Source of the DNA: Vulcanisaeta distributa JCM 11216
GTDB lineage: Archaea > Thermoproteota > Thermoprotei > Thermoproteales > Thermocladiaceae
Assembly (NCBI RefSeq): GCF_001315985.1
Contig: NZ_BBBI01000001.1
Coordinates: 1 to 64,000 of the forward strand
Reading direction: 5' to 3'
Length of the DNA: 64,000 nucleotides
Shown here: positions 1 to 64,000 of the stretch, piece after piece
Position numbering within the stretch: position 1 is the stretch's first letter
Layout: each line of letters opens with the position of its first letter
Program-made: the position numbers and the translations under genes
Notes under the pieces: model-generated
What the model was told of the DNA's origin: nothing
Databases searched by the model: none
The model's input: only the letters and a program-made list of their open reading frames with translations

Positions 1-147
1 AAACCCGCCGGGTGCCGGGTGAGGGTCCCCCCCGTAGAAGACGGGGGGGTTGATGGGGGGGTGGGGGGGTGTAACCCCCCCCGAGGGTTTTCCCGAGGGG
101 GGGGAGCCCGCCACTCCCAATCGCCCCAGGTGCGGGTGGTGGGGGGG
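1..147 (+). rRNA. 23S rRNA, 3' terminal end (partial)
   Basis: The first ~150 bases match the conserved 3' end of large-subunit rRNA: GTAGAAGAC, then GTTGAT followed by a G-rich stretch, GGGTGTAA, and later ACTCCCAATCG, in the same order as the GAAGAC / GTTGATAGG / GTGTAAG / ACTAAT blocks known in bacterial and archaeal 23S rRNA. The gene enters from the left edge, so only its last helices are present. Several runs of 7-8 G or C lie where the rRNA helices should have about four, the same distortion seen in genes throughout the window. The exact 3' end is an estimate. A 60-codon reading frame over this stretch is not a gene. Confidence 0.72.
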
Positions 148-424
148 TTTAATGGGTGGGTGCCTGGGTGTGGTTGGGGGGGTTGGGTTGTTCTTTCATG
201 ATTTTGCATATCCGGGTTTGCATTTTTAATTTGGTTGGGTGTTGTTCATACCGTTATGGCTAACTCAGTGGTTAGGCTCTTGATGCGTTCATCAATAAGG
301 CACTCATTTTGTTCAATGCAAGGGCAGTAAATAATCAGGTGTTGGGGGGGGAGGTTGAGAGGCTGGGTTATGTTGGTGGTTTGGGGGGGTAATGCTTAAA
401 GTTGGTTGTGTTTTCTTGTTGGTT

Positions 425-1357
425 ATGCCTAGTCCGTACCTGTATGTTGTGGTTGTTTTGGTTGTGGTTCTTGTGGTTGTTGGTGTTTACCTCGGTATGC
501 TTGTTGGTAATGAGGCTTCGAGGGTCTCGGCGTTGCAGGGTGAGGTTAATTCGCTGAGGACTAACTACACTGTGCTGCAGGTGGAGTATGGTCAATTGAA
601 GAGCCAATACGTGGTGTTGCAGGCGAACTACTCAGCACTGCAGTCGCAGTATAACCAACTTGAGGTTAATTATACGAGTTTGAGGGGGGGTGAGTATGAG
701 GAGTTGAGGGGGGGGTTTGTGGATTCGTTACTTGGTGGGCAGTTGGTTCTTTGGAGTAGTGTGCCTGGTTACCCAAGGCTGGTGAGTGGTCGGCTGCAGG
801 TTACGCCTAATGAGCCTAATACGATGGGTATAATAGCAATCCCTATTAGGGTATACCGTGGCCTTGTGAACTTAACGATCGATGGTCTCAACGACGAGGT
901 TGTTGGTAATGATACGGCCATACTTGTGGTACTAGCTCCATACGGGTCATTAACACTAATAAATCAATCAATAAGCCTAGGTAATCAGTCGATTCAGGTG
1001 CTAATGCCAAGTAACGTGACATATTACGCGGTGTATCACGTTTTTCTTAGTAACTTAATATCTGGTGGCGTTAGTTGGAATAGTATAAGTTGTAGTGTGG
1101 TGACTTCATCCTCTTACTACCCAATAGTTCTGGTAATTAAGTCCCCCCCAACCACCGCACCCACACTTGGTATGGGTTGTGGTACCGGTTATGCAACTGG
1201 GTCGGAAATCCTGTTAGGTAATGGAATTTATTGGTTAGTTATTGAGTTTATCAATGGTCCTGGTTCGTACATCGGTGATAATTACATAGTGAGTATTAAC
1301 TATGAGACTGGTGGCTGGTCAATGACGTTAACACCAATGGGAATAATAAGTGGGTAA
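425..1357 (+). CDS. Membrane-anchored coiled-coil extracellular protein
   Basis: The protein of about 310 residues is not assigned to a known family. It has a very hydrophobic N-terminal segment (a run rich in V and L, residues ~4-27) that should act as a signal anchor. A heptad-spaced stretch (residues ~35-90, repeating LQ-x-x-Y/NY-x-x-L) predicts a coiled coil. The C-terminal ~200 residues are rich in N, S, T, V and Y, with many N-x-S/T sequons, typical of archaeal cell-surface beta domains. I prefer the ATG at 425, because the alternative ATG at 392 adds a non-typical peptide directly after a G7 run. Function is unknown; surface localisation is inferred. Confidence 0.6.
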   Translation: MPSPYLYVVVVLVVVLVVVGVYLGMLVGNEASRVSALQGEVNSLRTNYTVLQVEYGQLKSQYVVLQANYSALQSQYNQLEVNYTSLRGGEYEELRGGFVDSLLGGQLVLWSSVPGYPRLVSGRLQVTPNEPNTMGIIAIPIRVYRGLVNLTIDGLNDEVVGNDTAILVVLAPYGSLTLINQSISLGNQSIQVLMPSNVTYYAVYHVFLSNLISGGVSWNSISCSVVTSSSYYPIVLVIKSPPTTAPTLGMGCGTGYATGSEILLGNGIYWLVIEFINGPGSYIGDNYIVSINYETGGWSMTLTPMGIISG

Positions 1358-1714
1358 TGAGTAAAATGTTAATGGGGTAATTAATAAAGCTTGAGGTGCG
1401 CGTTAAACTCTGTCTCCCAGTCACCATAATACCTGTAGGTATTGATACGTGTAATTCCACGATTCGTGAGGTCGCTTAATGGCTTTAGTTAGTCCCTAAG
1501 GTGTATCTAAATGGCCTGTAGTGAATTACGCGCTCTCAGGCAGCGTGGTTGGGTTATACTGTGGTTTTGTGGTGTTGTATACGAGTGTTGGTAACGTGAC
1601 AGTACCACTACTGCCGGGCTATGGGTGGTGGCAGGGTTAATGATTAGGCCTTGATTAATTAGAGCGGTCGTTGAACTTCATTTTCGATCGTCATAGCTCC
1701 CTCGTGATTTTAAT
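1358..1714. other. Intergenic stretch with one short coding remnant
   Basis: No complete gene is recognised between the surface protein and the convergent minus-strand gene. The only coding-like part is the 39-codon frame listed at 1521-1640. I see no tRNA, repeat or convincing terminator hairpin here. Confidence 0.4.
1521..1640 (+). pseudogene. Short fragment resembling the C-terminus of a surface protein
   Basis: From a GTG at 1521 a frame of 39 residues runs to TAA at 1638. Its composition (NYALSGS, LYTSVGNVTV, ending GYGWWQG) is like the extracellular domains of the neighbouring secreted proteins. It has no signal peptide and no upstream coding continuation in the same frame. It may be a remnant of a surface-protein gene or a chance frame. 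Confidence 0.25.
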
Positions 1715-3216
1715 TTACCTTATTGTGGTTCCCAGGTCTTCCTGCCATTCCGTGCTTCCGTTTATGAATTCCTCCGCTGTGTCTGGGTCGTTGAGCATGG
1801 TGACGAGGAATAACTCGTTCCAGCCCTGGGAGTACATGGAGTTTATGATCCTGTTCACCAGTTTCTGGGCGTCCTGTAGTATGCCCACGCCGAACTTGAG
1901 CAATAGTAGGGCTAGTGCCCTAACAATGGGCTCCGTGAGGTCCGTCACCGCCCTAACCAAATCCCCCCCGAGTCCCTAGTCAGCATTCCCTCCTTACTTG
2001 CTATGTCGAGTATGGCTAGGGCGGCGTTGCCGAGGGCGTTTGAGAATGGTTTCGTGACTTTCTCGTGGTCGTTTAATTCGTTGATTGCCTTTGCAATTGC
2101 ATCGCTTGCCAATGCCGTAATGCGCATTGCCAGGGCCCTGGCCTGTGTTTCGTCATCCACGTATTGCTGGGTGCTGGGTTTGATTATTGATGTGGTTGAG
2201 TTCACGATCGTGTTAAACACTTGAAGGGCGTGTATTCCCTCATTTAGTAGGTCGGGTGTTAATGTCCTGAGGGCTTTCTCGATGTATGGCTTAATGCCGC
2301 TTTCCTGCTCGTCGGTGGGTAATGCCGTGTCTGCGTACGCCCTGAGCGCACTTAGTAGTGCATTTACGTACTTCTCGCCATGGTGGAGCCGCTGCAACCT
2401 GTTGAAGAGCCACGCGTTCCACATGATTACGTAATCCTCCACGTCATGCCTCACCAACGCGTTTACTGCGTCATTGCTAAGGGTGTTTAATGCCTCTGCG
2501 ATGAGCTTAGTGGCGCCTTGCCACGGTAATGCCCTGAGGGCGTGTAGAAAGAAGTTGCGAAGCCGCATTATGGCTTCCTCTGTTAATTCGTCGTCGAGTG
2601 CAGGGTTAATGCTAACGCCGGAGAGGGCTGTTAGGGCGCCTGGTATTGTTGGTTTGGAGCCGCTGACCGCGGCTGTGGCCGCAGCCCTCACCACATGGTC
2701 CTCATCCCTTAAATGGGGTATTGCTAGGGTGGCCGCCTTCGTCGCCGCCACGGCAAATGCGCCAGCCCTCTCCGCCCTCTCCTCGTTGAGTAGGATTTCT
2801 GGGTCTTCGGTGATGATGGCCCTGATTATGTTTATGTAGCGGTTTAGGAGTATGCCTATGTGGTGCATGCTCCTAAAGTGGTGCTCGCCGGTGGCGAAGA
2901 GGTCCAGGACTACGCCCTCATCAATCAGCCTGAGTGCTGTGGCTGCGGTTTTCCTGTTGGTTATTGCCTGGGTGACCGTGATGTATAGCACCGCTATGTG
3001 CCTGCTAAACACTGGCTTTAGGGGATCTACCCCCCCCAGCGTTACGTGGTCCGCGAATTCGTTGAGGGTTGGCCCCGAGCCCCCCCTTTGCCTCAACCTC
3101 CTCTCAATCCTGCGAGCCACCTTAAGTGGGTCTTCCACAATACTGTGTTTCTCTAAATGATTTATAAGGTTATGAATGATTGTTCTGGAGTGGGTTGGGG
3201 ATTTCGTAATTGGCAT
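1715..3216 (-). CDS. Large alpha-helical protein, unknown function
   Basis: About 500 residues, almost entirely helical in composition (A, L, R, E rich, repeating ~40-residue helical units), with no signal peptide or clear membrane segment. It resembles an alpha-solenoid-type scaffold rather than an enzyme, and I recognise no catalytic motif. The frame breaks at a C7 run at 1963-1969. With five bases there the protein reads through as SGDLVRAVTDL and continues to the stop at 1715, so the two pieces are treated as one gene. The start ATG is at 3216. A second large helical protein of similar style lies at 30815-33140, but I cannot show that they are homologous. Confidence 0.55.
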
Positions 3217-3398
3217 GAGGATGTGCGCCAGTGGGTGGTCGTGGGAGGTGATTTGTGTTGGTGTTGTTTATTGCCATGGGCGCTTTTATCGTTGCTGGGC
3301 GTAGTAATGGCGTGGTAAGGGGCAGTGCGTACCTGGTTGATGAGTTGGTTTGGTAACTCCCTCGGCGGTGGCTGATTGCTGGTTGTTGATTTTCCCTG

Positions 3399-3761
3399 AG
3401 TGATGGTTTTAAGGGTGTTGTTTGTGGTGCTGAGTTTTTGGGGGGGGTTCTGTGGTGTGGGGGGGTTGTGGGTTTGCCCACCCCCGTCTAGCGGGGGGGT
3501 TTCCTATTGTTATCTTCTTTGTTATGGTGATTATGTGGTTATTCCCGGCGACACCATGGTCATACCCTACTTCCATCTGCATGGTTCTGTGGAGTTAATG
3601 GCGTTGGTGTTTCTAGGGAGAGGATTCTCGTCGTTGATGGTGGTAGTAGGGATGGGACCCTAATCGGCCTACAATTCCTCGGAATGGCCGCCATGGCAAT
3701 ATACATGAAGAGAATGGAGTATAGGCTCAGGAAGGCCGTTGAATCATTGCGCAGGGATTGA
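3399..3761 (+). pseudogene. Degenerate fragment related to the secreted protein at 49560
   Basis: Around 3505-3625 the translation reads YCYLLCYGDYVVIPGDTMVI followed by PYFHLHGSVE. The intact protein at 49560 reads YCNNHFIVIPGNSMVI followed by LRYHVHGDVT at its residues ~55-85, so this is a fragment of the same family. In another frame 3600-3761 encodes a hydrophobic helix and a charged tail (LIGLQFLGMAAMAIYMKRME, stop at 3759), as expected for a membrane-protein C-terminus. No single frame links the two pieces. G7 runs near 3440 and 3493 may be part of the reason, but most of the family's length is missing, so it is called a remnant. Confidence 0.45.
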
Positions 3762-3903
3762 TGTCCGGGCCGTAGGTCCTGTTAATTAGTACGTGTATCC
3801 TGGGCTATGTGTTAAGGCTATTACCTGGCTTGAGGAGTGGCTTGGTGATTCCTCGGGAGATATCCTTATAACTGCTGGGTCTTCAGTTACTGCTGGGTCT
3901 GCA

Positions 3904-5004
3904 GTGCTCTTTGACCTGCACCCGAAGGAGGTTCGGGATGAGCTTTTTGGTAGGGATGAGGAGGTTGAGTATGTTAAGAGGCAGGTTAGGGCTGGTAATT
4001 GGGTTGTCATTAGTGGTCAGCGTGGTATTGGTAAGACCAGCCTATTGAAGGTTGTACTTAATGAGTTATCTAGGGAGGGATTTAGGGCGATCTATGTCAA
4101 TGCGAGGGGGGGCGTCACAACACTTAGGGATTTGCTTGCGATATTAATTAATGAGATTAATAAATCACGCGTAAGGCTTAGGCTTACTGTCTCGCTGAAC
4201 TTCATCATTGGCTCGGCAGGTATCACCCTAAGTAGGGGGGGTTCCAGGGTATTCAATGGCTTGTTGGAACTCCTGTTATCAATCGATGAGGACACCGTGA
4301 TCGGGATTGATGAGGTTCAGGAGTTGAGTAGGGTCAGTGGTCAATTCCTAAGGATACTCGGCAACGTATTCGCGAGTAATCCGAGGGCCTCCTTCGTGTT
4401 CACTGGATCGTACGTGGGCCTCGTTAGGGCATTACTAAGGCCGAGCCCTGAGTCGCCGCTGTACGGCAGGCCGCCGGTGGAGGTTAGGCTTAGGCCGTTT
4501 AGTGATGAATTGTCTAGGGAGTTCCTAAGGAGGGGGGGATTTAATGAGTTGGGTGTTCAATTCCATGCCTTTGACACCGTCATCAATAGGCTTGATGGTG
4601 TGGTTGGTTGGTTAACACTCTTCGGTAATTACCATGGGGGGGTTAGGGGGGGCTTGGGCATAGAGGACTCGCTGAGGGAGACGGTTAATGAGGGCGTTAA
4701 GATAATGATCAGCGAGCTTGAGCACTTCCTAGAGGACAAGGCGAACAAGGCGCTCTACCTGGCCATACTATCGGCATTGAGATTCGTGAGTAGGTGGAAG
4801 GATATTAAGTTCGCTGTAACGACGAGACTCGGTAGGGAGTTCGGCGATAGGGAGTTTGTAAACGCGCTAAATGCCTTAATTAATTATAACTTCGTTGAGA
4901 GGGTCAGGGAGGGCGAGTATAGGCTAATTGACCCAATGCTTAGGGAGGTCGATTACGATGAATTAATTAGGAAGTACTCACGAACGAGTGAACCGCAGCG
5001 TTAG
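3904..5004 (+). CDS. Archaeal P-loop ATPase (STAND/AAA-like)
   Basis: This is an archaeal ATPase-family protein of ~366 residues. It has FGRDEEV before the P-loop, a Walker A GQRGIGKTSLL (residues ~36-46), a Walker B-type VIGIDEVQEL, and the sensor-like FVFTGSYVGL followed by SPLYGRPP, all typical of the family. The C-terminal part looks like a winged helix (YNFVERVREGEYRLID). I chose the GTG at 3904 because it gives MLFDLHPKEV, matching LLFDIRVKES at the start of the related ATPase at 59504. An upstream GTG at 3793 would add 37 residues without family support. Three G7 runs insert extra glycines (RRGGF, YHGGVRGG) but keep the frame. Its partner or substrate is unknown. Confidence 0.8.
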   Translation: MLFDLHPKEVRDELFGRDEEVEYVKRQVRAGNWVVISGQRGIGKTSLLKVVLNELSREGFRAIYVNARGGVTTLRDLLAILINEINKSRVRLRLTVSLNFIIGSAGITLSRGGSRVFNGLLELLLSIDEDTVIGIDEVQELSRVSGQFLRILGNVFASNPRASFVFTGSYVGLVRALLRPSPESPLYGRPPVEVRLRPFSDELSREFLRRGGFNELGVQFHAFDTVINRLDGVVGWLTLFGNYHGGVRGGLGIEDSLRETVNEGVKIMISELEHFLEDKANKALYLAILSALRFVSRWKDIKFAVTTRLGREFGDREFVNALNALINYNFVERVREGEYRLIDPMLREVDYDELIRKYSRTSEPQR

Positions 5005-5236
5005 GTAGTGCGTGGATAAGGCCGTATTAGGCAGTAAGGATTTGTGCGCATTTACCTTAGTAGTAATTACGGCGGGTTTTATGTAACGAATAATCTGAAG
5101 CACGGAATCCAATCGCCAAAATTAAGTTACTGGCATTACGGCAAATCACTAAGTATTTAAGGGCTAACTCAATTAATAAATTGCGAATACCGAAGCCCCT
5201 GAGAGGCCGCTGCCTAAGCCAGTTACGGAGGATTAT

Positions 5237-5708
5237 GTGAGTGTTAGGTTGTTGGAGGCTTTGGTTGAGACTGGTCTAGCCCTTGAGTTCCTTGGTAGGG
5301 GGGGCTTGGTTAGGAACTCGGCTGGTAAGGCTTTCCAGGCCTGGAGGGCTTTGTTGGCGGCTTTGCTTAGGCTTGAGCTTGATAAGTTTGTTGGGGTGCC
5401 AAGACCGAGGAGGAGCGTAGGTGGCTTGTAAATAGGGCTGTTCCGGGGTACCAACAACGAGGATGGTCAGGCTATCACAGATGCTTGAGGAGGTTGGTCA
5501 CTACGGATTATCCGCATGGACCGCGGTAGCCCTGGAACTACACGACTACCAATACAACGGGCCAGATCCCGATATGGCACTATCGAAGTACAGGGATAGG
5601 CAGAAAGCAGTAGCAACCGTGATAAAGCTGATGAGGGAGTTAGTGAATAGGATCGGGAACCTAAAGCAGAGGATAAGGGGGGGAGTGACGTACTTGAGAG
5701 TAGCTTAA
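5237..5708 (+). CDS. PaREP1-type family protein
   Basis: Two frames together match the PaREP1-type family of Thermoproteales. The first half has LLEALVETGLALEFLGRG and AGKAFQAWRALLAALL. The second half has the characteristic LHDYQYNGPDPDMALSKYR followed by a helical tail. The join lies at 5395-5460: one or two bases are missing near GTTGGGGTGCC, and GTTCCGGGG needs a fifth G to read AVPGVPTTRM. Coding similarity extends upstream in frame (PLPKPVTEDYVSV) to about 5182, without an obvious ATG, so the true start may be earlier than the GTG at 5237. Family members are helical with suspected nucleic-acid or HEPN-like roles; no function is proved. Confidence 0.65.
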
Positions 5709-5789
5709 GGCATTGAGGGAGGGTTTAGTGGGTAGTTCGTGATTGTGCTTAGCCGTTGGTTTCCGCCTCGTTATTTGGTTGTTGGGTAA

Positions 5790-5799
5790 CGCTTTTATA
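5790..5799 (+). promoter_or_regulatory. TATA box of mtnP
   Basis: ACGCTTTTATAGG sits about 25 bases before the GTG at 5821, the spacing expected for a leaderless archaeal transcript. Confidence 0.55.
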
Positions 5800-5820
5800 G
5801 GTCCTTTTCCCGGCATTACC

Positions 5821-6681
5821 GTGGTTGAGGTTAGGAAGTTGACGGTTACCAAGGCGCCCCCCCTTGACCCGCGTGAGTTGGGTCTTGATGCCCTGCCCTA
5901 CGTTGGCGTTATTGGTGGTAGTGGGCTTTATGAGGCTGGTTTCTTCAGTGAGTACTTTGAGGTTCAGCTTCACACGCCCTATGGCTTGCCAAGCGATAAC
6001 GTCGTGATTGGTAGGGTTGGTAATGAGTGGGTTGCCTTCCTGCCTAGCATGGCCGTGGGCATAGATACCCGCCGCACAGGATCCCGTATAGGGCCAATGC
6101 CTGGGCCTTGTGGGCCCTTGCGTTAAGGCCGTGATTAGTGTCAGTGCCGTGGGTAGTCTTAGGCAGGACTTTGCGCCTGGGGGGGATTTCGTGATTCCTG
6201 ACCAGTTCTTCGATGCTACGAAGGGTAGGGAGTACACGTTCTTTGATGGTCCTAGGACCTGCCACATACAGATTGGCCTTGAGCCTTCAACCCAGTCATT
6301 AATCAGTTGCTCTTTGAGGAGGCCTCCAGGGTTAATAAGACGCACCTCGGTGGTTGCTACGTGTGTATTGAGGGCCCGAGGTTCAGCACCAAGGCTGAGT
6401 CCAGGGTTTGGAGGGATGTCTATGGCTGTGACATAATTGGTATGACGCTCGTGCCCGAGATAAACCTGGTGCGTGAGTTGGGCATGTGCTACTCATTGCT
6501 CGCCCTGGTGACCGACTACGATATTTGGGTCCCGCACCAGCCCGTGACTGCCGAGCTTGTGGAGAGGGTCATGAGTGAGAAGCTGGAGCTTGCCCGTAAG
6601 GTCCTCCTAAGCGTGATACCCAGGATACCCAGGGATGTGCACGTCAGGTGCGAGGAGGCGTTGAGGAACGCCTGTGTCTAG
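5821..6681 (+). CDS. mtnP: S-methyl-5'-thioadenosine phosphorylase
   Basis: The enzyme cleaves methylthioadenosine with phosphate to adenine and methylthioribose-1-phosphate, in polyamine and methionine salvage. Family signatures are present in order: [20 protein letters not shown]-type VAFLPRHGRGH (after frame repair), [23 protein letters not shown], and [17 protein letters not shown]. The start GTG at 5821 gives a normal length of ~285 residues. The frame is interrupted by single missing bases near 6053 (CCTAGCAT for CCTAGGCAT), 6116 (CTTGCG for CTTGGCG) and 6291 (CCTTCAAC for CCTTTCAAC). A G7 at 6179-6185 turns the invariant PGDF into PGGDF. In a single housekeeping gene these are best read as sequence errors. 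Confidence 0.9.
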
Positions 6682-6694
6682 TGTTTGGTGATTA

Positions 6695-6725
6695 AACCCC
6701 CCCGTTGCCGTCTTTTGGGGGGGTT
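6695..6725 (+). terminator. Hairpin after mtnP
   Basis: AACCCCCCC (6695-6703) pairs with GGGGGGGTT (6717-6725) around a 13-base loop, followed by a T-rich stretch. It lies just after the mtnP stop. The arm lengths may be inflated by the G/C-run artefact. Confidence 0.4.
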
Positions 6726-6840
6726 GGGTTTTGTAATTCGTAGGGTTAACCTTGGATGTTTGCCTGAGTTTGTTGGGCACTTGCGTATTTTGGAGAAACG
6801 CATTTATAGTCCCTACCAAGAATACTTATGACCAGCGCCC

Positions 6841-7424
6841 ATGGTTGTTAGGCAATTCGGTGGTAAGTTCCCCGTCACCTCCCTGGATGAGTTGGAGGCC
6901 TTGTTTAGGGCCTCGAGTGTTGAGTTGGGTAGGAGGTTTGGGGGGGGCCCGTAGGGTTGGTGATAAGTACCTACTGCCCATCCAAGCCGTTCCCTGGTTC
7001 ACCCTGGTTGACCTTGGCCGTGAGTACCCAGTAAACGACTTGGTTGTTAGAGCGTTGCCGTTGAGGGGGGGCCCATTGACAAGCCCTGGTTCGACCTGGT
7101 CCTCGGGTTCTTGGTTGGTGACTACGTGATTGGGGGGGTCTCACTGGTTGGGCGTAGGGCCGTGGGCTGTAGGTCACGCCCACTCAACCACCGCTTGATC
7201 TTTGGGACCTGCCCAGGGGGGGCCTTGATTTCCCGAGGCCCGTGGCCATCACCAGGGAGGTCAATGGCGGCGTCATCGATGTTTCAGCCCCGATGGACTG
7301 CTTGGTGGGTTTTGGCCTTAGTACTGCCCAGACTACTCGTTATCTCCTTGTGTATGGGGCGTTGGTGAGTGTTGGTGGTAGGGTTTTCATTGATCTTGGG
7401 GGTTCCTCCCTGTTTGTTTCGTGA
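6841..7424 (+). CDS. Conserved-looking cytosolic protein, unknown
   Basis: Not recognised. From ATG 6841 the repaired protein of ~190 residues begins MVVRQFGGKFPVTSLDELEA and ends FIDLGGSSLFVS. It has mixed alpha/beta composition, no signal peptide and no membrane segment. Three G7 runs break the frame (near 6938, 7066 and 7211); reading each as five or fewer G joins LPLRGPIDKPWFDLV and DFPRPVAITREVNGGVIDVS into one chain. A TATA-like CATTTATAG lies at about 6796, so an alternative leaderless start at the ATG near 6827 is possible. It sits between mtnP and the aIF1 cluster on the same strand, but with its own promoter. Confidence 0.5.
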
Positions 7425-7450
7425 TGTTGCGTCCTTTCCTGGACGCAAAA

Positions 7451-7460
7451 GATATAAATA
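7451..7460 (+). promoter_or_regulatory. TATA box of the aIF1-Rpo7 cluster
   Basis: AAAGATATAAATAC lies about 25 bases upstream of ATG 7486 and fits an archaeal TATA element driving a leaderless mRNA. Confidence 0.6.
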
Positions 7461-7485
7461 CATGTGTTGCTTACTTACTCGGTCC

Positions 7486-7843
7486 ATGAGTGGGGGAGGG
7501 TCAGGGAGACATAGTTGATGAGTTGCTTTCGTCAGTGCTTGGTGGTGAGAGTACGGCTGAGGCGGAGATTGCAAGGAGCAGGCCCTGGTTAGGGTTAGGG
7601 TTGAGAGGAGGAAGAGGCACTTGGTTACTGTTATTGAGTTTGATAGTTCTGATGTTAAGGCTATAGACATCAATGGCATTGCCAAGGAGCTTAAGCGTAG
7701 GCTTGCGGCTGGTGGTACTGTTAAGGATAATGTCATTGAGGTTCAGGGTGACCAGAGGCAGAGGGTTAAGAAGTTGCTTGTGGAGTTGGGGGGGGTTTAG
7801 GGAGGAGAATATATTGATTGATGAGACCATTGTGGAGACCTAG
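7486..7843 (+). CDS. Translation initiation factor aIF1 (SUI1 family)
   Basis: aIF1 binds the small ribosomal subunit and monitors start-codon selection. After repair the protein is ~118 residues, with the SUI1 core clear: RRKRHLVTVIEFDSSDVKAI, then IAKELKRRLAAGGTVKDNVI, then the QGDQRQRVKKLLVELGF end. Frame problems are a G5 for G4 near 7491 (needed for MSGEGQGDIVDELL), a missing C near 7582, and a G8 run near 7790 where GGGG would give ELGFREENILI. The start ATG follows a TATA box by ~25 bases. The next gene begins three bases after this stop, so the two are probably cotranscribed with Rpo7. Confidence 0.88.
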
Positions 7844-7845
7844 GG

Positions 7846-8258
7846 ATGATTGGGAGGGATGAGGCATTAATTAAGTACCTGAGGGATGAGTTGCCCGGTA
7901 GGTTAGTGAATCGCTTGGGGGGGGTGATGGTGCGTCAATAATAAATGGCCTCTCAAAACTATGCATTGAGGTCCTTAATAGGTCCTGTGGTGCCCTGGGC
8001 GTTGATTGCGGTGGTGATGAGTTGGTGAATGCCTGGAAGGTTATGGAGAGGGTTGTGGAGTTGAGTGGTGAATTTGTCCTGGCTAGGTACATGGCCATTG
8101 TCGCCTCCTCGGGCTTCATAGCCTCCGTGGCCGGCCCAGTGATTGCGGAGATGCTTGGTAGGGACTTGCTTACGTGTGTTGAGAAGGTTAGGGTTATGAT
8201 ACTTAGGATGGTTGAGGAGGGTAGGCCGTGGAGGGAGGTTTATGGGTTGGGTGATTAG
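7846..8258 (+). CDS. Helical protein between aIF1 and Rpo7, unknown
   Basis: Not recognised. A repaired chain of ~135 residues starts MIGRDEALIKYLRDELPGRL and ends WREVYGLGD. It is mostly helical with a hydrophobic middle helix (ARYMAIVASSGFIASVAGPV) and two or three cysteines (LCIEV, RSCGALGVDC). A G8 run at about 7915-7922 breaks the frame; five or so G join the halves. It lies three bases after aIF1 and about 30 bases before Rpo7, so a role linked to gene expression is a guess from context only. Confidence 0.5.
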
Positions 8259-8290
8259 TTTTTTAAAGGGTTTCTTAAAACGGAGCCTGC

Positions 8291-8899
8291 ATGTTTAGGG
8301 TTTTGACACTCGAGGACTACATCAGGATCCCACCCAGTAGGTTTGGGGGGGAGCCGCTGGAGAGGGTTGCCTTTGAGGTTTTGTGGGGGGGGTGAGTACG
8401 TGGGTAGGGTTGAGAGGGATGTGGGCGTCTACGTGGCCATATTCGACGTTGAGGTCAGTAGGAGGGGGGCGTGGTCATATTCGGCGATGGGGGGGCCACG
8501 TACAACAGGGTTCGCTTTAAGGCCCTTGTTTACACGCCGTTAATTAACGAGGTTGTTGAGGGTGAGGTGGTTAGGACTGAGGACTTCGGGGCTTTCGTGA
8601 GGGTTGGGCCCATCGACGCCTTGATACATAGGACCCAGATGATGGAGGATAACGTGGTTCTCTACGACAAGCAGAGCGGTGCCTTCGTTGGTGAGCGTAG
8701 TAGGCGTAGGCTTGGTAGGGGGGGCGACGTTGTTAGGGCTAGGGTCGTTGGCGTGAGCTACGTGACCGCGGGCAATAGGGACGTGGTTAGGGTCAGCCTA
8801 ACCCTTAGGCAGCCAATGCTTGGTAAGCTTGAGTGGATTGAGGAGGAGCTCAGTGGTGGTAAAAAGACCGCACAGGCCAAGGCTCAGCAGAAGCAGTAG
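8291..8899 (+). CDS. rpo7: RNA polymerase subunit Rpo7 (E')
   Basis: Rpo7 forms the stalk of archaeal RNA polymerase with Rpo4 and helps open complex formation. The N-terminal RNP-like domain begins MFRVLTLEDYIRIPPSRFGE and continues EYVGRVERDVGVYVAIFDVE after repair. A C-terminal S1 domain follows, with VVEGEVVRTEDFGAFVRVGP and DALIHRTQMMED. The tail is charged (KKTAQAKAQQKQ). The frame is broken by a G8 run near 8385 (TGGGGTGAG expected) and extra G near 8466; G7 runs add glycine at FGGEP and DGGAT. A T-rich element TTTTTTAAAGG about 25 bases upstream may be a separate promoter. Confidence 0.92.
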
Positions 8900-8913
8900 T
8901 CCTTCCCTCTTCC

Positions 8914-10476
8914 TTACCGTCTAGCCAGCCCGATTAGGATGAGGGAAAGCGTCATTGTTTCCACCGTGCCCGTGATTAATAGGGTGATTGTTGAGTAGGC
9001 CGTATTCGTTGTAATTACCTGGACCGTGATAAAGGCTATCATTGGTATTGAGGCCGTCATTATTATTAGTATGGTATTGACCAAGTTCAGTAACGCCAGG
9101 GCCTGGGAACCCCCCCTTAGGTAGTCCCTGACCTCAAGTTGGAATATTACGGCGGACATCACGGTTGAGGCAAGTGGGGATACGGAGAGGGCTAGGATTG
9201 GTGGTATGGCTGATTGGTGGTGTAGGGCGGTGAGTATTGCCACTATGGGTACTGCGAGTGCGTAGTATGTCGTTAGTACCATGGGTATTTTTGCAAGCAT
9301 CCTCCTAATCGGTGTTATTGGTATTGTGAGTATTATTGGCAGTGCGGAGTATTCCGCGTTGTACATCATGACGGGCAGGAACGAGGATATGAAGGCCAAT
9401 GGGGCTGCGTAGGCCATGACACCGATCATCAACCCGAATTGACTTAGGTCATTCATTGAGGTGGCCAGGGATGCGTATAGGAACACGGCCATGAGCAGGC
9501 CACCAATGACCATACCCAGGGATCCCCTGGCACTCAATATCATCTTCATGTAGTACCTAACCAAGCCCGTGAATGAACCCCCCCTGAATCTGAACCCCAT
9601 GAATGGCCTCCCAATGTTTATCACGGACTCTGGGCCGCCTGGTATCTTCGGCCTCAGCAGCCTAGGTCCCGCATTTATCACTAGGTACACATCGGTTATG
9701 AGGAGTATTACCGTGGTTACCATGGAGTTCATGACGGCCATTGGGTATTTCATGATCAATGGGTCGTTTACCAGCGGTACGTATTGGGCAATTCCAGGGC
9801 TTATGATGCCGGGGGGGTCCTCACTGAGCATCAGTAGTGCCATTGCTATTGCCCAGGGTATTGAATTCATCACAACAACGAGCGACCTAGTCAAGAATGC
9901 GTTTGCCAATCCCCTCCTCCTGACCACGGTGTCGAGAGCCACTATACCCATCAACGGCCCCCATCAAACCCAGAAGAAGTGCCTGCGCCGTGACTAACAC
10001 CAACACTGGCGTGTGTACTATTACTGATATTATTATTGCCATCATGATTGACGCAAATAATGGCGCATCTACGGCCCTAATTATGGCCACCGTTGCGGCG
10101 AGCCTTATGAAGCCTCATTGAGACCCAACACCCTGAGTAGGTCACCAATCACCGGGTAGCCCATTACGGAGGTAACTATTGGGGGGGTTAGTAGCATGTA
10201 GATCATTAATATTATGAAGTACATGGCCAGGTATTCATAGGGTGGTGACTGGTACATGCTAGCTGCGCCATTCCAGTGCGTGATTAGGTCTATGATGAGC
10301 GGCGCTGCTAGGTATGTTGTGGTCATTATCGAGGCCACGGCCTTAATTACCCCCCCATAGCCATTAACAATCCTATCAACCTTGACGGGCCTAGCCCCCC
10401 CAGTCCTCCTGGACTGGGTTATTGCCTGAACAATCAATTCCCTATAGACCAGGCCACCAAGCCACCAGGCATTCAT
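8914..10476 (-). CDS. ABC-2 type permease
   Basis: A polytopic membrane protein of ~515 residues with about ten to twelve hydrophobic helices. It starts one base after the stop of the ATPase gene (TGACATG), so the pair forms one exporter operon. The N-terminal part begins MNAWWLGGLVYRELIVQAI, and the C-terminal half carries most of the membrane segments and ends MTLSLILIGLARR. The frame shifts near 10100 and near 9960. The three pieces abut without gaps and have the same composition, so they are read as one gene. The substrate cannot be told from sequence; membrane-active compounds or lipids are common for this class. Confidence 0.75.
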
Positions 10477-10477
10477 G

Positions 10478-11222
10478 TCATAAACCCTCCAGCAATCCCT
10501 TGATTTCGTCCTCAGCCCTAATGGCCCTTAGGAAGGCGTCCTCGAGACTACCCCGCATTGGCTGCGTTAATAATTTCCGTAGGCGTTCCCTCTATTACGA
10601 GTTTGCCCATGCTCATGATGCCGATCCTCATGCAAACCCTCTCGGCAACCTCCATTATGTGTGTCGTGAAGAGTATCGAACCACCGGACTCAAGGTGCCT
10701 CTGCATCAACTCCTTAATAACCCTCACGGACTTGGCGTCCAGGTAATTGAAGGGTTCATCCATGAGCAGGAGCCTCGGCCTATGCATTAGGGCTGCCGCA
10801 ATAACCACCTTCTGCCTATTGCCCGCGGACAGCGTCATTATTGGCCTGTCAATGAACTCCTCAAGGCCCAAGGCCCTGACCAAGGCCTCCACGTACCTGG
10901 AGTCCCTAACACCCCTAACCGAGCCAACGAACTCCAGGAAGTCCCTTGGGCTCAAGGTCTCCAGGACCAGTGGGGTCTCCAGGACCGCACCCACGTGGTT
11001 CATGATCTCGGGCCTTGGTGGTCCCATGCCAAGTATGTCTATGACCCCCTCATACCTCACGAGACCTAGCACGGCCTTAATCGTCGTCGTCTTCCCAGCC
11101 CCCCCATTCGGGCCCAGGAGGCAGTAGGTCTCACCCTGCCTTACACAGGTGCTTAGGCCGTCAACGGCGACCTTGCTCCCATACTTAACGGTTAATTTTT
11201 CAATTCTCAATGCACAATCCAT
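10478..11222 (-). CDS. ABC transporter ATP-binding protein
   Basis: The ATPase of the adjacent permease. Motifs in order are a Walker A that reads GPNGGAGKTTT here, a signature-type LSAGNRQKVVIA (residues ~133-144), and a Walker B LLLMDEPFNYLD. The C-terminus, after a one-frame correction near 10557, reads RGSLEDAFLRAIRAEDEIKG, the usual C-terminal box of ABC-2 ATPases. Walker A should be GPNGAGKTT; the extra glycine comes from a C7 run at 11099-11105 where four bases are expected. That would be expected to damage the P-loop if real. The start ATG at 11222 gives MDCALRIEKLTVKYG, normal for the family. Confidence 0.88.
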
Positions 11223-11328
11223 TCAATTAAACGCCAACACACCCACTTTTATTACTTTATTGGGTTATCACCCCCCCGGCTTTACCAGTGATTATGTTTA
11301 AATCAGTGATTCTCATGGCCGATTCAGA

Positions 11329-12520
11329 ATGCACAGGAGTGTTTACCTGATTTTATTTGTTAAGGGGGTTGAGGACCTTCGTCTTCGGCATGGTCAGCGT
11401 GTTGACGCCGATTTACCTGGCAATGCTAGGCTTCTCACCAACCTATGTTGGTGTATCCATATTCCTGGTAGTCCTCGGTAATGTCTCCTCAAACATACTA
11501 CTTACGTGGTTTGGCGACGTGATTGGTAGGAGGAGTTTATTGATCATTTTTAGTCTCCTCACTTTCGTCTCCGGCATCCTCCTATCCTCATCCTCGCTAT
11601 ACCCCCCCGTACTAGCCCTGGCGCTGTTCATGGGTAACATAAGTACGACTGGGACTGAGGCAGGTCCCTTCCAATCCATTGAGGTTGGCGTACTGCCCAG
11701 GTTCACGGGCAATAGGTTGGGTAGGGTCTTGGGTATTTACAACCTAATTGGTTACTCGGCCTCATCCCTGGGTGCCCTCGCATCGTCAATACCGGCCTAC
11801 CTGGGGGATAAACTGGTTTTTGTTAGGTTGATGTACCTCATATACGCCATGGCCGGTTTGGTCATGGCAATAATCTATAGTGCGTTGGGTAATATTGAGG
11901 CTGGGGGTAGGAGGCCTGGGTTGAGGGGGGGTTTGGGTAGGGCTGCCGTTGTTGATATTAGGAATTTATCAATACTATTCTCAGTGGATGCCTTTGGTGG
12001 TGGGTTGGTTACGCAGTCCCTACTGTCCTACTGGTTCTATGTTCGTTATGGGGTGACCCTGAGGGAGTTGGGGTTGGTTTTCATGGTTGTTAATGTGGTT
12101 ACGGCGATCTCGCTGGTTATTGCGCCGTTGATTGCCGAGAGGATTGGTAATTTGAGGACCATGGTCTACACGCATTTGTTATCAAACGTATTCCTAATCC
12201 TAGTGCCACTCGCGGGCTCCTTCATGGGGAGTCTCGCATTTCTTTTGCTGAGACAAAGCGTATCACAAATGGATGTGCCGACTAGGCAGGCGTTCATGGC
12301 GCAGATATTCAGTGATGAGGAGAGGGTCCCAGCGAATGCCGTGACGAATACCGCGAGGAGCATAGGCTCCCTGCCCGGCCCATTAATTGTTGGTGATTTA
12401 ATATCCCAGGGGGGGCTCTACTCCCTACCATTCATAATCAGCGGATCCATGAAGATAATGTATGACTTGACGATTTACCTAATGTACAGGAATAGGGTTA
12501 GAGATAATGAGATTAGGTAA
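11329..12520 (+). CDS. MFS transporter
   Basis: A major facilitator superfamily protein of ~397 residues with twelve predicted helices. The family loop between helices 2 and 3 is visible as FGDVIGRRSLLI, and a cytoplasmic linker follows helix 6 (residues ~200-215, GGRRPGLRG). I place the start at ATG 11329 (MHRSVYLILFVKGLRTFVFG), which needs four rather than five G at about 11364-11368; the TTG at 11357 would truncate helix 1. TTTAAATC about 28 bases upstream is a plausible TATA box. It diverges from the ABC operon. A related MFS gene lies at 39760. Confidence 0.8.
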
Positions 12521-12647
12521 CCACGGCAGTATGGCAATGAAGGTGGTGCATTGGGGGGGGATTGAAATACGGCAATCATTAATTAAGTACCATAAGTTAA
12601 TTGTAGATAAGGGCTAAAACCCATAATCAAATAATTAGTAATGGCTT

Positions 12648-12717
12648 ATGCTTAACTATAGGCTCTATATGGGTAATTACTACGAGGCCCTAGGCGGTAT
12701 TAATGCAATAATTAGTT
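12648..12717 (+). pseudogene. Remnant of the methyltransferase N-terminus
   Basis: ATG 12648 opens MLNYRLYMGNYYEALG, nearly identical to MLSYKLYVRDYYEALG at the start of the methyltransferase at 16923. The DNA matches closely (ATTACTACGAGGCCCT in both). Similarity ends after about 17 residues, where the frame loses family resemblance just before the nifX-like gene. It is read as a truncated duplicate. Confidence 0.5.
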
Positions 12718-12719
12718 GT

Positions 12720-13108
12720 TTACTCCTCGTTCTCCAGCACGTACTCCTCTGCTGTACCGTTGCGGAGTGAGTCTATGGCGTCGGCAATGGTCACCGCTGT
12801 TTCCGGAATCCTCATTACCCTTATCCCATGGGTTATGAAGTCATAGACTGCCCTGGGCCCGATCCTCATCACCATAATTGCATCGGGTCTTAACCCTATT
12901 ATCCTCTCATGAATACTCCTGCGAACGACTGAGGCTTGTTCGCCCTCTCCTCTCTCCTCATGTGGTCCCTCGCCCTCTGTGAATGATATACTTAGTATTT
13001 TACTGTTATCATCAATATCCACCAGGGCTAGGTATGGGCTCTGCCGAAGTGTGGTGATATCCTTGATTGTTCATTGTTCCTATCAAGTACGGGTATTAAG
13101 ATCCTCAT
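12720..13108 (-). CDS. NifX/NifB-type iron-molybdenum cluster-binding domain protein
   Basis: A single-domain protein of the dinitrogenase iron-molybdenum cofactor-binding family, ~129 residues. With one C restored near 13045 it reads MRILIPVLDRNNEQSR, then ISPHFGRAPYLALVDID, then the domain's second half with RPDAIMVMRIGPRAVYDFI. The HFGRA motif and following beta-alpha pattern are diagnostic. The uncorrected frame would start at an internal ATG at 13022 and lack this N-terminus. No nitrogenase genes are near. In archaea without nitrogenase such proteins are thought to carry or sense Fe-S or Mo clusters; the specific role here is unknown. Confidence 0.82.
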
Positions 13109-13263
13109 AATAATTCGTGTCTCCTTCGCGGCTTATAAGTGTTGCTTCACGTGTATCGTGGTCTTAATCTTTCTATTTTTCTAAAATTTCTAATGTTTTA
13201 TTATTTTTAGAAATTAAGAAAGTTTTATAAATTAGTGAATTAACAGTATAGTTGGTGAGTGGT

Positions 13264-13620
13264 ATGGGTGAAGACCAGTCCAAACCTGCACAGGTAACGG
13301 TGGGTAGGTTAAGTACATGGGGGGGCTTTTGGCTTGCGATAATTGGCGCGTTGCTAATACTCATTGATGGCGCCTGGTGCTTGGCATGAGCACGTTCTAT
13401 GGTTGGCATTATGGTGGTGTCTCCGTGGTTGGTTGGACTGAGATCTCCCTAAGCATCATCATGTTCATACTACTACCCCCTCTATAAGAGGTGGCCTGCT
13501 GCCATTGGCTGGACTGTGTTTGTGCTCGCAATAATAACTATGCCATTTGATGGTGGGTTCTGGGAAGTCGGTGCCATACTTGCCTTGATCGGAGGAATAC
13601 TCGTGGCCATTAAGAAGTGA
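13264..13620 (+). CDS. Small four-helix membrane protein
   Basis: About 117 residues with a short polar N-terminus (MGEDQSKPAQVTVGRLS) and about four hydrophobic helices, including FWLAIIGALLILIDGAW, a second beginning SLSIIMFILL, and the C-terminal GAILALIGGILVAIKK. The frame is broken near 13375 (one or two bases missing, GAW then VLGMSTFYGWHYGG) and near 13486. AAGTTTTATAAATTAG at ~13218-13233 is a likely promoter. The helical pattern recalls small DUF6114-like membrane proteins, which is only an impression. It is followed by a MarR/TrmB-like regulator that may control it. Confidence 0.55.
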
Positions 13621-13699
13621 GGCTAAGCATGCTGTGTGTAACTTTTAAAAATTCAAAATTTTCTTTAATTTTCTCCTATTAGGGTTTTGGGTGGTTGCC

Positions 13700-14167
13700 A
13701 TGTCCCTTGGTGATGCCTTGAATGATTCCCTGGAGCTAATGGGTAGGATACTTAGGCGTTGGGGTTTTAGTGAGAAGGACATAATAATATACACGGCACT
13801 CCTCATGAGCCCCCCCGGACCCATGACTATGAAGGAGATTTCCGAGAAGACTGGCTTTAGCTTATCGACTGTGTCCCAATCACTTAATAATTTAATTAGG
13901 TATTACATGGTTAAGCCTGAGAAGAGGGGTAGGGTTAGGGTTTTTACTGCAGTGCCCATGTTCTATGAACTCTTCCTAAATCAGCCGGTGGAGATGCTCG
14001 ATAAGGAGGTTATACCACTTAAGCAGAGGCTGCTTGAGCTTAAGGATAAAATGCCTGAGTTGAGGGATAGGATTGACCTAATACTGAGTAACCTGAGTAA
14101 CATGGAGTGCGTGTTGAATGAAATAATAAGGATAAAGAACAACAACACCTGCATGAATAGCAGGTAG
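13700..14167 (+). CDS. MarR/GbsR-TrmB-type transcriptional regulator
   Basis: A 155-residue DNA-binding protein. The winged helix lies at residues ~20-85: it opens with EKDIIIYTALLMSPPGPMTM, then KEISEKTGFSLSTVSQSLNN as helix-turn-helix, then the wing KPEKRGRVRVFTAV. The C-terminal half is a helical, probably dimerising segment (LKQRLLELKDKMPELRDRID). The ATG at 13700 is preferred; a GTG three codons upstream is possible. A C7 run gives PPG at residues ~38-40, where one proline is more usual. It may regulate the membrane protein just upstream. Confidence 0.78.
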   Translation: MSLGDALNDSLELMGRILRRWGFSEKDIIIYTALLMSPPGPMTMKEISEKTGFSLSTVSQSLNNLIRYYMVKPEKRGRVRVFTAVPMFYELFLNQPVEMLDKEVIPLKQRLLELKDKMPELRDRIDLILSNLSNMECVLNEIIRIKNNNTCMNSR

Positions 14168-14212
14168 GCATTACCCTGGGTAAATGATAAATTTTGACTT
14201 TAATACTTGGTT

Positions 14213-15780
14213 TCACTCAGCTCTCCTGATTATTAGTACGGGTATTGGGGGGGACCTCGCCACAACCTTCAGTGCAACACTGCCGATCATATGCGGCCTA
14301 TGACCCATCATGATTAGGTCGAACTTACCTGTGCTCGCGTAGTCAATAATTACTGATGCGGGATCACCAACCGCTATTTCATAATTAATATCCATATTGT
14401 TTATCTCAATAATCTTACTGGACCTAATGGCGTTGATTAAGCTCCTCATCTTACTCTCTGCAATCTTCTTCCCATCGGCAATAACGTTCTCCGTAATGAA
14501 CTCACTAACTTCAGACAGGTTAAGCGGTACAACGTAAAGGAATGTTACACTACTTATGTTGCTTAACCTGTTCAATCCCTCAATAACCCACCTCTCCGTA
14601 TCACTCGATAAGTCCACAGGGACCAAGACGTTTAAGCCTGGCCTAACTGCTAGGCTCTCAACCTCGAAGGTACTCTCCTCAGCAACACCCTTAACGCTGA
14701 CCTTAGCCCTCTCTTCCACGGGCACCTTAATAGCCTCCTTCTCTCTCCTGACTCCATAGAAGTTCATTACCCTGTCCCTTAACTTGAGGAATAGTATTAT
14801 GAAGATCACCTGGAAGGCAGGTAGTAATGATGGTGGCATTGAGGCTAGGAAGGCAATTCCAGAACCGAGCGGCGCGAGCGCCACTGAACTTAACGCAATG
14901 GCCGTTGCCTCATTCTTTGGAATACCAGTTAGTATGGCCACCATTGCCGGGTCATAAGGCGACTCACCCCCCCTCCTATTCAATTTAACGTACTTAAAGA
15001 ATAGTGTGAATACTGTGAGCGATACAGAGCCAAAAACCATAGCCGAGTAGAATATGCCCAGCACATCCATTATGTGCGTGATAAGTACTCCTGCATGGGC
15101 GAAGAATATTGTGAATATTATGATCATCATCCAATCATGGTGATTGATGGGAATAATGGGCTAATCCTCCTAAACCTGTTTGCCCCCCATCCTCCTAATC
15201 ATCACCTCACGGGTTGGTATTGCCAGGACTAGCGGTATGATTAGGACCTCTATTATCGTCATGACTAGGTTCATCTCAACCTTACCAAGGACCGCACCGG
15301 ACAGCGTAAGCCCCCCCTTACATGGGTTAGGAACATGCTTATGTAGACTGAGGACTCGGCGGGTATCAACGCGAGTGATAGTATGAATGATAGGGCTACC
15401 ATAGCCGTTGCGGCGCTTATGTCAGCCATCATCAACCCCCCCACATAGCCAATACTCATTGATGAGCATGGGACAGCCCAGGCAAGGAAGAGGCCGAACC
15501 TAACGAAGGGATTTGGAACAAACAATAATCCAAGTATTACTGCCATTAATGGGCCGTAAACGAAGTTCAGCAATACCACTGCTGTAGTCAACTTGTAATT
15601 CCTAAAGGCGTTTCCTAACGCTCTTATATTTAACATGAGTAGCATGGGGAATATCATTATGTATATGGAGGCCATCATTATCATGTTCAATAACTGCTCG
15701 TGATAATGCACCCAACCCATACTGTAGTAACCTGTGACCAAACCGAGAATTATCATGAGACCTACGTAGCGCCCAACCAC
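14213..15780 (-). CDS. Acr3/SBF-type transporter fused to a UspA domain
   Basis: The N-terminal ~350 residues form a bile-acid:sodium-symporter/Acr3-like membrane domain: MVGRYVGLMIILGLVTGYYS, IMIFPMLLMLNIRALGNAF, WAVPCSSMSIGYVG, then helices to LLPAFQVIFIILFLKLRD. After a linker, the C-terminal ~150 residues form a universal stress protein domain (LNVLVPVDLSSDTER through the nucleotide-binding-type MMGHRPHMIGSVALKVVARS). The frame needs repair at a C7 near 15313, near 15172 (KQVLRRISPLF) and near 15131 (one A missing in GGAATGATG). An arsenite or organic-anion role fits the family; the UspA tail may sense adenine nucleotides. Confidence 0.78.
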
Positions 15781-16109
15781 CTATCAAGGTGCGCCCTAAC
15801 TCTCTCTAACCTATTACTTACTTCAAGTGTATTTGATGTCACGAGGCGCGACAAAACACATCGAGCTAATAAGTCTCTCTGACAAAACCTTGGATAGTAA
15901 TGAAATATAGTTGCAATAATTAGATCATCAAAGTAGGGAGGGAGGCAAAAATTGCCACTAAACGATTTGACTATGCATGTGCAATCCATAATACTTTCTT
16001 AAAATGAATTCCATGGATAATCATTGACCATATTATGAGACGTGTGTAAAACCCATCATGCAGAGACCTTCGAATAAGCAATGATTTTTCAACGCATCGC
16101 CGTAACTGT
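15781..16109. other. Intergenic stretch, nothing recognised
   Basis: AT-rich DNA between the transporter start and the end of the Lrp gene. It should hold the promoter of the minus-strand transporter. I found no convincing RNA gene, repeat or coding frame. Confidence 0.35.
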
Positions 16110-16574
16110 TTACTTCACCTTATCAATCACAACATCAAGCTCCGTGTTATATATCTTAAACTTAGTGAGATTGTTCAATATGAATCTCCTAATACCATCT
16201 AAATCCTTACCCACTATGACAGCTGCAATACGCTTATCGCCACTAATTATGAATAATTCCTTGACCATTTCCTGCATCCTTATGAAGTCCAGGGCCTCCT
16301 CCATGTTCTCCGGAGACACATTAAAGAACAGGATAACCTCACTATAACTCAGCGCCTTATAATCAACCACAGCCCTACACCCCCCCTTAATAATACCCAT
16401 ACGCCTGAGTCTCTCAATTCTATGCCTAACGGTCCACGGGCTCCTACCAACCCTCTTCGCAATCTCATGATAAGTAAGTGTACAATCCTCCTCAAGGATC
16501 CTCAGTATTTCGTGATCTAAATCATCAAGTAGTAGAGAGTCATTTCCATGCCCACGTCTCATAAATTCGACCAT
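16110..16574 (-). CDS. Lrp/AsnC family transcriptional regulator
   Basis: A 154-residue regulator. The N-terminal helix-turn-helix (residues ~17-60) carries LDHEILRILEEDCTLTYHEI and KRVGRSPWTVRHRIERL. The C-terminal RAM-like ligand-binding half (residues ~70-150) has the beta-alpha pattern SYSEVILFFNVSPENMEEAL and FIISGDKRIAAVIVG. A C7 run gives IKGGCRA where one glycine is expected, in frame. It is divergent from the methyltransferase. Typical ligands are amino acids; the target is unknown. Confidence 0.85.
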   Translation of the reverse strand: MVEFMRRGHGNDSLLLDDLDHEILRILEEDCTLTYHEIAKRVGRSPWTVRHRIERLRRMGIIKGGCRAVVDYKALSYSEVILFFNVSPENMEEALDFIRMQEMVKELFIISGDKRIAAVIVGKDLDGIRRFILNNLTKFKIYNTELDVVIDKVK

Positions 16575-16922
16575 AAAATCAACACAGGAAATATAAGCCT
16601 TTTTATGTGGGTCTATGGCCTCATACTTAAACTGTTGTATTAATACTCATTGATATTAAGGCATTTCCAAGCTGAGATGCGCATAATCCAGTATTACATC
16701 AAAATAATGACGAGAAGGTTAGGCGCATATCGAGGTAACAAGCCTAGTCGTTGTATCCTACTCCATCGGCTCAAGAACCAATGGTTTTACTTAAAATACT
16801 TGCTCCACGCGCATTGGAAAACGCAGGCAAATGCCTTGGTTCAGTACGGCATCATTAAACGCGATAGTGACCATGCCTTGCATTAAAGAATTAAAGGAAG
16901 TTCTACATCAATTATATTTATC
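16575..16922. other. Divergent intergenic region
   Basis: It separates the Lrp gene from the methyltransferase and must contain both promoters. A 78-codon frame at 16650-16886 is present, but its composition (many H, Q, K, Y) and lack of family resemblance make it doubtful. ATTATATTTATC just before ATG 16923 is too close to be its TATA box; ATTAAAGAATTAAAGG at ~16882 is better placed. Confidence 0.35.
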
Positions 16923-17383
16923 ATGCTAAGTTACAAGCTTTATGTACGTGATTACTACGAGGCCCTGGGCACCAGGTACCTGGAGCTTTACCTAAGGGAT
17001 AGCGTGCTCGGCTACCTAGGCGCCGCAGAGGCGCTGGGGGGGTTAGGGGGGGTGCGAGGGTGTTGGATGTTGGTTGTGGGGGGGGTTGGCGTGGGGGGGG
17101 CGGCCTTCTGTCTGGCTCGGCTAGGCAGTACGTGTGCCTTGACATCGCCTGCGGCGTGCTTAGGTACGCCAATAACCTGCCAAGCGTTGACGTGGTGTGC
17201 GCAGACGCTGCCCTATTACCCATCAGGCCTGGCTCCATAGACTACGCCCTGCTGATTAATGTCGTTAATGCGGAGACCGATGGTGAGCAGGTGCTTAGGG
17301 AGGCCCTGGGTCTCGGTGCCCGCGTCTATGCCCTGTCGCCTAGGGCTGTGGATAATGAGTTGATTAGGCACTTAATTCCCTAA
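16923..17383 (+). CDS. Class I SAM-dependent methyltransferase
   Basis: A compact methyltransferase of ~150 residues. After frame repair motif I reads ARVLDVGCG and is followed by the usual acidic strand end YVCLDIACGVLRYA, then VDVVCADAALLPIRPGSIDY (motifs II-III) and ALLINVVN. Three G-runs of 7-8 between 17036 and 17100 scramble the frame across motif I, so an uncorrected translation from ATG 16923 loses the enzyme core. The N-terminus MLSYKLYVRDYYEAL is duplicated as a fragment at 12648. The substrate is unknown. Confidence 0.8.
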
Positions 17384-17426
17384 GGTTTAGGTTTTAATGT
17401 AAAGCGCTAGCCAGTAATTTTGGGTA

Positions 17427-17561
17427 ATGAGTTCTGAGGAGGTGATTAGGGAGCTTGAGGAGCGTGAGAGGGAGGTTGGGGGGGAGATGGGGGGGAGGAG
17501 GGCTGAGACTGATCGGGAGTTCATAAATTCATTACCACCTAGGGTCAGGAGTGCCGTCTGA
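17427..17561 (+). CDS. Small charged protein (44 residues)
   Basis: An open frame from ATG 17427: MSSEEVIRELEERERE, then a Gly/Arg-rich middle inflated by two G7 runs, then TDREFINSLPPRVRSAV. It is highly charged and helical at the N-terminus. Codon use matches the neighbours. No family is recognised, so it could be a small DNA- or RNA-associated protein or a chance frame. Confidence 0.4.
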   Translation: MSSEEVIRELEEREREVGGEMGGRRAETDREFINSLPPRVRSAV

Positions 17562-17663
17562 TAAGTCTTAAATGCTTTCTATAAAAGGACCCGGTGGTTA
17601 TCATTACCAAGGGGGTTACTCACTTACCTGCCGTAATTATTATGTAACAGTTATGTCCGGCGT

Positions 17664-19048
17664 TCACTCGTGCTTGGTATGCCTTTTATTGATTCTCTGG
17701 GCCTTAAATACCGTGAACTTCCAAGTCGTCATTAGGTAGGCTATTGCCGATGCAATGACTGCCTCAGGAAGTATTCGGTAGTTGTTTGTCATTTCGAGGA
17801 GCATTACCATGACGGCGAGTGGGGCGTTTGAGGCTGCGCCGAACATTGCCAGGGAACTCACTACGACGAATGGGGGGGCAACGTTAGGCGTGAGCGTGGG
17901 GGGGTATAGGCTGTGGAAGAGTAGGCCCATGTCCAGCCCCCCCGTGAAGGCCCCCCCTATTACGAGGCCTGGCGCGAAGACGCCGCCAACCTCCCCCCCG
18001 AGCCAGGGTTATTGATGTGGAGATTATTTTAATGAGTGGGAGCAGGGCTAGGAGTATTATGAGTGGTATTACCTGTGAGGAGAAGGCGCTTAACCTTGCG
18101 TAAATCGCCAAGTCCATCCAACCCTCACCGGCACCAAGTACCTGGGGGGGTGTCGCGAGGCCGATCAAGCCAATTATTAAGCCGCCAATGACGGTCCTGA
18201 CCACGTCATTAACCCCCCCCAACCCACTGAATAACCTGCGGACGCCATCTAACGACTCAATGTATATTATGGCTACGGCGCCATCAACAATCCCCCCCAA
18301 AACAACGTAGAGTGGGATTGACGCTATGGGCGTGTTCATCATTACCTGGCCCAGGTATGGCTTAAAGCCAGTTGCTAGGCAGAAGATTGCGTAGGCCACC
18401 AGCGAGGCCACGAGGGCTGGGTATAGGGCCCTAACTTCGAGGTCCCTCCTGTAGGGTATTTCAGCCGCGAGTAATGCACCGCCTATTGGCGCCTTAAATA
18501 TCGCGCCTAAAGCCGCGCCCATACCAGCAATCATAGCCAAGGCTCTATCCTCATCATTAAGCCCAAGCCTCTCGGCAATGAAGTGCGACAAGTCACCTCC
18601 GAAGTTACCGGTGGGTGCCTCGGGCCCCCCCGCGGAGCCCCCCTGAGCCTATTGTTATTGCCGAGAGCACCACATTAACAAAGCCGTGAAGAACAGGGTT
18701 ACTGAAGGGTCTCCTTCTACCGTGGTATGCCTCAATGACGGCATCAAGGCCGGCCCTGGACTCGCGGAACTCCCTGGCGAGGTAGGCAATAATCACTGCG
18801 CCGATCACCGTGGATACGGGTATTAACCAAGGTCTCTCAATGCGTGGTGCGTACATTAGTGAGCCACCGAGCCCAATGGGCTCTGGCTGTTCATAACCAA
18901 CCAGTAGGTTTAGGAATATGTATGTGGTTAACCTAAGTATTAGGTAGAACGTTAGTGCCGAGGCGCCTGCGGCCACCCCCCCAATCAGTACGCCGAGTAT
19001 GAGCCACTTAACGGCGTAGGACTGCCTAGCTATGTCCATGACGTGCAT
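17664..19048 (-). CDS. ClC-family chloride channel/transporter
   Basis: Three frames join into one ClC protein of ~460 residues. Around 18610-18650 the selectivity region reads AITIGSGGSAGPEAPTGNFG after repair, matching the family GSGGSxGxEGP motif and keeping the gating glutamate. It is followed by the glycine-rich helix AMIAGMGAALGAIFKAPIGG and, near the C-terminus, the third filter motif as GGVFAPGLVIGGAFT. Breaks occur at a G6/C7 pair in the filter (18618-18643) and near 18000. The N-terminus starts at ATG 19048. There is no CBS tail. Function: Cl- passage or Cl-/H+ exchange in the cell membrane. Confidence 0.88.
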
Positions 19049-19108
19049 GAAGATTATGAAAACCTTTAAAACATTATCTATTAGAACGAATTGTGTCAGG
19101 TGAACCCA

Positions 19109-19923
19109 ATGGTGCAGTTAATGACTGCGTTATTGGCTATTGTCTACCTAATTGCGTCCTCTGTCATTGCTTACGTAATGCTTAACCGATTTACATGGCG
19201 TGGTAGGGCTTCATGGGTCTTAATGGGTATTGGCTTTATGGTCCTCGCCCTAATACTGCAGGTGATTGCTCAGGAAATACCAATACTCATGGTTATCCTA
19301 ATCCACATTAAGGAGGTCGTGATTGGGGGTGCATCATTAATTACTGGCTTGATCCTGGGCTTTGTTAAATCGAATATTTACCTAGTGGCCATTTACATGG
19401 GGTTAATGGCTGGGGGGGTCTTTCAGGAGGTTTTCAAGTACCTGGCTGTTAGGGGTCGTGAACTCAAGTCGGCCCTGTACATTGGTTACGGCTTTGCCCT
19501 TGTGGATATTGCATTTGCCATTGCGAGTGTGGTTATGTCATTGCTAGTACCTGTGTCGGTAAATCTCGATACTCAATACCAGTACATTGCCGTGGCGCCC
19601 ATCATAAGCCTGGTCGGCCTTGCCACTCAGCCCGTGGTCTCCTTCCTATTCCATCCAGGCTCGTCAATGCTCCTTAAGGCCTATCAAACCGTTAATAGGG
19701 GGGGGTTGAGGGGGGCTTAGTGCTCATGATCCTAGCTCATGCATACATGGACTCCTTTACCTGGTACATAGACAACGCAGTTGCTCTCGGGCTCATTAAT
19801 TCATCATTAATAATGTCCCTATCCACGGTCTACTTCATCACCGTGGTTTCATTGTCGGTGTTTATCTTTATCGTTGGTTTTAGGGTGCTTGATTACGTAA
19901 TTCGCAGGGCGCATTTTAACTGA
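19109..19923 (+). CDS. YhfC-family polytopic membrane protein (putative intramembrane peptidase)
   Basis: About 270 residues with seven or eight hydrophobic helices. The pattern fits the YhfC family: an early IGFMVLALILQ helix, GVFQEVFKYLAVRGRELKSA with the family's conserved glutamate-containing helix, then FHPGSSMLLKAYQTVNRGLR and LMILAHAYMDSFTWY with histidine and aspartate. The frame breaks at 19698-19716, where G8 and G6 runs replace five and four, and the second piece continues without a gap to 19923. ATG 19109 is preferred; a TTG at 19091 is possible. Peptidase activity is a family-level prediction only. Confidence 0.7.
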
Positions 19924-19967
19924 ACTCCCAAGTTAAAAAAGAGTCTTGGGTGGTTTAATGATTGGTT

Positions 19968-21359
19968 ATGAGGAGAGTAATCTATGCCCTAGTTAGCGTT
20001 GTGGTAGTGATTGTTGCCATATCCTTAATGCAGTTTCACGTATCTCATGGGCCTGTGATGAATAATAGCAATGCCGTCTCCGCATTACTTAATGGTGTTC
20101 CTAGGCCTACAGTGTGTATTGTCGGCTCCCTGAGTAACCCATACGTAGCGAGTATCGCCAAGGGCCTGGGCATGGTTAATGTGCCCTTTACCGTGGAGTC
20201 TTGGCTTCCGGGCAATGCCTCGTGCAGCATGGTTGTTATTGAGGATGACTTGCTAAGCCTGAATAGTAGTTATTATAGGCGTGAGGTGATCAATTACTTA
20301 GGGCGTGGTATACCCGTTGAAGTTGTTGGCTCCAACGCAGGTAATGCATTACTGAATTTAATAGGTAATTTTATCAGCGAAAGAGCTACCGTGGTTATTG
20401 GTGAGCCCGGCCCCCCCAACAAAACCGTTATACCTGAGTTACCGAGTGGTATCACCGCGGTAATGGTTACAATGATACCATCAAAGAACGCCAGCAGATT
20501 TGTGACGGGTTGGGACATTTTTGAGGGATTACCATCAAACAACTTAACATATGCGGTGCTGAGGGGGGGCTGGAGGGATTATGATAGTATGCTGACGGAC
20601 ATGAATAATAAGCTTTATGCCCCAGTACCAACCCTAACGCTTGGGGGGGTCCCAAGGATTAAGTTTCAATCAAGCGCGACGTCAACCACAGTATTCATTC
20701 AAGGATTCACGTACGTGGGCTACGTGGGTTGGTACTCATCAAGTACCTACGATTGGTATGGTGAATTGGCTGGTGAGCAGTGGGCCATGGTTAAGTTCTA
20801 CTATGCATACCAGCAATCCCCCCCTGGTCCGTACTGGTGGTTCCTAAACCTAATACAGCATGAAGTGGAGGGTTTCTCAACGAGTGATCCCAGCCTTGGT
20901 TTTATACCATGCTACGCAGGTGAGGGCGTTAATGCATATTCCAATACCTACCCCCCCGGCCAGGTATTTTGGAGCGCCGCACCGACAGGTTCATCATCCA
21001 GTCAGCAAACAATATCATACACACTTAGTGCTGGTCCATCCGGCGTCTATGTGCAAGTGTCCGAGACTGTTACCCAGGGAACCATTGGTTGGGGCTACTC
21101 AGGCAATCCAAGTCTCGGTCAAGATAAATGGACTTGGAACTTCAATAATCCAGAGATTGGTTATACGTATGTCGTGATACCCAGCGACATATTCATGCTT
21201 GACCCAAGCAAGCCTGGTGGTTATCCACCGCTTTATGAAACTATAAACTTCACGTCAACCTTCGGCAACTTCCTGGGCTGTTTCAATAGTCCATCGCCAA
21301 TAACGGTTACAGTTGATGTATTTACCAATCAGGTAACGGTGGTTAGTTCAAGTACATAG
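19968..21359 (+). CDS. Large secreted/surface protein, unknown
   Basis: About 463 residues in one intact frame. The N-terminal hydrophobic helix (residues ~4-22, IYALVSVVVVIVAISL) is a signal anchor. The first ~160 residues look like an alpha/beta domain (VCIVGSLSNPYVASIAKGLG, then SMVVIEDDLL), and the second ~290 are a W/Y/S/T-rich beta domain with repeated aromatic pairs (YVGYVGWYSSSTYDWYGELA). Cysteines are few. No family is recognised. The ATG at 19968 is preferred over the TTG at 19962. G7/C7 runs stay in frame. Confidence 0.6.
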   Translation: MRRVIYALVSVVVVIVAISLMQFHVSHGPVMNNSNAVSALLNGVPRPTVCIVGSLSNPYVASIAKGLGMVNVPFTVESWLPGNASCSMVVIEDDLLSLNSSYYRREVINYLGRGIPVEVVGSNAGNALLNLIGNFISERATVVIGEPGPPNKTVIPELPSGITAVMVTMIPSKNASRFVTGWDIFEGLPSNNLTYAVLRGGWRDYDSMLTDMNNKLYAPVPTLTLGGVPRIKFQSSATSTTVFIQGFTYVGYVGWYSSSTYDWYGELAGEQWAMVKFYYAYQQSPPGPYWWFLNLIQHEVEGFSTSDPSLGFIPCYAGEGVNAYSNTYPPGQVFWSAAPTGSSSSQQTISYTLSAGPSGVYVQVSETVTQGTIGWGYSGNPSLGQDKWTWNFNNPEIGYTYVVIPSDIFMLDPSKPGGYPPLYETINFTSTFGNFLGCFNSPSPITVTVDVFTNQVTVVSSST

Positions 21360-21471
21360 CGCATGGTGGCGCTGCGTCATTGCATGGTATTAAAAATTGT
21401 TTTTATTTTCTATTCCCCCCCATTAAAACCACCGAAGTATTGTTTATTAAGGCGAACACTCGACGTAGCCT

Positions 21472-22676
21472 GTGCCCGCTGGTGAGTCTATTTTCCTCAC
21501 GCTTCTTGAGGTTAGTATCCTGGTGCTACTGGCTGACTTAGCGGGTGGTGTCCTCGCTAGGTATGGCTTTCCAAGGGTCGTTGCCGAGCTCCTCATTGGG
21601 CTTACCCTAAGCCCATACGCCCTGGGCTCCATATTGAACGCGGTACTCCACATGGGGGGGTTATTCACGATTAATGACTACCTATTATTCCTGACTAACC
21701 TCTCGGTGATACTGCTATTATTTGCCTCGGGCCTTGAGCATGGTCTATCCACGCTTAGGGAGGGTGGTGTCTATGGCATGTTAGCCGCAGTATTCGGCGC
21801 CATAGTCCCTTATACCCTGGTGTACTGGGCCTTAGTGAGTATGGGTTTGCCGTTTGTGGAATCAACAATCATTGCCCTATCAACGGCGCCCACAAGCCTG
21901 GCGGTCGTTGCTGGGATCATTGAGCGTGAGGGCTTGACTGGGTTACCCAGTACTAAGGTTTTGATTACGGCTGCCTCCATTGATGATGTCGTTGCCCTAA
22001 TACTCCTGTCCATGGTTACTGCAGTGATAGCGCCGGCGTTTTTACATACGGCACCCTAATCACGGCCGTAAAGATCGTGGCCCTCTGGGTCCTGATATTC
22101 CTACTCTCCGTATTATTCATACCGAGGATCCTAGATAGGGTTGGTGAGGAGATCATTGTGTATGCATCCCTGGTGGTTCTCTTTGGTATCGTTCTCATAA
22201 TGACGACCATGGGCTTCTCCGAGGTCATTGCCGCGTTCATAGCCGGCGTGGCTGTTGCCGAGAGCAGGTTCTCGCAGAGGGTTAGGGAGACCGTGAACGT
22301 GCTGCTCGCCATATTCGGTTCAATATTCTTCATAGTCATGGGCCTCCAGCTAAATTTTAGGTATGTACTTAACGTCGAGGTTTTGGTAATGGCTATCGTG
22401 GTCTCTATCGTGCAATCATGGGTAAGGTCATTGGTATATACCCATTCGCCTACCTGAGGCTTCGTGATAGCCGTGACTCAATAATCGTTAGTTACGGCAT
22501 GATACCCAGGGGGGGGTGAGATGGGCCTTGTAGTCGCATCCATTGGATTGAGCAGTGGGCTTATTACCATGGGTGACTTCGGAGTTATAATACTCATGGT
22601 GTTGATAACCACGATAATAGGCGCCGTAGCCTATAGGCGGGAGGCCTGCAGGTTCAGGTCAGTGAGGGCGCGCTAA
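21472..22676 (+). CDS. CPA-type cation:proton antiporter
   Basis: A monovalent cation/proton antiporter of ~400 residues with about 12 helices. Features: LVLLADLAGGVLARYGFPRV and AELLIGLTLSPYALG at the N-terminus (the family's RxxxPxVxxEIxxGxxLGP region), the ion-binding helix ITAASIDDVVALILL with adjacent aspartates, and FSEVIAAFIAGVAVAESRF. Start GTG 21472. The frame shifts near 22055, near 22425 (continuing GKVIGIYPFAYLRLRDS) and around a G7 at 22510-22516, then ends at 22676. The last 23 bases overlap the convergent acyl-CoA synthetase gene. It probably exchanges Na+ or K+ for protons at the membrane. Confidence 0.85.
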
Positions 22677-24064
22677 ACCCCCTAATCACCGCATACTCAT
22701 ATAAAGCCCTCAATGCATTGGCCGCGGTCTCCAACCTATCATAAGTGGGCACGCCGCCCTCCTCAAGCCTTGCCTTAAAGGCCCTGGCATCCTCATTGGC
22801 GCTAATTCCGTAGACGACTATCGGCTTATCGAACCTCCCCCCCGCCTCAATTATGTAATCCGCCAGCTTAGGCGTCATGCCAGGTAACTGCATTTGGGCT
22901 AGTACCAATGCCATGTCCACGTAGTTCGTTGGTAGTACCGTGTCTAGTACGAACTCGTACATGGCATCCGTGGCGCTACCCGTCAAGTCAATGGGGGGGT
23001 TAGCCGTACTTGCGAAGGGAGGTAATGACCTAGAGAGTGTGTTGCGAACCTCCTGCGGCAGTTCAGGAACAACCAACCCAACGGACTCCACATTATCAAC
23101 GGCCTGAACACCAGCCCCCACCACTATCCGTGACTATCAACACCCTGTTGCCCCTCGGTAATGGCTGCGTGGCTAATGCCTTGGCGACCTCAAGCGCATC
23201 CACTAGGTTATTAACCTCTATTGCACCCGCCTGCCTTAGCATTGCCCTGTAGATCTCGTAATTACCCGCCAGCAGCCGTGTGAGACTTAACGGCCCTACC
23301 GGAGGACTTCGACCTGCCCGCCTTATAAACAACCACAGGCTTTTTCCTGGTCACGTTCCTTATGACCTCAAGGAGTCTCCTGCCCTCTCCTGGGTATTTC
23401 AATCCCTCAATATACATAACGATAACCCTCACATCCTCATTACCTGCCAGGGCCTCGAGCAACTCCACCTCACTAATGTCCAGCTTATTTCCGTAGTTCA
23501 CGGCTAACCCAACCCCCCCAATATTCCTCCTGGCTGCCCAATCAAGGATTGCGGCGGCGACGGCACCACTCTGGCTTATGAGGGCTATTGGCCCCCCCGG
23601 CTAGGTCTCTCCATCCTATCCTGCGGTATAAAGAACGTGTCAAGACCATTAAATGCATTATAAACACCGATGCAGTTAGGACCGAGCACCCTAACCCTGC
23701 TCTGGGCTGCATTCTTAACCTCCCTCTCGAGTTTCGCCCCATCCTCACCGGTTTCGCTGAATCCGCCACTAATTATTACGGCTACCCTAACGCCCTTCGC
23801 CACGCACTCATTAATTATCCTTGTCACGGTGGGTGCCGGAGTAACTATTACGGCTAGGTCAACCTCATCGGGAACCTCAAGCACGGACCTGTAGACCCTA
23901 TGGCCCAGTAACTCCGTGTAGCTTGGGTTGACTAGGTAGACCCTGCCCCGGAACTTGGTGAGTAGGTTCCTGGTTATCACACCGCCAACGCTTCCCTCCC
24001 TTGCCGTGGCGCCTATCACTGCTATTGACCTGGGATTGAATAGGTAGTTAAGGCCCTCACTCAC
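22654..24064 (-). CDS. ADP-forming acyl-CoA synthetase, alpha-type subunit
   Basis: This protein converts acyl-CoA, ADP and phosphate to acid and ATP with a beta partner not seen in the window. The N-terminal CoA-binding domain starts LFNPRSIAVIGATAREGSVG. Then come VLGPNCIGVYN and the succinyl-CoA ligase-like half, including AVKSHTAA followed by LAGNYEIYRAM, with the active-site histidine that becomes phosphorylated. The C-terminus is FSAPSLT. Frame breaks occur at C7 runs near 23593, near 23275 and near 23115. Length after joining is ~465, normal for the subunit. It converges on the antiporter. Confidence 0.87.
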
Positions 24065-24089
24065 GGCTTATGAATGTGGGCTGGGCTTA

Positions 24090-24964
24090 TTACGTATTAC
24101 TCATCTGCATGGGCGCTATATATACGGGGAACCAGTCCTCCCTAATAATCACTATGTTGTTGTATGTGTAGACGTACTTCAGGGCGAGGTTTAGGTAGAG
24201 GAGCGTTGGTAGTGATGTTGTTGGTGTTGCATTGCAGTAGTACCAAGTACCCAATGGCTTCAGTGTGCCGTTTATAGAGGATATGTTTATTGCGAAGTAC
24301 GTGGGACCACCCGGCAATACCGGTATTGGCTCACTGAAATTGCACCTAACCTCACCAATCACTTGCCCAAGGGAGACCAGGTTGAAGCCCGTGATGTTCG
24401 TACTCCCCCCCATCGGGGGGGCCATCTGGAATACGTAGACTCCAAGGATTGGTATCGAGAGGTTCGTTATTAACGGTACCGCGTATACAATGCCCGAGTC
24501 CTGGGTTGTTAATTGAAAGAGCTCCCTCTTAACCACGTCATAGACTAGGACCGTGGCGTTGAATCCATAGGCGACCCCCGACTTGGTTAGGTCTGCCAAG
24601 TCCCCCCCTGGGTAGCCGGTCACGCTTAGCCCTGGGGCTATGATTACGGTGTTATTAAGCCCCCCCTGGTAAATCATCACTAGGAAGTATGAGCCGCTGG
24701 GTATTTTGCCGCTTATTGTTATGTTCGTGCCAGTCCTGGGTATGTAGATGCTTAGTTCCGTTATTGGGAAGTTGAAGTTGTTTGTGCCTACTATCACGAG
24801 CAGGTTATTTCCGAAGCCTAGGTATGCGTTTGCGGTCAGGTTTAGGTAACCAGTCACCGTGGTTAGTGGCGACGGTATTGAGAGTATGAGGGAGAGGGAT
24901 GCCATGAATCCCACGAGTATTATCAAGCCACCAAGGGCGTAGGCCGGTATACCCCCCTAGCCAT
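24090..24964 (-). CDS. Membrane-anchored extracellular protein, unknown
   Basis: About 290 residues. With four C instead of six at ~24953-24958 the protein starts at ATG 24964 as MARGIPAYALGGLIILVGFM, placing a hydrophobic helix at residues ~8-28 like a pilin-type or signal-anchor N-terminus. The rest is a beta-rich, glycosylation-sequon-rich ectodomain (NLTANAYLGFGNN, then FNFPITELSIYIPRTGTNIT) with two cysteines. No known family. An uncorrected start at 24926 would drop the first 12 residues. Confidence 0.6.
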
Positions 24965-25000
24965 AACCTCAGGTTAATGAATCAATTTGCAGTTATAAAA

Positions 25001-27476
25001 TTACTTCCTCATCAAGAGTTCGCGAACATGCTCTCCCCCCCCTCTCATTAACGAAGCCTACCCTAATCACGTTATCGGCTATCGTCTCCAACGCATCAAC
25101 ATGTGATGTTATTATGACAGTCCTAACACCATTACTAAGGCTCCTAATCCAATCACCAACCCTACGCCTATGCTCCTCGTCCAGGTGCTCCGTGGCTCAT
25201 CAAGTATTAGTACTGGTATTAAGCCCATGACCACCCTGGCGATCGCGTACCTAAGCATTAGGGAGACTAGGTTCCTCTCACCTATGGATAGCGCCTCAAC
25301 GGGTAGTGAGACTCCGTCGTTCCTCTTGATCACGACATCGTATTCGTCATTGACCTCCATGGACGCGTATGAGGCCTTATGCATTAATTCCTTCATCATT
25401 ACATTCAATTCCTCATTAACTGAATCAAGGAATATCTTCCTAACCACGGGCTTAACGTCATCAAGAACCTGCTGAAGCCTACTGAGCATGTCAGAGACAC
25501 CAACATACTTACCTAACTCGTTCCTTACCCTGCCAACCTCCGACTCCCTACCCGCTAACTCGCCCCCCCCTCAACTTCTCAATCCTATCCCCTAAGCGCG
25601 TTGATCCTACCCCCCCCTCAACTCCCCCCCCAACCTCCCCTCATCAACGAATCCCTCTTTGCACCCAACTCCTTAATCCTAGCCCTAATACCCCTCAAGC
25701 TCCTTAATCCTCCCCCCCCTCCAACTCCCCTAAGCCTACCCTCAACCCTCAACTTCTCACTACGTATACCCAACAACCTAGTCTCACCATCCTTAATCCT
25801 CCCCCCCTCAAGCTCATCAGCACTCGCCAACTTACCCCCCCTCAACTCGGCAAGTTCAACCTTAGCCCTACCCCAACTCCTCAAGCTCCCTATTCAGTCT
25901 ACTTAATTCATCTTCCACCTCCTTCAACTCCCTCCTCAATGTCTCCTCATCATAACCATCCAACCTAGATAACTCCTCAAGCAGTGAGTCCCTCCTTCTG
26001 CGTAAGTCCTCGAGGGACGCCTTAACTACGACCTCCTTACTCAACTCACCCTCGATACTCCTCAACTCGTTCTCTAACCTATCCAGTTCCACGGCCTCAC
26101 CACTAAGCCTACTCAACCTACTCATTAACTCCTCCCTCCTCCTCATCAACTCCCTCAACCTAACCTCCCTACTCACCACAAGCTCCTGAGCCAACTCCCT
26201 ATCCAATGGCCTACCACACAACGGGCACCTCTCGACAGAGCCACCCCCCCTCAGCAGGCTTAATTCCGTCTCTACGTGCTCAATCTCCGCATTAACCCGG
26301 GCAAGCTCCTCCCTAACGCTGTTGATCTCCACATCCATAGACGCCTTCCTAGCTAACCCCCCCTTCCTCAGCTCCTCCGCCCTCGCCTTTAGCCCATTAA
26401 TCCTGTCAAGCTCATCATTTAACTTCCTAATACTATCATCGATACTCCCCCCCCAACTCCCTCCTAATCTCCCCCCCAGCCCTCTGCCTATAGCCCCCCC
26501 GGGCAAGTGCCAGCCTCGCCTTAACATCATCCCTCCTACTCATTAACTCCTCAAGCCTAGTCCTCAACTCATCCTCCCTGGATATCACGGACTCAAGCTC
26601 AAGGACCCTAGTCCTCAACCGACCCAGTTGGTTTAGTGTATTCCTCAACGTGTTAATTTCATTCACGACCCTACCCTCCTCCTCACTAAGCATTGAGAGC
26701 CTCTGCCTCAACTCTGCATACTCACCCTCAAGTCTCTCCAACTCCTCCTCACTACTCATTAACCTACTCAACTCCTCCTCAACGGCCTTAAGCTCGTCCT
26801 CCCTCTCGCTCAGAGCCTTCTCAGCGATGGAGACTTCACCATCCAACCTGGTTAATTCCTCCCTTCTACTCCTCAATTCACGTTCAAGAACCTCAAGCCT
26901 ACCCCTAAGCCCCCCCTCGGTAATGCTGGTCACGGCCCTAAGCCCCTCCCTAACCACGTCCTGCCTGGCCCTCTCAATGGCGTCTAGCTTGAGTAGGGTG
27001 TCCAACCTGAACTCGCCTTTCCTGCCGCTCCTGAGTATCTCCCTAATCTCTCCCTGCCTCACGTAGAGGAGTTCCGAGAATGTGTCGAGGTCGATGCCCG
27101 TGGTTTTAACCACGAATTGCGTGACCTCCCTATCCCTAGCCGCAACCCTCTTACCGACATCATCGAGGACGTAGGTCTGCGACTCGAGGGTCTTCTCGGT
27201 ACTGAAGGCCCTCTGTACCAGGTACTTACGCCCATCAATCCCCACGTACTCTAGGCGAATAATGGCGCTGGAGGCGCCGCGCCTCACGAGGTCACCAAGC
27301 CTATACTTACCCCCCCTAACCCACTCAGAGCCGTAAAGGGCTATTGCAATTGCTTCGAGTATGCTCGTCTTACCGGAGCCGTTAGGTCCATGTATGAAGT
27401 TAATGCCCTCAGTGATTACGGCCCTACCCCCCCTAATTATTGACCTAAAATTCTCAATCTCAATCCTGGTTATCAT
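25001..27476 (-). CDS. rad50: DNA double-strand break repair ATPase Rad50
   Basis: Rad50 works with Mre11 (adjacent) to tether and process DNA ends. N-terminal P-loop: MITRIEIENFRSI and HGPNGSGKTSILEAIAIAL, with the Q-loop region VRQGEIREIL. A long coiled coil follows, with a zinc hook CPLCGRPLD near its middle. The C-terminal ATPase half has the signature ALSIGERNLVSLMLRYAIA and Walker B VLILDEP. It ends NERGEHVRELLMRK if the C8 at 25035-25042 is read as four. Many C7 runs in the coiled coil insert glycines or break the frame (25560-25890, 26445-26510). Its start overlaps the Mre11 stop by four bases. Confidence 0.92.
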
Positions 27477-28731
27477 GATTTAACACCCAACCAATCGGTG
27501 ATTGATTTACTACCCCCCCTGAGTGGCACGCCGACCAGGTTCTCCAGGGTCTTCAGGGCACCATCCTCATCATCAGCCCTAACCCTCTCGATGATATCCA
27601 TGACAGCGCTCACCAACTCATCATTGCCCAGCCTCGACTTAAGGGCCTGCCTAATTATCTCATTAATACCACCAAAAACCCTAATCGACCTCTCACCCTC
27701 ACCAACCCGCCTCTCCAGGCTTAGCCTAACGTCGACCCAAGCCCTACTGAAGAGCTTCCTAAGCTCATTGGCGTTGAAGTCCCTCGTGGAGTAGCCGCCG
27801 GCTACCCTGCCCTCAATCTCAAGGATGATCAACGAACCCCCTCTGATCCATGTTACTGGCTATGTACGACACGTCACCCTTAACAACGCTGGGCTTAGCC
27901 TCCTCATACCTAATCCTCACCCTCGCCAATCTCCTGGAAACCCCAAGCCTAACATCGCTGACCCTAACGCCATTACCACCAACATCAAGTAGTAGAAAGC
28001 TTCGGGTCGACATCCTTAACCTTCCTTAGTTTTCCGTTGGCGTACTCATAAACCTCGAATTCCCTGGCATCCCAAACCTCGAGGGAGCCTGAATAAACAG
28101 CGTTAATCCTCGGGTGCTTAAGCCCATGCTCGTGTATGTGCCCCCCCACGGCGAAGTAATCAATGCCCAACTGAGCCAGTGGCTTTTCATTAATCATGAA
28201 GACATCCACGTTAGGCATTGGGTATATGTACGGCGCGCCCTCGATGTATTGGTGAATAACGGCTATGTTAATGCCGTTGCCCCCCCTCAGGGCATTTAGT
28301 GAATTAACTAATTTGTTCTGCATGTCCGTATACACCGTGCCAACACCGATCAGCCTAACACCGCCCAGATCCACGTAGCCATTATCCAAGTACTGAATCA
28401 AACCCATCTGATGGAGCACGGCAAGTGGGTTCTCGATTGGGTTTATGACGGATGAGTCGTGATTACCCCCTAATGACTATGACCCTGATACCAACCTCCC
28501 TAAGCCTTGTTAACCCCCTAATCGCCGTTATGTATATGCTGGGCGACGGCCTCTGGGTGTCGAAGAAGTCCCCCCCGCTAATGATCACCGTGTCCAACCC
28601 CCCCTCTCCTCCCTGAGCCGTACCAGCTCATCGACGGCGTTCAGGAATGCCCTGTTATAATCCTCAAGCCTCTCCTCTAGTCCGTACTGTCGATGGCCCA
28701 GGTGTACGTCGGCTAATTGCGCAATTAGCAT
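27473..28731 (-). CDS. mre11: Double-strand break repair nuclease Mre11
   Basis: Mre11 is a Mn2+-dependent nuclease. All phosphoesterase motifs are visible after joining frames: LADVHLGHRQYG, SGGDFFDTQRPS, VIRGNHDSS, then IAVIHQYIEG and VGGHIHEHGL. The C-terminal capping and Rad50-binding part continues VWDAREFEVYEYANG and ends SITDWLGVKS. Breaks: extra C near 28597-28603, near 28468, near 27995 (DVDPKGFLLLDVGG expected) and near 27835. The start ATG at 28731 is one base after the HerA stop, and the end overlaps rad50, so HerA-Mre11-Rad50 is one operon. Length ~415 residues is normal. Confidence 0.92.
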
Positions 28732-28732
28732 T

Positions 28733-30661
28733 CTAACCAACCTTCAGTAATCCATCCTTAATTGCTTTTGCTGTCAGTGCTATTACGTGTGGGCATGGCT
28801 CATACGTAGAGCCACACACCTCGCAGCTCCAGGTATTCTCGCCAAGCCTCACCTCAACGTGAACATCACCAACCCTGCCGCTGAGGACTCCCGTGTCCAT
28901 ACTCACATCACTAACCTCACTAATTAATGGGGGGGCCGCCTCAAGCACGCTCCTTGCACTAACCCTGGTGCTCAGGGCTTTCTCGACCTTATCCCTCAAC
29001 TCCTCAATACCTAGGTTGACCTGGGTGTTCCATGCCTTGCTTAGGTCTATGTCTGAGCCGCCGTAATCAAGCACCCTATCCCTAAGCCTAATCACCAGCG
29101 GTAGCGGTGTTATTGGGCCTACGACTATTCCCTCACCAACGTCAAGCATAGGTATTAACCTGCCCAGCTCCTCATTAAGCACCTCACTGGCGCTGAGTAC
29201 GGCCATTACGTCCCTCTGATTAACAAGCCTCAGTATTATCTGACTATTGCACTGACTGAGCACGTCCGGGTCAACCTTAGACGGCCTCTGGGTTATCACG
29301 ACTAGGTAGACGCCGAACTTACGCCCCTCACCAGCTATCCTAGAGATAACGCCCAGGCTCAGTGTTGACTTAACGGCCCTGGGCTGGGCGAACCTATGGG
29401 CCTCCTCGAGAATGACAACCACGGGGGGGAATGGGTACCTAGGCCCTGGCAAGTTCCTCACGTAATTAACCCTAGCCCTAAACACCCTACTCAGTACGTG
29501 GTACACAACGTGGTCCTGAACCTCGTCACTTAAGCCTGCGAGGTTAATGATGGTTACCGAGCCAGGCCTCAGGACCTTATCAAGTGGTAATGACCAGTGC
29601 GTGTAAAGCCCAATCCTCCTGAGTCTCCTTAAATAAACCCTGGTGCTAACAAGTAGTGCCTTCTTGGTCTTACTATCTATTAAGTCCTCGAGTTCCTTCA
29701 ACACCTTCTCCGCCTTCCTCCTACCCTCATCATTAAGCGATGCATTGAGCTTCTTAAGTATCCTATCAATGCTCGTGTTTGTTCCATACTCAAGAATCTC
29801 ATTAATGACCTTAATCATTGAGTCCAGGGTACCCAATTGCCTAGCACCGCTGTACTTAACGATGGTCCTGATGAGGGTATGAACCAGGTATATGACGTAC
29901 CTAATCTTGGAGGCACCCCCCCTCGGAACACCTGCGACGTCCGCCAGGACCTCCGGCTGAACCTTCATCGTGTTTATCCTATACCTCAAGTCGCCGGTGC
30001 CGACCTCGGATGCCGTTATCACGATGACCTTATCGAGGAATTGAGGACCAAGCCTTGAGATGCTGCTCTTTATGTGTACGTATTCACCGTGTGGGTCTAT
30101 GACGAGCACCGTGGCGCCCTTCTTCAGTAGTTCCTCAATGAGTATTACTGAGGACCACGTCTTCCCGGAGCCCGTGGATGCTATTATGGCCAGGTGCCTC
30201 CTGAGGCCATTCATGTCTATGCAATAGGGTACGCCGGACCTAAGGGAAAGCCTGCCAATGCATAGGGCCCTCTCTGGGTCTACCCTCACGAATTCGCTGA
30301 CCATGCCTGTGTCGGCTAGGTACACAGGCGTGCCCACGGCAGGTGTTGTCCTCGGCATGTATATCTTATCGCCGTACTTATAACCGAGCACCATTACCCT
30401 GGCCTGGACAACCTCGACAATGCTGTCTCTGGGCATGTTGTCCAGGACATCGGCTACATAACCATCAGCACCAACTATAGGTTCGCGCCTTATCCATAGT
30501 ACCTGGCCGAGCACGTTGACGTTGACTTCCTTATCATCAACGTAGTCCCTCATGGGTATGTATACGTAGTCATAACGGTTAATGCCGCTGTTTCTCTTTA
30601 TGGAAATCACGTACACTAACGGACTTTCCACATTGACGATAAACCCAACCTCATTAGTCAT
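28733..30661 (-). CDS. herA: HerA DNA translocase/helicase
   Basis: HerA is a hexameric DNA pump that feeds DNA ends to resection with NurA, Mre11 and Rad50. The intact 642-residue frame has an N-terminal HAS-barrel-like domain, Walker A ASTGSGKTWSSVILIEE (residues ~165-180), Walker B PPVVVILEEAHRF, and the arginine-finger region VITQRPSKVDPDVLSQC. It is longer than typical HerA (~500), with a C-terminal tail having WSCEVCGSTYEPCPHVIALT, a C-x2-C-x6-C-x-H pattern resembling a SWIM zinc finger. No nurA is visible in this window. It is one of the few long genes without a frame break. Confidence 0.92.
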   Translation of the reverse strand: MTNEVGFIVNVESPLVYVISIKRNSGINRYDYVYIPMRDYVDDKEVNVNVLGQVLWIRREPIVGADGYVADVLDNMPRDSIVEVVQARVMVLGYKYGDKIYMPRTTPAVGTPVYLADTGMVSEFVRVDPERALCIGRLSLRSGVPYCIDMNGLRRHLAIIASTGSGKTWSSVILIEELLKKGATVLVIDPHGEYVHIKSSISRLGPQFLDKVIVITASEVGTGDLRYRINTMKVQPEVLADVAGVPRGGASKIRYVIYLVHTLIRTIVKYSGARQLGTLDSMIKVINEILEYGTNTSIDRILKKLNASLNDEGRRKAEKVLKELEDLIDSKTKKALLVSTRVYLRRLRRIGLYTHWSLPLDKVLRPGSVTIINLAGLSDEVQDHVVYHVLSRVFRARVNYVRNLPGPRYPFPPVVVILEEAHRFAQPRAVKSTLSLGVISRIAGEGRKFGVYLVVITQRPSKVDPDVLSQCNSQIILRLVNQRDVMAVLSASEVLNEELGRLIPMLDVGEGIVVGPITPLPLVIRLRDRVLDYGGSDIDLSKAWNTQVNLGIEELRDKVEKALSTRVSARSVLEAAPPLISEVSDVSMDTGVLSGRVGDVHVEVRLGENTWSCEVCGSTYEPCPHVIALTAKAIKDGLLKVG

Positions 30662-30814
30662 GACTAGGCAGGAAACCCACGATGCACTGGGTATTTAACA
30701 TGTTGCTGACAGGCCTTGAGTAGGCCTAGGCAAAACTTTCACTCTCAGTGTTGATTCCACCAGGACCTAGCCATACACTGTAAATACATCGGTACTGCAT
30801 TAATGATTCTGAAA

Positions 30815-33140
30815 CTAGATGTGGTAGTAAAATAACTTGATGAGCGCGAGTGTGATGGCGTCTCTATCATTATTCCTTATGGCACTATAAAGCCCGGCAA
30901 ATAACCTACTAATTATGGGTAATCCCCCCCTCATGCGTATACCAACCATTGCCATAGCCCTAGCAGCCACGTAATTGCCATTAATCAAGGCGTTCAGGAC
31001 CAGGATGAGGAGGGCGTGCGAACGCAGTGGTGCAATGGCCTGAACCAAAGCCCCCCCAGCGCTAACGCTTTCCTCAACGGCTAGGCACGCCAGCCTACAC
31101 AGTGAATTTCCACCACATGCACTATCACAGTGGTCAGTGTAAACACCCAACGCCCTCTTCAGGCTGGCATAAACGTGGCATCTACGTACTCCCTCACCGC
31201 ACTCACCAACTCCTCAGCCCTCGGCCTACCAACACTCGTTACCCCCCCAAGCCAATTTAGGAATAGTCTAGCGGCCGCGTAGGTAAAGACGTCCTTCACC
31301 ATCGACTGTGCAACCCCCCCATCATTACCTCACTGGCCTTGGCGCCATCATTAGTCATGCCCAAGTAAGCCGCGTATTCGATTGCTAAACGAGTGAGTGT
31401 GGTAGATTCAGTAAATGCAGGCCCTAGCTTCTCCACGGCCAGCCCATAAACCTCCTCAAACTTCTTACCTGCATTGATAAATTCGTTAATATCCTCAGAA
31501 GCCCTAATCAATCTGACCCTAGCGATTAAGCTAGATGCCATGATAAAGCCCCCACCAATCTCCAATCCTCTCACTGATGCCTCTGGACTTCTCAAGGTAC
31601 TTCAGGCATCATCGAGCCAATCCTTATCCACACTAATCTTACCCATGGCGATGTAAAGCCTCACCAACTCCCAATCCACTAGGTACTCAAGGGTGTCCCT
31701 AAAGCCTTGGTGCTTAGACGCCTTAGGAAGTCCATGAGGCCCTCATTACTGATCTCCACGCTTCCCCTCATCCCCCCCTCAACCTTACTGATAAGCCCAC
31801 CCAATCTATCCGCTGGGTCAACACCGCAGTGAGGACCAGCCTCGGTGAGCTTTAGGTGAACGTGGGCCTTAACAAGCGTACTAAGTACCTCACTGTTCAA
31901 CCCACCTATTGCACCTAGGATGCTCCTAAAGACCTTGCATCTGTTTGTCCTCACCCTGAGGGTATTTGCCATAGCCATTAGTAGGAATGCCCTGCCCCCC
32001 CAATTACTGAGGTTTCTACGAATCTTCCATAGGCCATCCACATACTGAGCCAACTCACGTAATGCGCCTTCCTGATCCACAACCGCACTGACGTTATGGA
32101 GTAATGCAGCCCAATCGTCAAGCGATGAACTCCTCAAACTGATCAACAACCTAACCAACCTAGTTAATGAGCTTGGCCGCTGAATGAGGCGTACCACCCA
32201 ATTAGCGATTCTGAGAGCCTTAGTCCCAAGTTCATTATTAGCCCTGTAACCATTAAGGCCCACCTTCACGGCGTATGCCGTAAGCACTACTAAACCAAGT
32301 GCGTAAAGCCCCTCGGCGAGACCTAGACCCCCTATTCCTCTCCCTACCATCCTCGATAACCCTTATGAACTCACCTAAGTCCCTCTCAACATCGCCGCTC
32401 CTACCCTCAGCCAATGCATCAAGTACGGGGGGGCTAGTATACCCCATGACAGGCCCAACCAGCAGTATCTCAGTGAGTGGTGTTATCTCATTATTTACCA
32501 TCAGTAGTTTCAATGCCATGCATTCATTAACCCTACCGGCATCGCTTAGGAACTCTACGGCCGGTCTGACCAGCGGCATCAAGTCATTGGCCGTGCCCCC
32601 CCAAGGTCCCTAATCGCGTAGCACCCCCCCACACAATGCCGAGTAGTAGCACCAACGTACCCCAGCATTTATCGTCCAATCCAGCAAACTCCCTCCTCAC
32701 CTCACCCCCCCGTAATACCCAACTATGTACTTAATGGCATCATCCCTAGTGCTTATTCCGAGGTTGACTGTGCCGTGGTTAATCCACGGCCTCAGCACAT
32801 CCCTCAGGTGTTCGTAGTCCTCGGTAATTCCGCCCATTAATGTGTTGACAATAAGCGTTAGCGCCCTTTCAGTGATTTCATCATGCCTAGCGGCTAGCCA
32901 ATTGATGACTTCCTCATTCAATAATACCCGCCCACCTGATATCCAGTGGGTAAGCCTGCCCATGAAGTATGGAGTCATCACATAATAACCAGGCCCAGCG
33001 CCACCTCTGCCCTTAAATAACTCCCTAATGATTAGAGCCATGGCCAGTACCTTAACAACATCGCCGCCCCATACATTAAGGTAATCGTTAATTTTGCGAA
33101 TTACTTGCTCTAGATCGGCATCACGAGCATCCTTGGGCAT
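30815..33140 (-). CDS. Large alpha-helical protein, unknown (fragmented reading frame)
   Basis: Five successive minus-strand frames, broken at C7 runs (near 32704, 32615, 32330, 31620, 31315 and 31245), share the same L/A/R/E-rich helical composition and abut one another, so I read them as one protein of ~770 residues. It starts MPKDARDADLEQVIRKINDY and ends ITLALIKLFYYHI. There is no signal peptide and I see no nucleotide-binding motif. A cysteine cluster (HCDSACGGNSLCRLAC) near the C-terminus could bind metal. It may be two genes. It resembles the helical gene at 1715-3216 in style only. Confidence 0.45.
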
Positions 33141-33284
33141 AACTTAAATACCAGTGGGGGGGGATTTTAAAAATTATTGAATCATTTGTAAATCATTTTT
33201 GTATACTTTCACAATAAAATTGAAAAATAACGAGAAAACAGGGATTGAAGGGTAGGCAGCCACGCAATTAAAGGCCTTGGTAAG

Positions 33285-34505
33285 GTGCCAGTGAATAGTA
33301 ATAAGGTTAGCGCGTATACAATATACGTGAACAGGTGGGGTACATTACGACTTAGGTGCCTGAGGTGTGGCTACTTGGGACCTAGTGATGGTCCGCTATG
33401 TCCCAGGTGTGGCTTTCCGTTAATTGTTGAGCCTAGGGGTGTCCTTAGGATTGATAGGGAGAAGCCGAGCATCCTTAGGTACGCGTCTGTGCTGAACTAT
33501 GGTGACAAGGCTGTAACCCTCGGTGAGGGCCTTACGAGGATTAGGAGGGTCAATGGGGGGGTTATGATTAAGGATGAGTCCAGGAACCCAACGGGCTCCT
33601 TCATGGACAGGGGGGGTTCCTCGGTTCTAATTAGTAATGTGAGCGGTGAGGTTAAGGTTTTGTTTGAGGAGGACTTCACGTTGTCAATAGCCACCTACGC
33701 TAACGCGGCCGGCATTGGCATTAGGGTCTATGTGAATCCCGACCACGTGGGTGCCTATGCGGAGCTCCTTAGGTTATCTACCATGAGTAACGTTACCATC
33801 GAGTTTAGTGAGGGCGGGCATAGGGTTGACATAATTTATGGCGAGCCCCCTATTCCTTGATGGTGTTAAGACCATTGCCTACGAGCTTTATGAGCAAGTT
33901 GGTGAGGTTGAGGGCGTGGTGCTACCCATGGAGAGGGGTTACCTGGCCCTCGCGATTTATGAGGGCTTTAGGGAATTACGTGAGTGGGGGGGCTCATTAG
34001 TGAATTACCGAGGCTAATACTCGTTAAGCATAGGGCTGGTCAAATGACGGAAATCAGTGATTGGCTTGTCAAGGCCGCTGGGGGGGCTAGGGTTGTTGAT
34101 GTGGGTGATGAGGAGACCATAAGGTCAATGATCGAGTTGGCGAGGGGGGGTGGTATGTACGTCAAGCCCGTGTCCGCCATGGCCTATGCCGTGGCCTCAA
34201 CGCTTGGTAGGGATTACGTGGCCGTTATAACGGGTACGGGGGGGATCAAGGAGTACAGGGTTGGTAGGGAACTCGGTGGCCTAACGAAGCTTCAGGAGGC
34301 CATACTCGGGGGGGTTTTGGAGGGTTCGAGGCCGCTGACGGCTTATGAAGTTTGGGAGAGGCTGGGTGGCACGGCCACTATTCAGGGGGGGATTTATAAG
34401 GCCTTGAATTCATTGGTCAGGCGGGGGGGTCTTGTTACTGTTGATTATGAGGTTTATGGTAATAGGAAGGTTAGGGTTTTTCGTGCATTATCGAATTATA
34501 AATAA
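33285..34505 (+). CDS. Threonine-synthase-like protein lacking the PLP lysine, with C-terminal winged helix
   Basis: N-terminal zinc ribbon (LRCLRCGYLGPSDGPLCPRC), then the threonine-synthase fold: VTLGEGLTRIRR, MIKDESRNPTGSFMDRG, and the late loop VITGTGIKEYRVG. In real enzymes NPTGSFKDRG provides the Schiff-base lysine; here the codon is ATG (Met) at the homologous place. The STGN-type loop is also gone, replaced by EEDFTLSIATYANAAG. A C-terminal ~75-residue winged helix follows (LTKLQEAILGVLEGSRPLTA, then YEVWERLG and LVTVDYEVYGNRKVRVFRAL). Frames join at ~33855 and ~33990. It is most likely a regulatory pseudoenzyme, sensing an amino acid or phosphate ester. Catalysis is unlikely. Confidence 0.8.
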
Positions 34506-34576
34506 TTAAGGATAATTATTAATAATGAACAAGAAGTTCGCGTGTTTTATGGTGGATAAAAATTATAAATAATAGT

Positions 34577-34586
34577 TTATATAGAA
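34577..34586 (+). promoter_or_regulatory. TATA box of the HTH-CBS gene
   Basis: AGTTTATATAGAAAG precedes ATG 34601 by about 25 bases, the normal spacing for a leaderless transcript. Confidence 0.6.
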
Positions 34587-34600
34587 AGTAGTGATTAGAA

Positions 34601-35499
34601 ATGATGATTGAGAAGTTACCATCGACCTATGCCTCGATACTTAATGCACTTGTTGAGTTATATATGATGTCTAAAAAGCCGGTTAAGTCCAGGGATATTG
34701 CCGAGAAACTCAGTATTAATGAGGGAACTGTCAGGAACTCAATGGTCGCCCTGAGGGCCATGGGCTACATAGAGTCTAAGACCGGGCCCTACGGTGGTTA
34801 TGTACCGACCCAAAAGGCCCTTGAGTATGTTAAGATGCCTACGAATACCGTGTTTGCCCTGGACATTGCCCCCCCCATATCAATTAATAAGTTACCCACG
34901 AACCTATACGTGACGGGTATTGAACTCCTTGACGTAATTAACCCGTTCAGTAATAGGGCGCTTGTGAGGGTTATTGGTGATATGAAGAATATTAGGATTG
35001 GTGATAATGTTAGGATTGGCCTACGGCGAATAGTAGGGTGATTATTGAGGGTGTGATTACGGAGAAGAATGAGGGGGGGTTGAGGGAGTTAGTGGTCGCC
35101 ATTAATAAGTTGATAGCCATACCAAAGGTTAAGGTTGAGGCGTTGATGAGTAAGAACGTGATAACCATAAGGCATGACTCATCACTCAAGGATGCGGCGA
35201 AGATCTTCGCCGAGAGGAAGATTAGGGCATTACCCGTAATTGACGATGAAGGTAGGATTGTTGGTTTAATAACAACCAGCGAAGTATCCAAGGCTTACTA
35301 CGAGGGTGACCTAAATGCCAGGATTGAGGATTACATGAGGAGGGATGTACCGACAGTTGATAAGGAGGCTGATATTTACGACGCCATGAGATTAATGACC
35401 GTTAACAAGATAGGTAGGTTAATAGTGGTTAGCGGCGGTAAGCCCGTGGGCATAATAACCAGGACGGACATACTGCAGTACCTGGCATCACTTGATTAA
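34601..35499 (+). CDS. HTH-DUF293-type regulator with two CBS domains
   Basis: A ~299-residue archaeal regulator. Winged helix at residues ~5-80 (VKSRDIAEKLSINEGTVRNS, AMGYIESKTGPYGGYVPTQ), a central beta domain, and a CBS pair at residues ~185-298: the first starts VEALMSKNVITIRHDSSL, the second EDYMRRDVPTVDKEADIYDA, with GIITRTDILQYLA closing. The frame breaks once near 35022; one added base gives RIGPTANSRVIIEGVITEK across the join, typical of the family. CBS pairs normally bind adenine nucleotides or SAM, so it probably ties transcription to cell energy or methyl donors. Confidence 0.85.
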
Positions 35500-35520
35500 G
35501 TATTTAAAACGCAACACTCG

Positions 35521-35817
35521 TTGACAAGTATTAAGTCAGTCCACCTCTGTGACATTTGCGAGGAGAAACCTGCAGTGATTAGGTGCAGGGTTTGCGGCAG
35601 GTATGTGTGTAGTGACGACTTTGATCACTCAATTAACGCATGTAAGGCCTGCTCAGCAACCCTGTGCCAGGTATGCCGTGAGAGACTCGCCATTGGGCAT
35701 TGCGCCAGGTGCGGTAGGTTGGTTTGTAGGAGGGATAGTGTTAGGGTCGGCCTTAGTAGGTACTGCATTGATTGTGCCAGGGAGTTGGGTTTAGTCAGTG
35801 AGGTTAAGAATAAATAA
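35521..35817 (+). CDS. Cysteine-rich zinc-binding protein (B-box-like)
   Basis: 98 residues with about ten CxxC/CxxxC-type cysteines in three tandem units (LCDICEEKPAVIRCRVCGRY, CKACSATLCQVCRERL, HCARCGRLVCRRDSV, YCIDCARELG). Spacing resembles B-box or treble-clef zinc fingers, so it probably binds two or three Zn2+. The start is TTG 35521, the only in-frame initiator; TTAAGTATTTAAAAC just upstream is a TATA candidate. It is probably a nucleic-acid or protein-binding module. It may be cotranscribed with the next gene, whose start follows 12 bases after. Confidence 0.65.
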   Translation: MTSIKSVHLCDICEEKPAVIRCRVCGRYVCSDDFDHSINACKACSATLCQVCRERLAIGHCARCGRLVCRRDSVRVGLSRYCIDCARELGLVSEVKNK

Positions 35818-35829
35818 GGGGTTCACGCA

Positions 35830-36225
35830 GTGACTAGGTTGATGAGCGAGAATAAGCCGAGTGAGGGTAAGCCCGCGAGGAAGCTTTTGATACCGAGCTT
35901 CCTAACGCCGAGCGGAATCAAGCCTGAGGAGAAGAGGGAGAGGCGTGAGAGGAGGTTGAGGATTAGGCGTAGGGGTGACGTGGATGAGGGTAAGGCTAAG
36001 ATGAACCCTGAAACAATGAGGGAATTGGAGATCAGTGGCAAGGTGGAGATTGTATTGGTCGGTGGTGGCTCTAGGGAAAGAAAGTACATATTCGCAGTAA
36101 TACCTAGTGAGGATGTACCAAAGAACGAGGTTTGGTGCAATGAGGAGGAAATGAAGAAACTAGGTGTTGCGGATAACAGCATTGCAACCGTTAGAGCCCC
36201 AAGGGAGGGCGAAGCTGAGCAATAG
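35830..36225 (+). CDS. Basic protein with a small beta domain, unknown
   Basis: 131 residues from GTG 35830 (or ATG 35842). The N-terminal half is very basic and disordered (EKRERRERRLRIRRRGDVDE). The C-terminal half looks like a small beta barrel: LEISGKVEIVLVGG, RKYIFAVIPSEDVPKNEVW, then MKKLGVADNSIATVRAP, which resembles the N-terminal barrel of CDC48-like proteins. The basic arm suggests RNA, ribosome or DNA binding. No family name can be assigned with confidence. Confidence 0.55.
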   Translation: MTRLMSENKPSEGKPARKLLIPSFLTPSGIKPEEKRERRERRLRIRRRGDVDEGKAKMNPETMRELEISGKVEIVLVGGGSRERKYIFAVIPSEDVPKNEVWCNEEEMKKLGVADNSIATVRAPREGEAEQ

Positions 36226-36249
36226 GTAGTATAAGCTGTTAACACAACC

Positions 36250-36636
36250 CTACACTTTATGCATAAGTACCCCCAGCGCCAATATAGCCAGTACTTCATC
36301 CAACACCCTCATTGAGAATCTAAGTAACTCATCCCTACTCATCGTGAACTTAGGCGTCCTATAAACAAACACCCTATCAGCAATACCCCTATAACGCCCT
36401 AACACGAACTTGTTTATGAAACGTTCAATCCTTTCATCCCTAACTACGGCTATGCATAGGGTCGCAGTACGGCATGCCCTGAGGAACTCGAAGGCGAAGT
36501 CCAAGTCATCATCAAATACACCAAATTGCTTAAAGGCCCTCCGCTTACTCCCAGATGTGCACCTAAACCTTATGCCGAGTGAATCGTAAACCTGGCCAAG
36601 CTCATTACAAACACCACCACCTTCGATCCAGAACAC
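36250..36636 (-). CDS. Small alpha/beta protein, unknown
   Basis: About 128 residues with a mixed alpha/beta pattern (DDLDFAFEFLRACRTATLCIAV through DRVFVYRTPKFTM) and a hydrophobic C-terminal helix VLDEVLAILALGVLMHKV. Not recognised. The longest frame starts at ATG 36681, but TTTTTATATTTCC at ~36661-36673 lies inside it and looks like a TATA box. I therefore prefer the GTG at 36636 (MFWIEGGGV), about 25 bases downstream of that element. Confidence 0.5.
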   Translation of the reverse strand: MFWIEGGGVCNELGQVYDSLGIRFRCTSGSKRRAFKQFGVFDDDLDFAFEFLRACRTATLCIAVVRDERIERFINKFVLGRYRGIADRVFVYRTPKFTMSRDELLRFSMRVLDEVLAILALGVLMHKV

Positions 36637-36907
36637 GATCCTAATAGGCTGTGAGGAGACTGAGGAAATATAAAAACCCAACTACGTGAAATAGTGCCAT
36701 TAAGTGATACGCATTAACCATAGCATGGCATAGTAATTATTAATCCATAAATAAGGCATTAGTGGCCCATTATTAATGGGCAGCATCGACGTTGAGATGC
36801 AAAACCAAGGCCGAAGTAGGGCACCGGGCACCCACGGCGCCAACTCGTAAATAGGCACGAGGAAATTGTTATTAGGACCTTTGCCTACTTCCGGTTTAGG
36901 ACATGCC

Positions 36908-37465
36908 ATGTTTAAGGGTTACTTAATTGGCAGTGCTGTGGTTGTTACGGGCATTGATGATGCCAGGAGACTCTACTCAATGGGCTTCTTTGGTAAGTTC
37001 ATTAATGAGGATAAGGTTAAGCTGAATGAGGTTAATAACGTGAATACACCACTCCAATTATCAATTATCGAGGCCCTGTACCTGATGGATAAGGGCCTCC
37101 TGGAGATCTTTGATGAGGATGGCAATAAGCTAACGAGGGATGACTTGGTTAGGGTTGGGCGGAGCACAGTGGTTAACTTCGACCAAGTATACACAATATA
37201 TAAGGAGCTGAGAGATGGGGGGGCTTCGTTGTAAAGAGCGGGCTTAAGTTTGGTTCGTTATTCGCAGTTTACGAGAGGGGGGGCCTGGCATCGACCACGC
37301 ACCAGTCCTACTGCACTTCATAGAGCCTAGGAGAGCCGTGAGCGCCCTGGACATAACGAGGCTGCTAGGCTTAGCCACAGTGTGAATAAGAGGTTTGTCC
37401 TGGCAACGCAGAGTGAGGTTGATAGTAAGATACACTATGTGGCCTTTGAATGGTGGAGGGCATAG
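36908..37465 (+). CDS. endA: tRNA-splicing endonuclease EndA
   Basis: EndA cuts bulge-helix-bulge introns from tRNA and rRNA precursors. The N-terminal domain starts [20 protein letters not shown], followed by [20 protein letters not shown]. The catalytic domain has [13 protein letters not shown], then [18 protein letters not shown] (active-site Tyr and His) and [11 protein letters not shown] (catalytic Lys). Two G7 runs at 37217-37223 and 37277-37283, where five G are expected, break the frame between these parts. ATG 36908 is chosen; upstream residues have no family match. The last 31 bases overlap the convergent thermopsin-like gene. Confidence 0.88.
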
Positions 37466-39673
37466 TACTCTCCCTCATTAGCTCCTACACTACGCCGAGT
37501 TAATTGAATAATCAGTAATATTGCGATTAGAACCAAGGCAATCATCAGCGCAATGCCGTAGTAACCAATCACTGGCGCTTCGACAACGCACACTGCATTA
37601 ATCGGCACTAGCAATTCCTGGGTTACTCCATAGGCATTCGTCACGCCACTTAATTCCTGAACACCACATTTAATAACGACTTGCGTGAAGGGCTCGGGTA
37701 GACCAAGGACATCCCTAACGCTGAACTCCCTATACTCTGCGTTAAGCACTGCCGTGCCATTCACGCCGCTTATGATCAACGGAGTCCTCAACTCGTAGGT
37801 GATACCATTAACACTCACGTTAGTTACCTCCTCACCATACCTAACCCACCCCCCCAGGTATACCGTGCCGACGTAAGCCCCATTAATGGTGTATAGGATT
37901 AACGAGGCGTTGTACTCCCTGATCCAGTTAACGGTGACGGTCACGGGTCTATCCATGAGTAGGATAAGCGTATTGTTCGTGATGACGTAGCGCGTGGCGT
38001 TTGTGGTGAAGCCAGTGAATGCAAGTCTTGTTTCGTTACCTAGGTAAATAATTGTTTTGGGTACGGTAATGTTGACTATACTATCCTCATTATACCAACC
38101 ACTTAGGTTCGTGAGTTGGTTTGACGGGTCAACAACGTTTAACCTGTAATACTTAATCCATAAGTAGTTAACCACATATGACTGGTTCATTACCAATGTC
38201 AACCCTGTGGAATTAATATACTCATTATTAATGAGTAGACCGGCTAACCTAAGTAACGTGTTGTTCCCAAGGTAAACACCCCGCGGGATCGTTATGACTA
38301 CCCTGGAATTAACGGGTAGCGGTAACTCAATGGAGGCAATGTTCTGGTTATTGAGTAGGTAGCCATTGATTATGAGAAATGCTAGGTAATCAGCGTTGAT
38401 CAAGGGCCCTATATACTCACTGCCAGTTGTCACCTCCACGGTACCTGGGGGCGATGGCGTAAGCCTGGCATTAACCACGGTCTCACCGGTATCACTACCC
38501 ATGCTCCAGGCACTCGGTACCGGCAGCAAATCGCCGCTGGGCCCCTTGTAATAAAGGGACAGCAGCGCATTTAGTTCATTAACCCTCACCATCGCCCCGT
38601 AACCCGGGCCCCCCAATCACGAACTCGGCATCAATTAGGTAACCCAGTGGTGAGTACTCTGAGCCGTTCACGACTAGGTACGGGCCCCCCCACGATGGGG
38701 GGGTCACTAGGAATGTGACATTATCAACAAGCGTATTGACGCCGCCCATTGAGTAGCCAATGAGTACCTGGGGGGGAAAGCCATTAACGGTCTTGTTCGT
38801 TATTATTGTCAAGTTCACGGCTAAGGGCATTTCATAAGGTGTCCAGTTACCCATGTATGCGTAGACCTCGTTATTCATTACCGAACCGCGCCCAACGATG
38901 AATAGCGGATCCATGAATAACTCAGCACTACTCATGTTCCAAACATTAACAAGTGGCGCCATTAAGCCATAGGTAGGGTCAATAATTAGGACATTCTGAA
39001 CCCAGTAATACTGGGTTTGATTATTAACCACCATCTCAAGCACGGCATTCAACTGTAGTGAGAAGGAGCCCGGCGGCATTGAGAAATAGTTAGTTAGTGA
39101 CTGAACGCCAATGCTCAGTATCCTCGCCTCACCAAGGAACTCATTGGTTATGTATGAATACGGTATGTAACCCACCTGCGAGGGCATCAACCCATAATCA
39201 ACAATACCAATTGGCGCATTCGTAATTGGCGTTGAGTAATTGCGGGCCATCACGAGCATTACCCGGGCCATCGCTGAGCCATTGTTAATAACAACGATGT
39301 AATACTCATCACTGGGTAATTCGATGGTGGCATTGAGTTCCTGCCCATAATAAGCAAATAATGGCTTAACCGTAGCCCCCCCAGACTTCAACTCGCTGAA
39401 ACCCTGACTACTCAGTACAAGCAATAGTACATCGGCGTTCGATGTTAGGTATAACCCCCCCATTGGCCCGGGGCCATACGCGCTCACTGAGTAGTACGTG
39501 CCTGGGGCTATCATCATTAAGTACGTGCCTGAGCCAATCACGTGGTTGTAAATCACGGCGTAATTAATTGGGTATGTGTAAATCCCGTAATTATTGATTA
39601 ATGGGCTTACCTGGTACGTGGTACCGTTGGGTAGTGCCACGAGTATTGCCAGTAACGTTAATGGGTCCAGCAC
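37435..39673 (-). CDS. Thermopsin-like (peptidase A5 family) secreted protein with C-terminal anchor
   Basis: A ~745-residue cell-surface protein. The N-terminus (MLDPLTLLAILVALPNG) is a signal-peptide-like helix. The family core includes IAPGTYYSVSAYGPG, then SFSLQLNAVLEMVVNNQTQ and YYWVQNVLIIDPTYGLM, strongly reminiscent of thermopsin (an acid protease of Sulfolobales and Thermoproteales). The second half has repeats of extracellular beta domains (WIKYYRLNVVDPSNQL, WYNEDSIVNITVP) and ends in a membrane helix (YYGIALMIALVLIAILLII) with a short cytoplasmic tail. One frame join lies at 38595-38620. Activity is not proved; the family lacks a simple catalytic motif. Confidence 0.78.
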
Positions 39674-39759
39674 GTGAGTTGGTTGTCAAGGTCACTTAAA
39701 AGGGTGTCTAACTAATGGAATAGCTTAATAGGGTGGGGGGGTATTAACCATTGGGATAA

Positions 39760-40914
39760 ATGGAACTGAGCAATAAACTTGCATTGATTGGTGCCGTAAG
39801 ATCACTGGGGCGGCTCGCTTCTGTGGTCGTTCACTGGATTCGCCCTATTCCAATACTACAAACTACCCCTCACTCTGGTCTCCCTATTCTACGTGGCCCA
39901 GGCCGTGGTTAGCTCAATAGCCTTCATAATCGGTGGTTACCTAGCAGACTTCCTCGGTAGGGTCCGGACAATGGTCATTTCGGCGGTGTCATCATCAATA
40001 GCCCTAATCATCGCCTACGCAATTAATAAGCCACTCATTGTCGTTTTAATGGTACTCACCCAGTCATTCTTCAACAACGCCTATGGTGTAGCCAATACGT
40101 CAATCGTCGGCGACTACGCTAGGGGGGGATTCACGTCACTTGTTAAGTACTTCAGCAGGCTTAGGGTGGGGGGGGTTAATGCCGGGTGGGCGGTGGGACC
40201 AGCCATTGGTGGTCTACTCTATGAGATCTATGGCTTTAGAATGCTCATGCTCCTCGGTTCGTAATACCACTGGCGGCATTACCACTATTAATGACTCTGC
40301 CAGAGCCTAACTACACGGTTGAGGCTGGGTTGACATTCCACGTGAACAGGGCATTCGCGATGTTTCTAATACCGTCCTTCCTAACATTCCTGGTAATGGG
40401 CCAATTAGGCTTTCCGCTACTAACATTCTATAACATGCATGACGGCCTAACCACCTTCCAGGTTGGTCTGCTGTACATGGAGAATGGATTACTGGTGGTC
40501 TTCCTCCAGGACTTTATTGGCAGGTACTTAAGGAGACCGAGCTTGATATCGCTTGGTATGGTTATTTACGGCGTGAGTTACCTGGCCGTGGCCTTCATAC
40601 CGGGCTTTACCTGGGCCGTGTTGGACATGTTCTTCATAACGCTTGCCGAGATGGTTGTCTCGCCGCTATCGCAGAGCATAGCCAATGCCCTGGCGGACCC
40701 AAGGTCCAGGGGGGGTAGGTACATGGGCCTATACTCACTTATTACCGGCCTGGGCAGGACCATGGCATCATCGATCTCCGGCGTGCTCCTGACCTACGCA
40801 ATCAAGCAACCACTTGCGCTGTGGGGGGGCTTTGTATTCGCGGTGGCCATATCATCATCGGGCCTTTACTCAATCATCATTAAGGATGCCCTGGTGATTT
40901 CCCGGAGGGCGTAA
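39760..40914 (+). CDS. MFS transporter
   Basis: A major facilitator superfamily protein of ~385 residues. Loop 2-3 reads GGYLADFLGRVRTMVISAV, and the second-half equivalent is FLQDFIGRYLRRPSLISLG. The start is ATG 39760 (MELSNKLALIGAVRSLGGSL). Breaks: one extra G near 39808, a missing C near 40259 (LLGSVIPLAALPLL expected). G7/G8 runs at ~40123 and ~40169 stay in frame. It belongs to the same broad family as the gene at 11329. The substrate is unknown. Confidence 0.8.
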
Positions 40915-40946
40915 CACTCATTAAGAACGCCAATACTCACTGCAAC

Positions 40947-41785
40947 GTGGGCGGTAAGGATGGCTTGTGGCCTGGACTTTACATAGTGGCTGCGGCGGCG
41001 CTTTGGTCAACAATAGGCGTGGCCAGCGTATATAGCGGGAACCCAATTATGCTTGGTCTCTTTAGGTCCCTATTCGCGTCCCTGGCCTCATTATTTATAC
41101 GGAGAGTCCTTAATAGGGCCTCCGTATTAACGGGCATAGCCCTCGGCGTATTATTCTCAGCATACCCACTGGCGGCCGTAACGGCCGGCGTGGGTCTCGC
41201 AGCCTTCCTACTCTACACGGCGCCCCCCCTATGGACTACGTTAGTGGCCCTCGGCATGGGTGAGAAACCAAGTAAGCGTGGTGTTGTCGGTGTCTCGCTG
41301 GTGATAATCGCAATTACATTAATTGGTGCTCAGACGATCAAGGGTTCGATAAGCCTCATTGGCGTGCTTCTGGGCCTGCTCTCGGGCACCTCCTATGGCA
41401 CATACATAGCCCTAGCCAGGAGGTTTGCCAGGGTGGGTAATGAGGTTGATGTTTCCTGGGGCGCAATACCATATACCTTAATAATTACGGCACCAACAGC
41501 CATCGCCTACTCAATCATTACGGGTTCCTGGAGGCCAATAGTCAATCCAGCCCTGTGGGGTGTTTACCTGGGCATTGTGACCACCGTGATACCCTATAGA
41601 CTCTTCGCAATGGGTGTGTCTAGGGTAAGGGCCTCCACGGCCTCGGTCATAGCCACGGTGGAACCCGTACTGGCGGCTCTCTGGGGGTTCCTGCTCTTTG
41701 GTCAGGTGCCCACGGCATTGACACTTATAGCCTACGCCCTAATAATAACCGCGTCGACGATAGTGTACTTCGAGGGGGGGCTTGA
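40947..41785 (+). CDS. EamA/DMT-family permease
   Basis: A drug/metabolite transporter of ~278 residues with ten helices in two EamA repeats: the first starts GLYIVAAAALWSTIGVASVY, the second ISLIGVLLGLLSGTSYGTYI. The domain ends ATVEPVLAALWGFLLFGQVP then IITASTIVYFEG. A G7 run at 41773-41779 carries the frame past the natural end; with five G it reads VYFEGA followed by TGA at 41783, just before the convergent gene, and this is the end I adopt. Start GTG 40947. It exports or imports small metabolites. Confidence 0.82.
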
Positions 41786-41791
41786 TGGGTT

Positions 41792-42228
41792 TTATGAGGA
41801 TGGGCAGAGCAGTTTTAGTAATTGGGCATTCGTGTGTAGGTGCATTATTGATGGTAATACGAATATTGCGAGCATCAGGTTTATGAATACCACGGCCGTT
41901 ATGAATACGTAGAGCCAATCCCTCTCCATGGCGAAGGAGGCAATGCCAAGGGCTACCCTGAGCACCGGTGTTGCTATTAGGACCATGAGGCCAAGTATTA
42001 TGAATGAGAGTGGATCAAGGTTAGGAAGCCTGGATAGGGCGTATGCCGGCGGTATTACCGTGGTGTTTATTGGGGGGGATGTTGGACTCATGACCAGAGA
42101 TTCGCTGCACCCAAGGGCCTCGCCCTTAACGTGGAATAGGACAACGCCAATTAGTATTAGGCTATGCTTATTACCACGCCGTACCTAAGGGTTAAACCGA
42201 TCACGTAGTCCATATCCCACTTAGGCAT
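41792..42228 (-). CDS. DUF1634-type membrane protein
   Basis: About 145 residues, three membrane helices: one N-terminal (MPKWDMDYVIGLTLRYGVVI), then FIILGLMVLIATPVLRVALG and WLYVFITAVVFINLMLAIFV. The middle motif LMVLIATPVLRV with the following helix is typical of DUF1634, often found beside TauE/SafE transporters, as here. Its ATG overlaps the TauE stop (ATGCCTAA). Breaks near 42166 and at a G7 at 42072-42078 are joined. It is probably an accessory subunit. Confidence 0.75.
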
Positions 42229-43232
42229 TCCCACCACCCCCTACCGCAGTCCTCTTCTCGTTCTTAGCCATTAACACGCCATAGCGATAGTAGAGTATTG
42301 TCATTACTATTGCTGTGAATATTATACTCAATAGGTACTGGGTTGCCACGGCTATCGTTATTACGTGGTCCAGGTATAGACCCTTCAGCAGCATCTCCAT
42401 GCCGAGGAAGGCAAGTATTGCCAGGAAGACCCACCTAACCTGCTTATTCGTAATCCTCACCAGTATCTTCGTACCACTCATAGCCCCTATCAAGACCCCC
42501 CCTATCGCGGTCACGGCAGCCATCATAGGCTGTATATAGCCGAAGTACCAGTACAGGGCGCTGCCCGTGGCTGCCGTTACTCCTATCATGAAGTTGCTTG
42601 TTGTTGTGCTTACCTTCATGGGCAGGTTCATGGCCCAGTCCATCCCAAGGACCTTAAGGGCGCCACTACCAATACCCAACAAACCACTAATAAAGCCTGC
42701 GAAGAACATTATTAATTCACCAAGCCACCAACGAACACCCCCAGTACTTAACCTCCATCTTAAGGGCATCATCGTAGTAACTACCATATAGCTTAAACAC
42801 CCTCGTGGTCCAATCAGGCTTTCTTGGGTCCGGTATTTCGTACTTACCCCTCTGGGCTGTCGGTATTATTGAGGTCAATATGACTATACCGAATACTACG
42901 TATACAATCCAGGCGAGTCCGTGTGTGTATACGTAGTTAGCAGTTAGTGAGCCGACTATTGAGCCTGTCGTTGTTGCTATTTCAAGGCCCATTCCAATCC
43001 TTACGTTGGTTATCCTATCCCTAATGTAGGCACTGGCTGCGCCGCTCGAAGTGGCTATTGTGGATATTAACGATGCACCAGCAGCGTAGGCAATAGGTAT
43101 GCCCAGGAACAAAGTGAGAAGCGGCACAAGAACTGTTCCGCCTCCTAACCCTGTTAATGACCCAAGCAGCCCAGCAATTATGCTAAATACAAGCAACTCT
43201 ATGCAACAAATTATTGTTCTAAGTAGGACCAT
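42221..43232 (-). CDS. TauE/SafE-type anion exporter
   Basis: About 335 residues, eight helices in two halves, each with the family glycine motif: GLLGSLTGLGGGTVLVPLLT near the N-terminus and GFISGLLGIGSGALKVLGMD after the middle, with a long hydrophilic loop between (TAQRGKYEIPDPRKPDWTTR). The frame breaks at the middle (~42745), where KMEVKYWGVRWWLGELIMF joins the halves. Family members move sulfite, sulfonates or other organic anions. It is coupled to DUF1634 downstream. Confidence 0.83.
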
Positions 43233-43402
43233 GGCTACCTAGCTTGATTAGCATGACCTTAAAAAACTAACTTGCCCCCGAGGGACTTGTTGTGCATTCT
43301 ACGTGCGTTATTAAGGAATTTTCAAATCTAAAACATTAACTAGGTTCATGCCTTATAAACTTCCATATTCCTATTATTTTACTTAAGTAAAATGAAATGC
43401 CG

Positions 43403-44744
43403 CTAAGCCATATTACTCAATTTCCCATAAACCTCAGGAATCACATCATACAACTTCTCAATCAATTCCCCCCCCTCATTAACACCGATTAATCCACCAT
43501 CCCTCACCACAAACCTCCCGCCAACAATCACATCATTAACACTATGACCATTAAGCAATGACACCACGGACTCCACTGGGTCGTATATAGGCAACGCCCT
43601 GACGTCATCCAGCCTAAGCGTTATTAGGTCGGCCTTGAAGCCTCACTAACCACGCCCACATTATCCCCCCCAACCAGCAGTCCACCCCCCCAACCCGTGA
43701 GTGCCCTGAGCATAGTTACCGAGTTAAAGGAGGACTTATCATAGGTCATGCTAACGGTTAATGCCTTACCCACGGCCCTAGCAACCTTAACCTCATGAAG
43801 AATGTCAAGGCTTGTGAATGCACCACCATCACTACCAAAACCAAACAACACATCGCCAAACATTGGTAACCAATGCTGACCCATTACCAGGGAGTCAACC
43901 GTTGGGCACCAAGCAATCCCTAACCCCCTATCCCTAACAATGGCTCTCTCCCTATTTGATAGGTAAACCGCATGCGCAATAACCGTGGGCCTGATAAACG
44001 TCAAGCCCAACCTATCAAAGACCTCAAGTGGCCTGGCGCCGTACCTAGTGAGTGCATAGTCGACCTCACCCTGGTACTCGCAAGGTGGTAAGTTATACCA
44101 AGCCCTTTACTCAAACATAGGTCCTTTAACTTAAGGAGTAAGTCCTCGGTAACCATCATTATCTGCCTAATTGAGCACCAAACCCTGACCCTATCACCGA
44201 CCTCGGGCAATAACTCCTCAGTCCTACGCACGACTTCCTCAGCATCAATTACCCCATCACCACGCACATTAAACGTTGATGGTGTGACCACGCCCCCCCT
44301 AACCCCCCAACCTCATTAATAGCCTTAATCAACTCCCTGGGTCTCGGCGCACCTGCCTCTATGAAGTATGTAACCCCGTTCTTAGCCATGGCGGCGACGC
44401 TCACCAGGGATGATAGGCGTGCTAAGTCATCGGTTAGCAAGTCCTCAAAGGGTATTAAGAGCTTAGTCCATATTGGGGGGGTAATGCAAGCCTCTCATCA
44501 TTGATGAACGACCTAAGCAACACCTGCTGGGTATGGGTGTGGACGTCAATAAGGCCTGGCATCAGTACGTGCCTATCCTATCAATGACCTCCTCGCCACT
44601 GTACTGACCGAGTACCTCACTCGCCTTACCCACGGCCTTTATTAAGCCGTTATCCACGGCTACGGCCCCATCCTCAATAACCATTGGATTCGACATTGTT
44701 ATTACGTACCTAGCCCTAATGATTAGGTCTACCCGCTCCATCAA
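43403..44744 (-). CDS. Amidohydrolase (TrzN/cytosine-deaminase/SAH-deaminase type)
   Basis: A metal-dependent hydrolase of ~445 residues. N-terminal strand region MERVDLIIRARYVITMSNPM, then LMPGLIDVHTHTQQVLLRSF with the HxH metal ligands (in the frame-broken stretch 44480-44580), a TIM barrel, the second histidine in IAHAVYLSNRE, and the late aspartate motif FGFGSDGGAFTSLDI. Breaks near 44565, 44475, 44300, 44075 and 43640 coincide with C7 runs or single-base losses. It directly follows the amino-acid permease gene (3 bases), so imported compounds may be its substrate, probably an aminated purine, pyrimidine or guanidine. Confidence 0.82.
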
Positions 44745-44747
44745 TAA

Positions 44748-46277
44748 TCACTCTGGCGGAATCTCGACATACGCCACGGAAATATCCATGCCATACCTCC
44801 TCAGGTATATGGACCTAGCCACTAGGTAGGCGATGACCCCCCCTAGTACGAAGGCGCCGATTATTACGCCGTAGGCGAGTGGGTTACCGCCCCCCCAGAT
44901 CTGCGGGTAGGCTAGGAACTCATAGTCCAGGTAAATGAACACTAGAAACTGAAGAACGCCAGCGGTAATAAGTGCCGCCCTAGCCCTGCCGCTCAGTTCA
45001 TCGTTTTTCCTGAGCGCGATTATCACCGCGGCAATACCTACGAATGCCAGGTACGTTAATGGCCCAACCTCGGTACCGTAGAGCGCCGTGAACGTTCCAT
45101 AAAACAACCCAGTAACTGCGATGAGGGCTGAGGTAACGATTAAGTCAAATAAATGGGCGTATATTGGTGTTCCGAGTCTTGGGCTTATGTAGGCGAAGGT
45201 GCTTGGCCAGACTCTGTCGAAGGCTAGGGCGAACCAGTACCTTACGACGACGATGGCTCCGTAGGCGAGGACGGCTAGGTACCAAGTGACTGATGAAATG
45301 CCAATAAACCACTTGAGTACGTAGTTATTGGATAAAACCATAGCAATTGTCCAGAAGTTAACAACACCATTGAGGTTGGGGTTGGATAGGGCCTCAGTAA
45401 CGAAGTTAAAGCCCAGGGAGTAATACATGGCCTCAAACCCTATGGTTGCCATTACCATGGTGATGAGGGCTGCGACAGGTACGTTATACTTAATCGCGCT
45501 TTTACCCCCCCTTATTTCAGAGGCTATTGCTGGCCCGGCCATTAGCCATGGGTATACGTAGAGGGCGAAGAAGGGTATTACCATGAGTATGCCACTTAAT
45601 GTGGTCTCAGGCCCTTTATAGCTACTGGCCAGTGATGAGTATGTGTAGCCACTTGGTAGTAGATTATTGATTGCCGCTATTGCCGTCTGCCTCGGTGTCA
45701 GGAGCATTATGGCTATTGCGATTACCAACCCAGTCATTGATATCGTGGTTAGTATGGTCATTAGCCTAAAGCCGTACTTAGTGCCCAGTATGTTGGCTAG
45801 GACTATGACGGCGAAGAAGGCTATGGCTATGGCTATCGCGTCCCATGTACTGAAGGACACGTTTAAACCTAGTATGGGTAGCACCGACTCAAGCTGGAAG
45901 ACTCCAGCTATCGCAATGAGCGCGTAGTACGCCAATGCCTGTATGACGAATGCCATGACCAAGCCATTAATGAGCCAAGCAACCCTAGGTCCAAAAGCCC
46001 TTGTTAACCATACATAGTCGCCGCCAGTGCGTGGTATTAACGTGGTCAGTAGTGAATACACGATTATTTGAGGCACCGATAGTAGAAATGCAACTAATGA
46101 TGCATACACTAAGTTTACACCAACAATACTCGGCAAGGCAGCCAGTGTTAGGCCCACCGTACCCAGTGCAGCGCCTATTGACATGTTAGCTATGTTTATT
46201 GAAACCGCATCCCAAAAACCAGCCTCTTTGACCAAGCCCGTGGACTCCCTAAGAAATACACCCTGCTTGACCTCCAT
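44748..46277 (-). CDS. APC-family amino-acid permease
   Basis: A 509-residue intact permease with 12-14 helices. The family start is visible as WDAVSINIANMSIGAALGTV (helix 1), and TLIPRTGGDYVWLTRAFGPR is the conserved APC segment between helices 2 and 3. TTTTTAAATATTCC (minus strand, ~46292-46306) is a probable TATA box before ATG 46277. A C7 run at 45507-45513 inserts one glycine (RGGKSA). It lies upstream of the amidohydrolase and likely imports its substrate or an amino acid. Confidence 0.88.
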   Translation of the reverse strand: MEVKQGVFLRESTGLVKEAGFWDAVSINIANMSIGAALGTVGLTLAALPSIVGVNLVYASLVAFLLSVPQIIVYSLLTTLIPRTGGDYVWLTRAFGPRVAWLINGLVMAFVIQALAYYALIAIAGVFQLESVLPILGLNVSFSTWDAIAIAIAFFAVIVLANILGTKYGFRLMTILTTISMTGLVIAIAIMLLTPRQTAIAAINNLLPSGYTYSSLASSYKGPETTLSGILMVIPFFALYVYPWLMAGPAIASEIRGGKSAIKYNVPVAALITMVMATIGFEAMYYSLGFNFVTEALSNPNLNGVVNFWTIAMVLSNNYVLKWFIGISSVTWYLAVLAYGAIVVVRYWFALAFDRVWPSTFAYISPRLGTPIYAHLFDLIVTSALIAVTGLFYGTFTALYGTEVGPLTYLAFVGIAAVIIALRKNDELSGRARAALITAGVLQFLVFIYLDYEFLAYPQIWGGGNPLAYGVIIGAFVLGGVIAYLVARSIYLRRYGMDISVAYVEIPPE

Positions 46278-46463
46278 TATTCCATCGAGAATTGGAATAT
46301 TTAAAAACCTTTCGTGTGAAACTATCGAGCATCTATTTTAATAATCAATTAAATTATTTAATAAATTCATTAAACAATAACCTGATAATTGGTTGGGATC
46401 AATTACGCTAACCTGATTCATCGCTAATAAAAGTATTTAAACAACTGTGAAATAATCATTTTC

Positions 46464-47036
46464 GTGGTTGTTGGCATTCTTAATTTCGGCGGTCAATACA
46501 ACCACTTAATACTTAGGCGTGTAACTGAACTGGGCTTTAGGGGCGAGTTCTTAAGCCCGGACGAACCGCTTGATAGGGTTAAGCAGTTGTTTGACTGCCT
46601 AATCATTAGTGGTGGTCCTTGGAACATACCCGAGGATTTACCGAGGACTGGAAACGCCATTAAATACATCCTCGAGTTCCCAGGGCCCGTACTTGGTATT
46701 TGCCTCGGGCATCAGTTGATGGCCTATGCATATGGTGGTGGATTGGTGAGGGATCGACCTGAGTTTGGCGGTGTCAAGGTCTATGTTGTTAGGGAGGATA
46801 CAATATTCAAGGGAGTGCCTAGGGAGTTCACTGCATGGGAGAGCCATAATTTAAGTGTTGCCAATCAACCTAGGGGGGGCTTTGAGGTTATTGCGTATAG
46901 TGATGCCGTACCTGTTGAGGCCATGGCTAATGAGAGAATCAATAGATTTGGCGTTCAGTTTCACCCCGAAGTTAGACATACGGAGCATGGACTTACAATA
47001 ATGAAGAACTTCCTTGATCTATGCCAACGTAAGTGA
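46464..47036 (+). CDS. guaAA: GMP synthase, glutaminase subunit (A)
   Basis: The glutamine amidotransferase of the split archaeal GMP synthase, 190 residues, supplying NH3 to GuaAB. Class I triad: Cys in LGICLGHQLMAYAYGG (residue ~77), and His/Glu in FGVQFHPEVRHTEHG. N-terminus VVGILNFGGQYNHLILRRV. The start is GTG 46464, about 25 bases after AAAGTATTTAAAC, a likely TATA box. One G7 run gives PRGGF in frame. It lies 100 bases before guaAB, which has its own TATA-like element. Confidence 0.93.
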   Translation: MVVGILNFGGQYNHLILRRVTELGFRGEFLSPDEPLDRVKQLFDCLIISGGPWNIPEDLPRTGNAIKYILEFPGPVLGICLGHQLMAYAYGGGLVRDRPEFGGVKVYVVREDTIFKGVPREFTAWESHNLSVANQPRGGFEVIAYSDAVPVEAMANERINRFGVQFHPEVRHTEHGLTIMKNFLDLCQRK

Positions 47037-47135
47037 GGGTGGTTTATTGTTTATAACTTTAATTAAATAAATAATTAAGTAATACGGTTTATCCATAGGC
47101 TAAAGTATTTAAACAATCAATAGAATAAAAACAAT

Positions 47136-48275
47136 ATGGACATGGCAATTATCGGCAAAATGATTGAGGATATTAAGTCACTACCCATTAAATGCGCCCT
47201 TGCGGCAATCTCAGGCGGTGTTGATAGTACCACGGCGGCGGTACTCGTGAGGAGAGCCATCGGCAATAGGCTTAAGGCCGTATTCATCGATACAGGCTTC
47301 ATGAGATTTAATGAACCTGCACATGTTAAGGATATACTCAACGATATTCTTCCTATTGATATCATTAATGCAAGTGATAGTTTTTACCACGAAATGCTTG
47401 GACTCAGTGATGCCGAGAAGAAGAGGATTAGGTTTAGGGAGGTTTTCTATGGAGTTCTCTCCGAGATTGCCAGGGGGTACGGCTGTGATTGGCTTGTCCA
47501 GGGTACAATAGCCCCCCCTGACTGGATTGAGACGAGGGGGGGTGGAATTAAGACTCAGCACAACGTGCTTGAGCAAATAGGCATAGACACCGCGTCTAAG
47601 TACGGCTTCAAACTCCTCGAGCCACTTAGGGAGCTTTATAAGGACCAGGTCAGGGAGTTAGCCAGAACGCTTAATGTGCCAAATGAAATAGTCAATAGGC
47701 AGCCATTCCCTGGACCTGGACTGAGTATTAGGGCCGTGGGGGGGGAACTAACACTTGAGAAGCTTGATGTGGTTAGGGAAGCAACGCGTATTGTCGAGGA
47801 GGGACTGGAGGGTATGGGCCTTAGCCAGTGGTTCGCCGCGGCTTGGGAGTACGAGTTTACCCCTGATGAGGGGGCTTTCCAGGGCCATTAATGGGCTTGG
47901 GGGGGATCTGCAAACCTACCTATTTAGGGTTAGGGCCACGGGTGTTAAGGGTGACTCTAGGTCCTACGGAAACGTGGTACTGGTTAAGGGCCACCTGCTC
48001 AGGTGGGACCTGGCCTATGAACTACACAGGTACTTAGCTGCAGCTTACGATATCACACACGTGATTTACGAACTAATGAATAGGGACTCCGGTAAGTACT
48101 TCGTGTCCATTAGGGCTGTGGTCACTGATGACTTCATGACGCTGATGTAGCCAGGATACCGCGTGATACGCTAATGGATATTGCGCGGGAAATACTCAAC
48201 AATGACGATAGGGTTGCCGCGGTTGGTTACGACGTAACCCCCCCAAAGCCACCGGCGACTATTGAGTATGAGTAG
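47136..48275 (+). CDS. guaAB: GMP synthase, ATP-pyrophosphatase subunit (B)
   Basis: It adenylates XMP and accepts ammonia to make GMP. PP-loop SGGVDSTTAAVLVRRA (residues ~28-42), then LVQGTIAP, QHNVLEQIG-type core, RQPFPGPGLSIRAVG and DDFMTADVARIPRDTL. The C-terminus is KPPATIEYE. Breaks: one extra G near 47881 (FQAINGLG expected) and one missing G near 48141. A C7 at 47512-47518 changes invariant APDW into APPDW; C7 near 48238 makes TPPKPP, and a G8 at 47738-47745 makes AVGGEL. The stop abuts the convergent phosphoribosyltransferase stop. AAAGTATTTAAAC near 47102 is the probable promoter. Confidence 0.93.
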
Positions 48276-48857
48276 TTAGCGGAGTAGCTTCGTTAATTTA
48301 TTCACAAAGTCCTCACCAAAGTACTCACTCAGTCTGAGACTCCTTATTACCGACTCTGGACTTGAACCCTGAACCTGGCTCCTAATAACCTCGCCAACCT
48401 CCCATGGAAATAGTATCCACTTATCCGTGGTACCCACGTAATAGTCAGGCTTAATCTTCGACCAAGGCTTAACATAGAGAGTTGCCGTCCTCACCTCCCT
48501 GGCGCCATAGAACCTAAGTATGTCTCTGGCCACGGCAAGGGTCTTCCCGGTGTCCGTAACATCATCAACAACCAGCACACTCCTGCCCCCCCGTAAATCA
48601 CGTATTATTGGGTAAGTAACCACAGGCTCCTCACCCTCCCCCCCAATCCTCGTACCATAACTCACGAGCCCAAGAATCACCAAGTCATCAACACCGAGAA
48701 AATCCGAAATAAGCTTACCAACGATGTAACCACCCCTAAGAATAGCAATTACCGAGTCAGGCCTATAACCAGACTCCTTAATCATCAATGAGAGGTCCAA
48801 CGATAAATCCACAAGTCTCTGCCAATTAAGGACTAGGAACTCCATTAATTGGTTCAA
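48276..48857 (-). CDS. Purine-type phosphoribosyltransferase
   Basis: An intact 193-residue PRTase. PRPP-binding motif SVLVVDDVTDTGKTLAVARD (residues ~95-113), N-terminal hood-like AILRGGYIVGKLISDFLG, and the C-terminal base-binding region KWILFPWEVGEVIRS, where the WILFPWE pattern is typical of archaeal hypoxanthine/xanthine PRTases. Start ATG 48857 or 48845. It converges on guaAB, in keeping with purine salvage. The exact base used is not determinable. Confidence 0.85.
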   Translation of the reverse strand: MNQLMEFLVLNWQRLVDLSLDLSLMIKESGYRPDSVIAILRGGYIVGKLISDFLGVDDLVILGLVSYGTRIGGEGEEPVVTYPIIRDLRGGRSVLVVDDVTDTGKTLAVARDILRFYGAREVRTATLYVKPWSKIKPDYYVGTTDKWILFPWEVGEVIRSQVQGSSPESVIRSLRLSEYFGEDFVNKLTKLLR

Positions 48858-48931
48858 TGAAATAATGATGTTAAAAGGCTTTCCTCATGGTAAGAACAAC
48901 ATTACCACAAATAATTAAACAATTTGCCCCC

Positions 48932-49005
48932 TGCATGCACCCACACCACTGGGTCCCAGCGGCCCGGTTTCGCGGGTCGTTGGGTGGCCCAATGGCGTGA
49001 ATGCA
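48932..49005. ncRNA. Structured RNA candidate (long GC-rich hairpin)
   Basis: A 74-base nested hairpin in an AT-rich gap. Outer TGCAT/ATGCA (48932-48936 / 49001-49005). Middle 13-base arms (48942-48954 / 48987-48999) pair with one G-U and two A-C mismatches. The upper 12-base arms (48955-48966 / 48973-48984) pair fully with two G-U, closed by loop GTTTCG. GC islands in AT-rich intergenic DNA of hyperthermophiles are often stable RNAs. I cannot assign a class: no tRNA, SRP, RNase P or C/D-box signature is seen. The strand is unsettled. Confidence 0.5.
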
Positions 49006-49193
49006 AGGCAGGTATGGGCTCTATCATTATTTAATCCTAATATATTTATATTATTTACCCTTATCGATCTTTCTTAAAATACATATAAATTATATGTATA
49101 GCATATGTGTATTATAGTCTTCATATTTTAAATTTAAACTTTTTATTCGATATAGGCAAAAGATTGAAAAATCAAGAATAGAAATAAAACAAT

Positions 49194-49403
49194 GTGAAAA
49201 GGACAATAAAGCAATGTAAGGAGAAGTTTCTTGACTGCGCATTTGATGTAATAGTTAAGGCTAAGTTAGGACTCATTGACAAGGACGAGGCATTCGACGC
49301 ACTTTGGGAGTACCTAGTTAATGTTGAGTATGAAGTTAAGATTCTCGAAAGGAGGATCAGCATGAGCGATAACGTGGGGGGGAAAGAAGCCAATAGTGGC
49401 TAG
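49194..49403 (+). CDS. Small helical charged protein, unknown
   Basis: 69 residues from GTG 49194: KRTIKQCKEKFLDCAFDVIV then DEAFDALWEYLVNVEYEVKI. It is amphipathic and helical with two cysteines and a short polar tail. Spaced leucines/valines suggest a small dimeric coiled coil. No family is recognised. It precedes the secreted-protein cluster by ~150 bases; AT-rich DNA upstream likely holds its promoter. Confidence 0.45.
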   Translation: MKRTIKQCKEKFLDCAFDVIVKAKLGLIDKDEAFDALWEYLVNVEYEVKILERRISMSDNVGGKEANSG

Positions 49404-49559
49404 GCGGTATTCAAATCAATGCTCTCAATCGTCGAATACCTCGCCTAAAGAGTACGTTAATGAGCGGGTATTCGTAAACCGTAAAGCCTACTCGACCTCA
49501 TTCGACTCACTTTTTATGAACACCCAAAGCAAAAAAAGCCCGTGTGTTTATTACTTTTG

Positions 49560-50438
49560 ATGGGTATGGGTTACAGGTCAAGGCTCTTACTTATTATCGC
49601 CGTGGTCGTAGTTGCCGTTGTCCTATTCGTGGTTAGGTACTTCCTCATACCCAGGCACTTCCTCACATCGTATGTAATGCCTAAGGCCATTGATTACGGC
49701 TTCCTCTATTGCAACAATCACTTCATAGTTATTCCTGGAAATTCAATGGTTATTCTCCGTTATCACGTTCATGGCGATGTAACCATTAATGGCGTAGTCA
49801 TCTACATGGCTTTCCCAGCTGACTTAATTAATGCAACCTTAAACGCCTTCTTGAGGCTGCCAAATCCTAATAATGCCATGATGCTTGGTGTCTATGTCAA
49901 TGGCAAGTTAATTGCCGTGGATAATGACTCGTCGCCGATCCTTGGTTTAAAGACTTCTGTGAGTATACCATACCATTACGGTAATGAGACCGTGACCTTC
50001 TGGCAACTACTGAGCCTTAGAAATGAAACACACACCCTAGTTGAGTACACAAGCTATGGAGTCACCCTCCCAACAATCAACCTAACGCCAAGTGATACCT
50101 TGACGGTCATCATCTACTCAGCAGTACCCTACGCACTACCCTCGTGTGCCATGACTAACGAGAGTTCTGAGGTTGGGTTAATGGTTGAGGAGCATTGGAT
50201 CGGGTTGATCGGCATTTACGGCGTGTTCAACGCCACACCAACGGCCGAGCAGCTCTACATGGAGGGTAGGTACATAACAGAGGTACCCATAATCTACGTA
50301 ATAAACGTTACAGGCCCAATAAGCCAATTACCGCAGGAACTAACGCCAGGACTACTCACCAATGTGAGGTCATTCGCCATCGGGTACGCGCCATCATTCG
50401 CAATCGGACAAACACTACCACCAACAGGCAATGGGTGA
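49560..50438 (+). CDS. Signal-anchored extracellular protein, unknown family
   Basis: About 292 residues in an intact frame. The N-terminal helix (LLLIIAVVVVAVVLFVV, residues ~8-24) is a signal anchor. The ectodomain starts LIPRHFLTSYVMPKAIDYGF, has many N-x-T/S sequons, and contains VIPGNSMVILRYHVHGDVTI, which recurs as a remnant at ~3500. The C-terminus ends FAIGQTLPPTGNG. The ATG at 49560 is preferred. Its stop overlaps the next start (TGATG), so it is cotranscribed with the next secreted gene. Function unknown. Confidence 0.6.
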   Translation: MGMGYRSRLLLIIAVVVVAVVLFVVRYFLIPRHFLTSYVMPKAIDYGFLYCNNHFIVIPGNSMVILRYHVHGDVTINGVVIYMAFPADLINATLNAFLRLPNPNNAMMLGVYVNGKLIAVDNDSSPILGLKTSVSIPYHYGNETVTFWQLLSLRNETHTLVEYTSYGVTLPTINLTPSDTLTVIIYSAVPYALPSCAMTNESSEVGLMVEEHWIGLIGIYGVFNATPTAEQLYMEGRYITEVPIIYVINVTGPISQLPQELTPGLLTNVRSFAIGYAPSFAIGQTLPPTGNG

Positions 50439-51299
50439 TGGACATGGTGAGTAAGCTCAAGATTACCTCAGCAATCGTAGTATTAATCCTCGTAGTACTA
50501 ACTGCGTTAATAATGCTACCGAAGCAAGCCGCTGCGCAAAGCAATTCCTGCATGCAAGCCATTGGCAACTGTAATTATGAGTTCACGACAAATGGAGTAA
50601 CGCCAAGCTTTGTTAGTGCCCAGGCATATATAACAAACACGATGGCTGTACAGTCCTACACTGGGGGGGAGACTGTACTTGCATTACTGTATAACCCAGA
50701 CATAAATATGGTGTGCGGCCCACTTGCCTGGTACTACGGAAGCACTGGGTATTGGGACCAGGGAGTTATAATATACGGTGTGATTATGAACCCGCCAGCA
50801 ACCGGGCACCATAGGTAATCTATACCTCATGGTACAGACATATAATTGTTCAGGATATTTAGTATGGAATAACTTACCTCCTGACCTCAGCCAACCCACA
50901 GCTACGGACGTTCCATGGCCGCTCGTCTCCGGTTCTGAGTGGGAGATTATATACTATGTTGGTAATAATGGCTTGATTAACCAGGTTTATGAGTACGTGT
51001 ACATACCAGTTAATGGAGGGGGGGAGTATTATCAGGAATACATAACTATTCAATCCCAATACGCGAATCGTTGGTACAGATCTAACGTGAATTGGGGCGG
51101 CAGCCCTGGCGGTGGTTCAGTGAACTTCTACCCAGGCGGTTCCGGCCAGTTCTTCTATAATTCTAACGTGAACCTATATCAAGGCCCATTAGCTGCTAAT
51201 GCTGCGGAAAGCTCCAACGTAAACTACACCCAAATGTACACTCCACCACCAAACACATGCACCCTATATGAACTATACCAGGACTTCCAGACAACGTAG
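50438..51299 (+). CDS. Secreted protein with Sec signal peptide, unknown
   Basis: About 285 residues. Signal peptide KLKITSAIVVLILVVLTALI with probable cleavage near QAAAQS (residues ~32-37). The mature part is N/Y/G/W-rich (NCNYEFTTNGVTPSFVSAQA, then NVNWGGSPGGGSVNFYPGGS), resembling other beta-rich surface proteins. The frame breaks at ~50806 (one extra G; PATGTIGNLYLMVQTYN expected) and the second frame runs to 51299. Start ATG 50438 or 50444. It may be a structural or adhesion protein. Confidence 0.6.
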
Positions 51300-51333
51300 C
51301 TTAGCCATTACATAAAGCCTATAACTCAAAACC

Positions 51334-51358
51334 AAAGCCCCCCCATTATGGGGCTTTT
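51334..51358 (+). terminator. Terminator-like hairpin
   Basis: AAAGCCCC pairs with GGGGCTTT just after the stop at 51299, followed by TTCCTCC. The 8-base stem and T-rich start fit transcription termination. Confidence 0.45.
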
Positions 51359-51424
51359 CCTCCACTCAACTCCCCCCCTTTAAAAGCTAATTAGCCAGTA
51401 CCGTGATTGGGGAATTGACTAAGT

Positions 51425-52813
51425 ATGAGGCTTGGAAGGACAATAGGGCTAGCGAGCATAATACTATTCACGCTACTCATGATGCTCCCAAGCCATGTAA
51501 TGGCAATGCTATACTGGCGCTTTGGCGGTGGGGGGGCATACCACACGTGGTGGTTGGCACGAACTCCTACTCAACACCATCAACAGGCTATGTAATAAAA
51601 CCAAGCACTATGGTTTACCAACAGAACTCTGGAGGCTATGCTAGCCACGGCACTGCCTCCTACCAACCAAGCACGACCACTGTCAATGTACCCACGACAA
51701 ACACCATAATCACAAAGGTAGTCACCCAAACCACGACAATAACATACCACACATACACGACAATAACAACCTACTACCCAATCATTAGCTACATAGCCCA
51801 GTACTTCATGACCTGGATGACGCCAAGGGGGGGCATGTGCCAGAATGGGCTTTACCGTCCACGGTAGTAACAGCCCCAATGAGTGGGGGGGACGCTTCAC
51901 GTACGTACCAGCCGTGACTGCCGTATTCAACTACACTGGCTTTGGCCTACAGGTTGGCGTTAAGCTGGTGCCCCCCCAGATAACGGGCTGGAGGCCCCCC
52001 CAACCAGGCAACCCAAGCCCCCCCAGCTCCCCCCCCAAGCCCAAGCCCACCACGCATAATACCAGGGAATGAAACACTAAACATAACGCTCTCAATACCA
52101 AGCAAGCCACCCACAGCCTACTTCACCTACGGTGGCGGAGGCAATCCAAATCCAAAGGGCACTGTTTATGTGCCCTACTACAATCCACAACTCGGCTTCC
52201 TACCAGACCTAATAAAGGGCGGTGGATTCCTCACTGCCGCCTTCCTCGACGGCGGTGGTGACGCCCTACAGTGGATTGGAGCCAACACGTACAACATCGG
52301 CCAAAACATCTACACCCAGTCCCAGGTCATTGCGAATGAGGTCCAGGCCGCGGCGCAGGCTGGTAGTAACTGGTTAATACAGCACACGCAGGGCATACCA
52401 GTACTCAACTACCTCGGGCAGATCGGAGCCTACACCATCAATGCGATAGGCAATGGCATTGCCTACATAACCTCCACTGGGGGGGGAGCGCCATTGGTAG
52501 TGGCCTCATGAGTATTGGCGAGTCCACCTACACTGCTGGGTATAATATTGCCAATATTGGTAACCAGCTCGGGCAGGAGTCACAGACCTACAGCGTCTAC
52601 GGCACCTACCAATCAGTGCAGGTGAGCCCAGGGCAGTCAATTACATTACCGAGTACGTACATGACAACGTATAGTGGGAGGCCTGGCGGTAGTGCCCAGT
52701 GGTTCATTGATGGCGGTAATAACCCATCGAGCCCATTTGCCCAGTTGGTCCAGGACCTACTCAAGCCTGGCAACATGTACCCAATGCCCTCACTGTTCGG
52801 CATCACTTGGTAA
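51425..52813 (+). CDS. Large secreted protein with proline-rich linker
   Basis: Four frames abut and form one chain of ~460 residues. The signal peptide at ATG 51425 reads MRLGRTIGLASIILFTLLMM followed by LPSHVMA. Then come a T/Y-rich segment (TITKVVTQTTTITYHTYTTI), an extracellular domain (FTYVPAVTAVFNYTGFGLQV), a proline-rich linker (~51970-52050, inflated by C7 runs), and C-terminal GQNIYTQSQVIANEVQAAAQ plus a Q/S/Y-rich end. Breaks are near 51530, 51833, 52055 and 52490. The GTG at 51403 opens a different frame that bypasses the signal peptide. Probably a cell-surface protein; no family name. Confidence 0.5.
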
Positions 52814-52843
52814 CGCCCCCCCTGGGCTTGCCAGGGGCTTTTA
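52814..52843 (+). terminator. Terminator-like hairpin
   Basis: CGCCCCCCCTGG and CCAGGGGC form a stem directly after the stop at 52813, followed by TTTTAAAC. A facing hairpin (C6 TTAAATCC TCAA G7) at ~52867-52889 could end the convergent gene. Confidence 0.45.
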
Positions 52844-52880
52844 AACTCAAAAACAATCAAATTTTTCCCCCCTTAAATCC

Positions 52881-53779
52881 TCAAGGGGGGGTGAAGCCAG
52901 GGCTTGGCACGCTGGGAGTCTCATTAACGGCTTGAGGCCAGGAGACTACTGCCTTACCATTGTTCCAGTATATCCAGGCGTTTGTGACGTATTCCTCAGT
53001 TCCGGTAACGCCCGGCGTGCTTGGTGCTGGTTGCCAAGCCGAGCCATTCCAGTAGTAGAGGGCTAGGATGACATTGGCACTTGTGAAGTCCACATCGTAT
53101 TGGTTGGCGCCGGGCCCGCCAATCACCAAGCCCGTCCCAGCATTGAATGGGAGCCTGGGCACTATCGTGGCATTACCCACTGGGTATTGATAGTACCAAT
53201 CAACATTAATGCCATCAAGGGAGTAGCCGAAGTAGGCAATGCCATTGGCTATCTTTATTATGAGCCACCCGCAGGTGGCTCCGTAGTAAACATGGGGGGG
53301 ATACAATGCTACCAAGTTTGATTGGCAAGATATTACTGGCATTCCATTAATGTTTCTCGTAGTGCAACCGCTTGGTGGTGACCAGACATTTACACCAAAG
53401 CCTGGCTCCCAAGCCCCACCCTCCTCATACGCCGCTGTCGAGTACACGTCCTGTATCCAGTAGCCATTACTCAACTGTGCATTGAGTTGTATCGAGTATG
53501 TATTTGGTATTGCCGTGTTCACGCAGTAGTAGCCCGCGATTGCCGTGGTTGGTGGGCCTGTGTAGCTAGGCCAACGGCTTGGTTTGTTACCCTCATCAGC
53601 CTTGGTTTGGGGGGGCTTGGTTTTGGGTTGGTGGGCTTGGGGGGGCCTGTGTTTGGTTTGTATTTGGCCCGTGGGTTAGGAGGAGTGTTAGGCTGGCCCC
53701 CAATGATTAGGGCTAGGGTGGCTAGGAATAATCCGAGGAATACCAGCCCGATTACCCTAAGCACGCCCATTCTCGCCAC
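52881..53779 (-). CDS. Thermopsin-like secreted protein
   Basis: About 295 residues after frame joining. Start ATG 53779: MARMGVLRVIGLVFLGLFLA is a signal peptide/anchor. A proline-rich linker (KPTNPKPSPPKPR) follows. The mature domain has NTAIPNTYSIQLNAQLSNGY and WIQDVYSTAAYEEGG, close to the thermopsin core SFSLQLNAVLEM/WVQNVL seen at 37435-39673. Two C-run regions (53610-53650) disrupt the linker, and the join near 53560 restores PSYTGPPTTAIAGYYCVNTA. Two intact cysteines are near CTTRNINGMPVISC. ATTTAAAG at ~53801 (minus) is a probable TATA box. Protease activity is unproved. Confidence 0.65.
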
Positions 53780-53811
53780 CCAATACCTGACTGGCTCAAG
53801 GCTTTAAATAA

Positions 53812-54020
53812 CTATACTGAGCCTGACCCCCCCGCAGACTCAATCCTAATGATTACCGTAACCCTCACGCCCTTTTCATTCAAGTACCCCCCCCACAACT
53901 CATTATACTCAGTCGGGAGCGTAATCACGTACTGCCTACCGAGCTTGGCAACAGTCCTACCTTGATTACAAAGTCTCGCTTGAGGCTATCCAGGAGTAGG
54001 TTTAGCTCCAGCTCATCCAT
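53812..54020 (-). CDS. AbrB/SpoVT-type small DNA-binding protein
   Basis: About 68 residues: MDELELNLLLDSLKRDFVIK, then RTVAKLGRQYVITLPTEYNE and LWGYLNEKGVRVTVIIRIES. The middle is the swapped-hairpin AbrB pattern seen in archaeal regulators and antitoxins. The frame breaks near 53958 (two bases) and C7/C8 runs occur at ~53827 and ~53888. It sits just upstream of the thermopsin-like gene and may control it. Start ATG 54020. Confidence 0.5.
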
Positions 54021-54060
54021 CAGTGCCAAGCCAGCTTGGGGGGGCTTAATTAAATTAGGC

Positions 54061-54332
54061 GTTGGATAATACCCGTAATTATCTGCCTACATGCAATGGG
54101 CTCTGGTGCCAAGTGGCACTGGAGCACCGGCGCTCTGGAACCATCATCACTTCTGATTAAACCCAACTAAAAGCCCTCCTAGTCGGCTTAATTAGAATCA
54201 CAAAGAAGGCATGCACGTACTTCGAATACCATAGTCCTAGTTCTTCATGCCCTAGGCCCCCCCAGCAGTGTTTAGTGAGGGCTCAGTATTAAATGGGGGG
54301 TTATAAACCAGCCCCCCCTTAGGTTGGTGGTA
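54061..54332. other. Intergenic stretch with a 9-base hairpin
   Basis: A short hairpin TCTGGTGCC-AAGT-GGCACTGGA lies at 54102-54123 (two G-U pairs). A minus-strand fragment around 54175-54280 reads WYSKYVHAFFVILIKPTRRA before a stop and could be a gene relic. No full gene is seen. GGTTATAAACC at ~54300 is the probable TATA box of the next gene. Confidence 0.35.
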
Positions 54333-54614
54333 ATGCCCATCTGGGTTTACTACCTTGATGAGTTTAAGCTAATCAGTGATTACGACTTTGATTACACGGT
54401 TAATGAGTTGATTGGTATGGCGATAAGCGAGGCTGAGAAAGTCGGCATCAAACCAGCTACCGTATGCCAATTAAAGGTTAATGAAGACGTAATCATCGAG
54501 GTAAGAGGCAATGACGGGCAAGTACTGAAGTTGATAAAGGCGAGAGACCCAACGAGGGCACTCGAGGAGTTTTATGAGAATGAGGGTGTCTTGGCTTGTT
54601 CCTCGGTTGGTTAG
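54333..54614 (+). CDS. Small acidic protein, unknown
   Basis: 93 residues from ATG 54333 (MPIWVYYLDEFKLISDYDFD), intact. Alpha/beta composition: helix NELIGMAISEAEKVGIKPAT, then strands VCQLKVNEDVIIEVRGNDGQ and helix RALEEFYENEG. TTATAAACC ~28 bases upstream supports this start over TTG 54324. No family is recognised. It immediately precedes the AbrB-restriction pair on the same strand, but the ~80-base gap contains a separate control region. Confidence 0.5.
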   Translation: MPIWVYYLDEFKLISDYDFDYTVNELIGMAISEAEKVGIKPATVCQLKVNEDVIIEVRGNDGQVLKLIKARDPTRALEEFYENEGVLACSSVG

Positions 54615-54672
54615 TGGTTTAGTTTCGGCGCTGTGTCTACGTATACTGTTTAAATGAAGCACTTATTAGTTG

Positions 54673-54690
54673 GCTAGCGATTTTGCTAGC
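54673..54690 (+). promoter_or_regulatory. Paired GCTAGC boxes before the AbrB gene (operator candidate)
   Basis: Two copies of the palindrome GCTAGC lie at 54673-54678 and 54685-54690, centres 12 bases apart, ending three bases before the GTG start. Two symmetric half-turn-spaced sites are what an AbrB-type dimer or tetramer could bind to repress its own operon. A TATA-like TGTTTAAATG lies at ~54645. Confidence 0.45.
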
Positions 54691-54693
54691 GCA

Positions 54694-54840
54694 GTGCCTG
54701 TACTGGCGAGGTCCAAGGTTTGGCATAACGGGAGGACAACAATACCGAAGGAGGTAAGGGCAGTACTGGGCATAAACGACGGAGACCAAATAGAATGGGT
54801 ACTAGAAAACGGAGAAATAAAGGTGAGAAAGAATGAGTAG
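54694..54840 (+). CDS. AbrB/SpoVT-type regulator coupled to restriction-modification
   Basis: 48 residues from GTG 54694: SKVWHNGRTTIPKEVRAVLG then INDGDQIEWVLENGEIKVRK. This is the compact AbrB/MazE-type fold (R-x-T-I-P-x-x-V-R motif). Its last eight bases overlap the ATG of the next gene (ATGAGTAG), implying translational coupling. Probable repressor/controller of the restriction-modification gene, like C-proteins in bacterial systems but of a different family; alternatively an antitoxin. It was probably missed in length-filtered annotation. Confidence 0.7.
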   Translation: MPVLARSKVWHNGRTTIPKEVRAVLGINDGDQIEWVLENGEIKVRKNE

Positions 54841-57800
54841 TGGCTTTGTTCATGAGGAGGAGGTTAACATCAGGCTGGCTGATGCACTCAATGAATTAGG
54901 TCTTGACTGCAGACCAGAGCGAGTTAGCGGTAAGCGTAGACCTGACATTAGGTGCTTTTATAACGGTTTAATAATAGGTATTGAGGCATCCTATAAGGAC
55001 AGGGATGCTGAGGAGGATGCTGGGAAGAGGATTGACCAGGGCATTGTTGATTTGGCGATTGCCCTGCATTACCCTGTTAGATACCCTAACATACTTAAGG
55101 ATAAGCTCATAGAGCAAATCAAGCAGTCGCAATTCAACGTAAAGATTATCACGCCTAAGTATGTCAAGGTAAGTTCCCTACTTCAATTCATAAACCAGCA
55201 ATTAGGTACGGGAAGACCATTAGTGACTTCTGGATGGTTCACCGTTGACATACCTACATTGACCAACGTAATTAGGCACGCAACTGATTACCTAATTCAG
55301 GAGAGCGAGATTGAAGAGGAAATAGAAAAGATTAAGCATGTGATAAATAATAATTTCGTTAATTCGTTAAGGGGGGGTGGAGGAGTTTATAGGGAGATTT
55401 ATGATGTCATGTATAGGCTTTATGGAATGCAGAGCCCCCCCACTGATGAGGACTTGGTGCTTGCTCAGGCTGCGTTGTCGTTGTTGTTGACTGCGACGTT
55501 CTACGAGCACGTTAGGAACATCCACACAAGGTTAAGCCCACTGGATAGTTATGTACGTAGGTATGGACCCATTGAGGCTTTAAGAAAGCCTTGATGAGTT
55601 ACTGAATATTGACTACAGGGAAGCCATTAAATTGGCGAGAGAGATCCTGGACAAACTACCGCCAAACGCTGCTGACAGGGTTAAGGAATTAATTGAGGAA
55701 GGCATTAGTATTGCCCAGAACAGGACCTTGCTCAGGCATGACTTCGCAGGTAGGGTTTATCACGAGATTACTGGCGACATTGCAGTGAAAAAGAACTTCG
55801 CAACATTCTACACGCAGGTACCTGCTGCGTACCTACTTGCCACGTTAGCTGTTAGGTCATTGCTGGGGGCTGGAGGATGAAATTAAGAGGGCTATTGATG
55901 GGGGGGTTAGCAATCCTGAGGAGCCTATCCGTAGGATTAGGGAAATTAAGGTCACGGACTTCGCCTGCGGCAGTGGCACGTTACTCACTGCTAGTTACTC
56001 GGCATTGATGAACGTGTTAACGGCACTTAAACACTATAAGGAGCTTGATATTAACCTAGACGATTTAGGTAAGGAATTGATTGAGAAGGGTATTTACGGG
56101 ATTGATGCCCTCAAGTACGCTGCTCAGGTAACGGCGATAAACCTCGCCTTAATAAGCCCAGGCAACATCGCAAAGGAGAACATCCACACAATATACCTAG
56201 GCCATATAACTGGGAAGAACCAGCCATGGCTGGGTTCACTGGAGCTTCTGAATAATGGCAAAAGGGTTGGTGGTATACTCTCATTCATTGAGGGCTATAA
56301 GATCGAGGGCATTGAGAAGGTATCGCTTGAGGGTAGTGAGGGAACGTTCGAGCTACCTGAGAAATTCGACCTTGTGATCATGAACCCACCATTCACAAGA
56401 GCTACGGGCAGAGTTAGTAAAGAATTTCGTGAGAAAGAGAAGGGTTTATTCGGCTTCATAAGTGAGGAGAAATATAGAGAAACTCTCCTTGAAAGACTCA
56501 ACGAGATTAGGGATAATGTAAGGGATAATTTGAGGAGTATTGCTAAGAACCTCGCCGAGACGGAAAACCTGCCTAGTGTAATTAAGGAAATAATTAATGG
56601 CAAAAGGGAATTCAAGCAGTACTTGAACATTGGGCAGGCCGGTGAGGGTCTTCTATTCCTTTACTTGGCTTATAAGTACGTTAAGCCAGGCGGTGTGATA
56701 GCATTCGTACTACCTAGGAACGTCCTTTCAGGCGTTAGTTGGTTCCTCGCGAGGGCATTACTAGCCGGTAAGTTCCACGTTAGGTACGTCATAGTAAGCA
56801 GTGATACTGAGAATGGCTACAACTTCAGTGAAGGCACAAGCCTAAGCGAAGCACTGATAGTGGCTAAGAGGGTTGACGAGCATGAACTAAGTGAGGAAAC
56901 TAAGTTCATAGTGCTCATGAAGAAACCAAAGAGTGCCGTAGATGCGGTGATTCTTGCTGATAAATTGTTAGCTAATAACGCTACTTATTACGGCGCTTTA
57001 ATAAGGACTGTACCCAGGAGTGCCTTACTTAATACAATTATCAACTGGAATATTCACACGATACCTGATAATGAATTACTGAACGTAATTGATAATATAA
57101 TCAATAACGGTGCCATTAAGCTATGCAGTATATCCGTAGAAATACCAATTACGTACTTCAACAACCTGATAAGCGACATGGGCGTTAATAGGAGGGGGGG
57201 AGATATAATTGAGGCATTTAACTTACCGAAGAGGGGGGGTACCCGAGTTGATTGCGATGCATTGTCAAAGGGGGGGCCCATTCCCAATGGGGTACCCATG
57301 CTCTGTAGTGGTGAGGAGGAGTTAAGGAAGGCGATGCTCGTGAAGCCGAATGCGTGGGTCACTGGCAGTGGGCCTAAGGCTGAGAGAATTACTAGGTTGA
57401 GGTCTAGGTTGCTAGTTCCTGATAGGATTAGGTGGAATACCTGGAGGGTGATTGCGGTTTATAGTGATGAGCAATTAATTGCCAATAGATTCTTCATGGT
57501 TAAGCTAAAGAATGAGAATGAAATGCAGGAAAAGGCGCTAGTGACTTGGTTGAATACGACGTTTGGATTACTAACGGTACTAGCCAATAGGGAGGAGACA
57601 GAGGGGCCATTCACAGAGGTAAATATTGGTCAGTGGAGGGCATTGCCGATACTTGACATAACCAGGTTAGATAGTGAAAAATTAAGCTCACTAGCGAGGG
57701 TCTTTGATGCCTATGCGGATAAGGAGTTTAAGAGAATACCGGACCAATATGGTGACCATCCAGACCCTGCCAGGTTAAGTTTTGATCTTGATTTCTTAAA

Positions 57801-57915
57801 GGCGCTGGATTCAGGAATTAATGAGGACAGAGCAAAGCAATGCCTGATCGAACTATATAAAAGGTTAGGCATTACATTAAAAACATGGATTGACAATGGT
57901 GATCAAAGTTTATAG
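54833..57915 (+). CDS. Single-chain restriction-modification enzyme (type IIG-like)
   Basis: About 1,025 residues after joining three frames. The N-terminal ~200 residues look like a nuclease domain (KRRPDIRCFYNGLIIGIEAS, compatible with a PD-(D/E)xK-type site, though the lysine is displaced). A helical linker follows. Then comes an N6-adenine methylase with motif I TDFACGSGTLLTASYSALM (around 55965-56005) and motif IV FDLVIMNPPFTRATG. The C-terminal ~350 residues are probably target recognition (VTGSGPKAERITRLRSRLLV, GPFTEVNIGQWRALPI). Breaks: ~55590 (LRKSLDELLN expected) and ~55865-55878, where G5 replaces G4 (LLGLEDEIKRAI). The order nuclease-methylase-specificity in one chain is the type IIG layout. 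Confidence 0.75.
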
Positions 57916-58018
57916 AGACGTTTTCATCGACATAACAGGTATGGCGCGTGTCCTAAGTACCGCTGCCTTAGTTCCTCAATTAGGTAACTTAAGGATTGGA
58001 GTCTCTGTTCATTATTGA
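57899..58018 (+). CDS. Short frame overlapping the end of the restriction-modification gene
   Basis: A 39-codon frame from GTG 57899 (MIKVYRDVFIDITGMARVLS) to TGA 58016 overlaps the previous stop by 17 bases. It could be the start of a truncated downstream gene or a real small protein. No family is recognised. Confidence 0.25.
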   Translation: MIKVYRDVFIDITGMARVLSTAALVPQLGNLRIGVSVHY

Positions 58019-58165
58019 TTTAATAAAGGGCGATGGGTTGGTAATAAACCATGCTCTGGCTACTCATTGAATTGTTGACGCGTCTATAAGTTTTGCGGGA
58101 ATGAATTATATGGGGGGGGATTGGGAATGATGTTGGTAATACTTCATTAGGGATTGATTGTAATT

Positions 58166-58242
58166 TGGTGCGGCCGCCGGGATTTGACCGGTTCTGCGGC
58201 TCGGGGGGGCCGCCATCCTAGACCAGTCTAGACCACGGCCGC
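58166..58242 (-). tRNA. tRNA, probably Gly(CCC), CCA-encoded
   Basis: On the minus strand, acceptor arms GCGGCCG and CGGCCGC pair fully. A discriminator A and encoded CCA follow. The anticodon stem is GCGGC/GCCGC with a C-rich loop, so the anticodon is most likely CCC (glycine). U33 is not visible and the loop is 8 bases because of a C7 run, so the anticodon is uncertain. The T arm reads CCGG-TCAAAT-CCCGG; the normal CCGGG-TTCAAAT-CCCGG would need one G and one T, another local loss. CTTAAAACC upstream (minus) is a promoter candidate. Confidence 0.82.
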
Positions 58243-58312
58243 GGGTTAATAGCGTCTGTTGAGGTTTTAAGTTTTTGGTTGTTGTTTTTCGTGCACTGTG
58301 ATGCCTTGAATG

Positions 58313-58322
58313 CTTATATAGG
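58313..58322 (+). promoter_or_regulatory. TATA box of the aromatic operon
   Basis: TGCTTATATAGG lies 25-30 bases before ATG 58343, fitting a leaderless aroC transcript. Confidence 0.6.
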
Positions 58323-58342
58323 TTAAATAGTGCGTTGACTTG

Positions 58343-59456
58343 ATGGGTAGTGTCTTTGGACGCGTATTTAGGGTTGTGACCTTCGGGGAGTCTCATGGAC
58401 CTGCCATTGGGGGCTGTTGTCGACGGTGTCCCTGCCGGCGTGGCCCTCGATGAGTCATTCATTAAGAAGGAACTAGAGAGGAGGCGCTTTTGCCATTTGC
58501 CAATCCTCAATCCTAGGTGTGAGGATGAGGAGTTCCAAATACTGTCTGGTGTTAAGGATGGGTTTACCGAGGGTACGCCGGTAGCCATCGTTGTTTGGAA
58601 TAAGAGGGCTATTTCTGATTACTACAATGAGCTTTGGATGAGGCCTAGGCCCAGCCATGCCGATTTAGCCTACTACCTGAAGTTTGGTAGGTTTTATGAC
58701 CATAGGGGTGGCGGTAGGGCCAGCGGTAGGGAGACTGTGGCTAGGATAGTGGCTGGGGGGGCCATTGCGAAGGCCGTGCTTAGACAGACAATAGGTGTTG
58801 AGGTGGCGAGCCACCTGGTCGAGCTTGGTGGCGTGGCCATATCTAGGGAGGACTACACCTTCGAGGATGTGGTCAAGTCCTGGGAGAAGCCCCCCCTTCC
58901 CATGGTCGATGATGAAGCCATGAGGAGGGCCATAGACGTGCTGGTCAATGCCGCTAAGGATGGGGGGGATAGCGTTGGCGGTGTTGGCGAGGTACTAACC
59001 ACCGAGGTTCCGCCGGGGCTTGGTGAACCCGTCTTTGATAAGTTGAAGGCTGACCTGGCTAAGGCCGTCATGTCGATAGGCAGTGCCGTGGGTATTGAGT
59101 TTGGGCTTGGGTTTAGGCTTGCAGGATGAGGGGGGGTAGTGAGGCCAATGACCAAATAGTGCTTAGGGATGGTAGGCCTAGGCTTGAGACCAACAGTTGG
59201 TGGTATACTCGGTGGCATGAGCATTGGCGAGCCCATTAGGTTCAGGGTTGCCTTTAAGCCAACACCCAGCATTAGGAAGCCCCAGAGGACAGTGGACTTG
59301 GAGAGGATGGTTGAGACTACTATAACCTTTAGGGGGGCCGTTATGACGTGTCCACGGCGCCAAAGGCGATACTCGCGGCCGAGGCCATGACCGCCATAGT
59401 CCTCGTGGACCACGCAATTAGGGCTGGGTTAATTCCTAGGGTCATTAAGAGGTAGG
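58343..59456 (+). CDS. aroC: Chorismate synthase
   Basis: It converts EPSP to chorismate with reduced flavin, the last shikimate step. Signatures: [20 protein letters not shown] (start at ATG 58343), [27 protein letters not shown] (spelled with an extra G here), [20 protein letters not shown], and [20 protein letters not shown]. Breaks: G5 for G4 at ~58411-58415, one A missing near 59122, an extra T near 59189, and G6 for G4 at ~59333. G7 at 58755-58761 gives AGGAIAK and G7 at 59130-59136 gives RGGSE, both inside invariant motifs. First gene of an aromatic operon. Confidence 0.94.
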
Positions 59457-59503
59457 TTTATAGGTTGGGAGGGGGGGGTAACCTAGTTGGGTGGGGGGGG
59501 TAA

Positions 59504-60633
59504 CTGCTCTTTGACATTAGGGTTAAGGAGAGCCTTAGTGACTTGTTTGATAGGGATGATGAGGTTAAGAGCCTTAGGGCCAGTCTTAACGAGCCGTTAA
59601 TAGTGATCTTTGGGCTTAGGAGGGTTGGTAAGTCCTCATTGATTAGGGCAGTACTTAATGAGTATGCACCAAATAATTACTTCTACATAGATCTGAGGAG
59701 GTTTGAGGAAAGTGGTTACGTGAGTTACAGGGACTTTGTTAAGGCGCTTGAGGATTCCATAAACGCTAGGGTTAGGTCAAGAAGGTTATTGAACATTCTC
59801 TCAAGGATTAGGGGGGGCGTAAGTATTAGTGGATTCAGGGTGAGTTTCTCCTGGGGGGCAAGGATAGGGTTATGCTTGCGGATATCCTGGACTCAATAAA
59901 TGATTGGGCTGGTGATGAGGGGGGGTTGAGGGCGATAATAGTCCTTGATGAGGCCCAGGAGCTTGTTAAGGCGAGGGGCTTCAACGTATTACCGGTCCTC
60001 GCCTACGCATACGATAATTTGAGGAATTTAACATTCATAATAACCGGGTCCGAGTTCAGGGTTTTCACGAAGTTCCTTAAATTAAACGATCCAGAATCCC
60101 CACTTTTTGGTAGGGCTTACGTAAGCATTACACTTAATCCATTTAGTGAGGAACAAGCCGTTGAGTTCCTGAGGCGTGGATTTAAGGAGCATGGTATTAA
60201 CTTTGATGGTGCTGAGAGGATCTATGAGGAGCTTGGCGGTAATCCCGGTTGGTTAACGCTCTTCGGCTACAGAGCCCTGAGAATGAGTTTTAATGAGGCA
60301 TTGAACGAGACCAAGAGGGAGGCTATTGACCTAATTCGTAGGGAGATATGCAACTTCATTAATGAGGGCAGGCACTTGGCAGAGAGAAGGTACTTAAGAA
60401 TACTCGAGGTTTGCGCCAATGGTTGTCGTTGGTCAACCATTAAAATGGCCCTTGAGGCTATGGAGGGTAGGGAGTTGAATAACTCCATTGTTGACTCACT
60501 GATTAAGGCGTTGTTGGATTACTCATTACTCATTAAGGAGGGTAATACCTACGTATTGCCGGATAAGCTGATGAGGGATGCTGTGGTGGGGCTTAGGTGT
60601 TTCGTAAACGCAGTAAATAGTGATAATGTTTAA
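59504..60633 (+). CDS. Archaeal P-loop ATPase (STAND/AAA-like)
   Basis: A relative of the ATPase at 3904, ~376 residues. N-terminus LLFDIRVKESLSDLFDRDDE, Walker A FGLRRVGKSSLIRAVLNEYA, Walker B AIIVLDEAQELVKARG, TGSEFRVFTKFLK, and PFSEEQAVEFLRRGFKEHGI then EELGGNPGWLTLFGYRAL. Here RRGF has a single glycine where the paralog has GG, showing that the paralog's extra glycine is anomalous. The frame break near 59855 (VSFSWGKDRVMLADI expected) is joined. The first codon is unclear: CTG at 59504 is in family register but no ATG/GTG/TTG is seen before TTG 59543. Its role inside the aromatic operon is unexplained. Confidence 0.78.
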
Positions 60634-60755
60634 AAATATAGTTTCTTAATAACCCTGGGACCTCTATGGAATATCTAGATTCGTAAGGTACGAGGTCAAA
60701 CTTAGTGGTTATCTAGACCCAGCCGTGATTAGTCATTGCTTGATCGGTGGTTATC

Positions 60756-61746
60756 ATGCTCTCTGAATTGAGGCGTAGCATTGACAGTATTGATGAGGAG
60801 TTGATAAGGCTAATTGGAGAAAGGATTAGGCTCGCTGTCGAGATTGGTAGGGTAAAGAGGAGCCTTGGGCTACCCATCATCGATAAGGACAGGGAGGGCG
60901 AGGTCATTGCCAAGTGGGTTGAGGGATTGAGTAAGTTTGGTGTTGATGCCGAGACCGCCATCGGGATTGCACAGTCAATAATTAGGGTTTCGACAAGGGC
61001 TCAGTTGGTGAGTAGGCTTGATATTGGTGTAACGATAATTGGCAGTGGTAGGGTTGGTAGGACCCTCGCCAGGGCGCTTGGTAGGGTCGCTGACGTAATA
61101 CTCCAGAGACATGATGAGGAGTTGGTGCCTAATGACGTCATCATATTGGCCACGAAACCCACGGATGAGTCAATAAACATATTGAGTAAGTACTCAGGCA
61201 AGCTTAGGGGGCTCCATAGTCATGGACTCATTCTCAGTCAAGATGCCCATGTTTAGACTAATCGAGAATGAATCACTGAGGGCTGGCTTCCACTACATAA
61301 GCGTCCACCCACTCTTTGGTGAGTTGAGTAATCCAATCGGTGAGACCGTAGTCCTAATACCATCAAAGACTGGTGATGATAAGCTCGAAATTACTAAGGA
61401 CCTATTTACAGGTGCCGGCCTCAATGTCGTTGTTCTAAGTAGCCCTGAGGAGCATGATAGGCTTATGGCCTACCTGCAGGTTGCTCACCACGTATTATTA
61501 CTCACGCTTTACGCGGCATTGAGGAGGATCGGCCTCGACCTAAATACTCAACTCGTTACCCACAGCCTTAGGTATACGTTTAAGGCCTTGGAAAGGGTTT
61601 TGGAGCAGGTTGAGGTTAGTAATGAGTTGTTTAGGCTTAATCCATACTCGAGGAATGTGGTTGAGGAGTTGGGTGATTTATTAAAGGAGGTTGTTGAGGG
61701 ACTTGATAGGGGGGGGCGACATGGTGGGGGGGGTGTTGGGCCATGA
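60756..61746 (+). CDS. tyrA: Chorismate mutase - prephenate dehydrogenase fusion
   Basis: N-terminal AroQ-type chorismate mutase (residues ~1-80: LRRSIDSIDEELIRLIGERI, AVEIGRVKRSLGLPIIDKDR). Then a Rossmann dehydrogenase domain (VTIIGSGRVGRTLARALGRV) with prephenate-binding helices, including GFHYISVHPLFG (the conserved HPLFG loop) and AHHVLLLTLYAALRRIGL. Together they turn chorismate into 4-hydroxyphenylpyruvate. One break at ~61205-61211, where G5 should be G4 (LRGSIVMDSFSV). The C-terminal tail is inflated by G8 runs. ATG 60756 is preferred. It overlaps the next gene by four bases (ATGA). Confidence 0.9.
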
Positions 61747-62748
61747 TAATCAAGGTATCCAGGGATAGGGTTGATGATGTAGCCAGCCTACTGGACAAGG
61801 CTGGGGTTAGGTTCAGTGTTGTTAGGATTTATGGGGATGACCTAGTAATTACTTGGCCTGACTCCAAGATTGATGTTAATGCCGTTAAATCCGTGGATCC
61901 GAATGCCGTTATTATCGAGGTTAAGGCCAAGTACCAATTGGCGAGTAATGCCTGGAGGGATAGAACAATCGTTGACGTCAGTGGTGTTAAGATAGGTGGT
62001 GATGAGGTCGTAGTGGCCGCAGGGCCCTGCGCAGTGGAGAGTTATGAGCAGGTTAGGGATACGGCCATTGCCGTTAAGGAGGCCGGGGGGCTAAGTTACT
62101 TAGGGGGGGTGGTGCGTTTAAGCCTAGGACAAATCCATATAGCTTCCAGGGGGGGCTTGGTGTTGATGGGTTGAAAATACTTAGGAGGGTGGGTGACGAG
62201 GTTGGTTTACCAGTCGTCTCCGAGGTCATGGATACGAGGATGGTGAAGACCGTGGCCGAGTACGTAGACATGCTACAAATAGGCGCAAGGAATGCCCAAA
62301 ACTTCGACTTACTCAGGGAGGTCGGTAGGTCAGGTAAGCCCGTGCTCCTTAAACGAGGGCTCGGTAACACGGTTGAGGAGTGGCTACAGGCCGCTGAGTA
62401 CATACTCCTTGAGGGTAATGGCAACGTGGTATCTGCGAGAGGGGGGGTATAAGGACCTTTGAGCACGTCACTAGGTTCACGCTGGATCTGGGCGCCGTGG
62501 TTGCCGTTAAGAGACTAACGCACCTACCAGTTTGCGTTGACCCATCGCATCCAGCGGGCAGGAGGGACCTGGTAATACCGCTGGCGCTGGCCGCCATAGC
62601 CGCAGGCGCTGACATGCTCCTCGTAGAGGTTCACCCAAGGCCCTGGGAAGCCCTTTCAGATGCTGAGCAGCAATTAACATTTGAGATGTTTAGGGAGTTG
62701 ATGGTTAAGGGTAGGGAGGTGGCTAAGGCGATTGGTAGGTCGTTATGA
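61743..62748 (+). CDS. aroF: DAHP synthase (type I-beta / KDOPS-like)
   Basis: It makes DAHP from PEP and erythrose-4-P, the first aromatic step. An N-terminal ferredoxin-like extension (residues ~1-65) precedes the barrel. Core motifs: [19 protein letters not shown], then (repaired) [64 protein letters not shown], and [21 protein letters not shown]6 and G7 runs at 62085-62112 and G6/G7 near 62149 and 62443 break the frame. TGA overlaps the aroB ATG. Confidence 0.93.
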
Positions 62749-63793
62749 GGGAGTTCACGTATAGGTCGCGGGATGGTGACGTTAAGGTACTAATCAACAT
62801 TAATCATGGCGAGGCCCTGGAAAGAATTACTAAGGATTACACCGGGTGTGTTGCGTATGCCTCGAGGAGTGTCGCCAATAGGGTTAAGATTGCCTGCCCA
62901 ATGATTCCGATAGTGGATGGTGAGGAGGGTAAGAGTATCGAGACGGCGCTAAACATTGTGAGGAGCGCGCATGAGATGGGCGTTGATAGGGATGGCCTAT
63001 TCATAGGCATTGGGGGGGGTGGGAGTGTCCTTGATGTCGTCGGCTTCTCCGCATCAATATACCTGAGGGGTGTTGATTATGTTAATGTCCCAACAACCAT
63101 GCTGTCCATGGTCGACGCATCCCTCGGCGGTAAGACGGGTGTTAACGCCCTGGGCCTCAAGAATGTGATTGGGGTCATTAGACAACCTAGGTACGTAATT
63201 ATTGACCTATCCTTCCTAGACTCACTGCCAATGCCTAATTACCTCGATGGCTTTGCGGAGGTTATTAAGTATGGCGTGACGATGGATAGGGAATTGCTTG
63301 ATAAGGTAATGGGTAATACCGATGGATTGATTAATAGGGACCACTCACTTCTCGAGGATGTTGTCTATAAATCGTTGAGGGATAAGGCAAACATTGTTGA
63401 GGCTGATGAACTAGATAAGGGTGGTGTAAGGGCCGTTCTTAATTATGGGCATACCGTGGGCCACGCCATAGAATCTGCGACGAACTTCTCGGTTAGCCAC
63501 GGCAGGGCGGTGGCGCTGGGCATGGTGTGCGAGGCCCGCGTTGGTGTTAAGCTGGGCTATACGCTAGGGATGTTCCTAACCTACTAGTGAATGCATTATC
63601 CATGTTCAACCTAATTAATGAGGTTAGCATTGACGTGAATAAGCTCGTAGGTGCCATGTTGAGGGATAAGAAGAGGAGTGGTGATTTCATAAAACTTCCC
63701 GTGGTTACGGACGTGGGTAGGTGGGATGTGGTTAGGGTGAGTATTAAGGAATTGACCGATTTGGTGATTAACGAATGCAGGTCTATGCCGTAA
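62745..63793 (+). CDS. aroB: 3-dehydroquinate synthase
   Basis: A metal- and NAD-dependent cyclase of ~350 residues. [13 protein letters not shown]-type NAD loop (with an extra G here), [20 protein letters not shown] then [19 protein letters not shown], and metal-ligand regions [20 protein letters not shown] and [20 protein letters not shown]. The frame breaks once near 63570 ([14 protein letters not shown] expected) and the second piece ends at 63793. Start ATG 62745 overlaps the DAHP synthase stop. Confidence 0.93.
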
Positions 63794-64000
63794 TTGGTTA
63801 TCCACTCAATTACACATTATCGCCCAACATACATAATTACGTGTTCAAAGTATTGAGGGTAAGTGCGGTTTACGTACCTCTTAGGGTATCGCCAAGTAGG
63901 TTGACGCATTTCGTGGAGTTTGCCAGGGACTCCCTGGGTGGGTTTAACGTAACCATACCGCACAAGGTGGCTATTACGGGACTCATAGATGGCGTGGTGG
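63775..64000 (+). CDS. aroE: Shikimate dehydrogenase (partial, runs off the window)
   Basis: ATG 63775 overlaps the aroB end by 19 bases. The first 75 residues are diagnostic: [20 protein letters not shown] with the substrate-binding S/T-L-S-P-x-x-H-N motif, and GGFNVTIPHKVAITGLI with the NVTxPHK catalytic-lysine motif. It should reduce 3-dehydroshikimate with NADPH. The rest lies beyond 64000, where further shikimate genes may follow. Confidence 0.92.
   Translation, partial: MQVYAVIGYPLNYTLSPNIHNYVFKVLRVSAVYVPLRVSPSRLTHFVEFARDSLGGFNVTIPHKVAITGLIDGVV

What the first reader, a model, noticed from the sequence alone, without database searches (positions are those of the whole stretch)
48932..49005. 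74-base GC-rich nested hairpin in an AT-rich gap
Three collinear stems (5, 13 and 12 base pairs, only two mismatches plus a few G-U) cap in a 6-base loop. The flanks are strongly AT-rich. This is a classic sign of a stable RNA in hyperthermophiles, but no known family fits by eye.
Basis: seen in the sequence. Interest (0 to 1): 0.6.

Follow-up and report, generated by a model that had tools for sequence, protein, structure and literature searches.

The report
New small-RNA gene family in Vulcanisaeta
The hairpin is the core of an undescribed small RNA gene, read from the opposite strand, that heat-loving archaea of one family keep in one to three copies together with a second RNA that shares its tail; nobody yet knows what it binds.

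Summary
The hairpin is real (z -4.5 on +, -5.8 on -) but it is part of a larger element on the minus strand: a ~96-nt rod, window 49019..48924, with a TATA-like box 29 nt upstream of its conserved start GAGCCC. Homologues occur in 18 of 25 genomes of the family (three of four genera, including Vulcanisaeta) and nowhere else among 300 sampled genomes of the phylum. There are one to three copies per genome. The base stem is supported by compensatory changes (95.5% of cells paired; 33-50% when the partner is slid) and by a strong strand asymmetry (54 G-U versus 5 A-C cells), which points to RNA read from the minus strand. Rfam has no match. Unlinked copies in one genome are 90-100% identical inside the RNA but unrelated outside it. 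Every genome with this RNA in which I looked also has a second element, "B": a GC hairpin followed by the same ~18-24-nt 3' segment. That segment differs between genomes yet mostly matches within a genome, even where it no longer pairs well with its own 5' arm. I infer a trans-acting RNA whose 3' segment is read by a partner that B also binds. Transcription and partner are untested.

The parts
49043..49050 (-). TATA-like box (TATAAATA), first base 29 nt upstream of the conserved start GAGCCC; probable promoter of RNA A
   Evidence: TATA-like 8-mers about 30-31 nt upstream of GCCC in most copies, although upstream sequences of locus types A1 and A2 differ
48924..49019 (-). RNA A, conserved structured unit (GCCCAUACCUGC...GCAGGGGGCAA); probable transcript starts about 49021 and ends in the U-containing stretch about 48921-48908
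   Evidence: homologues, compensatory changes, covariance-model match E 6.8e-25, identity between unlinked copies stops at these borders
48988..49019 (-). 5' arm of the base stem, GCCC-AnA bulge-CCUGC-CU-UGCAUUCACGCCAUUGGG
48958..48987 (-). variable apical part (CCCA/CG/CCCG stems and loop); differs in length and sequence between genera
48926..48957 (-). 3' arm of the base stem
48928..48946 (-). 3' segment GUGUGGGUGCAUGCAGGGG shared with the second RNA 'B' of the same genome (own genome, contig C10:55644-55662, just after a metallophosphatase gene)
48276..48857 (-). neighbouring gene, phosphoribosyltransferase (PF00156); a TATA-like box CTTTTAAC (about 48868-48876) lies between RNA A and this gene, so it probably has its own promoter
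49194..49403 (+). divergent small ORF, no Pfam match; the other neighbour

Best explanation
Window 49019..48924 (-) is an independent non-coding RNA gene (RNA A). Shown by sequence: a conserved rod-like fold with compensatory changes on the minus strand, one to three copies per genome, homogenised between unlinked loci, restricted to the family. Inferred: it is transcribed from its own TATA promoter, starts at GAGCCC and ends just after GGGGGCAAAU. Its working part is the 3' arm, about 20 nt, which is folded back on the 5' arm in RNA A but lies open behind a GC hairpin in a second RNA, B. The match between A's 3' arm and B within each genome, kept through two independent rewritings of the segment, is best explained by one partner that reads the segment in both RNAs, most likely an RNA-binding protein or RNP. 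A would be the stable, self-masked form and B the open form, so that they cooperate or compete for that partner. Probability that this is a minus-strand RNA gene: about 0.88. Probability of the shared-partner mechanism given that: about 0.5.
For: RNA gene: fold z -5.76. Homologues in all Vulcanisaeta-genus genomes searched except the fragmentary G006, in four of five g2 genomes and in all three g4 genomes. Base stem 95.5% paired, 18 cells changed on both sides against 5.6 in shuffles, 33-50% paired when the partner is slid. 54 G-U versus 5 A-C cells on the minus strand; sense matches score 109.7 bits versus 51.1 for the antisense of the same site. TATA-like spacing. A1/A2 within a genome are 90-100% identical in the RNA with chance-level flanks, while between species syntenic flanks can be better conserved than the RNA (G000_A2/G001_A2: flanks 0.88 and 0.92, RNA 0.83). 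Shared segment: B follows a hairpin in every genome where it was examined, and B's best match is its own genome's A 3' arm in 15 of 17 genomes (related species tie). Two diverged lineages changed both together: G011 CTGGGCACGCACGGGGG in A and B on different contigs, and G017/G020 CGGAGCTACATGGGGG in both. In G017/G020 A's own 5' arm pairs better with foreign segments than with its own, so pairing with that arm alone does not explain the match. No full-length G-U-compatible complement elsewhere in nine Vulcanisaeta genomes apart from one chance match.
Against: No transcript has been seen; all promoter and end points are inferred. The A/B match could be maintained by gene conversion, which evidently acts between A1 and A2. 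In G012 the B segment differs from A at two positions and in G018 at two others, so the match is not strict. The neighbouring genes differ between genera (PRTase, POR gamma, SfsA, ilvD, xylose-isomerase-like), so context gives no hint of a pathway. No partner protein was identified.
Confidence: 0.5

Rival explanations
1. A and B are an antisense pair: the 5' arm of A pairs with the open 3' segment of B by strand exchange, and A's 3' arm is the internal competitor.
For: Predicted A 5' arm:B duplexes of -18 to -42 kcal/mol, -37 to -42 in the typical Vulcanisaeta tested. In Vulcanisaeta B lies at the 3' end of a metallophosphatase mRNA, a plausible target.
Against: Own pairs are not better than foreign pairs (G017 A with G000 B -35.7, with own B -24.9; G012 A with G000 B -29.7, own -24.0). 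A and B agree even at positions unpaired in the duplex (G017). In g2 and g4 B is not behind the phosphatase gene.
Confidence: 0.18
2. The conserved thing is a DNA site (for example for an origin, recombination or chromosome-organising protein), and the hairpins are incidental or act as DNA cruciforms.
For: Two or three nearly identical sites per genome; in g2 and g4 the two sites face outward from a ~210-bp AT-rich gap, which resembles the layout of an origin.
Against: 54 G-U versus 5 A-C cells and sense scores far above antisense show that one strand's pairing is what is kept. Identity between copies stops at the inferred transcript ends.
Confidence: 0.1
3. A and B agree only because gene conversion keeps copying the segment between loci; the RNA gene is real but the 3' segment has no special role.
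For: A1 and A2 are clearly homogenised; in g2 and g4 A and B are inverted copies ~210 bp apart.
Against: A and B share only ~24 nt and in G011 lie on different contigs; conversion of so short a tract between unlinked loci in two lineages is a demanding assumption (inference).
Confidence: 0.17
4. A guide RNA of a known archaeal kind (H/ACA, H/ACA-like or C/D box).
For: Size, single hairpin, hyperthermophile of the order that holds the H/ACA-like RNAs of Pyrobaculum.
Against: No Rfam match, no K-turn with tandem G-A pairs, no pocket 14-16 nt from a 3' ANA box, no C/D boxes; conserved AnA lies in the 5' strand of the base stem. The 3' segment changes between congeneric species, unlike rRNA targets.
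Confidence: 0.04
5. A repeat or mobile hairpin element (REP or MITE kind), or a terminator of the neighbouring genes.
For: Hairpin in an intergenic gap, several copies, B directly behind a stop codon in Vulcanisaeta.
Against: Only 1-3 copies of A, kept at the same places across species; compensatory changes; absent from phage, plasmid and viral collections at the tested sensitivity.
Confidence: 0.04

Closest known systems
H/ACA-like sRNAs sR201-sR210 of Pyrobaculum (PMC4652768)
   Same: Single-hairpin small RNAs of the same archaeal order, found by comparative genomics, restricted to a narrow taxon
   Different: Those carry a K-turn, free guide strands or a pocket and usually an ANA box 14-15 nt from the stem; RNA A is a nearly continuous rod without these, and its 3' segment varies between related species
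Archaeal intergenic trans-acting sRNAs (reviewed in PMC5867862, abstract read)
   Same: Intergenic RNA with its own probable promoter, no annotated function, no full-length complementary target found
   Different: Two unlinked copies homogenised within a genome and a second RNA that carries the same 3' segment
Split tRNA gene pieces of Caldivirga (recalled as a lead; split archaeal tRNAs are the subject of PMC3218864, abstract only)
   Same: Separate transcripts in the same family of archaea that share or complement short GC-rich segments
   Different: ARAGORN finds no tRNA in these loci; no bulge-helix-bulge motif (inspection); the shared segment is 3'-terminal in both and not complementary

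Membership tests
H/ACA or H/ACA-like guide RNA | K-turn or K-loop with tandem sheared G-A pairs in the upper stem | tested here: not met
   No tandem G-A seen in the predicted folds of the A sequences (inspection)
H/ACA or H/ACA-like guide RNA | Internal loop or free guide strands, with an ANA box 14-16 nt from the upper stem at the 3' end (PMC4652768) | tested here: not met
   Base stem is nearly continuous; the only conserved AnA is a bulge in the 5' strand
H/ACA or H/ACA-like guide RNA | Binding of Cbf5, Nop10, L7Ae | not testable with these tools
   needs biochemistry
C/D box sRNA | C box RUGAUGA and D box CUGA | tested here: not met
   No such boxes conserved in the alignment (inspection)
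Any Rfam 15 family | Covariance-model score above the curated threshold | tested here: not met
   0 matches in the window at gathering scores; in homologous loci only weak matches far below threshold
Archaeal SRP RNA | Match to RF01857 | tested here: not met
   SRP RNA is elsewhere in the genome (G000:C4:24830-25137) and in four relatives
tRNA or tmRNA, including split tRNA pieces | ARAGORN call in the loci | tested here: not met
   none in window or six homologous loci; split pieces tested only by inspection
Structured non-coding RNA gene | Fold conserved through compensatory changes | tested here: met
Structured non-coding RNA gene | Own promoter | tested here: inconclusive
   TATA-like boxes at similar spacing in most copies, consensus only; not clear in all g4 and some g1 copies
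Structured non-coding RNA gene | Transcript | not testable with these tools
   no RNA-seq at hand

The most novel reading that the evidence does not exclude
A two-RNA system of one archaeal family: a self-masked rod (A) and an open-tailed RNA (B) whose shared ~20-nt 3' segment is rewritten in concert in both and is read by a fast-evolving common partner, a kind of RNA-based recognition not described in archaea.
Probability: 0.3. Interest if true: 0.75.

Novelty: new variant of a known kind. Interest (0 to 1): 0.52.

Why it matters
Very few trans-acting RNAs of hyperthermophilic Thermoproteota are known beyond guide RNAs, SRP and RNase P. A conserved, multi-copy RNA with a companion that carries the same tail is a ready target for small-RNA sequencing and pull-down in cultured species (V. 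distributa, C. maquilingensis), and the concerted change of the tail makes its partner identifiable by looking for a factor that changed in the same lineages.

Tried and rejected
Rfam at gathering and relaxed thresholds: nothing credible. tRNA/tmRNA: none. SRP RNA stand-in: rejected, SRP RNA is present elsewhere. Mobile-element reading: no match in viral contigs with two patterns for the 5' half of A, phages or plasmids; eight viral contigs match the 3' segment alone but without the B hairpin and look like chance. Third nucleic acid complementary to the 3' segment: a G-U-permissive search in nine Vulcanisaeta genomes finds the A and B loci plus one chance match. Target of the A 5' arm: besides A itself, a 16-of-17 match inside the coding region of an HdrA-like gene in three genomes and scattered single matches; the HdrA match follows protein conservation and is within the expected noise, so it is only a weak lead. 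A 5' arm:B pairing as the sole constraint: not supported.

Full report
OBSERVATION. The sequence at 48932-49005 forms a nested hairpin that no shuffle matches, on either strand. The minus strand is the better one (z -5.76, 18 consecutive pairs at the base). The window has no Rfam match and no tRNA. The flanks are AT-rich and the gap lies between a phosphoribosyltransferase gene (48276-48857, minus; PF00156) and a small unassigned ORF (49194-49403, plus).

WHAT IS CONSERVED. A DNA search with 48900-49030 finds two strong places in the window's own genome (this one and G000:C5:19333-19435) and a short one (C10:55629-55664), and strong homologues in nearly all same-genus genomes. That g2 is Caldivirga is my own inference from the genome size of G012. 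I call it RNA A.

RNA, NOT DNA, AND WHICH STRAND. Over 15 distinct sequences from three genera the base stem is paired in 95.5% of cells, against 92.5% in column shuffles and 33-50% with the partner slid; 18 cells changed on both sides against 5.6 expected. RNAalifold gives six pairs with changes on both sides. The more distant G011 copy keeps the stem with a largely different sequence. On the minus strand 54 cells are G-U and only 5 are A-C; in the opposite strand those 54 would be mismatches. Cells count sequences, not independent events. The covariance model scores the sense strand far above the antisense strand of the same site (109.7 versus 51.1 bits). TATA-like boxes lie about 30-31 nt upstream of GCCC in most copies although the upstream sequences of the two locus types are different. 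These are consensus matches; transcription is not shown.

DISTRIBUTION. The model R1 matches 18 of 25 family genomes (genera g1, g2, g4; not g3) and no other genome of 81 in the class. A broader model R2 matches 12 of 300 genomes across the phylum, all of the same family. Absence from g3 rests on five incomplete genomes.

COPIES AND CONCERTED EVOLUTION. Most Vulcanisaeta have two copies: A1 beside the phosphoribosyltransferase gene and A2 beside the gamma subunit of pyruvate:ferredoxin oxidoreductase. Within a genome A1 and A2 are 90-100% identical in the RNA while 60 bases on either side are at chance level; between genomes the RNA is often 77-87% identical while syntenic flanks can be better conserved. 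The copies are therefore homogenised, and the homogenised tract ends at the inferred RNA ends.

THE SECOND RNA. Each genome with A that was examined also has an element B: a GC hairpin followed within a few bases by the 3' segment of A. G005's B was not identified with certainty. In Vulcanisaeta B follows the stop codon of a metallophosphatase gene (PF12850); in g2 and g4 B and A are divergent, ~210 bp apart, across an AT-rich gap. The segment differs between genomes, but A and B mostly agree within a genome: B's best or joint-best match is its own A in 15 of 17 (the closest species tie, so the informative cases are few). The clearest are G011 (A and B on different contigs, both CTGGGCACGCACGGGGG) and G017/G020 (both CGGAGCTACATGGGGG). 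In G017/G020 the change opens a 4x4 internal loop in A, so base pairing with A's 5' arm is not what keeps A and B alike; A's 5' arm there pairs better with foreign segments. Exceptions: G012 and G018, where B differs from A at two positions.

MECHANISM. Best supported: A and B are trans-acting RNAs whose shared 3' segment is read by a common partner, masked in A by its 5' arm and open in B. The partner is not a nucleic acid with a full-length complement in the genome, so a protein or RNP, or short pairing, is left. Gene conversion as the only cause of the A/B agreement, an A-B antisense pair, and a DNA site remain as rivals. The RNA-gene claim itself I hold at about 0.88, the shared-partner step at about 0.5 given that.

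KNOWN KINDS. It is not an H/ACA, H/ACA-like or C/D guide, SRP RNA or tRNA by the features tested here. It works at most like an intergenic archaeal sRNA. No paper in the open-access library that I searched names it; that library lacks most subscription papers.

Noticed in passing
A2 loci, e.g. L038, L042, L048, L049, L054, L056; g4 loci L109, L115: The promoter of the A2 copies carries an extended conserved block TAATAC-N(8-11)-CTTTACAAAAATCTATTTTAA, partly kept in g4, longer than a TATA box and suggestive of a regulator site.
   Followed up: no
L047 and L056 (G005): In this genome the A copy has an A1-type upstream region and an A2-type downstream region, as if A1 and A2 had recombined and exchanged flanks (or the assembly is chimeric).
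   Followed up: no
A RNAs of g2 and g4 (L058, L063, L064, L109, L115, L116): Internal loop GAAA / AAGUAAA between base stem and apical stem resembles a bulged-G (loop E, sarcin-ricin) motif; in Vulcanisaeta it is replaced by additional stems.
   Followed up: no
L044 (G008:C11), beside L045 and L046: V. distributa JCM 11217 has a third A copy at a place different from A1 and A2.
   Followed up: no
L327, L329, L330: A 16-of-17 G-U-compatible match to the A 5' arm lies in the coding strand of an HdrA-like gene in three Vulcanisaeta genomes; probably protein conservation, but a possible target.
   Followed up: partly
window 50435-53807: A cluster of ORFs rich in G, N, Q, P and Y, some with hydrophobic N-termini, without obvious relatives by eye; possibly secreted or surface proteins.
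   Followed up: no
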